Positions 1 through 64,000 of a DNA stretch of 64,000 bases are shown here, piece by piece. How positions within the stretch are numbered: position 1 is the first letter of the stretch; each line of letters opens with the position of its first letter. A program made the position numbers and the translations under genes. The stretch covers positions 20,868-84,867 of the forward strand of contig CACHGH010000003.1 of the NCBI GenBank assembly GCA_902579215.1, given 5' to 3'. The DNA is from an uncultured Pelagibacteraceae bacterium (GTDB lineage: Bacteria; Pseudomonadota; Alphaproteobacteria; Pelagibacterales; Pelagibacteraceae). The notes below the pieces were generated by a model. That model was not told the DNA's origin. It searched no databases and saw only the letters and a list, made by a program, of their open reading frames with translations.

Positions 1-79
1 CCTTGATCAGAATATGATAAAACTATATCCATATGATATGACAAAGATTTGAATTAATTGTGTTAAAATAATGACTTAA

Positions 80-400
80 TTAGTTTGATGGCTTAAAATA
101 ACCAGATCCCTTTTTTCCAGAAAAAATTTCATTTATTAAAGGATGTTTTATTGGTTCTTCTGAATCATCAACTAATAAATTTTGTTCCGAAACATAGGCC
201 TCATAGGTTATTTCGTCATTTTCTGCAAGCAAATGATAAAACGGTTGATCTTTTCTTGGACGAACATTTTTTGGAATAGATTGATACCACTCTTCGGAAT
301 TGTTAAATTCGAAATCGACATCATAAATCACTCCTCTAAAATCAAAATGTTTATGCTTAACTACATCACCAATTGAAAATTTAGCTTTTTGGATAGCCAT
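80..400 (-). CDS. hspQ: Heat shock protein HspQ / hemimethylated-DNA-binding (YccV-like) family
   Basis: FSIGDVVKHKHFDFRGVIYDVD...QPFYHLLAEND...AYVSEQNL is characteristic of the HspQ/YccV family. Confidence 0.9.
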   Translation of the reverse strand: MAIQKAKFSIGDVVKHKHFDFRGVIYDVDFEFNNSEEWYQSIPKNVRPRKDQPFYHLLAENDEITYEAYVSEQNLLVDDSEEPIKHPLINEIFSGKKGSGYFKPSN

Positions 401-480
401 TACCTTAAATATGAATATTTAGAAAAAAAAATCAATAAAAAAAATATAAAACTTTTATTAATCTGTTATTATTCCACATT

Positions 481-1032
481 GTGAATAAATCTTTTGTCAA
501 ATTTGTCACAGACTATGGACCATTGTTGGTCTTCTTTTTTTATTATTATAATAGTGATAAAAATTTAAAGATTGCTATTCCACCCTTCATAGTTGCAACT
601 TTAGTAGCTATTATTATTGTATGGATTCTTGAAAAAAAATTACCAATGATTCCTTTAATAGGAGGAATTTTAATTACCTTATTTGGAGGATTAACAATTT
701 ATTTTAATAATCCAATATTCATATATATCAAACCAACTATAATAAATATTTTATTTGGTCTAGCTTTGTTGTTTGGTAAATATTTTACAAAAGAACCTAT
801 TCTGAAAAAGATGTTGGGTAAATCAATATCCTTGGATGATTTAGGTTGGCATATACTAAATAAACGTTGGATGTTATTTTTCTTTGGTTTAGCTATTTTA
901 AATGAATTAATTTGGAGAACTCAATCAGAAGAATTTTGGGTAAATTTTAAAGTATGGGGTATACTTCCGTTAACATTCATTTTCACAGCTTTTCAAATAT
1001 CCTTAATAAATAAATATAAAATAAATGAATAA
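481..1032 (+). CDS. yciB: Septation protein A / YciB (IspZ) inner membrane protein
   Basis: Multi-TM protein with FVTDYGPLLVFFFYY and GWHILNKRWMLFFFGLAILNELIWR motifs of IspZ/YciB. Confidence 0.88.
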   Translation: MNKSFVKFVTDYGPLLVFFFYYYNSDKNLKIAIPPFIVATLVAIIIVWILEKKLPMIPLIGGILITLFGGLTIYFNNPIFIYIKPTIINILFGLALLFGKYFTKEPILKKMLGKSISLDDLGWHILNKRWMLFFFGLAILNELIWRTQSEEFWVNFKVWGILPLTFIFTAFQISLINKYKINE

Positions 1033-1363
1033 AAATTTAAAATTAGTAGTTAATAACTCTTTAAAAAATATAGATGAAAAACTTTTCTTTGAAAAAGATG
1101 AGCTAAAAATTATTTTAAATTTATATGCGAAAATGGTTTCGGATGGTTCCTGGAAAGATTACGGTCTCAGTATTTCAAGTAAACAAATTGGTTTTAGTGT
1201 ATTTAAAAATGCAACAGAAAATGCCTCATACAAAATTTGTAAAAATTTAAAACCAAATAATAAAAATTTGAAATACCTAATAACAGATTTTAGAGGCAGA
1301 ATTCTAAAAAACTCATCTAGCTTGGAAAATTTGATTAAAAATATTAATTGGAAAAAACTTTAG
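1025..1363 (+). CDS. DUF2794 family protein
   Basis: Short alphaproteobacterial family (ELKIILNLYAKMVSDGSWKDYGLSISSKQIGFSVFKNATENASYKICK); overlaps yciB by 8 nt. Confidence 0.75.
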   Translation: MNKNLKLVVNNSLKNIDEKLFFEKDELKIILNLYAKMVSDGSWKDYGLSISSKQIGFSVFKNATENASYKICKNLKPNNKNLKYLITDFRGRILKNSSSLENLIKNINWKKL

Positions 1364-1374
1364 AAATTTTAGTA

Positions 1375-2136
1375 CTATCTTCTTTGTCCAAATAGTCTTA
1401 GCAACATTATGAAAAGGTTTATGAAATCCAAGTAAAGTGTTAGGGCGCCCATTACTGCTTTTTTTCCAATTAACTCTCCACTATCACTTGTACTATACAT
1501 ATTTTTAATTTTTTGTGTATCATACGCTGTTAAACCAACAAAGATAAGTACTCCAAGTATAGAGATCACAAAATACATCATTGAAGATTTCATAAATATA
1601 TTAACAAGTGACGCAATTATAATTCCTATTAAGCCCATCATTAAGAATGAACCAAGCTTTGTTAAGTCACGTTTTGTGGTATAGCCATATATGCTCATTG
1701 CTCCAAATGTAGCAGAAGTAATAAAGAAAACTCTTGCAACACTTGCCCCTGTGTAGACAAGTAATATCCAAGATAATGAAAGTCCCATTAAAGCAGAAAA
1801 AATCCAAAATACAGTTTGCGCCTTAGATGAGCTCATTTTGTTTATTCCAAAACTCATATAAAAAACTATTCCAAGTGGAGCCAACATTACTATCCATTTT
1901 AAACCAGAAAAAAATAATGCATTACCCAAGCTTGTAAATCCTGCGATAGCACCACTAGAGTCTGTTACAACAGACATTTTAAATGATAAAAGAGCTATAA
2001 TTCCAGTAAGCAAAACACCAGTAGCCATGTAATTATAAACTTTAAGCATGTAGGCTCGTAAGCCTTCATCCATCACTACTGTAGATTTTTGTGCTTCTTT
2101 GACTTTGTTTAAAATATTTTGCTTATTAAATTCCAT
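1375..2136 (-). CDS. Bax inhibitor-1/YccA family membrane protein
   Basis: 7-TM, GLTAYDTQKIKNMY signature near C-terminus. Confidence 0.88.
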   Translation of the reverse strand: MEFNKQNILNKVKEAQKSTVVMDEGLRAYMLKVYNYMATGVLLTGIIALLSFKMSVVTDSSGAIAGFTSLGNALFFSGLKWIVMLAPLGIVFYMSFGINKMSSSKAQTVFWIFSALMGLSLSWILLVYTGASVARVFFITSATFGAMSIYGYTTKRDLTKLGSFLMMGLIGIIIASLVNIFMKSSMMYFVISILGVLIFVGLTAYDTQKIKNMYSTSDSGELIGKKAVMGALTLYLDFINLFIMLLRLFGQRR

Positions 2137-2211
2137 ATTAGTTATATATATAATAGCCTTTTACTATTTATTCAAGATGTCTTACAAAGCTTAAAAAATA
2201 TTTAATATTCA

Positions 2212-3249
2212 ATGAATTATAAAAAACTTGGAAATACTGATATTAAAGTTAGTACAATTTCTCTTGGTACTATGACTTGGGGAGAACAAAATTCTGAAGC
2301 TGATGGTTTTGAACAAATGGACTACGCTTTAGATCAGGGTATAAACTTTTTTGATACAGCCGAGATATATTCTGTACCGCCAAAAGAAGAAACATTTGGC
2401 CACACTGAAGAAATTATTGGAAATTGGCTTAAGAAAACAAAAAATAGAGATAAAATAATTCTTGCAAGTAAAGTTGCTGGCCCAATGAGGCCTTACGTCA
2501 GAGGAGGTGGTTACCAATTTGGTAAAAAAACTATGACCGAAGCAGTTGAGGGTAGCCTTAAAAGATTAAAGACTGATTATTTAGATTTATATCAATTACA
2601 TTGGCCAGAGAGAAACACTAATATGTTTGGAACTCTTGGTTATGTACATAAAGAAGAAAATGATTGGAACAAATTTGAAGATGTCTTAGGAAATCTAAAA
2701 GAATTTATAAGTCAAGGAAAGATAAGATATATTGGTTTATCAAATGAAACACCATGGGGTACTAATAAATTTTTGGAAATCTCTAAAGATCATAATCTTC
2801 CAAGAATGATGTCAATTCAAAACCCTTACAGTTTATTAAATAGAACTTATGAAGTTGGGCTTGCAGAAATTTCAATTAGAGAAGAAATAGGCCTTCTAGC
2901 CTATTCACCATTGGCGGGTGGATATTTATCTGGAAAATATAGAAATAATCAACTACCAAAAAATTCTAGAATAGCGCTAGATCCAAAATTTTGGACAAGA
3001 TATAATAAACCAAATACTAGTAAAGCAGTAGATGCTTACTATGAAATAGCAAAAAAAAATAATCTAGATTTGGCACAAATGTCCTTAAAATTTTGCGAAA
3101 TTCAACCATTTATGACAAGTGTTATAATAGGAGCAACTACAATGGAGCAGTTGAAATCAAATATAGAAAGTGTAAATGTAAAATTATCAAACGAAATAAT
3201 TAAAGAAATTAATGATGTTCAAAAAATATACTCAAATCCATGTCCATAA
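2212..3249 (+). CDS. Aldo/keto reductase (Tas-like)
   Basis: MNYKKLGNTDIKVSTISLGTMTWGEQN...FFDTAEIYSVPP...LDLYQLHWP. Confidence 0.9.
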   Translation: MNYKKLGNTDIKVSTISLGTMTWGEQNSEADGFEQMDYALDQGINFFDTAEIYSVPPKEETFGHTEEIIGNWLKKTKNRDKIILASKVAGPMRPYVRGGGYQFGKKTMTEAVEGSLKRLKTDYLDLYQLHWPERNTNMFGTLGYVHKEENDWNKFEDVLGNLKEFISQGKIRYIGLSNETPWGTNKFLEISKDHNLPRMMSIQNPYSLLNRTYEVGLAEISIREEIGLLAYSPLAGGYLSGKYRNNQLPKNSRIALDPKFWTRYNKPNTSKAVDAYYEIAKKNNLDLAQMSLKFCEIQPFMTSVIIGATTMEQLKSNIESVNVKLSNEIIKEINDVQKIYSNPCP

Positions 3250-3749
3250 TTAAATATTTAACAGTTATTTTTCTAACAACTTTTTTTTTAACGCAAAAAG
3301 CGTTATCAGAAGAAGTTAAAAAAGTTGGAAAATTTAAAGACTGGGAAACAATAGTAGTAAAGAGTGAAGGGGAATTATTATGCTTTGCTCAAACAAAACC
3401 AGTTTTACAATCTCCAAAAAATAATCCTAGGGAAGCTAGACTCTTTGTATCTTTTAGACCTAATGAAAAAATTTTGGATGAAATAAGTATAACACCTGGT
3501 TATGAGTTTAATAAAAAAAATTCAATTATAGCTAAATCAGGAAAGAATAAATACAAGTTTGATATTTCGCAAGATAGTTTTGCTTGGATAGCAGATAATA
3601 AACAAGAAAAAAAAATGATTAGGACAATGAAAAAAGGGTCAAGAATTATGATTACTGGTTATAATCAAAAAGGCTCACAAACAATTGATCACTACTCTTT
3701 ATTAGGATTCTCAAAGGCATATGGCGCTGCAAAAAAAAGTTGCAGTTAG
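3240..3749 (+). CDS. Invasion-associated locus B (IalB)-like exported protein
   Basis: Signal peptide, then FKDWETIVVKSEGELLCFAQTKP, IalB-like. Confidence 0.72.
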   Translation: MSIIKYLTVIFLTTFFLTQKALSEEVKKVGKFKDWETIVVKSEGELLCFAQTKPVLQSPKNNPREARLFVSFRPNEKILDEISITPGYEFNKKNSIIAKSGKNKYKFDISQDSFAWIADNKQEKKMIRTMKKGSRIMITGYNQKGSQTIDHYSLLGFSKAYGAAKKSCS

Positions 3750-3755
3750 TTATTA

Positions 3756-4940
3756 ATGAAATCAAAAAAGAAAATTGTATTAGCCTATTCAGGAGGTCTA
3801 GATACATCAATAATTTTAAAATGGCTTCAAGAAAACTTTAATGCAGAAGTTATCGCTTACACAGCTGACATTGGTCAAGAAATAGATAGAAAAAAAATAT
3901 ATAAAAATGCAAAAAGATTAGGTGTAAAAAAAATAATAATTAAAGATTTAAAAGATACTTTTGTTAAAGATTATATTTACCCTATGATAAGAGGTCACGC
4001 TATTTATGAAGGTGTTTATTTATTAGGAACTTCTATTGCAAGACCATTAATAGCAAAAGATCAAATAAGAGTTGCCAAAAAATATAAAGCATATGCTGTT
4101 TCTCATGGATCTACAGGAAAAGGTAATGATCAAGTAAGATTTGAACTTGGCTATCATTATTTTGGACCAAAAATAAAAATTATTGCCCCTTGGAGAATTT
4201 GGAAACTTAAATCAAGAACAGACCTAATTAATTATGCAAAAAAATATAAAATAGTAATTCCAAAAGATAAAAAGGGCGCTCCACCATTTTCTGTGGACGA
4301 TAATTTATTTCATACATCAACTGAAGGAAAAGCTTTAGAAAATCCAAAAAATTCAGCTCCAGAATTTATTTTTCAAAGAACAACTTCACCAGAAAAAGCA
4401 CCCAATAAAGCAACATTTGTAACTATAAACTTTAAAAATAGCGACCCAGTTGGAATTAATGGTAAAAAATTATCTCCATCAAAATTATTAGAAAAATTAA
4501 ACACGCTTGCCGGTAAAAATGGAATTGGAAGAGTGGATTTAGTTGAAAATAGATTTATAGGAATAAAGTCTAGAGGTGTTTATGAAACCCCTGGAGGAAC
4601 TTTATTAATTAATGCTCATAGAGCAATAGAGTCGGTAACATTAGACAAAAACACCATGCACAAAAAAGACGAGATAATGCCAAAATATGCAGAACTTATT
4701 TACAATGGTTATTGGTATTCAAAGACAAGATTTAAACTTCAAAAAATTGTTGATCAAAAAAGAAATAAAGTAAACGGATCTGTTAAACTTAAACTATATA
4801 AAGGAAATGTTACGATTGTATCTAGACAAACTAAAAGTACTGCTTATTCAATGAAAAAAGTTTCTTTTGAAGAAAACAAAACATTTAATAAATCAAATGT
4901 TGAAAGATTTATAAATTTTCATAAAAAAAAGCTAATCTAG
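3756..4940 (+). CDS. argG: Argininosuccinate synthase
   Basis: KKIVLAYSGGLDTSIILKWL N-terminus, HGSTGKGNDQVRFELGY. Confidence 0.97.
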   Translation: MKSKKKIVLAYSGGLDTSIILKWLQENFNAEVIAYTADIGQEIDRKKIYKNAKRLGVKKIIIKDLKDTFVKDYIYPMIRGHAIYEGVYLLGTSIARPLIAKDQIRVAKKYKAYAVSHGSTGKGNDQVRFELGYHYFGPKIKIIAPWRIWKLKSRTDLINYAKKYKIVIPKDKKGAPPFSVDDNLFHTSTEGKALENPKNSAPEFIFQRTTSPEKAPNKATFVTINFKNSDPVGINGKKLSPSKLLEKLNTLAGKNGIGRVDLVENRFIGIKSRGVYETPGGTLLINAHRAIESVTLDKNTMHKKDEIMPKYAELIYNGYWYSKTRFKLQKIVDQKRNKVNGSVKLKLYKGNVTIVSRQTKSTAYSMKKVSFEENKTFNKSNVERFINFHKKKLI

Positions 4941-5152
4941 TTTTTTTTATCACTTTTTCTAGGATCTGGAATTTTACCAAAAGCAAATCTCATAACAATC
5001 AATAGTGCCCATCCAAGAGCCATGGTTGATAAGATTATATATATAAATGCCATAGCATCGCTTTTTGCAAAAGCTTCGAGATCAGCACCAAAATAAATTA
5101 TATTCCAAAATAAGAAGAAAAATAACTCATATATAATTATAATTTTAAACAT
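4937..5152 (-). CDS. Small hypothetical membrane protein (2 TM)
   Basis: 71-aa ORF with two hydrophobic segments in convergent orientation to argG. Confidence 0.55.
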   Translation of the reverse strand: MFKIIIIYELFFFLFWNIIYFGADLEAFAKSDAMAFIYIILSTMALGWALLIVMRFAFGKIPDPRKSDKKN

Positions 5153-5238
5153 AAACTGATGAAGTCATTACAACTACTTTAGAATTATTCCAATTTTTAA
5201 TATCTATATTTTGTCGCACGTAACAAATTAAGCTTTAA

Positions 5239-5652
5239 TTGTTAAGTAATATATTGATTATCCCAATAATGGAGAAAATTACAAAAAATCTTCAATTTGT
5301 TTTATTATCAATAATTCTAGTTAGCACCCTAATTGCTGTTGGGATTGAAATAAAAACTATGTTGTTAAATCGATCAGTTACATTGGCTGATTTACTATTA
5401 TTATTTCTATACCTAGAAGTACTTGCGATGGTTAGAGTCTTTTGGGATCAGCAATCAATTAGTATTACTTTGCCATTGCTTATAGCAATAACTGCGCTAT
5501 CACGATTTATCATTTTACAAGGTAAAGAAATGGATCCATCTGGATTAGTTTATGAAGCTGTGGCAATTGTTCTTATAGCTTCGGCTATAGTTATTTTAAG
5601 ATTAAGACATAGTGACAAACTTGGGATTACAACAAAAAGAAATCGTAAATAA
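5239..5652 (+). CDS. Phosphate-starvation-inducible PsiE family membrane protein
   Basis: LADLLLLFLYLEVLAMVRVFW...ITALSRFIILQGKEMDP typical of PsiE. Confidence 0.8.
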   Translation: MLSNILIIPIMEKITKNLQFVLLSIILVSTLIAVGIEIKTMLLNRSVTLADLLLLFLYLEVLAMVRVFWDQQSISITLPLLIAITALSRFIILQGKEMDPSGLVYEAVAIVLIASAIVILRLRHSDKLGITTKRNRK

Positions 5653-5663
5653 ATTTAATATAA

Positions 5664-6377
5664 ATGACAGCTAAGTATTTAATTTTTGGTGCAACTGGTT
5701 CGATCGGATCAAGCCTAACAGAACAGTTAAAAAATTCAAAATATGATAATGTTCATCTAGTTGGTAGAAATGAAAACGAAGTGAAATCTATATCAGAAAA
5801 TAAAGGTTACACTTTTACTGTTGCGGATGTTTTAGAGGATAAATTTGTCGAAAAAGTTAAAGCCGACATAGATGATGTAAAAGGAATTGCTTATTGTGTA
5901 GGCTCTATTGATTTAAAACCAATGAGAATGGTAAATGAACAAGATTTTAATAAATGCATGAAACTAAATCTTTATTCTGCATTTGATATTATAAAAGGTT
6001 ACCAAGAAAGTTTAAAAAAAAACAAAGGTTCAATTGTTCTATTTTCTACTATTGCAGCTCAAAGAGGTTTTACAAACCATTCGATTATTGCATCAACAAA
6101 AGCAGCTGTAGAAGGCTTAACAGTCTCACTTGCCGCTGAGTTTGCTCCAAATATAAGAGTTAATTGTATAGCCCCAAGTTTAACAAAATCAAAAATATCT
6201 CAACCTATACTAAAAAGTACTCCTGTAGCTGAAGGTATTGCGAAAGCACATCCAATGAAACGAATTGGTGAAGGAAAAGATGCAGCAGCTATGGCTAAAT
6301 TTTTACTTACAGAAGAAAGTTCTTGGATCACTGGTCAAATAATTGGTGTAGACGGTGGTAGATCATCATTAAGTTAA
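5664..6377 (+). CDS. SDR family oxidoreductase
   Basis: IFGATGSIGSSL cofactor motif; STKAAVEGL; C-terminal WITGQIIGVDGG. Confidence 0.92.
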   Translation: MTAKYLIFGATGSIGSSLTEQLKNSKYDNVHLVGRNENEVKSISENKGYTFTVADVLEDKFVEKVKADIDDVKGIAYCVGSIDLKPMRMVNEQDFNKCMKLNLYSAFDIIKGYQESLKKNKGSIVLFSTIAAQRGFTNHSIIASTKAAVEGLTVSLAAEFAPNIRVNCIAPSLTKSKISQPILKSTPVAEGIAKAHPMKRIGEGKDAAAMAKFLLTEESSWITGQIIGVDGGRSSLS

Positions 6378-6388
6378 AAAAATAGTTT

Positions 6389-6610
6389 ATGAAGTATAAT
6401 ATTGATGAGGTCATTGGTATGGCTTGGTCTGACAAAATTTCGTTTGAAGAAATAAAAAAAAAATTTGGTCTAAAAGAAAAAGAAGTTATTTCTTTAATGA
6501 GAAAAAGTTTGAAGAAAAAAAGCTATGTAGTGTGGAGAAAAAGAGTAAGGGGCCGCGCATCTAAACATAGAAAAAAAACTCGTTCAAAATTAAAATATTA
6601 TGATTTTTGA
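6389..6610 (+). CDS. TIGR03643/DUF2805 family small basic protein
   Basis: AWSDKISFEEIKKKFGLKEKEVISLMRKSLKKKSYVVWRKRVRGRASKHRKK; a family often found near photolyase genes. Confidence 0.82.
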   Translation: MKYNIDEVIGMAWSDKISFEEIKKKFGLKEKEVISLMRKSLKKKSYVVWRKRVRGRASKHRKKTRSKLKYYDF

Positions 6611-7745
6611 ACCATCAAAAATTTTTGCTGTTGATAAGTTAGATAGTTTTATTGAAAAAAATCTTATCGAATATTCCAGGCTAAGGAATTTTGATTTTGG
6701 AACAGATAAAAGATCAAATATCTCAACTTTGTCACCATATGTAACTCACGGAATAATAAATGAAACAGAAATTATTAGTAAAAGTTTAAAAAAATATCCA
6801 TTTATTAAAATTGAAAAATTTATTCAAGAAGTTTTGTGGAGAGTTTATTGGAAAGGATGGTTAGAATTAAGACCAAATGTATGGTCAGATTATCTTTTAG
6901 ATTTGAAAAAGACGAAGCAGGAATATAGTAAAAATAAAAATTATATAGAAGCTATTGAGGGTAAAACTAAAATCGAATGTTTCAATTCATGGGTAATTGA
7001 GTTAAAAAATTTTAATTATCTTCATAATCATACGAGAATGTGGTTTGCAAGTATTTGGATCTTTACTCTTGGTTTACCCTGGCAATTAGGTGCTGAGTTT
7101 TTCATGAAATATCTTTTTGATGGGGATAGTGCTTCTAATACTTTGGGTTGGAGATGGGTTGCAGGTATTCAAACCAAAGGCAAAAATTATGTTGCTTTAG
7201 AGTGGAATATAAAAAAGTTCACTAATAATAGGTTTAGTAATATTAAACTTAATGAAAATCCAGTCCCAGTTGTAGATGATAGAAATTATTCTATTCTTAA
7301 TAATGATTTTATAAATTCAAATTTATCTAGCAGCCAGGATCTATTAATATTTGAAAATAATTTATCTTTTGAACAATCTAACTTTAATGATCAATCATTT
7401 AAAAATATTTATTTTGTATTTAATGGAAATGAAACTAGACAAATAAAACTAGATGAAAAGGTTCTTAACTTTAAAAGGTCTCTTATAAATAATCAAATTG
7501 AAGATTTAAAGAATAAATCTTTAAATTGTAAAATGATTAATGTTCAAGATTTAAAAGATATGAAGGAAAATTTATTGGCTTTGTATCCGTGTGTAGGAGA
7601 AAATCTAGACTTTATAAAATCAAATAATCTAAAAAATATTTCTTTTTTATATAGAAAGATTGATCAATTTTCTTGGAAATATAGCAATAAAGGTTTTTTC
7701 AATTTTAAGAATTATATTCCAAAGATAGTACAAAAATTTATTTAA
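6600..7745 (+). CDS. Cryptochrome/photolyase FAD-binding-domain protein lacking the N-terminal antenna domain
   Basis: FAD_binding_7-like ISTLSPYVTHGIIN...FIQEVLWRVYWKGWLELRP...DGDSASNTLGWRWVAGIQTKGKNYVA; N-terminus starts directly at the helical FAD domain. Confidence 0.82.
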   Translation: MIFEPSKIFAVDKLDSFIEKNLIEYSRLRNFDFGTDKRSNISTLSPYVTHGIINETEIISKSLKKYPFIKIEKFIQEVLWRVYWKGWLELRPNVWSDYLLDLKKTKQEYSKNKNYIEAIEGKTKIECFNSWVIELKNFNYLHNHTRMWFASIWIFTLGLPWQLGAEFFMKYLFDGDSASNTLGWRWVAGIQTKGKNYVALEWNIKKFTNNRFSNIKLNENPVPVVDDRNYSILNNDFINSNLSSSQDLLIFENNLSFEQSNFNDQSFKNIYFVFNGNETRQIKLDEKVLNFKRSLINNQIEDLKNKSLNCKMINVQDLKDMKENLLALYPCVGENLDFIKSNNLKNISFLYRKIDQFSWKYSNKGFFNFKNYIPKIVQKFI

Positions 7746-7863
7746 AAGAACATCTTTTAGAACAATACTTCACTCGATCCCAATTTAATCTCCATTTTTT
7801 TCTCCATACAAACGATCTTTTACAAACTGGACAAGTTTTAGAAGGTAAATTTTGTTTTTTCAT
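7738..7863 (-). CDS. DUF2256-like small zinc-ribbon protein (41 aa, not in the supplied ORF track)
   Basis: Hand translation of minus strand: MKKQNLPSKTCPVCKRSFVWRKKWRLNWDRVKYCSKRCSFK*; CxxC...CxxxC pattern; ATGA start/stop overlap with the upstream DCC-family gene. Confidence 0.85.
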   Translation of the reverse strand: MKKQNLPSKTCPVCKRSFVWRKKWRLNWDRVKYCSKRCSFK

Positions 7864-8210
7864 TTTAGTTGGTGTTTATTTTTTAAAAATAAAAAGTAAG
7901 CAATCACTTCATAACCATAATGAAATAAAATAAATAAAGGCTTAATTGAAAATATTTTTGCTAGAAAATTATATTTAGGAATTTTTGACCATACAATGAC
8001 AAAAGCTTTTGCACCCCCTACCACCTTTCCATCATCAACTACATGAAGTCTTCTTAATAATTCTTCTTGTGATTTTGAGGTTAATTTTAAAGCCTCTTCA
8101 TTATTTGTAATATCAATCCATTCTAAATTGCTATCAGCAATCTTTTTATAGTGATTGATCTCTAATCTACAAATATTACAGGAATTATTAAAAAAAACTT
8201 TAATTGCCAT
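7860..8210 (-). CDS. DUF393 / thiol-disulfide oxidoreductase DCC family
   Basis: VFFNNSCNICRLEINHYKK N-terminal CxxC motif of DCC proteins. Confidence 0.85.
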   Translation of the reverse strand: MAIKVFFNNSCNICRLEINHYKKIADSNLEWIDITNNEEALKLTSKSQEELLRRLHVVDDGKVVGGAKAFVIVWSKIPKYNFLAKIFSIKPLFILFHYGYEVIAYFLFLKNKHQLK

Positions 8211-9696
8211 ATGTATTTTTATTTATAAATTTTTCTGCTTCTGACAATATTAATTTTTTTCTCTCTGGTTTCATTTTGTCAAAAATTCTCACCATCATTG
8301 ATAATCTTGGATTTTTTAAAAAGAACGATCTATTTCTATTTATAAATCTCCAATACAATCCATCCATAGTATTACACCAATCACCTTTCTTAAAATCCAT
8401 CATTTTCATAAAGTAACTTGATCCACAAATATATGGTTTAGTTGCAAATATTCCACCATCACTGAACAACCCCATACCATAAACATTTGGTACCATTACC
8501 CAATCAGATGAGTCTACAAACATTTCCATAAACCATTTATAAACAATTTTAGGTTTTAGCTCGCATAAATTCATTATATTTGAAAGTATCATTAATCTTT
8601 CAATATGATGTGACCAACCATGATTTAATGCATTTTTAATTGCATAGTCTAATGGTGGTAAACCTGTTGTACCATCATACCAGGAGTCCTTCATTTTTCT
8701 ATTTTGTTTAAAGAAATTTCTTATTTCCATTTCATCACTATATTTTTGATAAACTCCTCTCATAAATTCTCTCCATCCAATAACTTGCCTCACATAGCCT
8801 TCTAATGAATTAAGTCTAATCTTATTATTTTTATGAAATTCTAAAGTTTTAGAAATTATAAATTCAGGTGTTATAAGACCTAAATTAATATAAGGGCTTA
8901 AGGCACTATGAAATAAAATGTTATTTCCTTGATCAACTGCATCTTCATAATCACCGAATAAATTTAATTTCTCTTTTAAAAAAAAATTCAAAAGTTTAAC
9001 AACATCATTATACTCAGTTGCAAGCCAAAAACTTTTAGTGTTTCCCGGATGGTCCTTAAACATTTTTTCAACAATAGGTTTTAAATTTTTTGTATGTTTT
9101 GTTTCAGTTATGCTTGGAAACTTTGGAACTGTTATGTTTTTGGGTAGTTTCTTTCTATTATCCTCATCAAAACTCCATTTGCCGCCCTCGGGATTTCCAT
9201 CTTTTTTCATTAATATATTTAATTTTTGTCTTGTACCTTTATAAAAAGTTGCCATGAAAGGTCTTTTGTTTTTTGATAGGTAATCATTAAATTCTTCTCT
9301 AGTATTTAAAAACATTGGTGATTTAATTTTATTCCAAGTTAGACCATTTTTTTTAACAAAATTTTGTACTTTTTTTTCAAAAAATTTATCTTCAATTTCA
9401 AAACTTGTGATTTCTTTAATTTTTTTTAACTTAATAAATTTTTTAATTTTTTCTAAATAATTTTTTTTAAAATCACTTGAATCAATTTTAGTGTATTCAA
9501 CTTTGAATTTATTTTTCTTTAGATGATCTGAGTGAGATCTCATAGCAGACAGAAATAGTAGAATTTTTAGTTTATGATGCTTTTCGTAGGTGCATAGCTC
9601 ATGATCTTCAGCCATAAAAAAAGTATGATCATTTTTAAAATCATTTAAATGTTTTAATGGAAATAATTGATTTCCTAATATGAAAAATAACTTCAT
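8200..9696 (-). CDS. Cryptochrome/deoxyribodipyrimidine photolyase-related protein (prokaryotic FeS-BCP/(6-4) photolyase-like clade)
   Basis: LFFILGNQLFPLKHL N-terminus; GYVRQVIGWREFMRGVY; WSHHIERLMILSNIMNL; WVMVPNVYGMGLFSDGG. Confidence 0.9.
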   Translation of the reverse strand: MKLFFILGNQLFPLKHLNDFKNDHTFFMAEDHELCTYEKHHKLKILLFLSAMRSHSDHLKKNKFKVEYTKIDSSDFKKNYLEKIKKFIKLKKIKEITSFEIEDKFFEKKVQNFVKKNGLTWNKIKSPMFLNTREEFNDYLSKNKRPFMATFYKGTRQKLNILMKKDGNPEGGKWSFDEDNRKKLPKNITVPKFPSITETKHTKNLKPIVEKMFKDHPGNTKSFWLATEYNDVVKLLNFFLKEKLNLFGDYEDAVDQGNNILFHSALSPYINLGLITPEFIISKTLEFHKNNKIRLNSLEGYVRQVIGWREFMRGVYQKYSDEMEIRNFFKQNRKMKDSWYDGTTGLPPLDYAIKNALNHGWSHHIERLMILSNIMNLCELKPKIVYKWFMEMFVDSSDWVMVPNVYGMGLFSDGGIFATKPYICGSSYFMKMMDFKKGDWCNTMDGLYWRFINRNRSFFLKNPRLSMMVRIFDKMKPERKKLILSEAEKFINKNTYGN

Positions 9697-9727
9697 ACAG
9701 AAATTATAAATAATTTAATTGTAAAAA

Positions 9728-10570
9728 TTAATTAGATCTTTTGAAGCACTCAATAGTATTTTTAAGGAGACACGCTATTGTCATTGGGCCCACCCCACCT
9801 GGTACAGGAGTTAAAGCTTTTGCAACTTTTGAAACTTCATCAAATGCAACATCACCTACAATTCCTTTGTCGGTCTTATTTATTCCAACATCAATCACAA
9901 TTGCATCTTTTTTAACCCAATCACCTTTTACAAGTTCAGGCATTCCAACAGCAGCAACAATAATGTCTCCTTTTAAACACTCACCTTTTAGATCTTTAGT
10001 TTTAGAATGAGTAATTGTAACCGTACAATTTTCTTTTAAAAGAAGCTGAGTCATTGGTTTTCCATTTAAATTTGATCTACCAATAATTACTGCTTTTTTT
10101 CCACTTAGATTTGGTTCAATTTTTTTAATTAATAAATAGCAACCAAGCGGAGTACATGGAATTGAACTTTCATATCCTGAAGATAAATTTCCAACATTCA
10201 TAGGATGAAATCCATCAACATCTTTGCCTGGTAAAATTGCTTCGATAACTTTTTGTTTATCAATATGCTTAGGTAAAGGTAGCTGAACTAAAATTCCAGA
10301 CACACTACTATCATTATTTAGTTCATTAATTTTATCTAAAATAATTTTTTCTTCTACAGAGTCCGGATATCTTATTACCTCTGATTTTAAACCAACTTCA
10401 TTTGCAGATTTTTCTTTATTTTTTACATAAATTTTACTAGGAGCAAGTTCTCCAACTAATATTACAGTTAGTCCAGGAACTTTATTATATTTAATTTTTA
10501 ATTCAGCTACTTCTTTCTTTAGCTCTTGCCTTAATTCTGCTGCTACTTTTTTTCCGTCTATTAAAATCAT
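9728..10570 (-). CDS. folD: Bifunctional methylenetetrahydrofolate dehydrogenase/cyclohydrolase
   Basis: VGELAPSKIYVKNKEKSANEVG; VQLPLPKHID; VIGRSNLNGKPMTQLLL; PVPGGVGPMTIACLL. Confidence 0.97.
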   Translation of the reverse strand: MILIDGKKVAAELRQELKKEVAELKIKYNKVPGLTVILVGELAPSKIYVKNKEKSANEVGLKSEVIRYPDSVEEKIILDKINELNNDSSVSGILVQLPLPKHIDKQKVIEAILPGKDVDGFHPMNVGNLSSGYESSIPCTPLGCYLLIKKIEPNLSGKKAVIIGRSNLNGKPMTQLLLKENCTVTITHSKTKDLKGECLKGDIIVAAVGMPELVKGDWVKKDAIVIDVGINKTDKGIVGDVAFDEVSKVAKALTPVPGGVGPMTIACLLKNTIECFKRSN

Positions 10571-10574
10571 AAAT

Positions 10575-10868
10575 TTAATTAAAAATAATTGGTGCTATGT
10601 AAAGCTTCATACACATTTCTATAAACCAAATCAATAAAAGTAAGATTACAGGAGAAATATCTAGCGTTCCTAAATTTGGTAAAAATCTCCTAATTTTATT
10701 AAGTATTGGATCAGTCAATTTATAAGTAAGTTCTAAAATTGAATAAACAAATCTATTTTGAGTATTTAAAATATTAAAAGCAATTAACCAACTTACAATT
10801 ACATTTGCAATGACTACATAAGAATAAATTTTTAAAATTTGAAGTAGTAAATAAAAGATGGCTATCAT
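10575..10868 (-). CDS. YggT family membrane protein
   Basis: Two hydrophobic halves, LTDPILNKIRRFLPNLGTLDISPVILLLLI. Confidence 0.88.
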   Translation of the reverse strand: MIAIFYLLLQILKIYSYVVIANVIVSWLIAFNILNTQNRFVYSILELTYKLTDPILNKIRRFLPNLGTLDISPVILLLLIWFIEMCMKLYIAPIIFN

Positions 10869-11950
10869 TTTTTTTCAACATATATTGACTGGCTAGGAAA
10901 TGCGAAGGCAGCATTATTTTTTTCAACAATTTGTTTAATTTCAATTGCAAGTCTTTCTTTAACAGCTAGCCATTCATCCCAGTCATCAGTTTGGGTAAAG
11001 CAACGAATATACATATCAATAGAGCTATCTGCAAATTTATCAACTCTTACTGCATAACCTAGATCAGGTTTATAATCTTTATTAGTTTTAATATAACTCT
11101 CGATTTCATTTCTAACTTTTTTGAGCTGATCAACTGTTGTGTCGTATTGTAAATTAATTGTCCAACTAATAATCCAATTTGTAGTTTGGCTAATATTAAT
11201 AACTGCATTTTCAGCAAATTGAAAATTTGGAATTATAGCTATTGATTTATCAAACTTTCTTATGACTGTTGATCTAAATCCTATTTTTTCAACAATACCT
11301 TCAATTATATCTTCTACTAAAATCCAATCTCCAATTTTAAATCTTTTCTCAACTAAAACTAATATGCCTGAAATTAAATTTTTGAATAGATCTTGTGCCC
11401 CTAAGGCAACTGCAACACCAAACAAACCTAATCCTGCGATTATTGGACCTATTTTTATACCCCAAAGTTCTAAAACTGCCGCAACTCCTAAAATAAAAAT
11501 TAATATTTTTAATGATTTAATAATCCATCCGATTAGTTCTCTTGTTAATATTTTATTTAGTCCAGTTAAAATATACGAAATTGGTTCTATCACTTGGTGC
11601 ATAACCCAAAAAATAAAAATGGTAATTAATGTTCTGTTAATTGTATCGACAATTGCTCTACTATCTTCAGAAAAAGTCATATAATAACTTGCAATAAAAA
11701 AACCGATAACAATTGGTAAAAATCTAGCTGGGCCTTCCATTGCTAAAACAAAAGAGTCATCAAGCTTATTTGAAGTTTTTTTTGCTAAACTTTTTAATCT
11801 TTTAATAATTAATTTACTTATTATTCCTCTAAAAATTAAAAAAATTAAAAAAATTCCTAAGCCAATTAAAATTTGAAATATATCTACACCGAGAATTCCT
11901 TTATTCCATACTTCCAAAAATAATGACTTAAAATTATTAAATAGTTCCAT
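10865..11950 (-). CDS. MscS-family mechanosensitive ion channel
   Basis: GIKIGPIIAGLGLFGVAVALGAQDLFKNLISGILVLVEKRFKIGDWI. Confidence 0.93.
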   Translation of the reverse strand: MELFNNFKSLFLEVWNKGILGVDIFQILIGLGIFLIFLIFRGIISKLIIKRLKSLAKKTSNKLDDSFVLAMEGPARFLPIVIGFFIASYYMTFSEDSRAIVDTINRTLITIFIFWVMHQVIEPISYILTGLNKILTRELIGWIIKSLKILIFILGVAAVLELWGIKIGPIIAGLGLFGVAVALGAQDLFKNLISGILVLVEKRFKIGDWILVEDIIEGIVEKIGFRSTVIRKFDKSIAIIPNFQFAENAVINISQTTNWIISWTINLQYDTTVDQLKKVRNEIESYIKTNKDYKPDLGYAVRVDKFADSSIDMYIRCFTQTDDWDEWLAVKERLAIEIKQIVEKNNAAFAFPSQSIYVEKK

Positions 11951-11952
11951 AT

Positions 11953-12651
11953 CTAAATTTTATATAGCAAAAATTCTTCTTCGCCAGGATTAAAAAGAAA
12001 AATTTTTTTCCATTTAATTTCATTTAAAATACTAGAGGTTTTTTCACCTAAACACATTAAATTCGTATCTTTCCAAAGGTTATTTAGACCATGATTTTTA
12101 ATAATATTTAAAAAGTTAATTGCACTATTTTGAGAATAGATAAATACTATTCCTGGCATTTTTAATTTCAATTTTTCTATAAATTCATCATTAATCTTTT
12201 CAACTGGCCTAGCAATGTAATTTATTATTCGCTTAATATTATAGCCCTCTGATATTAAATGCTGATCTAAATTTGAAGAAATTATCTCTCCACTTACATA
12301 AAGTAATTTTCCATCAGCGGGATTAAAATTTTGTAAAATTAATTCTTTTAAGTTTGCTACATTGCCATCTGCAGAATATACGTTTGAGAATCCAGCTTTA
12401 AGTGCTTGCTTTTCAGTAGCATTTCCTACACAAAAACAATTTATTTTTTTATCTAATTCTTTACTATCTAAAAATTTAATGGAATTAGAACTAGTAAAAA
12501 TAATTCCTTTGTAGTCAAAAAAATTTAAATTCTCATAATTTTTTTTTTCAATTTTAATTACTGGCATATGAGAAACTACATGACCAAGTTTCTGAAATCT
12601 TATTATTAATTCAGTACTGTCTTCCAAAGGTCTGGTTAATAAAATGTGCAT
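11953..12651 (-). CDS. hemD: Uroporphyrinogen-III synthase; start re-assigned to MHILLTRPLEDS (ORF track extends to 12699, overlapping hemC)
   Basis: HILLTRPLEDSTELIIRFQKLGH; GIIFTSSNSIKFL; downstream of hemC. Confidence 0.8.
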   Translation of the reverse strand: MHILLTRPLEDSTELIIRFQKLGHVVSHMPVIKIEKKNYENLNFFDYKGIIFTSSNSIKFLDSKELDKKINCFCVGNATEKQALKAGFSNVYSADGNVANLKELILQNFNPADGKLLYVSGEIISSNLDQHLISEGYNIKRIINYIARPVEKINDEFIEKLKLKMPGIVFIYSQNSAINFLNIIKNHGLNNLWKDTNLMCLGEKTSSILNEIKWKKIFLFNPGEEEFLLYKI

Positions 12652-12652
12652 A

Positions 12653-13561
12653 CTATCTTTTATATGAATCTTTAGATACTTTTTTAAGAATTCCTCCAAC
12701 TTCCAAACCTAATTCTTTAGAAAGCATTATATCTTTTTTTGAGTGATGATAAAATCTTTGTTTACCGTCAATAGAAAATAATTCTGCATTTAAGTTAACT
12801 ACATCATTTTCAACATATGCAAAAGCTCCAACAGCAGTTTCGCAATCGCCCTCTAACACTTTCAAAAAATACCGTTCTGCATTTACAGAAATACTTGTTT
12901 TTTCATGATTAATTTTACTTAATAACTCTAGGGTATGCCTATCATTTTTTCTACATTGTAGAGCTACAACACCTTGTCCAACACTTGGAATGATCTCTTG
13001 GGTAGAAAAAATTTGTGAAATTTGTTTATCTATATTTAATGATTTAAGTCCTGCATAAGCTAAAATAATTGCATCATATAAACCATCATTAAGTTTATTT
13101 ATCCTTGTATCAACATTACCTCTAATGAGTTTATATTTAAGATCATTCCTAATTCTTTTTAGTTGATATTCTCTTCTTAAAGATGATGTGCCAACAACAG
13201 AATTTGTTTTTAAATTTATAATTTGATTATTATTTTTACTTATCAAAACTTCCCTTGGATCATTTCTCTCTAAAAAACAATTTGTAATAAGGCCTTCTGG
13301 TTCCTCGGATGGCATATCTTTTAAAGCGTGAACAGCAATATCAATTTGGTTATTGATTAGATTGTTTTCAATTTTTTTTGAAAAAAGTCCCTTGCCACCA
13401 ATATCTGACAGTCTATCTTTCTGATTTAGATCACCATCAGTTACAATTTTTTTAATTTCAACCTCTGAGCAAAAATTTAAGAGTTTTTCTCTAGCTCTTT
13501 CTGCATAAATTAAGGCCAATTTACTGCCTCGAGATCCTATAATAATTTTTTTGCTTTTCAT
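12653..13561 (-). CDS. hemC: Porphobilinogen deaminase (hydroxymethylbilane synthase)
   Basis: IIIGSRGSKLALIYAERA; VHALKDMPSEEPEGL; EGDCETAVGAFA. Confidence 0.97.
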   Translation of the reverse strand: MKSKKIIIGSRGSKLALIYAERAREKLLNFCSEVEIKKIVTDGDLNQKDRLSDIGGKGLFSKKIENNLINNQIDIAVHALKDMPSEEPEGLITNCFLERNDPREVLISKNNNQIINLKTNSVVGTSSLRREYQLKRIRNDLKYKLIRGNVDTRINKLNDGLYDAIILAYAGLKSLNIDKQISQIFSTQEIIPSVGQGVVALQCRKNDRHTLELLSKINHEKTSISVNAERYFLKVLEGDCETAVGAFAYVENDVVNLNAELFSIDGKQRFYHHSKKDIMLSKELGLEVGGILKKVSKDSYKR

Positions 13562-13607
13562 TTAATTAATTTATACTTCATAAATAATATTTAAATTTAT
13601 TTATTTA

Positions 13608-14678
13608 ATGAAGAGAAAGATAACAATATTGGGAATTGAGTCTAGTTGTGACGAAACAGCCGTATCTATAATTGAAGAAAACAACAATAAAACAAAAATT
13701 TTATCAAATATTGTTTCAAGTCAAGTAGATGTTCATAAAGAATTTGGTGGCGTGGTGCCAGAATTGGCAGCAAGATCTCATATCGAAAAAATTGATTTGA
13801 TAGCAAAAAAAGCAATTGCAGATAGCAATGTTAAAATTGAAGATATAGATGCTGTTGCAGCGACTGCTGGTCCAGGTCTTATTGTTTGTTTATCCGTTGG
13901 TCTAAATTTTGGAAAAACTATTGCATGTTCTTTAAATAAACCTTTTATTGCAGTTAATCATCTTGAGGGGCACGCTTTAAGTCCTAAACTTAATTCAAAA
14001 ATAAACTATCCATATTTATTACTTTTAATTTCTGGAGGCCACACTCAATTTTTAAATGTTAAAGGTTTGGGAAACTACAAAAGATTGGGAACCACAATTG
14101 ATGATGCGCTTGGCGAAGCTTTTGATAAAACGGCAAAATTAATTGGAATAGAATTTCCTGGAGGTCCCAAAATTGAAGAATACGCAAAACTGGGAGATAA
14201 AAATAAATTTAACTTGCCAAAACCGATTATAAATAAAGGTGGATGTAATTTATCATTTGCAGGACTTAAAACAGCTGTTCTGAAAATTTCAAAAAAAATT
14301 AAAACAAAAAAAGAAAAATATGATCTTGCAGCAAGTTTTCAAAAAACTGTTGAAGAAATATTGCTAAAAAAAACTAAAATTGCATTTAATGAATTTAAAA
14401 AAAATAACCTAAGTAAAAAAAATATTTTTGTAATTGCTGGTGGAGTAGCATCTAATAAACAAATCAGGAAAAAATTAGAAAAATTTAGCTTAGAAGAAAA
14501 ATTTGAACCAATTTTTCCTCCTTTAAATCTTTGTAGTGACAACGCGGCAATGATAGCTATGGTTGGTTTAGAAAAATTCAAAAAAAAAAATTTCAACAAA
14601 TTAGATTATCCTGCAAAACCAAGATGGGCGCTTGATGAAAAAGCAATTTTTTTAAAAGGTGCTGGTGTAAAATTATAA
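13608..14678 (+). CDS. tsaD: tRNA N6-adenosine threonylcarbamoyltransferase
   Basis: ILGIESSCDETAVSII; NHLEGHALSP; LISGGHTQFL. Confidence 0.97.
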   Translation: MKRKITILGIESSCDETAVSIIEENNNKTKILSNIVSSQVDVHKEFGGVVPELAARSHIEKIDLIAKKAIADSNVKIEDIDAVAATAGPGLIVCLSVGLNFGKTIACSLNKPFIAVNHLEGHALSPKLNSKINYPYLLLLISGGHTQFLNVKGLGNYKRLGTTIDDALGEAFDKTAKLIGIEFPGGPKIEEYAKLGDKNKFNLPKPIINKGGCNLSFAGLKTAVLKISKKIKTKKEKYDLAASFQKTVEEILLKKTKIAFNEFKKNNLSKKNIFVIAGGVASNKQIRKKLEKFSLEEKFEPIFPPLNLCSDNAAMIAMVGLEKFKKKNFNKLDYPAKPRWALDEKAIFLKGAGVKL

Positions 14679-14801
14679 TGCAATACTGGTTACTCAAACC
14701 AAAGCTTACCATACATTATTAAGACTCTACCGACTCCCACTAACCTTTAAATTAACTTTACGATTAAAAATGTTGATTAGGGCTAATTATAATCAGTAAA
14801 T

Positions 14802-14841
14802 GTATAGCACATCGTATAGCACGACTTTTTAAATTGTGCTA
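14802..14841. repeat. Two direct GTATAGCAC copies (14802-14810 and 14814-14822) plus inverted GTGCTA (14836-14841) just upstream of the methyltransferase start
   Basis: Read directly: ...aatGTATAGCACatcGTATAGCACgactttttaaattGTGCTAaat... Confidence 0.75.
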
Positions 14842-14852
14842 AATTATTTTAA

Positions 14853-17534
14853 ATGTCTATTGTTGAAAATATTGAAACTAAATTAAAAAAAGTATTAGAT
14901 AAAAATGACAAAGATAATTTTATTTATAATTTTTTAGAAGCCTACAATCAACCAAAATCTACTATTAAAAGAATTAAAGAAGGTGACTATAATTTATCTA
15001 AAAAAAAAGGTGAAATAATTTGGAAAAAAAAAATATACTTTTATACAACACAACATGATGAAGATATTCATGATATTATAGATGAAATATCTAAAAATAA
15101 AATTATAGAAAAAAATAGGATAAGATTTCTTATTGTTACAGACTTTAAAGATATTTTATCCGTAGATACAAAAACAAAGTCAACTCTAGATATTAAATTA
15201 AAAGAATTATTAAAAAATGTTGATTTTTTCTTACCATTATGTGGTTTAGAAAAAGCAGAAGATATTATTGAAAATCAAGCAGATATAAAAGCTGCTTATA
15301 AAATGGGAAAATTATACGATTCCCTAATTAAAGATAATATGAATTTTCTTGAAGGTAGTAGAGATAGGCATGGTTTAAACATTTTTTTTTCAAGATTGTT
15401 ATTCTGCTTGTTTGCTGAGGATGCATATATTTTTGAAAAGCGCTTGTTTACAAAATCAATTATCTCTCATACTTCAGAAGACGGTAGTGATTTAGATTCA
15501 TATCTTGAAAAATTATTTAAAGTATTAAAAACAAATAATAGATCTAATCTTCCAAATTATTTTAAATCATTCCCATATGTTAATGGTGGATTATTTAAAA
15601 ATGATTATAAAATTCCTAAAATGTCGTTTGCATCAAGAAAATTGTTAATTGAATGTGGTGATTTAGACTGGAATTCAATTAATCCAGATATTTTTGGATC
15701 TATGATGCAAGCGGTTGTTATTCATGGAGAAAGAAAAGAACTTGGCATGCATTACACGTCATTAACTAATATTTTAAGAGTAATAAAGCCATTATTTTTA
15801 AATGATTTATATGATGCTTTTTATGAGGCTGACAATGATAAAAAAAAATTAAATAAAATATTACGTAAAATTTATAATATTAAAATTTTTGATCCTGCGT
15901 GTGGTTCTGGTAATTTTCTAGTTGTAGCTTTTAAAGAATTATACAGATTAGAAATTGAAATTTTAAAAAAATTAAGAGAAATAGATAATACTGAGTGGCT
16001 AATAACTCAGTCGGGTATAAAGTTATCCCAATTCTATGGGATTGAAGTTGATGATTATGCTCATGAGACGACCAAATTATCTTTATGGATAGCACAACAC
16101 CAAATGCATAATATTTATGAGGATATCCTTAATGAACATAGACCAACGTTACCCTTGTCTGAACCAGGAAATATAATTTGTAAAAATTCGACAGATGTTG
16201 ATTGGTCAAATTTTTGTAAAAATGATCAAGAATCTGAAATTTTTTTAATTGGAAATCCTCCATATTTAGGTCCAAAAAAACAAAAAATCACACATAAAAA
16301 TGATATTAAAAGAGTATTTAATGAAAAAAAAGGAGCTAACATTCTAGATTATATATCTTGTTGGTTTATTTTAGGAGCAAAATATATCTCAAAAAATAAT
16401 GCAAAACTTGCATTTGTTTCAACTACCTCAATTTTTCAGGGAGAACAAATTTCTATTTTATGGCCAAATATGTTTGAACTGGATATAGAAATATTTTTTA
16501 CTTATAAAAGTTTTAATTGGACAAACAATGCAAAAAACAAGGCTGGTGTAGTTTGTACTATAATTGGATTAAAAAAAAAAAATAAAGGTAAAGATATAGA
16601 ACAAAAAAGAATTTTTGAAGAAAATAAAATACATACCGTAAAGTTTATAAATGCATATCTAAATGATGGACCAGATGTTATAGTTTTTAAATCTCGTTCA
16701 TCAATTTCAAATTTACCAAAAATGTCTTTTGGAAATATGCCATTGGATGGGGGAAATTTAATATTATCTCATGATGAAAAAAATGAATTAATAAATGAAA
16801 ATAAAAAGAATGAAAAATTTGTTAAATCTCTTATGGGAGCTGAGGAGTATATTAACGGAAAAAAAAGATATTGTTTATGGATTGAAAAAAAGGATTTAGA
16901 AGAAGCTTTAAACTCAAAATTTATTAAAAATCGAGTAAATAGAGTAAAAAATTTTAGATTATCAAGTAAAGACAAAGGTACTCAAAAATTATCTTCAAGG
17001 CCATATCAATTTAGAGATTTAAATGTTGCGAAAAAAAATAGCATAATAATACCCAGACATACTTCAGAAAAAAGAGAGTTTTTAACTGTTGGTTTTTTGG
17101 ATAAAAGTATAATTATCCCTGACTCAAGCCAGGTAATATATGATCCGCCATTTTATATATTTACAGTTTTATCTTCAAAATTACATTCTGACTGGGCTTC
17201 ATTTGTGGGTGGCACACTTGGGTCAACTCCAAGATATTCAATAATGCTTTGTTATAATACTTTCCCTTTCCCTAATATTAGTCAAGTTGAAAAAAACAAT
17301 TTAGACGAACTGGGTTTTGAGTTAATTGATATAAGAGAAAAGTTTACAGAAAAAACATTAGCAGAATTGTATATGCCAAATAATATGCCTTTTGAGTTAA
17401 AAAAAATTCATACGAAAATTGATAGTTATATAGATAAAATTTATGGAATTAATCCAAGTTTGGATAATATTAAAAAACTATATATACTTTTAAAGTTATA
17501 TAAAAATAATAAAAAAGATAACTTTCTTGTTTAG
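14853..17534 (+). CDS. MmeI-like (Type IIG-related) N6-adenine DNA methyltransferase with degenerate N-terminal nuclease motif
   Basis: FDPACGSGNFLVVAFKELYRLEIEIL (SAM motif I), GNPPYLGPKK (motif IV NPPY), LLFCLFAEDAYIFEKRLF and ELGMHYTSLTNILRVIKPLFL, C-terminal LAELYMPNNMPFELKKIHTKID, collinear with MmeI-type proteins. Confidence 0.9.
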   Translation: MSIVENIETKLKKVLDKNDKDNFIYNFLEAYNQPKSTIKRIKEGDYNLSKKKGEIIWKKKIYFYTTQHDEDIHDIIDEISKNKIIEKNRIRFLIVTDFKDILSVDTKTKSTLDIKLKELLKNVDFFLPLCGLEKAEDIIENQADIKAAYKMGKLYDSLIKDNMNFLEGSRDRHGLNIFFSRLLFCLFAEDAYIFEKRLFTKSIISHTSEDGSDLDSYLEKLFKVLKTNNRSNLPNYFKSFPYVNGGLFKNDYKIPKMSFASRKLLIECGDLDWNSINPDIFGSMMQAVVIHGERKELGMHYTSLTNILRVIKPLFLNDLYDAFYEADNDKKKLNKILRKIYNIKIFDPACGSGNFLVVAFKELYRLEIEILKKLREIDNTEWLITQSGIKLSQFYGIEVDDYAHETTKLSLWIAQHQMHNIYEDILNEHRPTLPLSEPGNIICKNSTDVDWSNFCKNDQESEIFLIGNPPYLGPKKQKITHKNDIKRVFNEKKGANILDYISCWFILGAKYISKNNAKLAFVSTTSIFQGEQISILWPNMFELDIEIFFTYKSFNWTNNAKNKAGVVCTIIGLKKKNKGKDIEQKRIFEENKIHTVKFINAYLNDGPDVIVFKSRSSISNLPKMSFGNMPLDGGNLILSHDEKNELINENKKNEKFVKSLMGAEEYINGKKRYCLWIEKKDLEEALNSKFIKNRVNRVKNFRLSSKDKGTQKLSSRPYQFRDLNVAKKNSIIIPRHTSEKREFLTVGFLDKSIIIPDSSQVIYDPPFYIFTVLSSKLHSDWASFVGGTLGSTPRYSIMLCYNTFPFPNISQVEKNNLDELGFELIDIREKFTEKTLAELYMPNNMPFELKKIHTKIDSYIDKIYGINPSLDNIKKLYILLKLYKNNKKDNFLV

Positions 17535-17537
17535 AAA

Positions 17538-19457
17538 ATGACTAATTTTATAGATGTAGAATATCAGCAAACTGGAAAAAGTCTCCAAACAAACAAATAC
17601 GGTATGAGAGAAATGCAAGCAAGAGCATTTGAAAGTAAAGACTCTCAATATCTTTTGCTAAAAGCTCCTCCTGCCTCAGGAAAGTCAAGAGCATTAATGT
17701 TTTTAGGATTAGACAAACTTTATAATCAAGGACTTAAAAAAGTAATAGTTGCAGTTCCTGAAAAAGTTATTGGTTCCTCATTCGAGAGGGTAAAACTTAC
17801 AGAGAGTGGTTTTTTTGCGGACTGGGATTATAATGAAGATTATAATTTATGTACTCCAGGAGGAGACGATAGAAAGGTAAGGGCTTTTAGAAATTTTATT
17901 GAGGATAAAAAAGAAACAATATTAATCTGTACACATGCAACACTAAGATTTGCGTTCAATCAGTTAAAGATTTCGTCTTTTGATGATACTTTACTAGCTA
18001 TTGACGAGTTTCATCATGTTTCTGCAGCAATAGAAAATAGATTAGGTGAGGTTTTAAATACAGTAATGTCAAAATCAAATGCGCATGTTATAGCAATGAC
18101 AGGCTCGTATTTTAGAGGAGACAGTTTGCCAGTTTTACTTCCTGAGGACGAAATCAAATTTACAAAAGTTACATACAACTATTATGAACAATTAAATGGT
18201 TATAAATTTTTAAAGTCACTTGGAATAGGATATCATTTTTACCAAGGAAGATACTTGTCAGCTATATCAAAAGTTCTTGATACTGATCAAAAAACAATAC
18301 TTCATATTCCAAATGTAAATGCAGGAGAATCTACAAAAGATAAGCATAAGGAGGTTGATACTATTTTGGATATTATTGGAACTGTTGAAAAACAAGATTC
18401 AAAAACAGGAGTTATATTTGTCAAAAGAAAATTGGACGGTAAAATTATAAAAGTTGCAGATTTAGTTAACGATAATCAAAAAGATAGGGATAAAATTGTA
18501 AACTATCTAAGATCTCTAAAGAATGTTGATGATATAGATATAATCATAGCATTGGGCATGGCAAAAGAAGGTTTTGATTGGCCATATTGTGAACACGCTC
18601 TTACAGTTGGATATAGAGGATCTTTAACAGAAATTATTCAAATTATAGGAAGAGCCACTAGAGATAGTTCAAATAAAACTCACTCTCAATTTACAAACTT
18701 AATCGCTCAACCCGATGTAGCTGACAGTGAAGTTAAACTATCGGTAAATAATATGTTAAAAGCAATAACAGCATCCCTATTAATGGAACAAGTATTGGCA
18801 CCACATGTAAATTTTAAATCTAAACACAAGGGAGAAATTCATGAGCCTGGGACCATTTCAGTAGGAGGTTTTAAAGAACCAAGTTCAAAAAAAGTCAAAC
18901 AAATAATTGAAAGTGATCTCAACGACTTAAAAGCTTCAATTCTTCAAGATGACAATATGCTTAAAGCCATGCCAGGAAATGTTGAACCAGAAGTAATGAA
19001 CCAAGTTTTGATTCCAAAAATAATTCAAGAAAAATATCCTGAGTTAACAAAAGATGAGGTGGAAGAAATTCGACAACATGTTTTAGTAGACTCAACAATT
19101 AAAAATGGAGAGATTAAGCATGTCGGTGATAAAAGATTTGTTAGAATGGCTGATAAATTTATTAATATTGACGATCTTCATATAGATCTTATTGATAAAA
19201 TAAATCCATTTCAAAAAGCTTTTGAAGTATTGTCAAAAAGCATAAATAAAAGTTTATTAAAAGTTATAGGTGATACGATTGAGTCTCAAAAAATTTTGAT
19301 GACAGAAGAAGAGGCTGTTATTTTATATAAAGAAAAGATTGGTAAATTCATTAATAAATATGGTAGAGAACCAAAAATAAGTTCGGTAGATCCTCTTGAA
19401 AGAAGAATGGCCGAAGCAATAATTTTTCTAAAAAATAAAAAACGTCAAAAAAGTTAA
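17538..19457 (+). CDS. SF2 (DEAD/DEAH-like) helicase of RM-like cassette
   Basis: Walker A KAPPASGKSRAL, Walker B AIDEFHHVSA, AMTGSYFRGD (motif III-like), EIIQIIGRATRDS (motif VI). Confidence 0.9.
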   Translation: MTNFIDVEYQQTGKSLQTNKYGMREMQARAFESKDSQYLLLKAPPASGKSRALMFLGLDKLYNQGLKKVIVAVPEKVIGSSFERVKLTESGFFADWDYNEDYNLCTPGGDDRKVRAFRNFIEDKKETILICTHATLRFAFNQLKISSFDDTLLAIDEFHHVSAAIENRLGEVLNTVMSKSNAHVIAMTGSYFRGDSLPVLLPEDEIKFTKVTYNYYEQLNGYKFLKSLGIGYHFYQGRYLSAISKVLDTDQKTILHIPNVNAGESTKDKHKEVDTILDIIGTVEKQDSKTGVIFVKRKLDGKIIKVADLVNDNQKDRDKIVNYLRSLKNVDDIDIIIALGMAKEGFDWPYCEHALTVGYRGSLTEIIQIIGRATRDSSNKTHSQFTNLIAQPDVADSEVKLSVNNMLKAITASLLMEQVLAPHVNFKSKHKGEIHEPGTISVGGFKEPSSKKVKQIIESDLNDLKASILQDDNMLKAMPGNVEPEVMNQVLIPKIIQEKYPELTKDEVEEIRQHVLVDSTIKNGEIKHVGDKRFVRMADKFINIDDLHIDLIDKINPFQKAFEVLSKSINKSLLKVIGDTIESQKILMTEEEAVILYKEKIGKFINKYGREPKISSVDPLERRMAEAIIFLKNKKRQKS

Positions 19458-19460
19458 TAT

Positions 19461-20651
19461 ATGATCAATTTTAAACAAGAACTAAGTAAAATCTTAGAAG
19501 AAGATCCCTTAGGTATATTAAAAATACAAGTTGCTCAAACTATAAGCCCAGATCAAAGGTTAAAAGATTCTTTTGAAGAAATAAATAAATTTGTAGACGA
19601 ATTTGGTATTGAGCCAAAAAAGTCTAATAATATTAATGAAAGGAAATTATTTAGTAGACTTTTTGAATTGAGGAAAGATTTTGAAAAAGCAAGCATTCTA
19701 AAAAATTTTGATAAACATAACTTATTAAAAAATGTCAAAGAGCCTAAAACAGTAGATGATGTTTTAGAAAATGATTATCTTGGATTATTAAGTGATGAAA
19801 ACGAAGATATATTCAACATAAGAAATATTCCAAAAATTAAATCAAAAACAGACTTTGTTGCTAGAAGAAAACCATGTAAAAATTTTCATAAATTTGAAGA
19901 TCAATTCAAGATAGTTCAGAAGGAAATTACATCTGGAAAAAGAAAGATTTTAGTTTTTAAAGATAATCATTGCAAAGAAGGTGGATATTATATTTTAGAT
20001 GGTATTTTACTTTTTTTAGAAAAAATTGAAGGAAAAAACATTAAAAGATTTAATGATAAAAGTCAGGGAACAAGAAAGAGAGATGATCCAAGAACAAGAT
20101 GTATTTTTGAAAATGGAATGGAATCAAATATGTACTTACGGTCACTTCAAAAAGAACTATATAATAACGGAAGTACAGTAATTAGAAGTAACGATGAATC
20201 TTTAAAAGAATTTGATGAAAACTTAGGTGGAATCAATAAAGAAGACAAACTATCAGGCCATATATATGTATTATCATCTTTAAGTAATAAACCCGAAATA
20301 CAGGTTATTAAAGACTTATATAAAATTGGTTACTGCACTACATCCGTTGAAGAAAGAACAAAAGGTGCTGAAAATGATCCCACTTATTTAATGTCACCTG
20401 TTAAAATTGTTTCTAGCTACAAAGTTTTTAATTTAAATCCACAAAAATTTGAAAATTTAATACATACTTTTTTTCAAGAAAAATGTTTAAACATAAAAAT
20501 AGCAGATAGAAATGGAAAGAATATTCAACCTAAAGAATGGTATGTTATTCCTATTAAAATTATTGAAAGAGTTATTCAACTAATAATTAGTGGTGAAATT
20601 ATCAAATTTAAATATGACGCAAAAAATGAAGAACTTGTAAAATTTGATTAA
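19461..20651 (+). CDS. GIY-YIG (T5orf172/MUG113-like) nuclease family protein
   Basis: C-terminal GHIYVLSSLSNKPEIQVIKDLYKIGYCTTSVEERTKGAENDPTYL...PQKFENLIHTFFQEK with GIY/YIG-like, Arg and Glu positions. Confidence 0.83.
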   Translation: MINFKQELSKILEEDPLGILKIQVAQTISPDQRLKDSFEEINKFVDEFGIEPKKSNNINERKLFSRLFELRKDFEKASILKNFDKHNLLKNVKEPKTVDDVLENDYLGLLSDENEDIFNIRNIPKIKSKTDFVARRKPCKNFHKFEDQFKIVQKEITSGKRKILVFKDNHCKEGGYYILDGILLFLEKIEGKNIKRFNDKSQGTRKRDDPRTRCIFENGMESNMYLRSLQKELYNNGSTVIRSNDESLKEFDENLGGINKEDKLSGHIYVLSSLSNKPEIQVIKDLYKIGYCTTSVEERTKGAENDPTYLMSPVKIVSSYKVFNLNPQKFENLIHTFFQEKCLNIKIADRNGKNIQPKEWYVIPIKIIERVIQLIISGEIIKFKYDAKNEELVKFD

Positions 20652-20810
20652 GCAAATTTAGACCATATTTTTTTATTAGATAAAATTAGTGATTTACGAA
20701 TTAATTATATTTGGAGTAATTCCCATTTATATTTATAAAAAAATTAAAAAAATCATTATAAAAACATATTTTAGTCCTAATAAAACCAACTAGTTATGTT
20801 CTAAAATATA

Positions 20811-21413
20811 ATGCGATTGTTTTGGTTTATTTCTCTCCATTTAATTGTATTTTTAATATTAATCTCTTCATATTCTTACGCAGAGGATAAAATATTTACC
20901 TGTAAACCAATTATGGCAAGCGTTCAGTTAAAAAATGGAGAATATTATTTTGAAACAGTTGATGATGAAAAAATTCCTCTGATAAATAAATTAACAGTAT
21001 CACAATTTTTAATTGATAATAACGATGTATTTTACAAAAACAATAAAAATAGAAAATTTGAACAACTTATTTCTATAAATCACTTTGACAGTTTAGATTT
21101 AAACAATGAACAGTCTAATATTTTTAAAAAAATTTGGGATGTTTTTTTAGAATGGGATCAAATGTTAAATCTTAAAAATTTTAAAACTTTTATTTATCCT
21201 TACAAATCATTTGATGATAATGGTGATTATTATCTATCTATGAAGCGAATAAGTATACATGAAGAAAATTACAGAACATCTGAGATAACTGTACCTGTAC
21301 CTTTTGCAGAAGATAAGCCATCCTATTTCATTGAAAGATCTTGTGAGGGAGAAAATGAAAAGGAACCAATTCAGTATTTCTTCGAAAAATCAATTAATAG
21401 AAAACTTTCTTAA
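20811..21413 (+). CDS. Hypothetical exported protein
   Basis: Signal peptide-like N-terminus MRLFWFISLHLIVFLILISSYSYAED; no family recognised. Confidence 0.6.
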   Translation: MRLFWFISLHLIVFLILISSYSYAEDKIFTCKPIMASVQLKNGEYYFETVDDEKIPLINKLTVSQFLIDNNDVFYKNNKNRKFEQLISINHFDSLDLNNEQSNIFKKIWDVFLEWDQMLNLKNFKTFIYPYKSFDDNGDYYLSMKRISIHEENYRTSEITVPVPFAEDKPSYFIERSCEGENEKEPIQYFFEKSINRKLS

Positions 21414-21467
21414 GTTAAATTAAAAAAAATATTGTTTAATTATTAAAAAAAATTTATCCTATAAAAT

Positions 21468-21887
21468 ATGGCAAGATCATATTTTCTACTTAAATCTGAA
21501 CCTAATGTATGGTCTATATATCAACAAAAAAAAGCAGGATTAAAAGGTGTGTCTTGGGATGGAGTTAGAAACTATCAAGCTGCAAATAATTTAAAAAAGA
21601 TGAAAAAAGGTGATCTTTGTTTTTTTTATCACTCAAATATAGGAAAAGAAATTGTTGGTATTGTAGAAATAGTAAAGCCAGCGTTTTTAGATATAACAGA
21701 TAAAAAAAAAAAATTTGTCGCTGTACAAGTTAAGTTTAAAAAAATGTTAAATAAACCTGTTCCACTTGTAAATATTAAAAAAAATAAAGATTTAATTCAT
21801 TTATCACTAGTAAAACAAAGCAGGTTATCAGTAATTTCCATAGATTCTAAAAGCTGGAAAATCATAAACAAGATGGGTAATATCTAA
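21468..21887 (+). CDS. EVE domain-containing protein
   Basis: [15 protein letters not shown]...[44 protein letters not shown]. Confidence 0.93.
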
Positions 21888-21898
21888 AAAAAATTATC

Positions 21899-23923
21899 AT
21901 GACAAAAAGAAAAAAAAGAAAAACTGTTAAAAGAAAAAAAAGAACTCTAAGAAAATTTAAAAAGAAAACTAAAAAAAAACTAGAGAGTAACGAACTTATA
22001 GTTAAAACTAAAAAAGAATGGATTAATAAAGCTTTTATTAACAAAAGTGAATATGAAAAAAAATATAAAAAATCACTAAAAAATAATGAGGAATTTTGGA
22101 GAAAAGAAGGAAAAAGAATTACATGGATTAAACCATATAAAAAAATTAAAAATGTTAGGTACAGTAAAGAAGATGTTCATATCAAATGGTACGAAGATGG
22201 GACATTAAATGCATCTGCAAATTGCATTGATAGACACTTAAAAAAAAATAAAGATAAGACTGCTATAATTTGGGTTGGTGATGATCCAAAAGTTCAAAAA
22301 AAAATAACTTACAAACAACTGCACCAGGAAGTTTCTAAAACTGCTAACGCTTTAAAAGAATTAGGTATTAAAAAAGGTGACAGAGTTACAATTTATTTAA
22401 CAATGATACCTGAATTAGCTTATACAATGCTTGCATGTGCAAGAATAGGAGCTGTACACTCAATTATTTTTGGAGGATTTTCTGCTGAAAGTATAGCTGG
22501 AAGAATTAACGACTGTAAATCAGACTATGTAATAACAGCTGATGAAGGTGTTAGGGGTGGAAAAACAATTCCCCTAAAAGCTACTACGGATGAAGCTTTA
22601 ATTAATTGCCCAAATGTAAAAAAATGTATTGTTGTTAAAAGAACTGGAAATTTTATAAACTGGAATCCCGGGAGAGATGTTTGGTATCATGAAATAACAA
22701 AAAAAGTCTCTTCTAATTGTGAACCAGAAGAAATGAGCGCTGAAGATCCTCTATTTATCTTATATACATCTGGTTCAACAGGAAAACCAAAAGGTGTTTT
22801 GCATACAACTGGGGGCTATATGGTTTATGCATCAATGACACATCAATATATTTTTAATTATAAACAAAAAGATATTTATTTTTGTACTGCAGATATTGGA
22901 TGGATTACTGGACATAGTTATATCATTTATGGGCCTCTCTCAAATGCAGCAACGACCATAATGTTTGAAGGGATACCAACTTATCCTGACTTTTCTAGAT
23001 GGTGGCAAATAGTTGATAAATACAAAGTAAATATTTTTTATACTGCTCCAACTGCTATAAGAGCTTTAATGAGAGAAGGTGATGGTCCTGTAAAAAAAAC
23101 ATCAAGAAAATCTCTAAAAATATTAGGAACTGTTGGAGAGCCAATTAACCCAGAGGCTTGGCAATGGTACTATAAAACTGTCGGTGACTCTAAATGTCCT
23201 ATTGTGGATACTTGGTGGCAAACAGAAACAGGAGGTATATTAATTAGTCCACAAACAGGGGCCATTGATTTAAAACCTGGGTCTGCAACTAAACCATTTT
23301 ATGGAATAAAACCAGTTATAGTCGATAAAGATGGTAAGGTCTTAAAAGGAGAAGCGCAGGGAAGACTCTGTATTGCTCAATCATGGCCTGGCCAAATGAG
23401 AACGGTTTATGGAGATCATCAAAGATTTATAGATACTTACTTTTCACAATTTGATGGAAAATATTTTACAGGTGATGGATGTCGTAGGGATAAAGATGGT
23501 TATTATTGGATAACAGGGAGAGTAGACGATGTAATTATAGTTTCAGGTCATAATTTAGGAACTGCTGAAATTGAAAGTGCATTTGTGGCTCATTCAAAAG
23601 TAGCAGAAGCTGCTGTTGTAGGTTTTCCTCATGATATAAAAGGTAATGGTTTATATTGTTATGTAACTCTTAATGCTGGTGAAAAAGAAGATGGAGAATT
23701 AGAAAGAGATCTTAAACACTGGGTAAGAAGACAAATAGGCCCAATTGCAACACCAGACTTTATACAGTTTGCACCTGGTTTGCCCAAGACAAGATCTGGA
23801 AAAATTATGAGAAGAATTTTAAGAAAGATAGCTGCAAATGAACATGATCAACTAGGTGATACAACTACTTTGGCTGATCCTAGTGTTGTTAAGAGCTTAG
23901 TAGATAATAGAAAAAATACTTAA
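21899..23923 (+). CDS. acs: Acetyl-CoA synthetase with Lys/Arg-rich N-terminal extension
   Basis: [50 protein letters not shown]-terminal [17 protein letters not shown]. Confidence 0.96.
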
Positions 23924-24546
23924 AACCTAATTAGTTTAATAAATTCATTTTGAATATTTTCCCATTTTAAGATCATTGAATTTAAAACTATTTTTCTATC
24001 TAAAGTTTTTAATTCTTCAGCAACAGGAGCCCATTCATATAAAGCTAAAGCACTCTCATTAAATGGCCAAGACTTGTAATATTTTTCCCAATCAATTTTC
24101 TGCATTCTTGCATTAAATTTTTCCTTACCTCTCGAAATAATTTCTTCAGGCATTCCATTTCTTTTTTCATTATTTAAAATTTCATCATATAGTTCGTTTG
24201 CTTTATTTGTTGCATTATAATTATGAAAAACTTTCAAGTATGAAAGGGTATAAAAAATAAGATCCTGAAGAGCTACGGAATAAATATTCCATTTTGCTTT
24301 ATTTATTGATGATAAAAAAATCTCATCATCAAACATTAAAACATATCTTGTTCCTATCCTTGTCTTTAAATAACCATATAAGGTAACTTGTGAAACCCAA
24401 GCAGATTTTTTTTGAATAAATTCTGTAAGATCTTTTATATTTTTAATTTTTCTCTTTGGTATAAAAGCCTTAAATAAAGAAAAAAGGTAAAGCTTAAAAT
24501 CTTCAATTCTTATATCTTTCAGATTAAATTTATATTTAAGAGCCAT
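23920..24546 (-). CDS. Hypothetical protein
   Basis: 208-aa ORF convergent with acs; no family recognised. Confidence 0.6.
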
Positions 24547-24663
24547 TTACTACTTGGGGTTGTTTTATATTATATAAAGCTTGATATTACTATAGTTTTT
24601 AAGGGTTTAATTATTGGTTAATATAAGTATGCTCGTTTCTTTTAAACTATAGGGAGAAAAAAA

Positions 24664-24927
24664 ATGTCAAAACAAGCACAACACTGGGAAAAAACTAGAG
24701 GTTTGCTATTTGTAACTTTAGCAATCTGGTTTGTTTTCTCAATAGGCATCTTTTTCTTTGGAGCCGAAATGGAAGCATCTAGTTTTAGACCTCTAGGATA
24801 TCCTTTGTCATATTATATGACATGTCAAGGGTCGCTTGGAATTTTTGTAATACTAATTTTCTGGTTTGCAAATAGACAAGAAAAAATAGATGAAGAATTT
24901 GGTTTTACCGAAAGAGAGGATGACTAA
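24664..24927 (+). CDS. DUF4212 small subunit of sodium/solute symporter
   Basis: Two-TM protein (HWEKTRGLLFVTLAIWFVFSIGIFFFGAEM...FRPLGYPLSYYMTCQGSLGIFVILIFWFANRQEKID) directly upstream of symporter gene. Confidence 0.9.
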   Translation: MSKQAQHWEKTRGLLFVTLAIWFVFSIGIFFFGAEMEASSFRPLGYPLSYYMTCQGSLGIFVILIFWFANRQEKIDEEFGFTEREDD

Positions 24928-26748
24928 ATGATTAAAGGAAAATTTATAGATAATTTGCCTAAGGTTTATGGGATATATACTGGAGGTTTCCTTGTATTCA
25001 TAATCTTAATGGCAATAGCAGAGCAAGCAGGTATGACTGCTAAGGCAATAGGAATTGCTTTTGTAGCATTCACTGTTGGTATCTATGCACTTATTGGTTA
25101 TCTATCACGTACACTTCAACTTGACGCTTATTACGTAGCGGGAAGACAAGTTCCTACCGTATTCAACGGAATGGCTACCGCAGCAGACTGGATGTCTGGT
25201 GCATCATTCGTTGCAATGGCAGGTGGAATATACTTCAAAGGCTATGGATATATGGCGTTGTTAGTTGGATGGACAGGTGGATATGTACTAGTTGCTTCAT
25301 TACTAGCACCTTACTTAAGAAAATTTGGATGTTATACGGTCCCAGATTTTATAGGTACAAGGTATGGTGGTAACGTAGCTAGAGTATGTGCAGTAATCGT
25401 ATTAACAGTTGCTTCATTTACTTATGTGACTGCTCAAATTAATGCAACAGGAACAATTGCTTCTGTAGCATTGGATATTCCATTTGAGATAGCAGTTTAT
25501 ATAGGACTTGCAGGTATACTTATATGTTCAATGCTAGGAGGAATGCGTGCAGTAACCTGGACGCAAGTTGCCCAATATATTGTTTTAATTATTGCATACT
25601 TAATACCAGTATTCTGGATAAGTAATAAAATGGGCGCTGGATTCTTTCCACATGTAATGTTAGCGGATGAGGTTGCTAGAATTGCTGATCTTGAAAGCCA
25701 ATTTGGCCTTGGAACAGTTAAAAATTCTGCAGCTGATTTAGCTACAGTGCCAAAAGGTTTGGCTGGTATAACTAAAGCTCACTCTTCAGTTAATGCTACA
25801 CCTTGGGCATTTATTTCATTAGCGGTATGTATGATGGCTGGAACAGCATCATTACCTCACGTTATGATGAGATATTTTACAACTCCAAGCGTAAAATCAG
25901 CTAGAAGATCAGTAGGTTGGTCATTATTCTTTATATTCCTACTTTACTCTTCTGCGCCGATGTTAGCGACTTTATCAAAACTATCATTGATGGACCCAAC
26001 ACTTTCGACAGGAATTATTGGTAAATCAATAGCAGATGTTCAAGCATTAGATTGGTACCAAAACTGGAACCAAGCAAACTTAATGTTTGTAAGCGACTTT
26101 AACGGAAATGGAACTCTTGAGTTAAATGAGTTTTTCATGGGTGGTAAAGCCGTTGTGTTAGCAACACCAGAAATTGCAGGATTACCATATGTAATCTCAG
26201 GTCTGGTTGCTGCTGGAGGTATGGCTGCTGCCATGAGTACTGCTGATGGTTTGGTTCTAGCGATTGCAAACGCTTTGTCTCATGACTTATATTATAAGAT
26301 CATTGACCCTAAAGCAGAAACTAAGAAAAGACTAATTGTTGCAAGGGTACTACTTTTCATAATTGGTTTTGCCGGAGCGTCTATTGCTGCTCTTGAAATT
26401 CAAGGTATCTTAGGTTCGGTTATATGGGCTTTTGACTTTGCTATGTCAGGATTGTTCTTCCCACTTGTATTAGGAGTATGGTGGAAGAGAGCAAACGCAC
26501 AGGGTGCTATTGCAGGAATGCTTCTAGGTCTAATCTCTGGTACAGCGTATCTAGTTTGGGTACGTAATGGTGGAGCTGGATTCTGGGGTGTAACTCAACT
26601 TACATTTGGAATAGTTGGATCATTAGTTAGTTTGGTATCTATGATAGTTGTTAGTTTAATGACACCTGCACCAGATGCTGCAACTCAAAGAATGGTTGAT
26701 GAAGTACGTATACCAAGCGGTAGAACAGTACTTGGAAAACAACATTAA
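24928..26748 (+). CDS. Sodium:solute symporter (VC_2705/ActP-like family) with EF-hand-like loop
   Basis: DAYYVAGRQVPTVFNGMATAADWMSGASFV; LATPEIAGLPYVISGLVAAGGMAAAMSTADGLVLAIANALSHD. Confidence 0.93.
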   Translation: MIKGKFIDNLPKVYGIYTGGFLVFIILMAIAEQAGMTAKAIGIAFVAFTVGIYALIGYLSRTLQLDAYYVAGRQVPTVFNGMATAADWMSGASFVAMAGGIYFKGYGYMALLVGWTGGYVLVASLLAPYLRKFGCYTVPDFIGTRYGGNVARVCAVIVLTVASFTYVTAQINATGTIASVALDIPFEIAVYIGLAGILICSMLGGMRAVTWTQVAQYIVLIIAYLIPVFWISNKMGAGFFPHVMLADEVARIADLESQFGLGTVKNSAADLATVPKGLAGITKAHSSVNATPWAFISLAVCMMAGTASLPHVMMRYFTTPSVKSARRSVGWSLFFIFLLYSSAPMLATLSKLSLMDPTLSTGIIGKSIADVQALDWYQNWNQANLMFVSDFNGNGTLELNEFFMGGKAVVLATPEIAGLPYVISGLVAAGGMAAAMSTADGLVLAIANALSHDLYYKIIDPKAETKKRLIVARVLLFIIGFAGASIAALEIQGILGSVIWAFDFAMSGLFFPLVLGVWWKRANAQGAIAGMLLGLISGTAYLVWVRNGGAGFWGVTQLTFGIVGSLVSLVSMIVVSLMTPAPDAATQRMVDEVRIPSGRTVLGKQH

Positions 26749-26762
26749 ATAAATTTCATTTT

Positions 26763-26790
26763 AAGGGGCGAATTTTTTCGCCCCTTTTAT
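26763..26790 (+). terminator. Rho-independent terminator after symporter operon
   Basis: aaggggcgaa-tttt-ttcgcccctt followed by T-rich tail; perfect 10-bp stem. Confidence 0.92.
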
Positions 26791-26811
26791 ATTAAGAATT
26801 TTTAGTCTCTT

Positions 26812-27162
26812 ATGTCTGCAAACTTTCATCCGCTGGTATATTTTATTGATTATGTAATGGGAGTTATTATGTGGACATTAATCGGTAGGGTTGGGATGAA
26901 TATCTTTCAAAAAGAGGACTCCGAGTTCTTTTTTATGAAAGCGTTTGTGAAACTAACAGATCCATTAATAAAATTATTTCAACCTATAACCCCATCATTT
27001 ATAATAAAGCCAATTGTCCCTCTTTATGTAGCTTGGTTTTTTTATATGTTTAGGTTTTACCTTATGCCGTATTTATTGGGGTATTCTGTTATGGGAATGC
27101 TATCATTTCCTCTAGAAAGTGACATTGCAATACAAATTTACCAAATTTTTGGAAAAAATTAA
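26812..27162 (+). CDS. Small membrane protein (YggT-like)
   Basis: Hydrophobic; KLTDPLIKLFQPITPSFIIKPIVPLYVAWFFYMFRFYL resembles the YggT topology. Confidence 0.55.
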   Translation: MSANFHPLVYFIDYVMGVIMWTLIGRVGMNIFQKEDSEFFFMKAFVKLTDPLIKLFQPITPSFIIKPIVPLYVAWFFYMFRFYLMPYLLGYSVMGMLSFPLESDIAIQIYQIFGKN

Positions 27163-27205
27163 TTCAAATTAAAAAACAAAATTGATACTAGTATTCTAGC
27201 AATCA

Positions 27206-27865
27206 ATGAAAAAAATAAAAATATCACCATCTATCCTGTCGGCTGATTTTAGTCAGTTAGGTAGTGAAATAAAAAGATTAGAGGAAGGTGGAGCCGATAT
27301 GATACATGTTGATGTAATGGATGGACATTTTGTTCCTAACTTAACAATAGGGCCACCAGTAATTAAAAATTTGAGAAAATATACCAATATACCTTTTGAT
27401 GTTCATTTAATGATTTCTCCAGTTCATAAATATATTAAGGATTATGCTGATGCTGGAGCAGATATAATTACAATTCATCCAGAGGCAACAGATTCTTTAG
27501 AAGATTCGATAAAAGAAATTAGAAATTACAAAAAGAAAGTTGGTGTTTCTTTAAATCCAGATACTAAATTAGAAGTTATAGAAAAAAATTTAGATAAAAT
27601 AGATTTAGTATTAATTATGAGTGTGCATCCAGGATTTGGAGGACAGAAGTTTATTTCAGATGTTTTAAATAAAATTAAAGATTTAAGTAATATTAAAAAA
27701 GAAAGAAAATTAGAATTTGATATAGAAGTAGATGGTGGAATTAATTTTTCTAATTCGAAAGATGTAATAAATGCAGGTGCAAATATATTGGTATCTGGAA
27801 CTACAGTCTTTAGAGAAAATAATGGAGATTTAAAAAAAAATATTAAAACGCTTAAATTATTTTAG
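27206..27865 (+). CDS. rpe: Ribulose-phosphate 3-epimerase
   Basis: ISPSILSADFSQLGSEI; HVDVMDGHFVPNLTIGPPVI; VHPGFGGQKFI. Confidence 0.97.
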   Translation: MKKIKISPSILSADFSQLGSEIKRLEEGGADMIHVDVMDGHFVPNLTIGPPVIKNLRKYTNIPFDVHLMISPVHKYIKDYADAGADIITIHPEATDSLEDSIKEIRNYKKKVGVSLNPDTKLEVIEKNLDKIDLVLIMSVHPGFGGQKFISDVLNKIKDLSNIKKERKLEFDIEVDGGINFSNSKDVINAGANILVSGTTVFRENNGDLKKNIKTLKLF

Positions 27866-27868
27866 CAG

Positions 27869-29497
27869 ATGGTTATAAGAAATTCTTTGAATTTTATTAA
27901 TGAATTTTTTTTTTATATATCAAACCAAATAAGAAAAATTTATTTAAATTCAAATTTTTATAATAAAAAAATATCAAAAATAGATAATAAGATTTTAGAG
28001 TATAAACCCAGTTTGAATATTTTAAGCTGTCTAGTTAAATACGATAAAAAAAGAAAAAAAATAGATGATTTTTTTCTTAATTCAATTTGGACAAATTCAT
28101 CAATAAAAGAAAAGGATTATAAAAAATTACATAATTTTTTTTGGTTGTTTAGTCTTGATCTAAAATCATCTAAAAAGATTACACAATCAATAATATTAAA
28201 TTGGATTGAAAATAACCAAAACTATAATCGAAAAAACTGGGAGATAGATACTCTTTCAAAAAGAATAATTTCTTGGATTTCAAATTCAACACTCACTTAT
28301 GAAGAAAGTAATAACGATTTTAAAGAAAAATTTAATTATATTGTTAAAAAACAAATTAATCATTTAATTAATGAGATAGGTAGATCAGACTTGGTAAATG
28401 ATAAAATGATCGGATGTTCTGCTATTATTTTAACTGGTCTTTCATACAAAGATGATAAAGTTTTAAATTACGGTTTAAAATTATTAAAAAAAATTTCCGA
28501 TGTATCATTTGATAATGAAGGTTTCCCTAAATCTAGAAGTTTAAGACAATTAATATTCTATTTGAAATACTTTGTTCTAATTCGAGAATTATTAAAAGAG
28601 TCTCAGAATGAAATACCAGAATATTTAGATGAGAATATTTATTACCTCGGACAGGCTTATAATTTTATATGGCAAACAAATAAAACAAGTTTTTTATTCA
28701 ATGGAAATCATGAAATAAATCATTCAGATTTTGATAAGTATTTGCAAACTCAGGGTTATAAATTTAAAAATCAAAGCAATGAAATTGGGGGTTATTCAAT
28801 AATAAAAAGTAAAAATATTACATTAGCAATTGATCTTGGTTCTTCACCTGATAAAAAATTTTCTAATAATTACCAAACAGGTCCATTATCTTTTGAGTTA
28901 ATTTTTCTTGGAAAAAAACTCATAACAAATTCAGGTTATTTTCAAAACTACAAACATAGATTAAATAACATTTCAAGGTCAACTGCCAGTCATTCAACTT
29001 TAACAATAGATAATAATTCTGTTTGTCATTTTAACAGAGATAAGGACGGCAATCCTATAATTGATAAGGGATTTAAAACTTTTAATAAAAAAATAATTCA
29101 AGAAAAAGATTATCTGAGTGTAACTGGATCTCATGATGGATATCAAAAAAAATATGGAATAATCCACGAAAGGGAAATACAGGTTTATCCTGATATAAAT
29201 AAATTGATCGGCATTGATAAACTAATAAAAAAGAAAAATTCTAAGTCATACAACTTTGAAATTAGATTTCACTTTATGCCAGAAACAAAAGTTACAAAAA
29301 CACAAGATGGTAAGGCAGTTTTAATAGAAATGGACAATTCGGGATGGAAATTTTCCTGCTCTGATCATTTAATAGATATTGAAACTGGATTGTATTTTGG
29401 TAAAAAAAACTCATTCACTGAAAATCTAAATTTATTTTTATCAGGTGTGACTATAAACTCCAATCAAACTATAAAGTGGGAAATTGAAAAAATTTAA
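27869..29497 (+). CDS. Heparinase II/III family protein
   Basis: GGYSIIKSKNITLAIDLG...HSTLTIDNNSVCHF...HDGYQKKYGIIHEREI; adjacent to purH. Confidence 0.8.
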   Translation: MVIRNSLNFINEFFFYISNQIRKIYLNSNFYNKKISKIDNKILEYKPSLNILSCLVKYDKKRKKIDDFFLNSIWTNSSIKEKDYKKLHNFFWLFSLDLKSSKKITQSIILNWIENNQNYNRKNWEIDTLSKRIISWISNSTLTYEESNNDFKEKFNYIVKKQINHLINEIGRSDLVNDKMIGCSAIILTGLSYKDDKVLNYGLKLLKKISDVSFDNEGFPKSRSLRQLIFYLKYFVLIRELLKESQNEIPEYLDENIYYLGQAYNFIWQTNKTSFLFNGNHEINHSDFDKYLQTQGYKFKNQSNEIGGYSIIKSKNITLAIDLGSSPDKKFSNNYQTGPLSFELIFLGKKLITNSGYFQNYKHRLNNISRSTASHSTLTIDNNSVCHFNRDKDGNPIIDKGFKTFNKKIIQEKDYLSVTGSHDGYQKKYGIIHEREIQVYPDINKLIGIDKLIKKKNSKSYNFEIRFHFMPETKVTKTQDGKAVLIEMDNSGWKFSCSDHLIDIETGLYFGKKNSFTENLNLFLSGVTINSNQTIKWEIEKI

Positions 29498-31038
29498 TGA
29501 GAAAAGTAAAAAAAGCTTTAATTTCTGTATCAGATAAATCTAATTTAAAATCTGTATTAAAAATTTTAAGAAAAAATAAAATTGAAATAATAAGCTCCGG
29601 TGGAACCTATAAAGAAATTATAAAATTAGGTTTTGATTGTTTAGAAGTATCTAAATATACAGGATTCCCAGAAATAATGGATGGTAGAATTAAAACTTTA
29701 CATCCCAAAATTCATGCAGGAATTTTAGTAAATAGAAAAAAAAAATCACATTTGAGAGATTTAAAAAAAAATAAATTTTACGAAATAGATTTAGTAATTG
29801 TGAATTTTTATCCATTTGAGGAAATTTTAAATTTAAAAAAAAACCAAAGCAAAATTATAGAGAATATTGATATTGGTGGACCCACAATGGTCCGTGCTGC
29901 AGCAAAAAATTTTAATGATGTGACGGTTGTTACAAATACAAAGCAATATCGAGAATTAATTTCTGAATTATCAAAAAATAAAGGATCTACTAGCCTCGTT
30001 TTTAGACAAAAAATGTCATCTGAAGCTTTTTCTGAGACGGCTTATTATGACTCGGTAATTTCGAATTATTTCAATATAAAAACAAATAATAAATTTCCAA
30101 ATAAAAAACTAATTTATGGAAATTTAATTGAAAAATTAAGATATGGTGAAAATCCTCACCAAAATGCAGGGATTTATTCTAATAAAAATAATTTAGGCTT
30201 AAAAAAATTAAATGGGAAACAATTAAGCTACAATAATTATAATGACATTTTTTCTGCACTTTTAATATCAAAATCCCTTCCAAAAAATTCAGGTGTTGTA
30301 ATTGTTAAACATGCAAATCCATGTGGAGTCTCAAGCAATAAAAATAAAATTAAAAGCTATCAGTTAGCTTTAAAATGTGACCCCGTAAGCGCTTTTGGAG
30401 GAATTGTATCTTGTAATTTTAAAATAAATAAAAAATTAGCAATTGAGCTTAATAAACAATTTTTTGAGGTTATTATAGGAAAAGGAATTGATAGAGTTGC
30501 TTTAAAATTATTAAGTAAAAAGAAAAATTTAAGAATAATTGACTCAACGAATCTTAAATCAAATGAAATGTATAATATTATATCAAACTTTGACACTTTG
30601 TTACTTCAAACTTTAGATAATAAAGTTTTTACCAAAAAAGATTTTAATGTTGTATCTAAAAAAAAACCAAGTACAAAAATGCTAAAAGATCTAATTTTTG
30701 CTTTTAATGTTTGTAGGTATGTTAAATCAAATGCAATTGTTTTAACAAGCGAAGATTCAACTATAGGTATTGGATCAGGCCAACCAAGTAGATTGGACAG
30801 TTGTAAAATTGCTATTGAAAAAATGAAAAAATTTTATAATTCAAAAAATAAAGATCAAATTTTAGCAGCCTCTGATGCCTTTTTTCCTTTTGTTGATGGC
30901 ATTGAAACTTTAGTACAAGCAGGAATTTCTGCAATAATTCAACCATCAGGATCAATTAGAGATAAAGAAATAATTAAATTTGCAAATCAGACAGGTACTA
31001 TTTTAGTTTTTTCAAAAACTAGACACTTTAGACATTAA
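29497..31038 (+). CDS. purH: Bifunctional AICAR transformylase/IMP cyclohydrolase
   Basis: KKALISVSDKSNL; KTLHPKIHAGIL; VIVKHANPCGVSS; SDAFFPFVDGIETLVQAGISAIIQPSGSIRDKEII. Confidence 0.97.
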   Translation: MRKVKKALISVSDKSNLKSVLKILRKNKIEIISSGGTYKEIIKLGFDCLEVSKYTGFPEIMDGRIKTLHPKIHAGILVNRKKKSHLRDLKKNKFYEIDLVIVNFYPFEEILNLKKNQSKIIENIDIGGPTMVRAAAKNFNDVTVVTNTKQYRELISELSKNKGSTSLVFRQKMSSEAFSETAYYDSVISNYFNIKTNNKFPNKKLIYGNLIEKLRYGENPHQNAGIYSNKNNLGLKKLNGKQLSYNNYNDIFSALLISKSLPKNSGVVIVKHANPCGVSSNKNKIKSYQLALKCDPVSAFGGIVSCNFKINKKLAIELNKQFFEVIIGKGIDRVALKLLSKKKNLRIIDSTNLKSNEMYNIISNFDTLLLQTLDNKVFTKKDFNVVSKKKPSTKMLKDLIFAFNVCRYVKSNAIVLTSEDSTIGIGSGQPSRLDSCKIAIEKMKKFYNSKNKDQILAASDAFFPFVDGIETLVQAGISAIIQPSGSIRDKEIIKFANQTGTILVFSKTRHFRH

Positions 31039-31373
31039 GATATTTTATCAACTTTTGCAGCTAAGACAAAATCACTTTCATGTAATCCCTTTATAGCATG
31101 AGTAAAAATTTTAATTTCAGCATAACCCCATCCATAGTAAATGTCTGGATGATGTCCTTCTTTTTCAGCAATTTCTCCTACCTTGTTAACGAAATTTTGA
31201 CTTTCTAAAAAATTTTTAAAATTGAATTTTTTGATCAAATAATATATTTTTGAATTATCAGCTTTTACCTCCCAGCCATCAACTTTTTTTAAATACTTAT
31301 GTATTTCAGTTATATCAAAACTTGGAATATTGCCTTCACAAGGAATACATTTTTTATCTGCTAAATCACTCAT
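31035..31373 (-). CDS. 4a-hydroxytetrahydrobiopterin dehydratase (PCD/DCoH)
   Basis: GWEVKADNSKIYYLIKKFNFKNFLESQNFVNKVGEIAEKEGHHPDIYYGWGYAEIKIFTHAIKGL. Confidence 0.93.
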   Translation of the reverse strand: MSDLADKKCIPCEGNIPSFDITEIHKYLKKVDGWEVKADNSKIYYLIKKFNFKNFLESQNFVNKVGEIAEKEGHHPDIYYGWGYAEIKIFTHAIKGLHESDFVLAAKVDKIS

Positions 31374-31387
31374 ATAAATTTATTTTT

Positions 31388-31462
31388 TGGAGCGGGCAAT
31401 GGGACTTGAACCCACGACCTTCTCGTTGGCAACGAGACGCTCTACCACTGAGCTACGCCCGC
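31388..31462 (-). tRNA. tRNA-Gly(GCC), CCA encoded
   Basis: Reverse complement GCGGGCGTAGCTCAGTGGTAGAGCGTCTCGTTGCCAACGAGAAGGTCGTGGGTTCAAGTCCCATTGCCCGCTCCA folds as cloverleaf; anticodon loop TTGCCAA. Confidence 0.96.
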
Positions 31463-31605
31463 TTATTTAAAACTGATTATAGTTAGAGGTTTTTTCTAAT
31501 GCAAGCAACAATTAAAGTTTCATTTTTGTTAAAAATAAAATGATTGTATTATTTTTTGTTGTCATAAGTAAATTTTGATTTAATTTGTTAATTATATAAA
31601 TTTTT

Positions 31606-32250
31606 ATGAAAAAAATAGAAGAATTACCTAATAAAATTCCTGTTTTCCCACTATCTAATTTTATTATTTTTCCTGAAATTACTGTTCCACTGAATATATT
31701 TGAGCCAAGATATATTAGTATGGTTGACGACTCGATGAAAAATTCACGAATGATAGGAATGATACAACCAAAAAAAAATTCTAATACTCAAAACCCAGAA
31801 TTATTTGACATTGGTTGTTTAGGAAAAATTACTAGTTTTAACGAAACAGATGATGGAAGATATTTAATTGTACTAAATGGTTTAAGTCGTTTCAAAATAC
31901 AAAAGGAAGTTCAAAATAATAAACTCTATAGAGAATTTGAAGTAAGTTTTAACGATTATAGAAATGATATAAATACAAAGAAAGAAGAGATTAAATTTTC
32001 TGATCTTGAGCTTATTTTTAAAAATTTAAAATCATTATTTGAAAAAAATGGTTATTTAATTAATTGGGAAGAATTAAAAAAGCAGTCTTTAAATCAGACA
32101 ATTAATACATTGGCAATGGCATCACCTTTTTCAATAGAAGAAAAGCAAGCTTTGCTTGAAACAGAAAATTTAAGTACAAGAAAAAAAAAATTAGAAGAAA
32201 TTTTAAAAATTTATTCTGTAGACAACTTTAATAATACTACAGTTCAATAA
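31606..32250 (+). CDS. LON peptidase substrate-binding (N-terminal) domain protein
   Basis: KIPVFPLSNFIIFPEITVPLNIFEPRYISMVDDSMK; IGCLGKITSFNETDDGRYLIVLNGLSRF. Confidence 0.9.
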   Translation: MKKIEELPNKIPVFPLSNFIIFPEITVPLNIFEPRYISMVDDSMKNSRMIGMIQPKKNSNTQNPELFDIGCLGKITSFNETDDGRYLIVLNGLSRFKIQKEVQNNKLYREFEVSFNDYRNDINTKKEEIKFSDLELIFKNLKSLFEKNGYLINWEELKKQSLNQTINTLAMASPFSIEEKQALLETENLSTRKKKLEEILKIYSVDNFNNTTVQ

Positions 32251-32257
32251 ATACAGT

Positions 32258-33355
32258 CTAAAACATCAAACCTTGATCAGCATATTTTTTTGCGATCTCA
32301 TTAAAATATTTATTTTTTCCAATCAGTTTTAATATAGGGTTAAAATATTTTTTTTTACTTTTATTATCAAATTTAAAAAATTCATGAATAAAATCTACAC
32401 CTGTAGCAAAAATATAATTTAGATGTTTAGTTTTTTTTTCAAATTCTTCATATACCCCAAAATCCAACTCTAAACCAAGTTCTATACGATCCTGAATAAT
32501 TTTACTTAAGACTTTTGTATCTCTCAATGTCATATTAAATCCTTGTCCTGCAAGAGGATGGATTCTATGAATGCTGTCACCAAATGATAAAATGCTTTTA
32601 TTATAATAGTTTCTTAAAATTGAAAAATTTAATTTAAATTTCTCTACTTTGCCAAAACTTTTAATTACATAATTTTTATTATACTTTTTAATTAAATTCT
32701 TAATGTCATTGTCACTAAAATTAAATTTATCTTTAGTTATTGAATAAACAATTGATGTTTCATAATTTGAAATAGGCAGAAAAGCAATAGGTCCTATTTC
32801 TGTAAAAATTTGGATTGCTCTTAAATTATTAAAGTAATTATGTTTTATTAATGTCGTATAAGCATAACTTTCATAATCTTTAATAATTCTATTGTAAAAG
32901 TATTTTTTTGAAATTTCGTTATTAGATTCACAATTTATAATTAATTTATATTTGTTTTCTTTTATGACTTTTTCATAAAAATTTTTCTTTTTGATAAAAA
33001 TTTTTTTAAACAAAACATTTTTATTTAAATTTTCATTTAAAATTTTATAGAGATCAGCATGTTTAATTGTTGAGAAAATTGTATCACCGGAGTTATTAAA
33101 ATTAAAAATTTTATCGTTATCAATTTTGTTGTAAAAAACATCTATCCCATCTATTTTCCATATCAAATTTTTTTTAATTTTTAAGATTTTATTGTTAAAA
33201 AAATCTAAATTGTTTTTTGAAATACCAATAATTCTAGATTGATACTGAAAATTATTTTTTCTATTATGGTAAACAAAAACTTTAATATTCTTATTAACCA
33301 AGTTTTTTGCTAGCGTTAAACTAGTAATGTTATCTCCTATTAAACAAATATTCAT
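32258..33355 (-). CDS. FAD-dependent UbiH/UbiF/COQ6-family hydroxylase (divergent)
   Basis: N-terminal Rossmann-like start; LSFGDSIHRIHPLAGQGFNMTLRDTKVLSKII motif. Confidence 0.85.
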   Translation of the reverse strand: MNICLIGDNITSLTLAKNLVNKNIKVFVYHNRKNNFQYQSRIIGISKNNLDFFNNKILKIKKNLIWKIDGIDVFYNKIDNDKIFNFNNSGDTIFSTIKHADLYKILNENLNKNVLFKKIFIKKKNFYEKVIKENKYKLIINCESNNEISKKYFYNRIIKDYESYAYTTLIKHNYFNNLRAIQIFTEIGPIAFLPISNYETSIVYSITKDKFNFSDNDIKNLIKKYNKNYVIKSFGKVEKFKLNFSILRNYYNKSILSFGDSIHRIHPLAGQGFNMTLRDTKVLSKIIQDRIELGLELDFGVYEEFEKKTKHLNYIFATGVDFIHEFFKFDNKSKKKYFNPILKLIGKNKYFNEIAKKYADQGLMF

Positions 33356-33418
33356 ATTTAAAATTTAATTTTAACAATAATTATTAAATGATACAAAGTG
33401 ATTATCTGATTCATTTTT

Positions 33419-35512
33419 ATGGAAATAAAAAAAATAACTAACAATATCTTAAGTTTTATAATTAAGCGATTTATCGAAATATTTGGATTTTGCGTATCTT
33501 TATTGGGTCTAGCATTACTGGCATCGTTATTAACTTATTCACCTGAAGATCCAAATTTTATTTTTAGTGAGAATACTGAAATTAAAAATATTTTGGGATA
33601 TAGAGGAAGTTTTGTATCAGATTTCTTTTTTCAATCTATAGGTTTAATCTCTATAATCTTTGCTATTGGATTATTTTTTAATGGAATAATTATTTTATTA
33701 TCAAAAAAAGTTTTTATATTTGTAGAAAACTTATTTTATAGTATTTTATATTCAATTACTGGTTCATTATTTTTTTCAACTTACTACCAAAATTCTTTTT
33801 GGTTGTCTGTTAATGGCAATGGTGGATTCGTTGGCAATTTTTTAGAAAATACATTTTTTGCTTCCATAATTAATTTAAACAAAAATATTTCTTATTATAT
33901 TTTAATAATAATAATAATTATATTATTTTTGATCAGTATTAATTTTAAACCTAAGCTTTTTTTTAATTTATTAAAAACAATAATTAAATTTCCTTTCAGA
34001 AAGAAAGCTGAAAATTTAATTATTAAAGAAAATGATTATGATTCAGAAAATTTTGATAATAAAAATGAAAATTTAGTTCAGGAAAATTTACCTTTTGTTA
34101 AAAAACAAACTGATACAAAAAACATAAAATCAAAATTTGTTCTTCCAAGTATTGATTTATTAAAAGCTCCTTTGAAAAAGGAAAGAAAAAAAATAAATGA
34201 AAAAAATAATATTGATTCTGATTTTTTAGAAAAAATTCTTTTAGATTTTGGTGTTGAAGGAAAAATTAAAAAGGTTAGTCATGGACCTGTTGTTACCTTA
34301 AATGAATTTGAGCCAGCAGCAGGTATTAAAGTTTCTAAAATAATCAATCTATCAGATGATATAGCTCGAAATACAAGTTCAGAGTCTGCACGAATTTCTA
34401 CTATTCCTGGAAGAAGTACCATAGGAATAGAACTACCAAACTCTTCAAGAGAAAATGTTTTTTTAAGTGAAATAATTTCTCATAGTGATTTTTCAAATAA
34501 AGAAATAAAACTTCCTATAGCTTTAGGAAAAAGTATATCTGGAGTTCCTATCACCGGTGATCTTGACTCAATGCCCCATTTACTTATCGCTGGAACAACT
34601 GGTTCTGGAAAATCTGTATGTATTAATACAATTATCCTATCTCTTTTATATAGACATGGTCCTGATAAATGTAAGTTTATTTTAATTGATCCAAAAATGT
34701 TAGAACTTTCTACTTATGAAGGTATTCCTCATTTGTTGTGTCCAGTAATAACAGAGGCAAAAAAAGCTGCTTCAGTATTAGGTTGGGTAGTTAAAGAGAT
34801 GGAAAGCAGATACAGGCTTATGACTCGAGAGGGAGTTAAAAATATCAACGGCTATAATTCAAAACATAAACTTGCAATGCCTTACATTGTTGTGATTGTG
34901 GATGAAATGTCAGATTTAATGTTGGTAGCAGGAAAGGAGATTGAAAATTATATACAAAAATTATCTCAAATGGCAAGAGCTGCAGGAATACATATTATCA
35001 TGGCAACTCAAAGACCAAGCGTCGATGTAATAACGGGAACTATAAAAGCTAATTTTCCAACAAGAATATCTTTTCAAGTAACTTCAAAAATAGATAGCAG
35101 GACAATATTAGGTGAACAAGGTGCTGAACAATTACTAGGAAAGGGAGATATGCTTTATATGTCCTCAGCAAACAAAATAGTTAGAATACATGCGCCATTT
35201 GTCTCAGAAAACGAAATTGAAAAAATCAATAATTTTCTACGTTCTCAAGCTGAACCTGATTATGTAGATGAAATATTAAATTTTGCAGATGAAAAAGAAA
35301 GTTCAGAAAGTATTTCTGGCGGTAATGATAAAGATGAGCTTTACCAAGCAGCTTTAGATATAATTAAATCAGAAAGGAAGGCTTCAACATCTTTGTTACA
35401 AAGGAAATTGCAAATTGGTTATAATAGAGCTGCTAGAATAATTGACATGATGGAATTAGAGGGAGTTGTTAGTAAAGCAAATCATGTAGGCAAAAGAGAT
35501 GTGCTTAAATGA
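33419..35512 (+). CDS. ftsK: DNA translocase FtsK
   Basis: LIAGTTGSGKSVCINTIILSLLYRHGPDKCKFILIDPKMLELSTYEGIPHLLCPVIT; C-terminal gamma domain STSLLQRKLQIGYNRAARIIDMMELEGVV. Confidence 0.97.
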   Translation: MEIKKITNNILSFIIKRFIEIFGFCVSLLGLALLASLLTYSPEDPNFIFSENTEIKNILGYRGSFVSDFFFQSIGLISIIFAIGLFFNGIIILLSKKVFIFVENLFYSILYSITGSLFFSTYYQNSFWLSVNGNGGFVGNFLENTFFASIINLNKNISYYILIIIIIILFLISINFKPKLFFNLLKTIIKFPFRKKAENLIIKENDYDSENFDNKNENLVQENLPFVKKQTDTKNIKSKFVLPSIDLLKAPLKKERKKINEKNNIDSDFLEKILLDFGVEGKIKKVSHGPVVTLNEFEPAAGIKVSKIINLSDDIARNTSSESARISTIPGRSTIGIELPNSSRENVFLSEIISHSDFSNKEIKLPIALGKSISGVPITGDLDSMPHLLIAGTTGSGKSVCINTIILSLLYRHGPDKCKFILIDPKMLELSTYEGIPHLLCPVITEAKKAASVLGWVVKEMESRYRLMTREGVKNINGYNSKHKLAMPYIVVIVDEMSDLMLVAGKEIENYIQKLSQMARAAGIHIIMATQRPSVDVITGTIKANFPTRISFQVTSKIDSRTILGEQGAEQLLGKGDMLYMSSANKIVRIHAPFVSENEIEKINNFLRSQAEPDYVDEILNFADEKESSESISGGNDKDELYQAALDIIKSERKASTSLLQRKLQIGYNRAARIIDMMELEGVVSKANHVGKRDVLK

Positions 35513-36063
35513 GAAAAATAATTATTTTTTTTTTTATTTTTAATATTTATCCACACGCCTTTGCAAATTTAAAAGAGGATATAATTTTAAATTTAGAAAA
35601 AATAGAAAATTTTTCCTTTGATTTTGAGCAAACAATAAACAAAAAAAAAGAAAAGGGAAATTGCATAGTCGATTATCCTAAAAAAATTTTTTGTATCTAT
35701 AATAATATTAAAAAAAAAATTATGGTTTCTAATGGTAAATCACTAGTAATAAAAAATGAACTCAGCAATCAATACTATGTTTATCCATTAAAAAAAACTC
35801 CACTTGAATTAATTTTAGATAAAAAATATTTAATTAGTAAAATTAAAAAATTAAATAGTAGATTGGTTGATAACAGATATATAAAATTTACATTAGAATC
35901 TAAAGATCAAAAAATTAATATTTTCTTTGATAAAAAAACTTTAAATTTAGTTGGATGGCAAACAGAAGATATATATCAAAATTTGGTGATTACTTTTATT
36001 TCAAATATCAAAATAAATAAAAAAATTGATAAAAATATTTTTAAACTTCCAAGGGCAAATTAA
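35509..36063 (+). CDS. lolA: Outer-membrane lipoprotein carrier LolA
   Basis: Signal peptide; NFSFDFEQTINKKKEKGNCIVDYPKKIFCIY; position after ftsK. Confidence 0.82.
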   Translation: MRKIIIFFFIFNIYPHAFANLKEDIILNLEKIENFSFDFEQTINKKKEKGNCIVDYPKKIFCIYNNIKKKIMVSNGKSLVIKNELSNQYYVYPLKKTPLELILDKKYLISKIKKLNSRLVDNRYIKFTLESKDQKINIFFDKKTLNLVGWQTEDIYQNLVITFISNIKINKKIDKNIFKLPRAN

Positions 36064-36569
36064 GCTGATTTAATATTAACAATTTCTGAATTGTAGATCT
36101 TCATTCCTCTTGCCAAATAATTATTCAAGGCATTTTTGTGGTCAAGAGAACATGTGTGTACCCAAGTTCTTTTTGTATTCTTTATAAATGATTTTTTGAT
36201 TGCCTCACTCAGCATATATCCACCAATTCTTTTCCCCAAATATTCTTCTAAAATTCCAAAATACGCTATTTCTGCTTCATATATTTTGCAGTGATATATT
36301 ATCTCAAAATAACCAACTACTTCCTCTTTATTTTTTAAAACATAAGTAAATAAATTAGGATTTGATACATATTTAATCCAATTTTTATCTGTCCAAGAAA
36401 GTCTATCAGTCCAGTTATGATTTTTACCTATTTGTTTATAAAAAAATTTATTTAATTGAAAATCATTAGAAGAAATTTTTTCCAATTTAAGATTAGAGTT
36501 CGGTTTTTTGACTTCAGATAACTCGTTTAATGAATTTATTTCTAAGTAATTTCTAGTAATTTTTTCCAT
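36060..36569 (-). CDS. GNAT family N-acetyltransferase
   Basis: EAEIAYFGILEEYLGKRIGGYMLSEAIKKSF...WVHTCSLDHKNALNNYLARGMKIY. Confidence 0.85.
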   Translation of the reverse strand: MEKITRNYLEINSLNELSEVKKPNSNLKLEKISSNDFQLNKFFYKQIGKNHNWTDRLSWTDKNWIKYVSNPNLFTYVLKNKEEVVGYFEIIYHCKIYEAEIAYFGILEEYLGKRIGGYMLSEAIKKSFIKNTKRTWVHTCSLDHKNALNNYLARGMKIYNSEIVNIKSA

Positions 36570-36934
36570 TATTGAACCATTTTACCAACTTTTTCCCCAC
36601 CAAAAATATGAAAATGTAAATGAGGAACTTCTTGGCCTCCATGTTCGTTTAAATTCGAGATAGTTCTGTAACCTTTTCCTGTATCTAAAGAAATTCCAAG
36701 TTTTTTTGCAACTATAGATATGCCCTTTAATAAACCAACAATTTCCTTTTCAGTTGCATTTGAATTGAAATCATCAAGATCAATATATTTACCTTTAGGA
36801 ATAACTAAAGCATGAATTTTCTTTTGTGGGTTAATATCATAAAATGACAAAACATATTCATCTTCATATATTTTATCACAAGGAATTTCACCTCTTAAAA
36901 TTTTTGCAAAAATATTATTATCGTCGTAACTCAT
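36569..36934 (-). CDS. HIT domain protein
   Basis: IFAKILRGEIPCDKIYEDEYVLSFYDINPQKKIHALVIPK; GGQEVPHLHFHIFGGE. Confidence 0.95.
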   Translation of the reverse strand: MSYDDNNIFAKILRGEIPCDKIYEDEYVLSFYDINPQKKIHALVIPKGKYIDLDDFNSNATEKEIVGLLKGISIVAKKLGISLDTGKGYRTISNLNEHGGQEVPHLHFHIFGGEKVGKMVQ

Positions 36935-37203
36935 TTTTTTCTTTTATCCAGTTCAGACATTACATCTTCAATTTTTATATTGTTGGCCTCAAGATACATT
37001 ATTAAATGATAAAAAACATCTGCTGCTTCATGAGTTTTATTAACATCTTTCTCTACAGCATCTATCAGCTCATTAATTTCTTCTAAAACTTTTGCTTTAC
37101 TAAGAGATTTGTCACTTAATAATTTATTTGTATAGGATCCATCGATGGGATTATCTTTTCTATCTCTAGCAAGCTTTAATAGGCTTTCTAATGTACTAAG
37201 CAT
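36931..37203 (-). CDS. hisE: Phosphoribosyl-ATP diphosphatase
   Basis: NPIDGSYTNKLLSDKSLSKAKVLEEINELIDAVE...HEAADVFYHLIMYL. Confidence 0.93.
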   Translation of the reverse strand: MLSTLESLLKLARDRKDNPIDGSYTNKLLSDKSLSKAKVLEEINELIDAVEKDVNKTHEAADVFYHLIMYLEANNIKIEDVMSELDKRKK

Positions 37204-37204
37204 A

Positions 37205-37960
37205 TTAAATCCTAACAGGTATTCCTTTTGAGTCCAAATATTCTTTGGCTTGTTTTACAGAATATTTTCCATAGTGAAATATAGATGCAGCTAAAACAGC
37301 ACTAGCGTTACCAAGTTTTATTCCATCTACTAAATGATCTAAATTACCAACACCTCCTGAAGCTATAACTGGAATATTTACCTTTGAAGATATTGTAGAC
37401 ATTAACTCAATATCATAACCTACTTGCGTTCCATCTCTATCCATTGATGTAATTAATAATTCTCCTGCTCCATTTTCCTCCATTTTTTTTGCAAATTCTA
37501 TTGCATCTATTCCAGTTTTATTTCTTCCTCCATGAGTGAATATTTCCCATTTGTTGGCATTTTTTTTTGCATCAATTGCTACAACAATGCACTGTGATCC
37601 AAATTTTTTAGAACTATCATTTATTACTTTTGAATTTTCTACAGCTGCTGTATTAATTGAAACTTTATCAGCACCACAGTTTAATAGCTTATAAATATCA
37701 TCTACATTTCTAACACCTCCACCAACTGTTAAAGGTACAAAACATTTCTTAGAAGTTTTCTCAACTACATCATAAATAGTATCCCTATTCTCATTTGAAG
37801 CAGTAATGTCTAAAAAACAAATCTCATCTGCTCCACCATCACTATAAATTTTAGCTTGTTCAACTGGATCTCCAGCATCTTTTAAATCAACAAAATTAAT
37901 CCCCTTAACAACACGACCATTTTTAACATCTAGACAAGGTATAATTCTATTTTTAAGCAT
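37205..37960 (-). CDS. hisF: Imidazole glycerol phosphate synthase cyclase subunit
   Basis: [51 protein letters not shown]. Confidence 0.98.
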
Positions 37961-38678
37961 CTGTTTCTTTTGCTAGCTCCTCTAATTTAATATCACCATC
38001 GTATATAGCTTTGCCAACTATTATACCTCCAATATTTTTATTATTTAACTCTTTTGCTTTTTTAATATCATTTATTGATGATACACCACCTGATATAATT
38101 ACTGGGCATTTTGATATATTAGCTACATTTTCAGTTTCTTCAAAATTTGGACTTTGCTTTGTCCCATCACGATTTATATCAGTATAAATTAATCTACTTA
38201 CGCCAAAATCATTTATTTCTTTTAAATAATCTAAGGTTAATTTATTAGAATTTTCTTTCCATGCAGATATAGATAAATAACCATCTTTAGCATCTAAGCC
38301 TAAAGCAATCATCTTTGGAAATTTTTGACAAGCTTCTTTCAAAAATCTTTTTTCTTTTATTGCAGAGCTTCCTAGGATCACTTTTTCTACACCAACATCA
38401 ATATACTTTTGAATACTTTCAAAGTTTCTAATTCCTCCACCTATCTCTATTTTAAAATTGAATTTACTTATTATTTTTTTAATAATTTCTAAGTTCACTG
38501 TTTCACCAGCTAAAGCTCCATCTAAATCAACAATGTGTAAATTTTTAAATCCATGATCTTTAAATTTGTTAGCTTGATCGATTGGCGACAGTCTATATTC
38601 AATTTTATTATTAAAGTCTCCCTTTACTAACCTTACACATTTCTTATCTTTGATGTCTATTGCTGGGAATATTTTCAT
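37953..38678 (-). CDS. hisA: Phosphoribosylformimino-5-aminoimidazole carboxamide ribotide isomerase
   Basis: [43 protein letters not shown]. Confidence 0.97.
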
Positions 38679-39415
38679 TTTTTCTTATTTTTTATTTTCA
38701 AGTTATTATAAGCAAAACTTGTTGTGCCTGTTTCACCTATTCTATAGATGCCGATTTTAATGTAGGGTTTGCTTGGACCATATGGACCATCTGTTTTTTT
38801 TTTAGATAATGGTACATCAATATGTTTAGCTATCATTTCGTTATTTAAATAATAGAAAACAGATAAAGATTTTGTTTTTTTTTGATAATCAATACTTGCT
38901 TTAAAATTGTATTTTTTTCCAGGCATAAGATAAGCAGTTTTAATTTTTTTACATTTTTCTATCGAGCATTCACCCTTAGGAAACTTATATTTAATTTTCC
39001 AATCCATTCCTATGCCAATCCAACTTGGTGGTGCACCCTTGTTTCTTCCATCGTGTATTTGAAAAACTGTTGATCTGTATTGTGGTGCTCCTTTAATTAA
39101 AATATCTGTTTCAAATGTAGTTTTACCTTCGGGTAATCTATGAGTAATTTCTTGTCTACCAGAATAATTATATTTATATGTCGGTTTTTTATCTGTTGGA
39201 CAACTACCAATATCTCCCTTGTCTAATTTGAATATAACACTTTCTAATTTAAATTCTTTTTTATTGAACTTTGTAATTGGTTTTCCATTAACTACTAAAG
39301 ATTCTTTATCAACTATTCCACATGAAACTTTCCATTTATTTTTTATTTCCCATTCATCAGAATTTGCTTGAGTAAAATAAATAAAAAAAGTAAGAAATAT
39401 TATTATTATTTTCAT
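38675..39415 (-). CDS. Exported polysaccharide-lyase-like (heparin lyase I/concanavalin-fold) protein; start likely MKIIIIFLTFF rather than ORF-track 39439
   Basis: Signal peptide; GRQEITHRLPEGKTTFETDILIKGAPQYRSTVFQIHDGRN...PSWIGIGMDWK...IKIGIYRIG pattern of lyase jelly-roll. Confidence 0.6.
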   Translation of the reverse strand: MKIIIIFLTFFIYFTQANSDEWEIKNKWKVSCGIVDKESLVVNGKPITKFNKKEFKLESVIFKLDKGDIGSCPTDKKPTYKYNYSGRQEITHRLPEGKTTFETDILIKGAPQYRSTVFQIHDGRNKGAPPSWIGIGMDWKIKYKFPKGECSIEKCKKIKTAYLMPGKKYNFKASIDYQKKTKSLSVFYYLNNEMIAKHIDVPLSKKKTDGPYGPSKPYIKIGIYRIGETGTTSFAYNNLKIKNKKK

Positions 39416-39416
39416 T

Positions 39417-40043
39417 TTATAATTTAATAAAATTATCAATTATTTTTAGTCCAAGGCTGTCACTTTTTTCTGGATGAAATTGAGTTCCAAATATATTTTC
39501 TCTTTCGATAGAACAAACAATGTTTGATGAGTAGGTTGTTGTTGAGGAAACTAGATTTTTATCATTTGGTATAAACTCATAGCTATGAACAAAATACATA
39601 TGTGAGTTATTTTTTATATCTTTTAATATTTTGCTGTCCTTAATGATATTTATTTGGTTCCATCCAATATGTGGAAGTTTATATTTTCCATTTTTATTAT
39701 CTATTTTGGCAACTTTTCCTGATATCCATCCTAATCCCTTTGTTTCTGTTTCTTCATAGCCTACATCTGCAAACATTTGTAATCCAACACAAATTCCAAG
39801 AAGAGGTTTCTTATTAGTTATTGCAAATTCATTTAAAGTATCCACTAAGCCATTGATATTATTTAATCCATCTACACAACGCTTAAACGAACCCTGTCCT
39901 GGCAAAACAACTTTATCGCTTGATTTAATTTTATTTAGATCTGAAGTTACTTCTATTTTAACTTTATCTTTTGCAACTTCTTCAAAAGAATTTATCACAG
40001 AGCTTATGTTGCCCGATTTATAGTCAACAATTGTAAGATTCAT
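39417..40043 (-). CDS. hisH: Imidazole glycerol phosphate synthase glutaminase subunit
   Basis: VDYKSGNISSVINSFE; VLPGQGSFKRCVDGL; LLGICVGLQMFAD; GTQFHPEKS. Confidence 0.97.
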   Translation of the reverse strand: MNLTIVDYKSGNISSVINSFEEVAKDKVKIEVTSDLNKIKSSDKVVLPGQGSFKRCVDGLNNINGLVDTLNEFAITNKKPLLGICVGLQMFADVGYEETETKGLGWISGKVAKIDNKNGKYKLPHIGWNQINIIKDSKILKDIKNNSHMYFVHSYEFIPNDKNLVSSTTTYSSNIVCSIERENIFGTQFHPEKSDSLGLKIIDNFIKL

Positions 40044-40049
40044 TAAAAT

Positions 40050-40640
40050 TTATAAAGACCCTTTAGTAGATGGTATTACTTTTTTATTTCTTGGATCTAT
40101 TTCCAATGCAGATCTTAAGGATCTTGCTAGTCCTTTAAAACAAGATTCAATTATGTGGTGGCTATTATCTCCATAAATATTTTCAACGTGCAATGTAATA
40201 CCGGCTGATTGTGAAAATGCTTGAAACCATTCTTTAAATAATTCTGTATCCATTTCTCCAAGTTTTTCAACTTTTAGTTTAACATTCCAAATTAAATATG
40301 GTCGATTTGACATATCAATTGCTACTCTAGTTAATGTTTCATCCATAGGTAATAAAGCGTGCGCATATCTTCTAATTCCAACAAAATTTTTTGAAGCTTT
40401 TTTTAAACACTCACCTATAGCAATACCAGTATCCTCAGTAGTATGATGAAGATCTATATGTGTATCTCCTTTTGCTTTGATATTCATGTCAATCGATGAA
40501 TGTTTAGATAATTGTTCAAGCATATGATTTAAAAAACCTATGCCTGTATCAATCTTATACTTGCCTTTGCCATCAATATTAACCTCAACATTTATTGAAG
40601 TTTCTTTTGTTTTTCTAGATATTTTTGCTTTTCTCTTCAT
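40050..40640 (-). CDS. hisB: Imidazoleglycerol-phosphate dehydratase
   Basis: [67 protein letters not shown]. Confidence 0.97.
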
Positions 40641-40732
40641 AAAATTTTTATAGGTATATCCCCATTATTTCTTTATATCAATAATAGTAATCAAGGCCTT
40701 GAACTATTAAAAATAATATCCATTTATATAGC

Positions 40733-41248
40733 ATGACAACGATAGTACTAGTTAGAAAAAATAATGAAGTTGTGGTGGCTAGTGATGGCCAAGTAAGTAT
40801 GGGAAATACTGTAATTAAAAGCACAGCTAACAAAGTAAGAAAAATTGAGAAAAGAAATGTGATCGCAGGTTTTGCAGGTTCTACTGCAGATGCATTAACT
40901 TTATTTGAAAGATTAGAGTCTAAGTTGGAAAAACATGCCGGAAATTTAACAAGAGCAGCCGTTGAACTAGCAAAAGATTGGAGAACTGACAAGTATCTAA
41001 GAAGATTAGAAGCTTTAATGGCTATAGGAGATAAAGAAAAAAGTTTTATTATATCTGGAACTGGCGATGTCTTAGAGCCAGAAGGAGATGTTATTGGTAT
41101 AGGATCTGGAGGAAATTATGCACTAGCTTCGGCGAAGGTTTTGATGGATACAAATCTCTCAGCTGAAGAGATTGCTAAAAAAGCAATTCAAGTTGCAGCA
41201 GATATATGCGTTTTTACAAATAGTAATATTTCAACAGAAAAAATTTAA
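40733..41248 (+). CDS. hslV: ATP-dependent protease subunit HslV
   Basis: [30 protein letters not shown] with catalytic Thr2. Confidence 0.97.
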
Positions 41249-42618
41249 TGGAAAGCTCAAACGTTACAACACTTATTAAAAAAGATTCTAATAAAGATAA
41301 AAATGAAAGCTTTATAAGCTCTCTTTCACCTAGAGAAATTGTTTCTGAATTAGATAGATTTGTTGTTGGTCAAAACAAAGCTAAAAGAGCAGTCGCTATA
41401 GCTTTAAGAAATAGATGGAGAAGACAAGCTCTTAAAGATGAAATGAAAGATGAAGTTTTGCCAAAAAATATTTTAATGATTGGACCAACTGGAGTTGGAA
41501 AAACAGAAATTTCAAGAAGATTATCAAAGCTAGCTGAAGCACCTTTTGTTAAAGTTGAAGCAACAAGATTTACTGAAGTTGGTTATGTTGGAAGAGATGT
41601 TGAGCAGATAGTCAGGGATTTGCTTGAAATAGCAATCGCAATGGAAAAAGTTAAAAAAAGAAAAGAGGTTTATGCTCAGGCTCAAAAACAAGCAGAAGAA
41701 AAAGTATTAGACGCTATCGTTGGTAATAAAGCAACTGTAGCGACAAGAGAAAGTTTTAGAAAAAGATTAAGAAGTGGTGATTTAGACGATAATGAAATAG
41801 AAATTGCTGTAAATGAAAGTAATGCAATGCCTTCTTTTGAAATTCCAGGAATGCCAGGAGCAAATGTTGGTATGATAAACATTGGTGAAATGCTCGGTAA
41901 ATCTATGGGCAACAAACCAAAAAAGAAAAAAATGTCTGTAAAAGAGTCTCATGAAATATTAATTAATGAAGAATCTGACAAATTAATAGAACAAGATAAA
42001 ATAATTAAATCAGCAAAAAATTCTACAGAAAATAATGGTATTGTTTTTTTAGATGAAATCGACAAAATTTCAGGAAGAACTGATCGTGTTGGAGGTGATG
42101 TTTCAAGAGAAGGTGTACAAAGAGATTTATTACCATTAATTGAAGGTACTACAGTCAGTACAAAGTATGGCCCAATTAAAACTGACCATATATTATTTAT
42201 TGCTTCAGGAGCTTTCCAACTTGCTAAACCATCTGATCTTTTACCTGAACTTCAAGGAAGATTACCTATCAGGGTAGAACTAGATGCTTTAACGAGTGAT
42301 GACTTTAAAAGAATTCTTAAAGAACCTGATAATAGTTTAATAAAACAGTACAAAGCATTATTAAAAACAGAGAATGTAGATCTTGAATTTTCTGATGATG
42401 GTATTGATACAATAGCTAATCTTGCAACAGAAGTTAACTCGACAGTAGAAAATATAGGAGCAAGAAGATTACACACTATTATTGAAAGAGTCTTAGATGA
42501 AATAAGCTTTACGGCTACTGACAAATCTGGGGAAAAGATTGTTATAAATTCTGATTATGTAAAGAAAAACCTTGGTGAATTAGTGAAAGATACTGATCTA
42601 TCTAAGTTTATTCTATAA
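41248..42618 (+). CDS. hslU: ATP-dependent protease ATPase subunit HslU
   Basis: [62 protein letters not shown]. Confidence 0.98.
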
Positions 42619-43179
42619 TTTTTTATATTCAAAATTTTGGGTATTTTCGTTTACTCGTACTTCAACTGCACCATTTCTTAAATGAAACTTTCTAGCCATT
42701 TCAGTTAAAGGTGATAGAGTTACCAATCTATTTAGATGATTTGATTTTTTAATCATTTTAAAAACTTCTTTCACTATAAGTTTTCCACCTCCTTTTTTTT
42801 TTGACCACACAGTATATGCAATAGCAATTTTACCTACTTTTTGATCTCTCATAGCACTTTGTAAAAAAGCATCTTTGCTTAACAAATCTAATTCTTTAAC
42901 TGACTTGGGTATTTTATTTGTAAAAGCAAAACACATTACTGCATGAATTTCTCCTTTATACTTTACTCCGTATATCTTTCTTCCATAACTGGTTCTAAAA
43001 TCATTATCTAATTCTGGTCTAACGGGATCTTCTGATGTGTTACAATTTTTTAAATGCACTAGTTCAGCTCCTTTGACCCAATCAAAAAAATTTTTTATTT
43101 TTTTATTTAATTCTTTTTTATTTTTTCTAAATCGTGCTTTGATACGAGGTTTGAGAAATTTTTTCTTAACTTTAATCAT
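42613..43179 (-). CDS. GNAT-like/hypothetical basic protein
   Basis: [28 protein letters not shown]...[40 protein letters not shown]. Confidence 0.6.
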
Positions 43180-43191
43180 TGAAAAACTATA

Positions 43192-43602
43192 TTATTTTTT
43201 TTTTAAAGTTATGTTAAAACTTCCTCGATTTTCTGAATTGATTGAATCAAAGTCAATTTCTTTTATCATTTTTATTAAATCTGCATCATTTTTTATAAAC
43301 TCTGGTATAGAATATTTCAAAATTCCAAAATTAGCAGATTTATAGGGATCATCATTTACCTTTGATCTAGATCCCTTCCCAGTAATAATATTAATTTTAC
43401 TCACTCCTTTATTATAAGACTCCTCAATAAAATCTTTAATTTTTTTATTTGCATCATTCAAAGTATAGCCATGCAAATCTATTGTTTTTTCAAAAAAAAT
43501 ATTTTCTTTTTTTATTTCTAGATCTTTATTTTCAAGCTTTTCCTTATTTTCTACAAAGCTTTGCCAGTCTTTTTTATCTTTATCTGATAATTTCTTATTC
43601 AA
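43192..43602 (-). CDS. Smr domain protein
   Basis: IDLHGYTLNDANKKIKDFIEESYNKGVSKINIITGKGSRS. Confidence 0.93.
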   Translation of the reverse strand: MNKKLSDKDKKDWQSFVENKEKLENKDLEIKKENIFFEKTIDLHGYTLNDANKKIKDFIEESYNKGVSKINIITGKGSRSKVNDDPYKSANFGILKYSIPEFIKNDADLIKMIKEIDFDSINSENRGSFNITLKKK

Positions 43603-44232
43603 TTAGTTTTGAGTATCTATTAATAACCAATTTGGATTTTTTGATGTTAAATCTCTAGAAAATTTCCAAGTATCATAAACTTTTTTTATTTTTTTAGGAT
43701 CACCTGATAAAATTTTTTTTTCATTATCTTTTAAGCATGAAATTATTTCACTTATAAATTCTACTGTAACTTCCAAAATATTTTCTTTTTTTTCATGTTC
43801 TTTTATCGATGCAGAGTTAATTCCAATAAACGTTGTTTCCGTTACATGTCCTTTTTCTTTTCTGTCTAAAACAGCATCATTAAATTGATCGTATATTTTT
43901 TTTCCTAATAGTGATTTTATATCTTTTAAATTACCTTTTGAGAAATTTGTTATTATTGTTTCGTAAGCAATTTTTGCACCACTTAAAAATTCTTTTTTAG
44001 CATCTTCATCAAAATTCGCATTTTGCAGATTTACATTTTTTTTCTTAACTGGAAAGTCGTGTTCAAAACTAGATCCAATATTTTCTTCTAAACCTGTTTT
44101 TTTTCCTAAGATGCCTCTTAATCTTAAAAAGATAAATCCAGCAATCATTGCTAAAAGTATGATATCAATGTATTCAAAGCTATAATTCATAACTAAATAA
44201 TATTTAGTATATTGCTTAATTTCAACTAGCAA
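43603..44232 (-). CDS. Tim44/TimA domain protein
   Basis: FEYIDIILLAMIAGFIFLRLRGILGKKTG; DEDAKKEFLSGAKIAYETIITNFSKGNLKDIKSLLG; VYDTWKFSRDLTSKNPNWLLIDTQ. Confidence 0.92.
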   Translation of the reverse strand: MLVEIKQYTKYYLVMNYSFEYIDIILLAMIAGFIFLRLRGILGKKTGLEENIGSSFEHDFPVKKKNVNLQNANFDEDAKKEFLSGAKIAYETIITNFSKGNLKDIKSLLGKKIYDQFNDAVLDRKEKGHVTETTFIGINSASIKEHEKKENILEVTVEFISEIISCLKDNEKKILSGDPKKIKKVYDTWKFSRDLTSKNPNWLLIDTQN

Positions 44233-44248
44233 TTTACATTAAAGACAA

Positions 44249-44671
44249 ATGAGCACAGTTTTATTATTATTAATTGGTATTCCACTGTTAGAGATATATC
44301 TATTTATCAAAATTGGATCTCATATAGGTCCATTCAACACCATATCCTTAATTCTGATAACAGCATTCGTAGGTGTTATTTATGCTAGATACGAAGGCTT
44401 CAACACTTTGAAAGCGGGTATGTCACAGCTTATTAAAAATGAAATACCTATTTATGAAATAGTTTCTGGTGCAGCTTTGGCTTTTGCTGCATTACTTTTA
44501 ATATTGCCAGGATTTGCGACTGATATTTTAGGTTTTTTAATTATATTTCCTTTAACAAGAAAAATTATTTTTAAAAATATTTCTAAAAACTATAAAAGTA
44601 AAAATGTTAAAAATGAATTTATAAATGGTGAATTTGAAGATATAGATGATGAAAATGACAAAAAATTATAA
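44249..44671 (+). CDS. fxsA: FxsA family membrane protein
   Basis: LLLLIGIPLLEIYLFIKIGSHIGPFNTISLILITAFVG...LLILPGFATDILGFLIIFP. Confidence 0.92.
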   Translation: MSTVLLLLIGIPLLEIYLFIKIGSHIGPFNTISLILITAFVGVIYARYEGFNTLKAGMSQLIKNEIPIYEIVSGAALAFAALLLILPGFATDILGFLIIFPLTRKIIFKNISKNYKSKNVKNEFINGEFEDIDDENDKKL

Positions 44672-45077
44672 AATATTAACAGAATTTATTAAAGATATGT
44701 CTAGTGAAACTCCTGACATTGAAAGTTATATGTTTGTAAAAGAAAATATTTCTAAATATCATCTAGACATAGATATTAAATCTAAAACTATAAAAAACAA
44801 AATTATTGAAGTAAATACAACTTTAAAATTTCATGATAAAGAACTAAATGAAAAAAAATCTCATTTTGAAATAGTTTACGCATCTATAGTAAAAATAAAT
44901 GATGAAATTAAAAATAAAAAAGATTTAGAAAAAATTATACTGTGTGATGTTCAAAATGAAATCTACCCAAAATTAGAAAAGGCTTTTATAAACCTCATAA
45001 ACGACTCTGGATTTCCAGGTATTAAGATAGAAAAGAAAATCGATTTTAATAGACTTTATCAAGAAAAATTTAATTGA
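44646..45077 (+). CDS. secB: Protein-export chaperone SecB
   Basis: FIKDMSSETPDIESYMFVKENISKYHLDIDIKSK; position next to dnaQ. Confidence 0.88.
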   Translation: MMKMTKNYKILTEFIKDMSSETPDIESYMFVKENISKYHLDIDIKSKTIKNKIIEVNTTLKFHDKELNEKKSHFEIVYASIVKINDEIKNKKDLEKIILCDVQNEIYPKLEKAFINLINDSGFPGIKIEKKIDFNRLYQEKFN

Positions 45078-45741
45078 AATAATTTTTTCTAAGATTTCTT
45101 TTAAGAAAATCTTTATGAAGTTTAATCTCGTCTGAAGTGGGTTTTATTACTTTCTTAAAATATGATTTTACATTATCTAGACTTAAATTATTTTTTTCTA
45201 TATCCTTGCTTTGGAAATCAAGAGTGGGTTCTCTCTGATCTATTAAGTTAATATAAACTTTTGCCAGTAAATCACAGTCAATTAAAGCGGTATGTTTTTT
45301 TCTTCTAGAATTATCTATTCGATATCTTTTACAAAGTGCATCTAAACTAACGCCAGCACCAGGAAATTTTTCTCGCGCTATCTGTAAAGTATCTATTATA
45401 TTTTCTGTATTAATTTTATTTTTGCCTATTAAAGATAGCTCGTTATTTAAATGAGAAAGATCGAATTCTGCATTATGAATTACGATTTTTTTATCTTCTA
45501 TAAATTTCAAAAATTCATCTGCTATATCTTTAAATTTTCTTTTGTCTGATAAAAATTCATCAGTATAACCATGGATCTCTAAAGCTTTTTCTGAAACTTT
45601 CCTTTCTGGATTTAAATAGCAATGAAATACATTTTTTGTTGGAACCAAATTATCCATCTCAATACACCCAATTTCGATTACTCTATGACCATCCTTAACA
45701 GACAGACCTGTTGTTTCAGTATCTAAAACTATTTGTTTCAT
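45070..45741 (-). CDS. dnaQ: DNA polymerase III epsilon subunit
   Basis: QIVLDTETTGLSVKDGHRVIEIGCIEMDN; IVIHNAEFDLSHLN; KKHTALIDCDLLAKVY. Confidence 0.96.
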   Translation of the reverse strand: MKQIVLDTETTGLSVKDGHRVIEIGCIEMDNLVPTKNVFHCYLNPERKVSEKALEIHGYTDEFLSDKRKFKDIADEFLKFIEDKKIVIHNAEFDLSHLNNELSLIGKNKINTENIIDTLQIAREKFPGAGVSLDALCKRYRIDNSRRKKHTALIDCDLLAKVYINLIDQREPTLDFQSKDIEKNNLSLDNVKSYFKKVIKPTSDEIKLHKDFLKRNLRKNYFN

Positions 45742-46312
45742 TTTTAAATATTTTTTCTTTTAATATTTTAACATTTTTTTTAATTGTTAAAGGTTTAAAA
45801 TCATTTTTAATTATGAAATGAGATTTTTTATTTTTAAATTCTAAAGGTAGTTGTAATTTTTTTAATTTTTCATAAACTTCTTTTTTAAAATTTGGTCTTT
45901 TTTTTAAACGTTTTTTAACATCTTTTTTTTTAGTTTTAATAAATATTAACACATCAACAAGGCTATTAACTTTACCTTCTAACAAAAGTGGTATGTCTAA
46001 AATTACTAATTTTTTTTTTATATGTTTTTTAATAAATTTTTTTAAATTTCTATTCACTTCAGGGTGCACAATTTTATTTATTCTTTTTACACTGTTAACA
46101 TTTTTTTCTATTAGCATAGAGATTTGCTTTTTTCTTATAGGGAAAGATATTTCGCAATTTGGAAATTGCTTTTTTAACTTTTTAAAACATTTTTTGTTTT
46201 TTTTATAAATTTTTTTAACTTCTTGATCTGCATTAAAAACTGGATAACCAAATCTTTTTGCCACATAACTTTTTCCTGAACCAATATCTCCGAGAATCCC
46301 TATTATAATCAT
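45716..46312 (-). CDS. coaE: Dephospho-CoA kinase
   Basis: IIGILGDIGSGKSYVAKRFGYPVFNADQEVKKIY; LVILDIPLLLEG. Confidence 0.93.
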   Translation of the reverse strand: MIIIGILGDIGSGKSYVAKRFGYPVFNADQEVKKIYKKNKKCFKKLKKQFPNCEISFPIRKKQISMLIEKNVNSVKRINKIVHPEVNRNLKKFIKKHIKKKLVILDIPLLLEGKVNSLVDVLIFIKTKKKDVKKRLKKRPNFKKEVYEKLKKLQLPLEFKNKKSHFIIKNDFKPLTIKKNVKILKEKIFKNETNSFRY

Positions 46313-47103
46313 AAATCTAATAATTTAATTGTTTCCTCATCTATTCTAGGCATTACCTTGTGCCAAATAGTAAATGCTTGATGTGCTTGATAAACAAACA
46401 TCATTTTACCGTTTTCAATTTGATTTCCTAATTTTTTTGCATTTATTAAAAATTTAGTTTGAGAAGGATTATAAATAACATCATAAAATATTTTATTTGA
46501 CCCTATCTTTTCAAATTTTAATTCAAGTTCATCTGCATTATTTAGGCCAACACTAGTAGCATTTATAATCATATCAAAATCTGGTATTCTTCCCCAACTA
46601 CATATTTTTATATAAGAGAATTTTTTTTTAATTTCCTCTGCTTTTTTTTCTGTTCTGTTGCTCACAATAATTTTCGACACATTCATTTTTTTCAAAGCAA
46701 TAATAATAGATGGAACAACTCCTCCAGCGCCTAAAATGAATACTGTTTTGTTTTTTAAATTATAACCTTTGCCTCTTATTGCTAATTCAAAACCACTTAT
46801 ATCGGTATTATGTCCTAAAATTTTATTATTTTCTTTGTATATCGTATTTACTGAGTGTGCTTCTTTAGCTTCCACGCTTAATTTATCAATAAAAGGAATA
46901 ATAGATACTTTAAAGGGAACTGTTACATTAATGCCAGAAATTTTATCTTCTCTTAATTCTGATATTATTTTTTCAAGCTCAAATTCGTTTAATTGTTTTT
47001 TTTCATAAATTGCATTTATGTTATTTTTTTTAATCCAATGATTGTGTAGTTTTGGAGATAAAGAGTGTTGTATAGGATTTCCTATTACTAAATATTTTTT
47101 CAT
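46309..47103 (-). CDS. aroE: Shikimate dehydrogenase
   Basis: VIGNPIQHSLSPKLHNHWIKKNN; INVTVPFKVSIIPFID; GAGGVVPSII. Confidence 0.96.
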   Translation of the reverse strand: MKKYLVIGNPIQHSLSPKLHNHWIKKNNINAIYEKKQLNEFELEKIISELREDKISGINVTVPFKVSIIPFIDKLSVEAKEAHSVNTIYKENNKILGHNTDISGFELAIRGKGYNLKNKTVFILGAGGVVPSIIIALKKMNVSKIIVSNRTEKKAEEIKKKFSYIKICSWGRIPDFDMIINATSVGLNNADELELKFEKIGSNKIFYDVIYNPSQTKFLINAKKLGNQIENGKMMFVYQAHQAFTIWHKVMPRIDEETIKLLDL

Positions 47104-47684
47104 AAATTTTTTAGATACTCTTTTATTTTTTTAACTGGTAAACCCATTATCGTATTTTCATCTCCATCTATTTTAGAGAATAGATTTCTGCCCTCTCCTT
47201 CTATTTGATAGACATTGTAAGCATATAAATCTTTATCTGAAATTTTATTCAAATATTTTTTAATATCTTCCTCTGACATATGTTTCATTGTTAAAGCTGC
47301 TTTATCCGAATAATTCCATATCATCGAACCATTTTTAGATATACAAACAGAGCTGATTAAATAATGTTTTTTTCCATTTAGTTTTTTTAATATTGCTAAT
47401 GCCTCTTCTCTATTGATTGGTTTAGAAATAATTTCACCATTTAAATCAATGATACTATCTGCTCCTATTACTAATTCATTATCTTTTCTTTGACTAATTT
47501 TATTTGCCTTCAATTCTGCTAAGTTTTTAGAAATATCTATAGGAAGAGCCCCTTGTTTTGTCATGCTTTCTTTTACTGTTTCTTCATCCACATTTGATGG
47601 TTCTGAAATACAATTTATATTGTTTTTTTCTAATATCTTTTTCCTTACTTCGCTTTTTGAAGCAAGAATTATTTTTTTATTCAT
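47100..47684 (-). CDS. maf: Maf family nucleotide pyrophosphatase
   Basis: IILASKSEVRKKILEKNNI; LVIGADSIIDLNGEIISKP. Confidence 0.93.
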   Translation of the reverse strand: MNKKIILASKSEVRKKILEKNNINCISEPSNVDEETVKESMTKQGALPIDISKNLAELKANKISQRKDNELVIGADSIIDLNGEIISKPINREEALAILKKLNGKKHYLISSVCISKNGSMIWNYSDKAALTMKHMSEEDIKKYLNKISDKDLYAYNVYQIEGEGRNLFSKIDGDENTIMGLPVKKIKEYLKNL

Positions 47685-48501
47685 TTTCTTTAGAAATTTC
47701 GTATATTTTAATTACTGAGGCAGCCGTTTCCTCGACTGACTTTCTTGTTACATCTATCGTAGGCCAATTATATTTCTTAAATGTTTTTTTAGCACTTTCT
47801 ACTTCAATAGAAATTTTATCTAAATTTATATAATCTATAGTTTCAGTCTCTTTTAATGTATTCATCCTATTTTTTCTAATATCAAGTAACCTTTGAGGTT
47901 CACTTGTTAAACCTACCACACATGAAATTTTTGGGTTTTTCCTTAAAAGGGAAGGTATAGAATTTTCATTTACGAGAGGAATGTTTGATGTTCTTAAGCC
48001 TCTGTTAGCCAAGTATATCGAAGTAGGAGTTTTACTGGTTCTACTTACTCCAAGTAATATTATATCTGACTTACCTATATCACCTATAGAATTACCGTCA
48101 TCATGATTCATTGTAAATTGTATTGCCTCAATCCTATTATAATATTCTTCATCTAAAACGTGTTGTCCGCTTGGTATATGAGAAGCTTCTTGATTAAGTA
48201 GTTTCGAAAAGCTTAATATTAAATCACCTAATGCTCCAAAACATGGAATTTTAAGTTTATTAGCCTCTTCTGCTAAAAATTTTGCAAGTTTATTATCAAC
48301 AACGGTATATAATATTATTGAGTTTTTATTCTTTTTTGTAATATCTAAAATCTTTGTAATTTGATTTTGAGTACGTGTGAAAGAATATTGATGAGTTTTA
48401 TAATTAAAATTTTTAAATTGTGCTTTTAAAGCTAAAAAAATTCTATCTAATGTTTCACCAGTAGAGTCTGATATTAAATAAATTTGATATGTATTACTCA
48501 T
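47677..48501 (-). CDS. Pyruvate,phosphate/water dikinase regulatory protein (DUF299 kinase/pyrophosphorylase)
   Basis: IYLISDSTGETLDRIFLALKAQF; ILLGVSRTSKTPTSIYLANRGLRTSNIPLV. Confidence 0.95.
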   Translation of the reverse strand: MSNTYQIYLISDSTGETLDRIFLALKAQFKNFNYKTHQYSFTRTQNQITKILDITKKNKNSIILYTVVDNKLAKFLAEEANKLKIPCFGALGDLILSFSKLLNQEASHIPSGQHVLDEEYYNRIEAIQFTMNHDDGNSIGDIGKSDIILLGVSRTSKTPTSIYLANRGLRTSNIPLVNENSIPSLLRKNPKISCVVGLTSEPQRLLDIRKNRMNTLKETETIDYINLDKISIEVESAKKTFKKYNWPTIDVTRKSVEETAASVIKIYEISKENE

Positions 48502-48765
48502 TAATAAAGTGTTTATTTTGTTGTATAATTATGATTATTTTTATTAGTTAGAATGTTTTTAATAAAAATATGTAAAACTTTAATTTTATTAACATAATTA
48601 AACATGTTTATAACTAATATACATTTAATCTAATAAAATTAAATATATTCATAAAAGCCCATTATTTTATGTATAAATATTGAATAAACTGTTTATAAAA
48701 AGTAATACTCTTTATTCACATAATATATAACTAATACTAAGATATATAATTAATTATTATAATAT
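48502..48765. other. Candidate chromosomal replication origin (oriC)
   Basis: 264-bp divergent spacer, 33 G/C counted by eye (~12.5% GC); exact TTATTCACA DnaA-box-like site at 48712-48720 and one-mismatch-type TGTTTATAA sites at 48605-48613 and 48690-48698; flanked by hemE as in other alphaproteobacterial origins. Confidence 0.68.
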
Positions 48766-49767
48766 ATGAGTCCTATTAAAAACTGCATCTTAAATAAAAA
48801 AACTGATAATACACCTATATGGATAATGAGGCAGGCTGGGAGGTATTTACCTGAATTTAGAGAGATAAGAAAAGTAAACCCAGATTTTATTAAATTGTGT
48901 CTTAATGAAAATATTACTCCAGAAATTACCTTACAACCACTTAAAAGATATGAATTAGATGCAGCTATAATTTTTTCTGATATTTTAATGTTACCTTATG
49001 GTATAGGACAAAAAGTTGAGTTTCAAAAGGGTTTCGGCCCTATACTTAGTGATCTTAATTTAGATTTTATAAATAAAACTAGTGAGGATATATTTACAAA
49101 AAAATTAGATCCAATTTATAAAGCAATAGAAATAGTTAGTAGGGACAAAATTATAACTAATAAAGATTTAATATGTTTTGTTGGAGCGCCCTGGACGTTA
49201 TTAGTTTATATGTTAAATAAACAATCTCCAAAAAAGGAACTTAATAAAAAATTATTAGAAGATAAAGTTTTTATAGATGAATTATTATTAATTATTGATA
49301 AATTTTTAAAGATACATATTCACAACCAAATTAAGAGTGGGGCAACCATTATCCAAATTTTTGACAGTTGGGCCGGACTAGTAAATAAAAAAGATTTAGA
49401 AAAATTTATTTATAAACCAACTATTAGTCTTATTAAATTTATAAAATCATTAAATACTCCAGTAATTTGTTTTCCGAGAAATGTTGAAAATTACAAGGAA
49501 TATGTAGAAACAGTAATGCCTGATGCTGTAAATATTGATTATAATGTAGATCCACAAAATATTTTAAAAAATATAAATATTCCAGTACAGGGAGGTTTAG
49601 ATCCACAAATACTTTTAACAGATAAAGAAAATTTAAAAAAAAATGCTTTAAAATATTTAGAAATTTTTAAAGATCATCCTTATATATTTAATCTTGGACA
49701 TGGTGTGCTTCCTACTACAGATCCAAATATGATGGACTACTTAGTTAAATTAGTGAAAGATTTTTAA
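48766..49767 (+). CDS. hemE: Uroporphyrinogen decarboxylase
   Basis: PIWIMRQAGRYLPEFREIR; AAIIFSDILMLPYGIG; FNLGHGVLPTTDP. Confidence 0.98.
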   Translation: MSPIKNCILNKKTDNTPIWIMRQAGRYLPEFREIRKVNPDFIKLCLNENITPEITLQPLKRYELDAAIIFSDILMLPYGIGQKVEFQKGFGPILSDLNLDFINKTSEDIFTKKLDPIYKAIEIVSRDKIITNKDLICFVGAPWTLLVYMLNKQSPKKELNKKLLEDKVFIDELLLIIDKFLKIHIHNQIKSGATIIQIFDSWAGLVNKKDLEKFIYKPTISLIKFIKSLNTPVICFPRNVENYKEYVETVMPDAVNIDYNVDPQNILKNINIPVQGGLDPQILLTDKENLKKNALKYLEIFKDHPYIFNLGHGVLPTTDPNMMDYLVKLVKDF

Positions 49768-50766
49768 ATGCAATCAGATCATCCAAAAGTTAAATATGGA
49801 AAAACAGGAGTGCTTATAATAAATCTTGGTACTCCAGACTCAACGAGTTGGTTGGATATAAGAAAATATTTAAAAGAATTTTTATCAGATAGACGGGTAA
49901 TTGAAGTAAATCCCATAATATGGCAAATAATTTTAAATGTTTTTATATTAAATTTAAGACCCTCAAAAACAGCAGAGGCGTATAAAAAAATTTGGATGAA
50001 AGATAAAAATATGTCGCCACTTAGGTACTATACTTTAAATCAGTCTAAAAAATTAAAAAGTAAAATTAATAATGAAAATATAATTATTGATTATGCAATG
50101 AGATATGGAAATCCAAGCATAAGCAGCAAAATGTACAAACTCCAACAAGATGGTTGTGAGAATATTGTAATTCTGCCTTTATACCCTCAGTATGCAGCCG
50201 CAACAACAGCAACTGTTTGTGATGAGGTTTATAGAAATTTAATGAAAATGAGATGGCAACCAAGTATTCAAATTATTCCTCACTATGAATCCGAACCATT
50301 ATACATTGAAGCATTACTAAAAAGTTTAAATAAAAAAATTTCTGAAATAAAATGGACACCAGATTTGATAATTGCATCTTATCATGGAATTCCTAAAAAA
50401 TATTTCGATAAGGGAGATCCTTATCATTGCTATTGTCAAAAAACATCACGTCTTTTAGAAGAAAAATTTAACAATAAAATTCCTATAAAAACAACATTTC
50501 AGTCGAGATTTGGACCACAAGAATGGTTACAGCCCTATACTGATAAAATGCTTGAGAACTTACCAAAAGAGGGAAAAAAAAATATTCTAGTGATTTGCCC
50601 AGGCTTTGCATCTGATTGTGTAGAAACTTTAGAAGAGATAGCAATCCAAGGCAAGGAAAGTTTTTTGAGTAATGGAGGATCAAACTTTGATATAGTTCCT
50701 TGTTTAAATGATAATAATGATCATATCGATTTGTTAAAAAATTTAGTTGAAAGATATTTTTTTTAG
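49768..50766 (+). CDS. hemH: Ferrochelatase
   Basis: GVLIINLGTPDSTSWLDIRKYLKEFLSDRRV; SYHGIPKKYFDKGDPYHCYC; QSRFGPQEWLQPYTD. Confidence 0.97.
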   Translation: MQSDHPKVKYGKTGVLIINLGTPDSTSWLDIRKYLKEFLSDRRVIEVNPIIWQIILNVFILNLRPSKTAEAYKKIWMKDKNMSPLRYYTLNQSKKLKSKINNENIIIDYAMRYGNPSISSKMYKLQQDGCENIVILPLYPQYAAATTATVCDEVYRNLMKMRWQPSIQIIPHYESEPLYIEALLKSLNKKISEIKWTPDLIIASYHGIPKKYFDKGDPYHCYCQKTSRLLEEKFNNKIPIKTTFQSRFGPQEWLQPYTDKMLENLPKEGKKNILVICPGFASDCVETLEEIAIQGKESFLSNGGSNFDIVPCLNDNNDHIDLLKNLVERYFF

Positions 50767-51202
50767 AATGAATTTTTATTTAACTTTAAAAGCATTGCAT
50801 CTTATAGCTGTAATTTCTTGGATGGCAGGCTTATTATATCTACCAAGAATATTTGTATACCATGTAGAAAATATAGAAAAAAAAGAAACAACGGACATAT
50901 TTGAGGTTATGGAAAAAAAATTATACTTTTATATAATGAGACCAGCCATGATTTTAACTTGGCTTTTTGGGATTATACTAATCCACAGTATTGGCATAGA
51001 AGCTTTTTCTTATTTGTGGCTACAAATCAAGCTTGTTCTTGTAATAATACTATCAATTTACCATGAATATCTTGGAAAATGTTTAAAATCACTTAAATCA
51101 AAGACTAATACTAAATCATCAAAATTTTTTCGAATTATTAATGAAATACCAACTTTATTACTAATATTGATTGTTTTTATAGTGATTTTTAAACCTATGT
51201 AG
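50747..51202 (+). CDS. hemJ: Protoporphyrinogen oxidase HemJ (CopD family)
   Basis: LKALHLIAVISWMAGLLYLPRIFVYHVE; MRPAMILTWLFG; next to hemE-hemH. Confidence 0.93.
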   Translation: MKDIFFRMNFYLTLKALHLIAVISWMAGLLYLPRIFVYHVENIEKKETTDIFEVMEKKLYFYIMRPAMILTWLFGIILIHSIGIEAFSYLWLQIKLVLVIILSIYHEYLGKCLKSLKSKTNTKSSKFFRIINEIPTLLLILIVFIVIFKPM

Positions 51203-51258
51203 TTGAAATAATTAAAAAGATATATATATTATAGCTATCTTTAATCTTACCCCACATT

Positions 51259-52527
51259 ATGAATATTCAAGAACTTAAAACAAAATCATCCGAGCAGTTA
51301 ATTTCTCAAGCTGAAAAATTAGGTATAGAAAATGCTAGTACACTAAGAAAACAGGAAATATTATTCGCAATACTTAAAAAGTTAGCAGAAAAAGAGGAGA
51401 TTACTGGCGGTGGAGTTTTACAACTACTTCAGGATGGATTTGGTTTTTTAAGAGCAATTGAATCAAATTATTTACCTGGACCTGATGATATATATATTAG
51501 CCCAAGCCAGATAAGAAAATTTGGTTTACGAACTGGGGATACTGTAGAAGGCCCTGTTAGAGCTCCAAAAGATGGAGAGAGATATTTTGCTTTATTACAA
51601 GTAAGTAAAATTAATTTTGAAGATCCAGAAAAAGCTAGACATAAAATTGCCTTTGATAACTTGACTCCGCTGTATCCTAATAAGCAATTAGTTATGGAAG
51701 TTGAAAGTAATAAAGTTGAAAAAAAACCTGACTTGACCCCAAGATTAATTGACCTAGTCAGCCCAATCGGCAAAGGTCAAAGATCTTTAATTATTTCTCC
51801 ACCAAAAGCAGGTAAAACTATGATTTTACAAAGTATAGCTAATTCAATAGCCGCAAACCACCCAGAGTGCTATTTAATGGTTTTATTAATTGATGAGCGA
51901 CCAGAGGAAGTAACAGACATGCAAAGAACTGTAAAAGGAGAAGTTATAAGTTCTACATTTGATGAACCAGCACAAAGACATGTGGCTGTAGCTGAGATGG
52001 TTATAGAAAAAGCAAAAAGATTAACTGAACACAAAAAAGATGTGGTAATTTTATTAGACTCAATAACCAGGCTAGGTAGGGCATATAATGCTGTAATACC
52101 AAGTTCTGGTAAAGTATTAACTGGAGGAGTGGATGCAAATGCCCTTCAGCGGCCAAAAAGATTTTTTGGAGCTGCTAGAAATATAGAAGAAGGAGGGTCT
52201 TTGACAATTATATCAACTGCTTTAATCGACACAGGAAGCAGAATGGATGAAGTAATTTTTGAAGAGTTTAAAGGAACTGGAAATAGTGAGACAATTCTTG
52301 ATAGAAAAATTTCTGAAAAAAGAATATTCCCTGCAATTGATATAACTAAATCTGGCACTAGAAGAGAGGAGCTGCTTTTTAGTAAAGACGATCTTCAGAA
52401 AATGAATGTTTTAAGAAGAATAATAGCCCCAATGGGTACAATGGATGCTATAGAGTTTATTAACTCTAAATTGAAAAACACAAAAAGTAACTCTGAATTT
52501 TTCAATTCTATGAATAAACCAGCTTAA
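51259..52527 (+). CDS. rho: Transcription termination factor Rho
   Basis: [65 protein letters not shown]. Confidence 0.98.
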
Positions 52528-52533
52528 TAAAAC

Positions 52534-53361
52534 CTATATATATTTTAATTCTTTCATTGTTTTATTGAATAACTTTTCCAAGTTATTTATTACTTCAGTG
52601 TCACATTTTTCCCATTGCTTTGATTTTCCTACATTAAAAAATGGTTGATTGTTTTTATTATATAAATTTTCTTTAAAACCAACTTTTTGTTCAAGTTTTT
52701 TAAGATTAGAAAAATTTACCATTTCTATACACTCTTTTATTCTGTCATCGTTGATTTCCAAATCACATATTTTATTTAAATATTTAACAATTCCTTTAAA
52801 ACAATCGAATGTGTTAGACAACAAATACTCATACTTGACTATAAGTGCACTACCATAAGGGAAATTTTTCCATGAATTATAATGCTGACCCCAGTCTCCT
52901 CTGACCTCGCCAGCTAAATTTGATTTTGATAAATCTAAGGCACCCATATCATCTTTTGTGCTCATCATTTTTAATGTTTCATTGAGTGGTAAGTTTAAAT
53001 ATTTTGAGTAAGAAATTAAAACATCTCTTGGATCCCTAACTAAATAAATTGCACCTAAGGTATTTTCTTTATTAGTAAAAGGGAAATTTTTATATGTTCC
53101 TAGAGCACTATGAGTTTTTAAAAAATTTATTTTATTATTGAGGTTAATATATTCTTGTGCTGGAATCCATGATTCTGCAACTTCATCAAAATTAACTGGT
53201 TTATTACCAACTTGAAGAAATTGATTAAACTTAGGAAATAAAGGTATTTTTTTTAGTATATCAAATTCAAACTCTTTTTTTTTTGAATAGATATATGAAC
53301 ATAAAAAAGATCTAACCCAAGTATTTCCACTCTTTGGATATGAAGCTAGCCAAATAATCAT
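52534..53361 (-). CDS. Sulfotransferase domain protein (paralog 1)
   Basis: MIIWLASYPKSGNTWVRSFL (5'-PSB loop), IYLVRDPRDVLISYSKYLNL (3'-PB). Confidence 0.88.
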   Translation of the reverse strand: MIIWLASYPKSGNTWVRSFLCSYIYSKKKEFEFDILKKIPLFPKFNQFLQVGNKPVNFDEVAESWIPAQEYINLNNKINFLKTHSALGTYKNFPFTNKENTLGAIYLVRDPRDVLISYSKYLNLPLNETLKMMSTKDDMGALDLSKSNLAGEVRGDWGQHYNSWKNFPYGSALIVKYEYLLSNTFDCFKGIVKYLNKICDLEINDDRIKECIEMVNFSNLKKLEQKVGFKENLYNKNNQPFFNVGKSKQWEKCDTEVINNLEKLFNKTMKELKYI

Positions 53362-53373
53362 TATTTAATTTAA

Positions 53374-54222
53374 TTATATATATTTTAATTCCTTCATTTC
53401 TTTTTGAAATTTATTAACAATTTCTTCCACTAAACTACCATCTAAAACTTTATTCCAGTCATTGTTAGGACCTAAGTTAAAGAATTTTTTACTATTACCT
53501 GTTATTTTATTTTTAATACCTTCTTTAAACAATCCCTTATTTTCCATTTTTTTTAAACTTTCAAAAGATGTTGTATTTATTACATTCTCGATTTTTTTGT
53601 CACTAATATCTACGTTAAAGAATTTCTTCAAATATATTGTAATTTTTTCAACTTGTTCTTTTGGGTTAATTAATAGATCTTCATAACGAATTAATAAAAA
53701 ATTTTTTTTTGTATTTTTCCACGAATTATAATGGGCACCCCAAGATCCTATTAGAGTTAAAAAATTTGTATTACTTGAATTATTATCTAAATTTGTTCCT
53801 ATAGCCTGGTCATGAGAAAATAACATTTTCTTTGCTAGTTCATAGCTATTAATAGAAAAATGATACTTTAAGGAAGTAATTACATTTCTAGGATCTCTTA
53901 CAATATAAATTACTCCGGCTGTATTTTCATTGTTTGTAAATGAATCATTGCCAATTTTGCAGTTAACATGGTGAGTTTTAAAAAACTTAATTTTTCCATC
54001 AAGATTAATTTTTTCTTGTGAGCTAATCCAATTTTTTTTAATTTGTTGAATATTATGAAAATTAGAAACTAAACCTAAAAATTGTTTTCTTACTGGATAT
54101 TGTTCAATCATTTCCATCTTCTTAAAATCATGAGAACCATCTTGAGAATATAACAAAGATGAAATTATAGACCTCACCCATGTGTTTCCACTTTTTGGAT
54201 ATGAAGATAGCCAAATTATCAT
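53374..54222 (-). CDS. Sulfotransferase domain protein (paralog 2); start likely MIIWLSSYPKSG rather than 54249
   Basis: MIIWLSSYPKSGNTWVRSII, VIYIVRDPRNVITSLKYHF; collinear with paralog 1. Confidence 0.87.
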   Translation of the reverse strand: MIIWLSSYPKSGNTWVRSIISSLLYSQDGSHDFKKMEMIEQYPVRKQFLGLVSNFHNIQQIKKNWISSQEKINLDGKIKFFKTHHVNCKIGNDSFTNNENTAGVIYIVRDPRNVITSLKYHFSINSYELAKKMLFSHDQAIGTNLDNNSSNTNFLTLIGSWGAHYNSWKNTKKNFLLIRYEDLLINPKEQVEKITIYLKKFFNVDISDKKIENVINTTSFESLKKMENKGLFKEGIKNKITGNSKKFFNLGPNNDWNKVLDGSLVEEIVNKFQKEMKELKYI

Positions 54223-54292
54223 TATTTTTTTATTATATCTTTTGTTCATAATTAGATTAACAAAAATATTTAATTCTATGTATAATAAATCT

Positions 54293-55624
54293 ATGACTAT
54301 TTATGCATTATCATCAGGACCAGGCGTTTCAGGAATTGCGGTTATAAGAATTTCTGGGAAAAAAACGTCAGAAGTCATTAGAAATTTAACCAATGGTGAA
54401 TTGCCGCCTCCTAGAGTAGCTACACTTAAAAAAATAAACAATATCAACACTTCTGAACTGATAGACGAGGGTATTATTTTATGGTTTCCTGGCCCAAATA
54501 GCTACACAGGAGAAGATATGGCCGAATTGCATGTTCACGGCAGTATCTCTGTAATAAATTCAATACAAAAGGAAATTTCAAACATAGACGAGTGTAGATT
54601 GGCAGAGCCAGGAGAATTTACAAAGCTTGCTTTTCAAAATGGAAAAATAAATTTGTTAAAAGCTGAAGGGATTGCAGATTTAATATCATCAGAAACAGAA
54701 ATACAAAGAAGACAAGCAATAAAAATAATGAATGGTTTGTCTGCTAATGTATTTAATGAAATGAGGGAAAACCTTTTAAAAATTTTGACAAAAGTTGAAG
54801 CTAAAATAGATTTTCCTGATGAGGATTTACCAAAAGAAACTCTAGATAATATAAAAAAAGAATCTAAAGATATTCAAAATAAAATAGAAAAGATTCTTAA
54901 TGATCAGAAAATTGGAGAAAGAATTAGGGATGGTTTTAAAATTGCAATAGTAGGACCAACTAATGCTGGAAAATCAAGTTTACTTAATTTGTTATCAAAA
55001 AGAGAAGTGGCGATTGTTTCTGAAACAGCTGGAACTACAAGAGATGTCATCGAGGTTCACCTTAATATTGATGGATATCCAGTTATAATTTCTGACACTG
55101 CAGGAATTAGAAAATCTCAGGACGAAATAGAGAATAAAGGTATAAAAATTGCGTTTAAAAGAGCGGAAGAAGCTGATTTACGACTAGTTGTTATAGAGCC
55201 TAAAAACCTGAATTTTACTGGATTTTTGAAAGATTTGTTCGATAAAGACTCAATTTTAGTTATAAATAAGTCCGAACTAATCAAAGCTAAATTGGACAAC
55301 CAAATATCTAAACTCAATCATGTATTAATTTCTATAAAAGATAATAAAAATATAAATCATCTAATTACGAAAATAAAAAATAATTTAAAAAATAAGTTTA
55401 TTACCAATGATGATATTTATATAACAAGAGAAAGACATCGAGAACATTTAAAAAATTGTTTAATGAGTCTAAAAGAATTTGATAAAAAAAATAGCCTCGA
55501 AGATTTTGATAAGGCAGCAGAAGATTTAAGGTTGGCTACAAGAAATCTAGGTATGATTGTTGGAAAAGTAGGTGTTGAGGAGTTATTAGGTAGTATTTTC
55601 AACGATTTTTGCATAGGAAAATAA
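54293..55624 (+). CDS. mnmE: tRNA modification GTPase MnmE (TrmE); start re-assigned from ORF-track 54182
   Basis: MTIYALSSGPGVSGIAVIRISG N-terminus; VGPTNAGKSSLLNLLSKREVAIVSETAGTTRDVIE; C-terminal GSIFNDFCIGK. Confidence 0.95.
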   Translation: MTIYALSSGPGVSGIAVIRISGKKTSEVIRNLTNGELPPPRVATLKKINNINTSELIDEGIILWFPGPNSYTGEDMAELHVHGSISVINSIQKEISNIDECRLAEPGEFTKLAFQNGKINLLKAEGIADLISSETEIQRRQAIKIMNGLSANVFNEMRENLLKILTKVEAKIDFPDEDLPKETLDNIKKESKDIQNKIEKILNDQKIGERIRDGFKIAIVGPTNAGKSSLLNLLSKREVAIVSETAGTTRDVIEVHLNIDGYPVIISDTAGIRKSQDEIENKGIKIAFKRAEEADLRLVVIEPKNLNFTGFLKDLFDKDSILVINKSELIKAKLDNQISKLNHVLISIKDNKNINHLITKIKNNLKNKFITNDDIYITRERHREHLKNCLMSLKEFDKKNSLEDFDKAAEDLRLATRNLGMIVGKVGVEELLGSIFNDFCIGK

Positions 55625-55739
55625 CGTCAATTTTCCTGTGTTTTTTTAACATTTTTGATGAAACCCTTTGGGAATTAAGAGTTATTTTGTAAAAAAACAG
55701 AAATCTTGTAAAAATTATAATCACATATAAATTTAAATA

Positions 55740-57611
55740 ATGAAAAATGATTTATCATTTGATGTAGTAGTAATCGGTGGAGGACATTCAGGATGTGAAG
55801 CAGCTGCCGCCGCAGCGCGTCTTGGTGTAAATACAGCACTCTTCACCCACGATATAAAGACTATTGGAGAGATGTCATGTAACCCAGCTATAGGAGGTTT
55901 AGGTAAAGGTCATCTTGTTCGAGAGATAGATGCCCTAGATGGTGTTATGGGTGATGTTGCAGATAAATCTGGAATACAATTTAGATTATTAAATAAAAGC
56001 AGAGGCCCAGCTGTCAGGGGACCTAGAACTCAATCTGATAGATCACTATACCGTAAATTTATGCAAGAAAAACTTCTAAGTTACTGTAATTTAAGCGTTT
56101 TTTCAGATCCTGTAATTAAGTTTATATTTAAAAATAACTGTATAACTGGCTTTCATACATTAAAAGGAAACAATGTAACTTGTAATAAGATAATCCTAAC
56201 AACTGGCACTTTTTTGAATGGTTTAATACATATTGGCGACGAGAGGACACCTGCCGGAAGATATAATGAAAAACCAAGTACTGGCTTAAGTGAACAACTT
56301 CAAAAATATAATTTTAAAATAGGTAGATTGAAAACAGGGACTCCACCAAGGTTAGATTCTAGAACTATTAATTTTAATAATCTTGAAAAACAGTTTGCTG
56401 ATAGTGATCCTTATTTTTTCTCTTTTTTAACTAAAAAGAATTTGAACAAGCAAGTATCATGTTCGATGACTTACACAAATGATAAGGTTCATAAGATTAT
56501 AGAAAAGAACTTATCAAAGAGCGCAATGTACTCTGGCAGCATCCAAGGTGTAGGACCTAGATACTGTCCTTCAATTGAGGATAAAATTGTAAAATTCTCG
56601 GATAAGTTAAGACATCAAATATTTTTAGAGCCAGAGGGTCTAAATGACCATACAATATACCCAAATGGTATATCTACATCTCTACCTGAGGTTGTGCAAC
56701 ATGAAATACTTAATAATATCAATGGTTTAGAAAATGTTAAGGTCATTAGGCCAGGATATGCAATAGAATATGATTATGTAGACCCAAGGGAGCTTTTTTT
56801 AACATTAGAGACTAAAAAAATAAAGAACTTATACCTTGCTGGTCAAATTAATGGAACTACAGGTTACGAGGAAGCTGCAGCCCAAGGCTTAATAGCTGGA
56901 ATTAATGCTGCTTTATCTCTTAAAAATCGAGAACCTTTTATTTTAGATAGATCTGATGCTTATATAGGCGTTATGATTGATGATCTAGTTACTAAAGGTG
57001 TTGCAGAACCCTATAGGATGTTTACATCAAGAGCTGAGTACCGATTAAGTTTAAGAGCAGATAATGCAGATTTAAGACTTACACAAAAGGGTATTAATAT
57101 TGGTCTAGTTACAGAAAGTAGAAGACATTTATTCGAGGATAAATTTGCTAAATTATCCAAAATATCTCTCCAAATGTCTACTTTTAATATTTCTCCATCT
57201 AAGGCTGAAAAGCATGGTATCAATATTGCAAAAGACGGTATTTTTAGGTCTGCTGAGGAGATTTTAACCTATAAAGGTGTTGATATGTCTAAGGTAAGAG
57301 AAATATGGCCTGAAATCGCTAGTTATGGCAGTGAAATCGACGAACAAATTGAAATTAACTCCCATTATAGAGGTTATCTGAAAAAGCAAAAAGCAGATAT
57401 TCTTGCCTTTAAAAGAGATGAAAATTTAGCTATTCCAGATAATCTAGATTATGACCAATTTTCAGGTTTATCAAATGAAGTAAAGGCTAAATTTAAGCAA
57501 ATAAGACCAAAAACTATGGGTCAAGCACTCAGAATCGATGGAATAACTCCAGCCGCTGTATATATTTTGTTGTCACATGTTAAAAGAAAGTCTATTAAGC
57601 AAATAGCTTAA
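55740..57611 (+). CDS. mnmG: tRNA uridine-5-carboxymethylaminomethyl modification enzyme MnmG (GidA)
   Basis: [56 protein letters not shown]. Confidence 0.98.
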
Positions 57612-58249
57612 TGGAAGATAATTTTAATAATTATTCATTACTAAATAAAATAAACGTTTCACGTGAAACATATTTGGACTTTGAATCATATATTTCTATG
57701 CTTTTAGATAAAAATCAGCATATAAACATAATTAGTAAAAAAACAGCCAAAATCAACATTATTAGAGAAAGACACATAATAGATTCAGCACAAGCTATTG
57801 ATTTTGTTGATTTAAATAGTAATACAACCTATGATTTAGGAAGTGGTGGAGGCATGCCAGGTATTGTTATTGCAATTATATTTAAAAATTTAAAGAAGAG
57901 CATGCAGTTCACCTTGTATGAAAAGAGCCACCATAAGAGTAAGTTTTTAAAGGAGGTATCAAAAAAATTAAAGCTTAATACCAAAGTTATTCAAGAAGAT
58001 ATTTTTAAATCAACAAAACTAAAATCAGGAACAATTTTAGCAAGAGCATTCAAACCTTTACCTCTAGTTTTAGAATTAGTTCATAAAAATTTTAGTACTT
58101 ATAAAAATTTAGTTATTTTTATGGGGAAAAATGGAAAACAAGTATTGAAGGAAGCTTCCAAGAACTGGGATTTTGAGTATAAGGAAAAGAGGAGCATTAC
58201 TAGTGAAGATTCTTTTTTATTGAACATAAAGAATATAAAAAAAAAATGA
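57611..58249 (+). CDS. rsmG: 16S rRNA (guanine527-N7)-methyltransferase (GidB)
   Basis: NVSRETYLDFESYISMLLDKNQHINIISKKT; YDLGSGGGMPGIVIAI. Confidence 0.95.
   Translation: MEDNFNNYSLLNKINVSRETYLDFESYISMLLDKNQHINIISKKTAKINIIRERHIIDSAQAIDFVDLNSNTTYDLGSGGGMPGIVIAIIFKNLKKSMQFTLYEKSHHKSKFLKEVSKKLKLNTKVIQEDIFKSTKLKSGTILARAFKPLPLVLELVHKNFSTYKNLVIFMGKNGKQVLKEASKNWDFEYKEKRSITSEDSFLLNIKNIKKK
57656..57669. promoter_or_regulatory. parS centromere-like site
   Basis: Perfect 14-bp palindrome GTTTCACGTGAAAC, extended CGTTTCACGTGAAACA (one mismatch to canonical TGTTTCACGTGAAACA), inside rsmG and just upstream of parA/parB. Confidence 0.93.
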
Positions 58250-59049
58250 CACAGACACAAATAATATCAGTAATAAACCAAAAGGGTGGAGTTGGAAAAA
58301 CAACAACAGTTATTAATTTGGCAGCAGGACTTGCTCTTCAAAATAAAAAAATATTAGTTGTTGATTTAGATCCACAAGGCAATGCAACAACTGGATTAGG
58401 ATTATCAAATTCAGAGGACTCTGACAAAACTATTTATACAGTTTTAAATGGAACAAGAATAATATCTGATGTTTTAAAAAAAACGCAATTCAAAAATTTA
58501 GATTTGATATCATCCAATGTAGACCTCTCGGGTCTTGAAGTCGAAACAGCTGGTGATAGTAAGAGAGCATTTATTCTAAAGGATCAAATAATGGCTTATT
58601 TAAAGGATTCTAGTTCTATATACGATTACATATTAATTGATTGTCCGCCATCTTTGAGTTTATTAACAGTGATGGCCTTGGTGGCTTCAAACACCTTAAT
58701 TGTTCCTCTCCAAACAGAATTTTTTGCTTTAGAGGGTCTTACACAGTTAATGAAAACAATTGATAGAATTAAAGTCAATTTAAATTCAAAACTAAAAATT
58801 GAAGGAATTCTTTTAACTATGTATGATAAAAGAAATAAACTTTCTTCTCAGGTTGAGAAAGAAGCTAGAGACTATTTTAAAAACAAAGTTTATTTAACTG
58901 TTATCCCACGAAATGTTAGGTTGTCTGAAGCACCATCACATGGAGTGCCAGTTTTGATTTACGATAAATCGTGTCCAGGAAGTAAATCTTATTATAGTTT
59001 CACAAAAGAATTTTTAGAAAAACAAAAATCATATGATAGTGCAGCTTGA
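58246..59049 (+). CDS. parA: Chromosome partitioning ATPase ParA
   Basis: ISVINQKGGVGKTTTVINLAAGLA; LVVDLDPQGNATTGLG; LIDCPPSLSLLTVMAL. Confidence 0.97.
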   Translation: MTQTQIISVINQKGGVGKTTTVINLAAGLALQNKKILVVDLDPQGNATTGLGLSNSEDSDKTIYTVLNGTRIISDVLKKTQFKNLDLISSNVDLSGLEVETAGDSKRAFILKDQIMAYLKDSSSIYDYILIDCPPSLSLLTVMALVASNTLIVPLQTEFFALEGLTQLMKTIDRIKVNLNSKLKIEGILLTMYDKRNKLSSQVEKEARDYFKNKVYLTVIPRNVRLSEAPSHGVPVLIYDKSCPGSKSYYSFTKEFLEKQKSYDSAA

Positions 59050-59897
59050 TGGATACTACTAAAATTAAAAAAGGATTAGGTAGAGGTCTTTCTTCATTAA
59101 TTGGAGACACTAAAGTTGAAACAAATATTAACAAATTACCGATTAGTGACTTAACAAGAAATAAATTCCAACCACGAAAGAATTTTAATAAAGAAAATCT
59201 TGACGAACTCACAAATTCTATAAAAGAAAGAGGTATTATTCAGCCAATAATTGTTAGAAAATCAAAGGAAAATAGCTCAAAATATGAAATAATTGCTGGT
59301 GAGAGAAGGTGGCTTGCTGCCCAGAATGCAGGCTTACATGAGGTTCCTATAGTTATTACAGATGTTGATGATTTAAAATCACTAGAGTTCGCTATAGTTG
59401 AGAACGTTCAAAGAAATGATCTTAATGTTATTGAGGAAGCCGAAGGTTATAAACGTTTGATAAATGAGTTTTCATACGATCAAGAAAATGTAGCTAAATT
59501 TATTGGAAAAAGCAGGAGTCATGTAGCTAATTGTTTAAGGTTACTGGCACTTCCTAAAGAAGTTCTAGAGCTAATTGAGAATAATAAACTATCACCTGGT
59601 CATGCTAAAGTTTTAGTTGGATTAGAAAACTCAATATTTCTAGCTAAGAAAATAATAGAAAAAAAATTATCAGTAAGACAAGCAGAAAATTTAGCTAGGA
59701 TTTTCAAAACTAACAGGACAGCAAGAATTAATAAAAAAGATCCAAATTTAAATCAATTGGAAAACTCTTTAAGAGAAAAGATAGGACTTAATGTTCATAT
59801 TAAAAACAAAAAAAACAACTCAGGTTCGATACTTTTTGAATACAAAGGTTTAGATCAATTAAACAAACTTATCGAAATTATTAAATCTCACTATTAA
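59046..59897 (+). CDS. parB: Chromosome partitioning protein ParB
   Basis: KKGLGRGLSSLIGD; NKFQPRKNFNKENLDELTNSIKERGIIQPIIVR; YEIIAGERRWLAAQNAGL. Confidence 0.97.
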   Translation: MMDTTKIKKGLGRGLSSLIGDTKVETNINKLPISDLTRNKFQPRKNFNKENLDELTNSIKERGIIQPIIVRKSKENSSKYEIIAGERRWLAAQNAGLHEVPIVITDVDDLKSLEFAIVENVQRNDLNVIEEAEGYKRLINEFSYDQENVAKFIGKSRSHVANCLRLLALPKEVLELIENNKLSPGHAKVLVGLENSIFLAKKIIEKKLSVRQAENLARIFKTNRTARINKKDPNLNQLENSLREKIGLNVHIKNKKNNSGSILFEYKGLDQLNKLIEIIKSHY

Positions 59898-60877
59898 TTT
59901 GTTTGTGTAATAATAAAATCAGATAAAATATTTAGAGAGTTAGTAGAATTTTTTTTTATTAAAAGCTCTATATTATTAATTTCATAAATTAAATTTTGAA
60001 TATTTTTTTCTGACCACAATACTGCCTGTTGTTTCACTATTTCCTTATCCTTCCAAAAAATTGGTGGTTTATATGATGATATTATAGAATCTATATTTTT
60101 AGATAAATTTTCCTGTTTTTTGATTTCATGTATCCTTTTTGATTTCATTAATAAAGTTCTGACTATTAATATACAGTCATCAATTGAAAAATTATTTTCA
60201 TTCAAAATGTTTACAGTTTTTTTTTGATTTTTGGCAAGACAATTATCTATCAACTCAGAAACACTATAGTTTTCTGCAAGGTTTGTAATTTTAATTATTT
60301 CATCTCTACTAATCTTTGTCTTATTTTTTAAATAATTTTCAATTTTATCTAATTCATTTTTTAAATTTTGTCTGTCTCCGTTACATCTACTTGATAATAA
60401 ATTAATAGTTTCTTGAGAAATCTTTATATTCTTGTCCTTAAAAAATATATTTATTTGTTCATTTAGCGTTTTTATATTATCTGCATAAAATGGTATGCAT
60501 ATAGTATTCTTACCTTTTTCAAATAAAGATCTTAATTTAGATTTTTTGTCCAAAATAGATGAATTTAAAACAATTGTTATATCCTTAATTTCTTTCTCTA
60601 TAATGCCTTCAATTACATCTTTTACCTTATCTGTTGATCTTGAAATAATTATAAGTTTTTGATCTTCAAAAAAGGATTTTGTATAAATTTTTTCTAAAAA
60701 ACTATCCTTATTATTTAAGATTTCACTTTCTTCATATCTAAATATTTTGTCATTAAATTTTTTTTCTAATTGATTTTTTATTATTTGATTTTTAAATCCT
60801 TCGTTTTCTCCATAAAATAAATAAAAATTATTATTAAGAAAATCAATTTTGTTAATTTCGTAAGATTTAAAAATCAT
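59894..60877 (-). CDS. holA: DNA polymerase III delta subunit (divergent)
   Basis: FYLFYGENEGFKNQIIKN; KLIIISRSTDKVKDVIE; LSSRCNGDRQNLKNELDKIENYL. Confidence 0.87.
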   Translation of the reverse strand: MIFKSYEINKIDFLNNNFYLFYGENEGFKNQIIKNQLEKKFNDKIFRYEESEILNNKDSFLEKIYTKSFFEDQKLIIISRSTDKVKDVIEGIIEKEIKDITIVLNSSILDKKSKLRSLFEKGKNTICIPFYADNIKTLNEQINIFFKDKNIKISQETINLLSSRCNGDRQNLKNELDKIENYLKNKTKISRDEIIKITNLAENYSVSELIDNCLAKNQKKTVNILNENNFSIDDCILIVRTLLMKSKRIHEIKKQENLSKNIDSIISSYKPPIFWKDKEIVKQQAVLWSEKNIQNLIYEINNIELLIKKNSTNSLNILSDFIITQTN

Positions 60878-61333
60878 TTAAAGTGTATAAAAATATGAAA
60901 TTATATTTTCTAAAATTTCGTTTGTTAAATTATCCTCAATATTTTTCTCATATTGTTTTAAATCGAATTTGTTAGAGCTATTTTTATAATTAAAGCTTTC
61001 CGAAAATACCTTATTTCCAACAATTTTTTCATCATTTAAGATACTAATTTCTGAAATAATGGTCATTTCAAAATTAGATGGATTACCTTCGCTGTCTTTT
61101 GAAATTATATTAATATTTTTTTTTGAATTTATCTTAATAGAATAAAAATTGTTTGAATCATTTTTTTTGTATGAGTCCAAATTATTTTTGATTTTTCTAC
61201 TTATTTTTGTTTTATCCTCAACTTTAAATTCTAAAATATTAAAGTTTAAATTCTTTGATGAATAAATAGATTTATAGCCACAACTTGTAATTACAAAAGC
61301 AGAAAGTATTAGTATAATTATATTTTTTTTCAT
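60878..61333 (-). CDS. lptE: LPS-assembly lipoprotein LptE-like
   Basis: Lipobox [10 protein letters not shown]; position between leuS and holA. Confidence 0.78.
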
Positions 61334-63885
61334 TTTACTATTAAGTTAAGTAATCTATTTTTAACATATATAGTTTTAACAATTTTTTTGTCTTCTATAT
61401 ATTTCAATATTTGGGAATCTTTAATAGATTTGTCAATTATATCTTTTTCATTGATATTCACATTTGCCTCAATTATTGATCTTTTTTTTCCATTAATCTG
61501 TATAACAATGTTAATAATTTCTTTTTCTAAATATTTTCTATCTAATGTTGGCCATTTTAAATCATTATCTATTCTTAGATCTTTGATACACTCAGAGGTT
61601 ATATGAGGCAAAATTGGTGTTATTATTTTTAATATCTTTATGTAATTTTCCTGTAGCGTTTCAGAATTAATTTTATTGTTTTTTAAATACTTGATTAAGA
61701 AGTTATAAGTTTCGTACAAATTAGCTATAATTACATTATAATGAAAATTGTCTAAATTTTTTTGAATTTTATTTATAGTAATATTTGTAAATTCATTTAA
61801 TTGCATTTCATTTTCTTTAGATCTTTCTTTTAATAAAATCTTTGTTTTTATTTTTTGATGTAATAGCCAAAATTTTTGAACAAATTTATACGAAGCCTGC
61901 ATTCCTTGTTCTGACCACTGTACATCTTTTTCTGGAGGGCTGTCGGAAAGTATAAACAATCTAACTGCATCAGCTCCATAATTTTTTATTATTAACTCTG
62001 GATCTATTGTATTTTTTTTTGATTTAGACATCGACTCAGATGCCCCAACTATAATCTTTTCATTTTGATTTTTTTTATTATAAAAATTTTTTCCATCTTT
62101 AGAAATAACTTCTTCGGGGCTTAACCAGTTGTTGTTAGAGTCCCTATAAGTTTCATGGCAAACCATACCCTGTGTAAATAAACCTTTAAATGGTTCAACA
62201 ATTTTAAAATTTTTATTATTATAACTTAAGGCTTGCATAAAGAATCTTGAATATAATAAATGAAGTATTGCATGCTCTACACCACCTATATACTGATCTA
62301 CAGGCATCCAATAATCTATTTCTTTTTGATCAAAACCATAATTTGAATTTTTTGGAGAACAAAATCTTAAAAAATACCAGGAAGAACAAACGAAAGTATC
62401 TAAAGTATCAGTTTCTCTTAAACATTTTTTTCCATCTATTTTAATTTCTCTCCAATCCTTTTCATTATCAAGTGGATTTCCTTTGTTATTTAAATTTATA
62501 TTTTTAGGCAATATTACTGGTAGTTGATCATCTGGAATTTTTACAATATTATTTTTTTCATCGTATGCTATTGGTATTGGACATCCCCAATATCTTTGTC
62601 TTGAGACTCCCCAGTCTTTTAGTCTAAAATTAACTTTTTTTTTCCCAAGTTTCTTTTTTTCTATTATTTCAATCGCTTTTTGAACAGATTCTTCAGGAAC
62701 TTTTAGATCATTAAGAAATTTTGAGTTTATTATTGTTCCTTCTCCAGCATATGCCTCGTTTTTAATCTTAAAGTTGTCATCCGCTTCTTTAGGTTTTACT
62801 ACAGTGAGTATTTTTAAATTATATTTTTTTGCAAACTCAAAATCTCTTTGGTCATGTGCTGGACAGCCAAAAACTGCGCCAAAACCATAATCCATTAATA
62901 CAAAGTTTGCAAAATAAACAGGTACTTTAATATTCTCATCAAAAGGATTTATTGCTTCTAAATTAGTTTTAAAACCTATTTTTTCCGCTTGAGCAATAGA
63001 CTCTTCAGTTGTTCCTGTTTTTGAGCATTTTTCTTTAAATTTTAAAAATTCCTTATCATTTTCATAATATTTTGACAAAGGATGATCCACAGATACTGCT
63101 AAAAAAGAAAAACCAAATAAAGTATCAGGTCTAGTAGTAAAGCATTTTATATTTTTAATTGGTAAATCTCCTTTGATTTTAAAATCGATTTCACAACCAT
63201 ATGATTTTCCAATCCAATTTTTTTGCATTATTTTTACTTTATTAGGCCATTCATCTAATTCTTTTAAACCATCAAGTAAATTTTCAGAAAACTTTGATAT
63301 ATTAAAAAACCATTGATTGAGTTTTTTTCTCTCAACAACGGCACCAGATCTCCAACCTTTGCCGTCTATAACTTGTTCGTTTGCTAATACTGTCTGATCA
63401 ACTGGATCCCAATTAACATAGTTTGATTTTCTATATACTAATCCCTTATCATATAATTCTAAAAAAAATTTTTGTTGATGTTTGTAGTAGTCTTTTTCAC
63501 ATGTTGATATTTCTCTATCCCAATCAATTGAAAGACCTAAATTTTTGAGCTGGGCTTTCATTATATCTATGTTTTTGACCGTCCATTCTCTTGGATCGAG
63601 ATTGTTTTCTCTAGCTGCATTTTCTGCTGGCATTCCAAAAGAGTCCCAGCCCATTGGATGAAGAACATTAAATCCCATCATTTTTTTATAACGTGCTAAA
63701 ACATCTCCGATAGTATAATTTCTAACATGACCCATGTGAATTTTTCCTGATGGGTAAGGAAACATTTCTAAGCAATAAAATTTTTTTTTATTTTTATCTA
63801 TTTTTGCTTTAAAAACTTTATTAGTACTCCAGTATTCTTGCCATTTTTTTTCTACTATTTTAAAATTGTATCTTTCGTTTTCCAT
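61330..63885 (-). CDS. leuS: Leucyl-tRNA synthetase
   Basis: [57 protein letters not shown]-type [12 protein letters not shown]. Confidence 0.98.
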
Positions 63886-63930
63886 TTTTAATTAAAATAT
63901 TAAAATTATAATTGAAATTTTTTATTTAAT

Positions 63931-64000
63931 TTATTGTGGTTGATTTTTTTTACCTGGTATTTTAATTGGACCTCGTTCTTTTGCTTTTTTCTTCAAATCT
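63931..64000 (-). CDS. C-terminal fragment of an ORF truncated by window end
   Basis: Minus-strand frame ...DLKKKAKERGPIKIPGKKNQPQ* open to the window edge. Confidence 0.5.
   Translation of the reverse strand, partial: DLKKKAKERGPIKIPGKKNQPQ

What the first reader, a model, noticed from the sequence alone, without database searches (positions are those of the whole stretch)
14853..20651. Three-gene RM-like cassette: MmeI-type methyltransferase + SF2 helicase + GIY-YIG nuclease inserted between tsaD and the EVE gene
Seen: three same-strand ORFs separated by 3 nt each (stop 17534/start 17538; stop 19457/start 19461). Protein 1 has MmeI-like methylase motifs, protein 2 has SF2 motifs (APPASGKS, DEFHH, QIIGRATRDS), and protein 3 ends in a T5orf172-type GIY-YIG domain. 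Established: in canonical MmeI/Type IIG enzymes, methylation and cleavage sit in one polypeptide and no helicase is needed. Inference: restriction has been handed to a separate helicase-nuclease pair. That would be a non-canonical restriction/defence architecture, with the methylase providing self-marking and recognition. No integrase, transposase or tRNA gene flanks it. I cannot establish novelty without a search.
Basis: partly seen in the sequence, partly recalled or inferred. Interest (0 to 1): 0.85.

Follow-up and report, generated by a model that had tools for sequence, protein, structure and literature searches.

The report
Mobile DnmA-YeeB-YeeC restriction cassette in Pelagibacter
A marine bacterium of the SAR11 group carries a known but poorly understood three-gene DNA-defence system (a DNA-marking enzyme plus a separate motor and cutter), and here it sits inside a previously unremarked kind of small mobile cassette that repeatedly inserts restriction genes at the start of one particular housekeeping gene.

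Summary
In detail: three intact, same-strand genes lie at 14853-20651, an MmeI-family m6A methyltransferase without its nuclease motif, an SF2 helicase and a GIY-YIG (T5orf172) protein. The architecture is not new. It is the DnmA(YeeA)-YeeB-YeeC cluster of Bacillus subtilis, described as a possible 'Type I-like' RM system; deleting dnmA or yeeB in Vibrio crassostreae raises sensitivity to some phages (reported in PMC9973331). All GTDB loci with at least 7 kb upstream of the helicase also carry the methylase. In 34 of 65 loci an extra gene block (AlbA_2/Schlafen, RhuM, Fic, AAA_13...) sits between methylase and helicase, never between helicase and nuclease. This parallels PrrC embedded in Type I operons and supports a split, Type I/ISP-like machine. 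Following the flanks gave the more novel result: the cassette lies in a mobile element inserted in the 5' end of the EVE gene. The first 7 EVE codons remain after tsaD, followed by a conserved ~125-nt element end (leave-one-out E=3e-35). The same end marks insertions at EVE in about 18 other Pelagibacterales genomes, with different cargo, often RM genes. One element is 99% identical between two families. No recombinase is encoded. Cassette: new member of a known kind.

The parts
13608..14678 (+). tsaD, core gene upstream of the insertion
   Evidence: adjacent to EVE in empty-site relatives
14678..14698 (+). Remnant of the original EVE gene start (ATGCAATACTGGTTACTCAAA = MQYWLLK), overlapping the tsaD stop as in empty-site relatives
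14699..14825 (+). Conserved left end of the mobile element (CCA...AAGACTCTACCGACTCCCACTAACC...TATAGCACATCGTATAGCACG)
   Evidence: leave-one-out nhmmer 14687-14825 E=3.2e-35; alignments
14853..17534 (+). DnmA/YeeA-type MmeI-family m6A DNA methyltransferase, endonuclease motif lost
17538..19457 (+). YeeB-type SF2 helicase/translocase
19461..20651 (+). YeeC-type protein with C-terminal GIY-YIG (T5orf172) nuclease domain
20811..21413 (+). 200-aa unknown protein with a hydrophobic N-terminus, inside the same insertion, rare in the genus (2 of 101); relation to the RM genes unclear
21414..21467 (+). Right junction, variant type shared with two other occupied genomes (G095, G499): ...AAATTTATCCTATAAAAT before the EVE start
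21468..21887 (+). EVE gene, target of the insertion, now with a different N-terminus ([12 protein letters not shown] instead of MxYWLLKSEP)

Best explanation
The three genes form a DnmA-YeeB-YeeC restriction-modification system that works like a split Type I / Type ISP enzyme. DnmA binds a short asymmetric site through its MmeI-type TRD and methylates an adenine, marking host DNA. When the site is unmethylated, as on phage DNA, DnmA acts as the recognition subunit that recruits YeeB, which uses ATP to move along DNA and delivers the GIY-YIG nuclease YeeC to cut. Shown by sequence: intact methylase motifs, lost DnmA nuclease motif, intact motor and GIY-YIG motifs, fixed M-H-N order across phyla, and no gene ever between H and N. 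Inferred: physical complex, translocation, cleavage, phage restriction. In this genome the system is cargo of a mobile element inserted at the start of the EVE gene.
For: DnmA-type: MmeI E80-M81-K82 aligns with Y64-T65-T66 (the residues are essential in MmeI, PMC4833311). None of 39 homologues has ExK in register. Methylase motifs DPACGSGNF and NPPY are invariant or nearly so. YeeB Walker A, DEFH and motif VI are invariant in 49 homologues at 71% mean column identity, and its best fold match is the Type ISP enzyme LlaBIII, with HsdR of EcoR124I also listed (other SF2 helicases score equally). YeeC has invariant Y269, K288-I289-G290, R299 and E331. Among the 80 GTDB helicase loci, every one with at least 7 kb upstream has the methylase on the same strand. 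34 of 65 loci carry cargo of types known from Type I operons between M and H, none between H and N (PrrC in Type IC). A 46-aa module is shared by the YeeB C-terminus and YeeC N-terminus (probability 93%). dN/dS is 0.07-0.25 (H) and 0.19-0.44 (N) against Pelagibacter homologues. V. crassostreae deletions raise sensitivity to some phages (PMC9973331).
Against: B. subtilis dnmA, yeeB and yeeC deletions change neither plaquing of three phages nor (dnmA) plasmid transformation, and its motif is not avoided by phages. GIY-YIG cleavage by this family has not been shown to my knowledge. The YeeC model found no solved homologue. dS is near saturation, so dN/dS is rough.
Confidence: 0.62

Rival explanations
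1. Orphan-methylase relic: the methylase is kept for gene regulation or as passive baggage and YeeB/YeeC no longer restrict, as proposed for B. subtilis.
For: Published B. subtilis data.
Against: All three frames open with catalytic residues intact; helicase dN/dS about 0.07 against the two closest homologues; carried in a mobile element whose other copies often carry RM genes; rare in the genus, as expected for a defence gene rather than a regulator.
Confidence: 0.2
2. Methylase-linked defence without direct cleavage of phage DNA at a distance: YeeB-YeeC halts phage replication (BREX-like exclusion) or triggers cell dormancy on sensing unmethylated sites.
For: No cleavage data exist; PADLOC shows weak similarity of the methylase to DrmMI and PglX and of the helicase to PbeA; frequent co-cargo of toxin-like genes between M and H.
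Against: GIY-YIG residues are conserved across phyla, which argues for nuclease use; no other BREX/DISARM genes are present.
Confidence: 0.12
3. Type IV-like: YeeB-YeeC cut DNA bearing foreign modification, independently of the methylase.
For: The helicase-nuclease pair is never separated while the methylase is often distanced by cargo.
Against: The methylase is present in every locus with enough upstream DNA.
Confidence: 0.05

Closest known systems
DnmA(YeeA)-YeeB-YeeC of Bacillus subtilis and homologues in Vibrio crassostreae
   Same: Same three families in the same order, nuclease-less MmeI-type methylase first (published descriptions; 80 loci).
   Different: The Pelagibacter copy lies in an EVE-targeted mobile element; target site unknown; no cargo between M and H.
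Type IIL (MmeI)
   Same: Full-length five-domain methylase/TRD relative, 586 bits to MmeI 5HR4.
   Different: No PD-ExK nuclease; separate motor and nuclease genes.
Type ISP RM enzymes (LlaGI, LlaBIII)
   Same: Nuclease + SF2 motor + gamma-type methylase + TRD for an asymmetric site; LlaBIII is the top fold match of YeeB.
   Different: Three proteins instead of one; GIY-YIG instead of Mrr-like nuclease. A true Type ISP enzyme occupies the same EVE site in another Pelagibacter genome.
Type I RM with embedded accessory genes (PrrC in EcoprrI)
   Same: Embedded accessory genes between modification and motor genes in about half of loci.
   Different: No separate HsdS; nuclease is a separate gene.
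Elements integrating in 5' ends of protein genes (islands in dusA, PMC4482086)
   Same: Site-specific insertion at the start of a housekeeping gene.
   Different: No integrase on the EVE elements; 1-7 kb; often RM cargo. Only the abstract of PMC4482086 was seen.

Membership tests
DnmA-YeeB-YeeC cluster | MmeI-family methylase lacking PD-ExK | tested here: met
   alignment (E80/K82 replaced by Y64/T66)
DnmA-YeeB-YeeC cluster | SF2 helicase immediately downstream | tested here: met
DnmA-YeeB-YeeC cluster | T5orf172/GIY-YIG protein as third gene | tested here: met
DnmA-YeeB-YeeC cluster | Direct homology to the B. subtilis proteins | tested here: inconclusive
Type IIL (MmeI) RM | Methylation and cleavage in one polypeptide | tested here: not met
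   nuclease motif absent
Type IIL (MmeI) RM | MmeI domain order with gamma-type m6A methylase and TRD | tested here: met
Type I RM | HsdR with motor and nuclease in one chain, and separate HsdS | tested here: not met
   no HsdS, nuclease on a separate gene
Type ISP RM | Single polypeptide Mrr-helicase-coupler-methylase-TRD | tested here: not met
Type I / Type ISP mode of action | ATP-dependent translocation and cleavage away from the site | not testable with these tools
   needs biochemistry
BREX / DISARM | PglX/PglZ/BrxC or DrmA/B/C set | tested here: not met
   only weak partial matches; no such genes in the island

The most novel reading that the evidence does not exclude
The RM cassette is cargo of a new family of small (about 1-7 kb), recombinase-less mobile cassettes of Pelagibacterales that insert site-specifically after codon 7 of the EVE gene, can stack in tandem, rebuild the EVE start at their right end, move between families, and often carry interchangeable restriction-modification systems. 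This would be a defence-gene capture site mobilised in trans, perhaps by a host tyrosine recombinase or an unknown helper.
Probability: 0.45. Interest if true: 0.75.

Novelty: new member of a known kind. Interest (0 to 1): 0.5.

Why it matters
The three-gene system is widespread yet its mechanism is open: the B. subtilis copy looks dead and the Vibrio copy looks active. An apparently intact, mobile, cargo-free copy from SAR11, and the finding that about half of relatives embed Type I-style accessory genes exactly between methylase and motor, make a split Type I/ISP model testable. The EVE-targeted cassettes would give a concrete route by which the most streamlined and abundant ocean bacteria swap restriction systems without carrying an integrase.

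Tried and rejected
Novel three-gene architecture: rejected, already described. Canonical Type IIG/IIL, as PADLOC labels the methylase: rejected because the nuclease motif is gone. Cleavage-incompetent pseudogenes: rejected, all frames open and constrained. Core locus: rejected, helicase in 3 of 201 genus genomes and tsaD-EVE adjacent in many relatives. Attachment structure in the element end: only a 5-bp TGGTT-N5-AACCA hairpin, not better than column shuffles (52 of 200 as low). Integrase on or specific to the element: none seen; occupied genomes have at most one Phage_integrase gene, also present in genomes without the 18-base insertion signature. Left-end sequence in viral contigs: no exact match. 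YeeC fold search: no meaningful match. A second decayed element end near 20786 was suspected by eye but not supported by the profile. Morgan 2009 could not be read; its claims are taken from PMC7261158 and PMC9973331.

Full report
Observation. Three + strand ORFs, 14853-17534, 17538-19457 and 19461-20651, are intact and 3 nt apart. Protein 1 matches all five MmeI domains, protein 2 DEAD and Helicase_C weakly, protein 3 T5orf172 in its last third. PADLOC calls protein 1 a Type IIG enzyme (E=1e-277) and finds nothing strong for the others. A fourth ORF (20811-21413) in the same interval has no family. The finding is confirmed.

Identity. A literature search by gene names recalled for this domain set led to Bacillus subtilis dnmA(yeeA)-yeeB-yeeC. 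PMC7261158 and PMC9973331 describe DnmA as an MmeI relative without the endonuclease motif, followed by a helicase and a T5orf172 protein; they report the earlier suggestion (Morgan 2009) of a Type I-like RM system, find the same order in many species, find no restriction of plasmid or of three phages in B. subtilis, and cite increased sensitivity to some phages in V. crassostreae dnmA and yeeB deletions. The window copy has the same features: MmeI catalytic E80/K82 are Y64/T66, and 39 homologues lack ExK in register although the domain itself is conserved (46% mean identity to the window copy, more than the TRD's 41%). I infer that this dead nuclease domain may now serve as a docking surface.

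Conservation and co-occurrence. A scan of GTDB genomes with the helicase gave 80 loci from many bacterial phyla and one archaeon; the aligned set, which includes two Pelagibacter genomes from a later search, is 57-81% identical to the window copy over full length. Methylase, helicase and nuclease lie on one strand in the order M-H-N in 65 loci; one more has H-N-M; the rest have too little DNA on the contig. Every locus with 7 kb upstream has the methylase. The set was chosen by helicase similarity, so it says nothing about methylases without a helicase. The helicase is far more conserved (mean column identity 71%) than methylase (55%) or nuclease (48%). Helicase Walker A, DEFH and motif VI, methylase DPACGSGNF and NPPY, and GIY-YIG Y269, KIG288-290, R299, E331 are invariant or nearly so.

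Type I-like anatomy. In 34 of 65 loci there are 0.5-4.9 kb of extra same-strand DNA with genes between M and H; none of the 65 shows a gene between H and N. Among ten of these genes scanned, Pfam finds SLFN_AlbA_2, RhuM, Fic, AAA_13 (the PrrC/RloC type by my knowledge), DUF1016/YhcG and BRO domains. PrrC embedded in a Type IC operon is the classic parallel. Helicase and nuclease therefore behave as one unit, like a split HsdR, and the methylase with its own TRD takes the place of HsdM plus HsdS. YeeB C-terminus and YeeC N-terminus share a 46-residue module (hhalign probability 93%). The YeeB model (pLDDT 76) has Type ISP LlaBIII as best PDB match, but generic SF2 helicases score as well. The YeeC model (pLDDT 87, pTM 0.43) had no useful match. 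Type ISP enzymes need two head-to-head asymmetric sites and cut between them (PMC3874165); I propose the same for this trio. That is inference.

Status in this genome. Against Pelagibacter homologues dN/dS is 0.07-0.25 (H), 0.19-0.44 (N) and 0.33-0.48 (M), with near-saturated dS. The helicase occurs in 3 of 201 genus genomes and 3 of 298 order genomes; in two others examined it is at a different place, not at EVE.

Where it sits. In many relatives the tsaD stop overlaps or abuts the EVE start (MxYWLLKSEPDVW). In the window the tsaD stop is followed by ATGCAATACTGGTTACTCAAA, the first seven EVE codons, then CCA and foreign DNA; EVE resumes at 21468 with another N-terminus. Searching 300 genus genomes for TAYTGGTTANTNAAACCA gave 13 matches in 12 genomes against 0 for the reversed pattern. 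Twelve of the 13 lie at the EVE start and, G062 excepted, are followed by the same ~125-nt sequence around AAGACTCTACCGACTCCCACTAACC (shorter or more diverged in G095 and G074); the thirteenth (G138) is unrelated. A profile built without the window finds it at 14687-14825 with E=3e-35. The 25-mer, with up to 3 mismatches, occurs in 11 of 398 order genomes, including two of another family; reversed control 0. Eight of the nine new ones are again at an EVE start or EVE remnant. In that other family a different gene separates tsaD from EVE, so the target is EVE, not tsaD. The element of G524 and that of G224 (different families) differ at 29 sites over 3.43 kb, while their tsaD flanks are 65% identical and similarity drops at the EVE start codon. 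G066 has two elements in tandem. Right ends share ...GGAGAAACAATTAG-ATGAAGTACTGG; the window, G095 and G499 have another right end. Both ends of the common type carry TRTAGTACGTTGYRTAGTACG-like repeats.

Cargo. Different elements carry EcoRI-type methylase plus GmrSD/HNH, a Type ISP enzyme, C5 methylase (with a weak PD-(D/E)XK match in one of three), an HSDR_N-N6_Mtase protein plus Methylase_S, and a DUF4379 protein; others carry surface or unknown genes. I count DNA methylases in nine occupied genomes including the window (G000, G471, G066, G110, G200, G197, G524, G224, G296), of about 20. No element showed a recognisable recombinase among the genes I read or scanned, and the occupied genomes show at most one Phage_integrase gene. 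Movement in trans is an inference; recombination between conserved ends carried on transferred DNA is an alternative. I found no description in the held papers, but that library is partial.

Verdict. The cassette is a new member of a described but mechanistically open system. Its carrier looks like a recurrent, EVE-targeted, recombinase-less cassette, which I regard as the more surprising result.

Noticed in passing
window 14678-14825 and 21414-21467: The island is a mobile element inserted after codon 7 of the EVE gene; same end in about 18 other Pelagibacterales genomes with varied cargo, tandem copies in G066 (L150 1944 and 7117), no recombinase seen.
   Followed up: partly
L181 1491-4925 and L174 1540-4975 (L174 on the reverse complement): Element 99% identical between two Pelagibacterales families (29 differences in 3.43 kb) while flanks are 65% identical; cargo is an HSDR_N-N6 methylase protein plus a Methylase_S protein with no separate motor gene.
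   Followed up: partly
loci L012-L080, between methylase and helicase: 34 of 65 DnmA-YeeB-YeeC loci carry embedded accessory genes (AlbA_2/Schlafen-HATPase, RhuM, Fic, AAA_13, DUF1016, BRO) between M and H and none between H and N.
   Followed up: partly
L043 2793-4973: 726-aa AAA_13 protein embedded between methylase and helicase, PrrC/RloC-like by family; possible anticodon nuclease guarding a DnmA-type system.
   Followed up: no
window 19296-19436 (YeeB residues 587-633) and 19539-19676 (YeeC residues 27-72): The two neighbouring proteins share a 46-aa module (I.KF....G.EP......ER), suggesting a common partner or past exchange.
   Followed up: partly
tsaD-EVE interval in L120-L131: Many genus genomes without the conserved left end also carry 0.7-3.5 kb of variable genes (often TPR-like or unknown proteins) between tsaD and EVE: a general hypervariable spot.
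   Followed up: partly
L149, L153, L156 (first gene after the element's left end): A conserved 111-aa protein (MQ.ELFDYRRD.LF.SENQIA.Y.D; the L156 copy has no Pfam match) precedes the RM genes in three elements; possibly a regulator.
   Followed up: no
window 20811-21413: 200-aa protein with a hydrophobic N-terminus in the same insertion; homologue (49%) in one other of 101 genus genomes.
   Followed up: partly

Follow-up and report, generated by a model that had tools for sequence, protein, structure and literature searches.

The chromosomal replication origin of Caulobacter lies between hemE and COG1806 and is the one alphaproteobacterial origin that has been called experimentally identified (PMC1914354). 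The Rickettsia origin has been assigned to the same hemE-COG1806 place (PMC1914354). A rule-based method put origins at dnaA when dnaA was located near the skew switch (PMC2031905). For the basal unwinding system (BUS) of Bacillus subtilis and other bacteria, the pattern has been given as a DnaA box with two or fewer mismatches to TTATCCACA, a gap of 16 nt or less, and at least three NAN trios (PMC8287927). Our literature search, which covered few subscription journals, found no paper in which the SAR11 or Pelagibacter origin was mapped or dissected.

We analyzed a 64-kb stretch of DNA (the window) from a SAR11 bacterium, in which a sequence-only reading had picked out the spacer between ppsR and hemE as a candidate replication origin. 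That proposal is supported by conserved, clustered DnaA boxes, a parS site, the flanking gene pair, retention of the spacer in a sister family, and GC skew. The location of the spacer, its sequence anatomy, conservation, and clustering of sites, and its agreement with the skew axis were computed here. From these features we conclude, with a probability of roughly 0.94, that the spacer is the DnaA-dependent chromosomal oriC of this bacterium. An origin between hemE and COG1806 is of an already known kind, and what is added here is a concrete, base-level predicted anatomy.

Results

The spacer (48502..48765; no strand assigned) separates ppsR (COG1806/DUF299; 47677..48501, minus strand; PF03618, 1.7e-85) on its left from hemE (48766..49767, plus strand; PF01208, 3.9e-81) on its right, and both genes are transcribed divergently away from it. 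The sequence-only reading had noted that the Caulobacter and Rickettsia origins adjoin hemE, and the hemE/COG1806 pair of those origins (PMC1914354) indeed bounds the SAR11 spacer; its location is therefore the expected site, predicted by homology. The further claim that genes point away from the spacer held for ppsR and hemE, whereas the wider polarity is only a tendency, with 52534-54249 and 44249-45077 opposed to it. The first of these segments, between rho and mnmE, holds a tandem gene pair that opposes the rightward operon around it; both genes have a PKSGNTW motif, which by eye is sulfotransferase-like.

The length and composition given earlier for the spacer were correct to the base, with 33 G/C among its 264 nt (12.5% GC). 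Among the ORF-free gaps of the window it ranks first in length (the runner-up is 174 nt), and a scan of the window showed that no other 264-nt stretch has a higher AT content or a lower duplex stability. Its AT content exceeds the genome average, as is the case for the hemE-COG1806 oriC regions of alphaproteobacteria. No Rfam family was found within the spacer.

Four sites that match the DnaA-box-like pattern TTATNMACA are present in the window spacer compared to 0.2 expected, and 0 of 2000 dinucleotide shuffles reached four; a lone TTATNCACA by itself would give P = 0.03. The predicted main DnaA box, TTATTCACA (48712..48720, plus strand), occurs only once on the plus strand across the 64 kb. 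Two putative weak boxes are on the minus strand: TGTTTATAA (TTATAAACA) at 48690..48698, which starts 22 nt before the main box, and TGTTTATAA at 48605..48613. These three sites had been reported by the sequence-only reading and were all confirmed at their positions, and a fourth box-like site, the putative weak box TTATTAACA (48586..48594, plus strand), can be added to them. Within the window, a cluster of at least four boxes is found at the spacer only.

All congener loci that hold both ppsR and hemE have the spacer between the two divergent genes. The 97 distinct congener spacers are 260-292 nt long with 12-21% GC, and their median pairwise identity is 65% (58% to the window). Box counts were based on 107 congener spacers, and 17 divergent ones were treated as independent for statistics. 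An alignment of the spacer across relatives had been suggested as a search for conserved boxes, and its best-conserved 9-mer turned out to be TTATTCACA at 48712-48720, which is exact in 69 of the 107 spacers and has at most one mismatch in 91. Next in conservation were the TTATTAACA block (48586), at whose position a forward box is found in 54/107 spacers, and the TGTTTATAA block (48690); the TGTTTATAA site at 48605 is poorly conserved.

In the 17 divergent spacers, 52 TTATNMACA sites were observed compared to 3.3 expected, and this clustering beyond chance is shared with the hemE-COG1806 oriC of alphaproteobacteria. Two complete congener genomes, G012 (1,343,202 bp) and G082 (1,437,930 bp), both relatives of the window genome, were used for whole-genome tests. 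The G082 spacer is the sole 282-nt window with at least four TTATNMACA sites in that genome, and the G012 spacer contains three, which merely equals the maximum of that genome. Box positions that recur across genomes are, counted from hemE, 50 and 198 nt for forward boxes and 83, 94, and 274 nt for reverse boxes. The reverse boxes proximal to the main box start 33 and 44 nt before it in relatives and 22 nt before it in the window; these offsets are multiples of 11, so that the boxes would share one face of the helix. An alignment with 1J1V, the DnaA-box complex of E. coli, showed that domain IV of SAR11 DnaA keeps the RDHTT motif intact.

Directly past the main box lies the 40-mer with the lowest stability in the spacer, 48721-48760, which ranks in the top 0.02% of the window. 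It is part of a predicted unwinding element (48721..48765; no strand assigned), which abuts the hemE start codon. Elsewhere, at 33883-33926, the window reaches its lowest stability over 30-40 nt, in a stretch slightly weaker than the predicted origin melting element. DnaA-trio-like triplets, CTA ATA CTA (3'-GAT TAT GAT-5' on the other strand), are located 10 nt past the main box at 48731..48739 on the plus strand. Together, TTATTCACA, the 10-nt gap, and CTA ATA CTA match the BUS pattern; because this rule alone is a weak test in AT-rich DNA, we placed the weight on conservation. In 16 divergent spacers aligned on the box, the frequency of A at successive third positions was 0.94, 0.88, 0.94, 1.00, 0.88, and 0.75, compared to about 0.3 elsewhere. 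The period-3 conservation of the triplets in these 16 spacers gave P = 1.4e-4 in a column permutation test, whose 16-column range was picked post hoc with the data already seen. In-frame stops, and distances between box and hemE that vary from 38 to 42 nt, ruled out a coding origin of the period-3 signal.

The sister family f2 belongs to the same order. PF03618 (ppsR) had no match in 7/7 of its genomes tested, and a 271-280-nt spacer is retained between maf and hemE. The f2 family thus lost ppsR yet kept the spacer, which implies that the spacer outlived one of its flanking genes. The f2 spacers end with TCACAGG..., CTA repeats (as many as four consecutive ones), and a TATATATA tract that abuts hemE, and TGTGGATAA or TTATCCACC is present in some of them. 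The trios are cleaner in f2 than in the genus. Among f2 loci L251-L254 and L256-L259, several have a dyad-like TCCACCTGTGGATAA, which consists of two facing DnaA boxes, upstream of hemE. A typical Pelagibacter ppsR-hemE locus was also found on a MAG contig labelled Flavobacteriaceae (UltraPac_3515_E_bin_84), a label that is probably a binning error.

The spacer does separate divergent genes, and a TACWAT sequence about 25 nt before hemE is conserved in the genus, so that the whole spacer might be read as merely a divergent ppsR/hemE promoter region, with TTCACA as its -35 and TACWAT as its -10 element. We consider this explanation very unlikely. The gap of 14 nt between TTCACA and TACWAT is short for a sigma-70 promoter, and conservation extends beyond TTCACA to the whole 9-mer TTATTCACA and also to boxes distant from hemE. 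Moreover, the length of the spacer is maintained in f2 without ppsR, where CTA repeats occupy the place that trio-like triplets and TACWAT have in the genus. A hemE promoter may nevertheless overlap the origin.

CtrA sites (TTAA-N7-TTAA), a feature of Caulobacter-type, CtrA-regulated origins, were not found in the window spacer, and they were not significantly enriched in 17 spacers (9 compared to 5.1 expected; P = 0.08). The missing CtrA consensus agrees with a report that Pelagibacter has no ctrA ortholog (PMC2877005). The IHF consensus, another feature of that origin type, had no match in the window spacer and was found in a minority of congener spacers. A homolog of CcrM has been reported in SAR11 (PMC3973325), and its GANTC site is present in just 1/107 spacers; avoidance of GANTC was dropped as a candidate feature because it was not significant over 17 independent spacers, once relatedness was corrected (P = 0.15).

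A GC-skew minimum far from the locus had been named by the sequence-only reading as the result that would speak against an origin here. In the two complete congeners, the cumulative GC-skew minimum was 28.9 kb (30.8 kb when detrended) and 29.3 kb from hemE, a distance of about 2%, and the maximum was nearly opposite the spacer, at about half the circle. Like other hemE-COG1806 origins, the spacer is thus at the GC-skew switch, here to within 29-31 kb and at low resolution; the minimum itself is not at the spacer, the trough is flat over a width of about 100 kb, and the skew in large part tracks gene orientation. With gene strand controlled, the origin position predicted from third-position GC skew was 4.5 kb from the spacer in G082 and 46 kb from it in G012. 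If the spacer is taken as the origin, the leading strand carries about 64% of genes. In published metagenome data, coverage followed a single V-shape (PMC9589681). AT skew was uninformative, as its best positions were far from the spacer and from dnaA alike.

The expectation that parS and parAB lie close to the origin was borne out. A parS-like site, CGTTTCACGTGAAACA (57655..57670; no strand assigned), is inside the start of rsmG and has one mismatch, compared to four for the next best site in the window, and parA and parB follow at 58246..59897 on the plus strand (AAA_31, 1.2e-61; ParB_N, 5.2e-37; HTH_ParB, 2.7e-34). With at most one mismatch allowed, parS is unique in each genome, and its distance to hemE is about 7 kb in the two relatives and 8.9 kb in the window. 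Although just 60-62 kb separate dnaA and hemE in the two complete relatives, and in G082 the skew minimum is midway between the two genes, an origin that adjoins dnaA, as in earlier rule-based predictions, is extremely improbable, because the 700 nt upstream of dnaA contain no DnaA boxes (TTATNMACA) in G012 and G082, third-position GC skew puts dnaA 4.1 and 3.7 log-likelihood units below the optimum compared to 1.4 and 1.2 for the spacer, and parS is close to hemE.

At the terminus, the skew maximum of G082 (159,092) is within the longest gene-free stretch of that genome and adjoins TAGTACAACTGAAGGGTGAAT, a 21-mer that is also found in G012, 3 kb from the skew maximum. A conserved motif, TACAACTRAAGGGTGAA, is located in the gene-free stretch at the GC-skew maximum (G012:C1:618701-618721; G082:C1:159068-159088; G000:C2:28147-28165), and the shorter arc between motif and spacer is 47.9% and 47.7% of the circle in the two complete relatives. 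In a search across genomes that allowed two mismatches, all 25 of the 25 motif-bearing genomes had a tyrosine recombinase gene on the motif contig, about 0.9-1.8 kb away and in matching orientation. The linked gene encodes a single 318-aa tyrosine recombinase; it is the sole tyrosine recombinase gene in G012, and G091 of family f2 had two strong matches. A search for an E. coli-like dif gave no good match. The motif and the lone recombinase may form a one-recombinase Xer/dif system for chromosome-dimer resolution in the Pelagibacteraceae; plain synteny is another possible cause of their linkage.

Discussion

By analogy with the known DnaA mechanism, we infer how DnaA binding, unwinding, helicase loading, and segregation would proceed at the ppsR-hemE origin. 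DnaA would bind the strong box TTATTCACA and the nearby weak TTATNAACA boxes, and the strong box would guide DnaA onto the trio-like triplets of the strand opposite the box. DnaA on these triplets would open the AT-rich element that separates the box from the hemE start codon, where the helicase would then be loaded. Two forks would depart, one past hemE-parAB and the other past ppsR-maf, and ParB bound to parS 9 kb away would segregate the new origins.

SAR11 bacteria are among the most abundant cells of the ocean, and their growth in situ is estimated from origin-to-terminus read depth. An origin specified to the base, with predicted DnaA boxes and a predicted opening site, would give such estimates a fixed anchor, and replicating plasmids could be designed from it for bacteria that have few genetic tools. 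It would also represent a reduced example of a hemE origin, one that appears to lack CtrA sites.

The candidate SAR11 origin resembles Caulobacter crescentus Cori and Rickettsia prowazekii oriC in its flanking genes, its AT-rich spacer, and its several DnaA boxes (PMC1914354). It differs from them in the length of the spacer, which is 264-282 nt in SAR11 and more than 400 nt in these bacteria, and in having no clear CtrA or IHF sites. The hemE origins of Wolbachia and Ehrlichia likewise retain the hemE flank, are AT-rich, and contain DnaA boxes; however, their other flank is COG1253 (PMC1914354), compared to COG1806 here and maf in family f2. With the BUS of Bacillus subtilis and others, the SAR11 spacer shares the order of a DnaA box, a short gap, repeated triplets, and an unwinding region (PMC8287927). 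In contrast to the BUS, the spacer is not beside dnaA, and this genus keeps the third base of the triplets (A on the box strand) more than the middle base. Deviant trios were anticipated by the authors of the BUS (PMC8287927), and a tentative suggestion, which we regard as doubtful, is that the DnaA-trio code of Pelagibacter-type origins is deviant: the third base of each trio (T on the strand bound by DnaA) would be invariant in place of the middle adenine, and the hemE origin that contains these trios would be minimal and CtrA-free.
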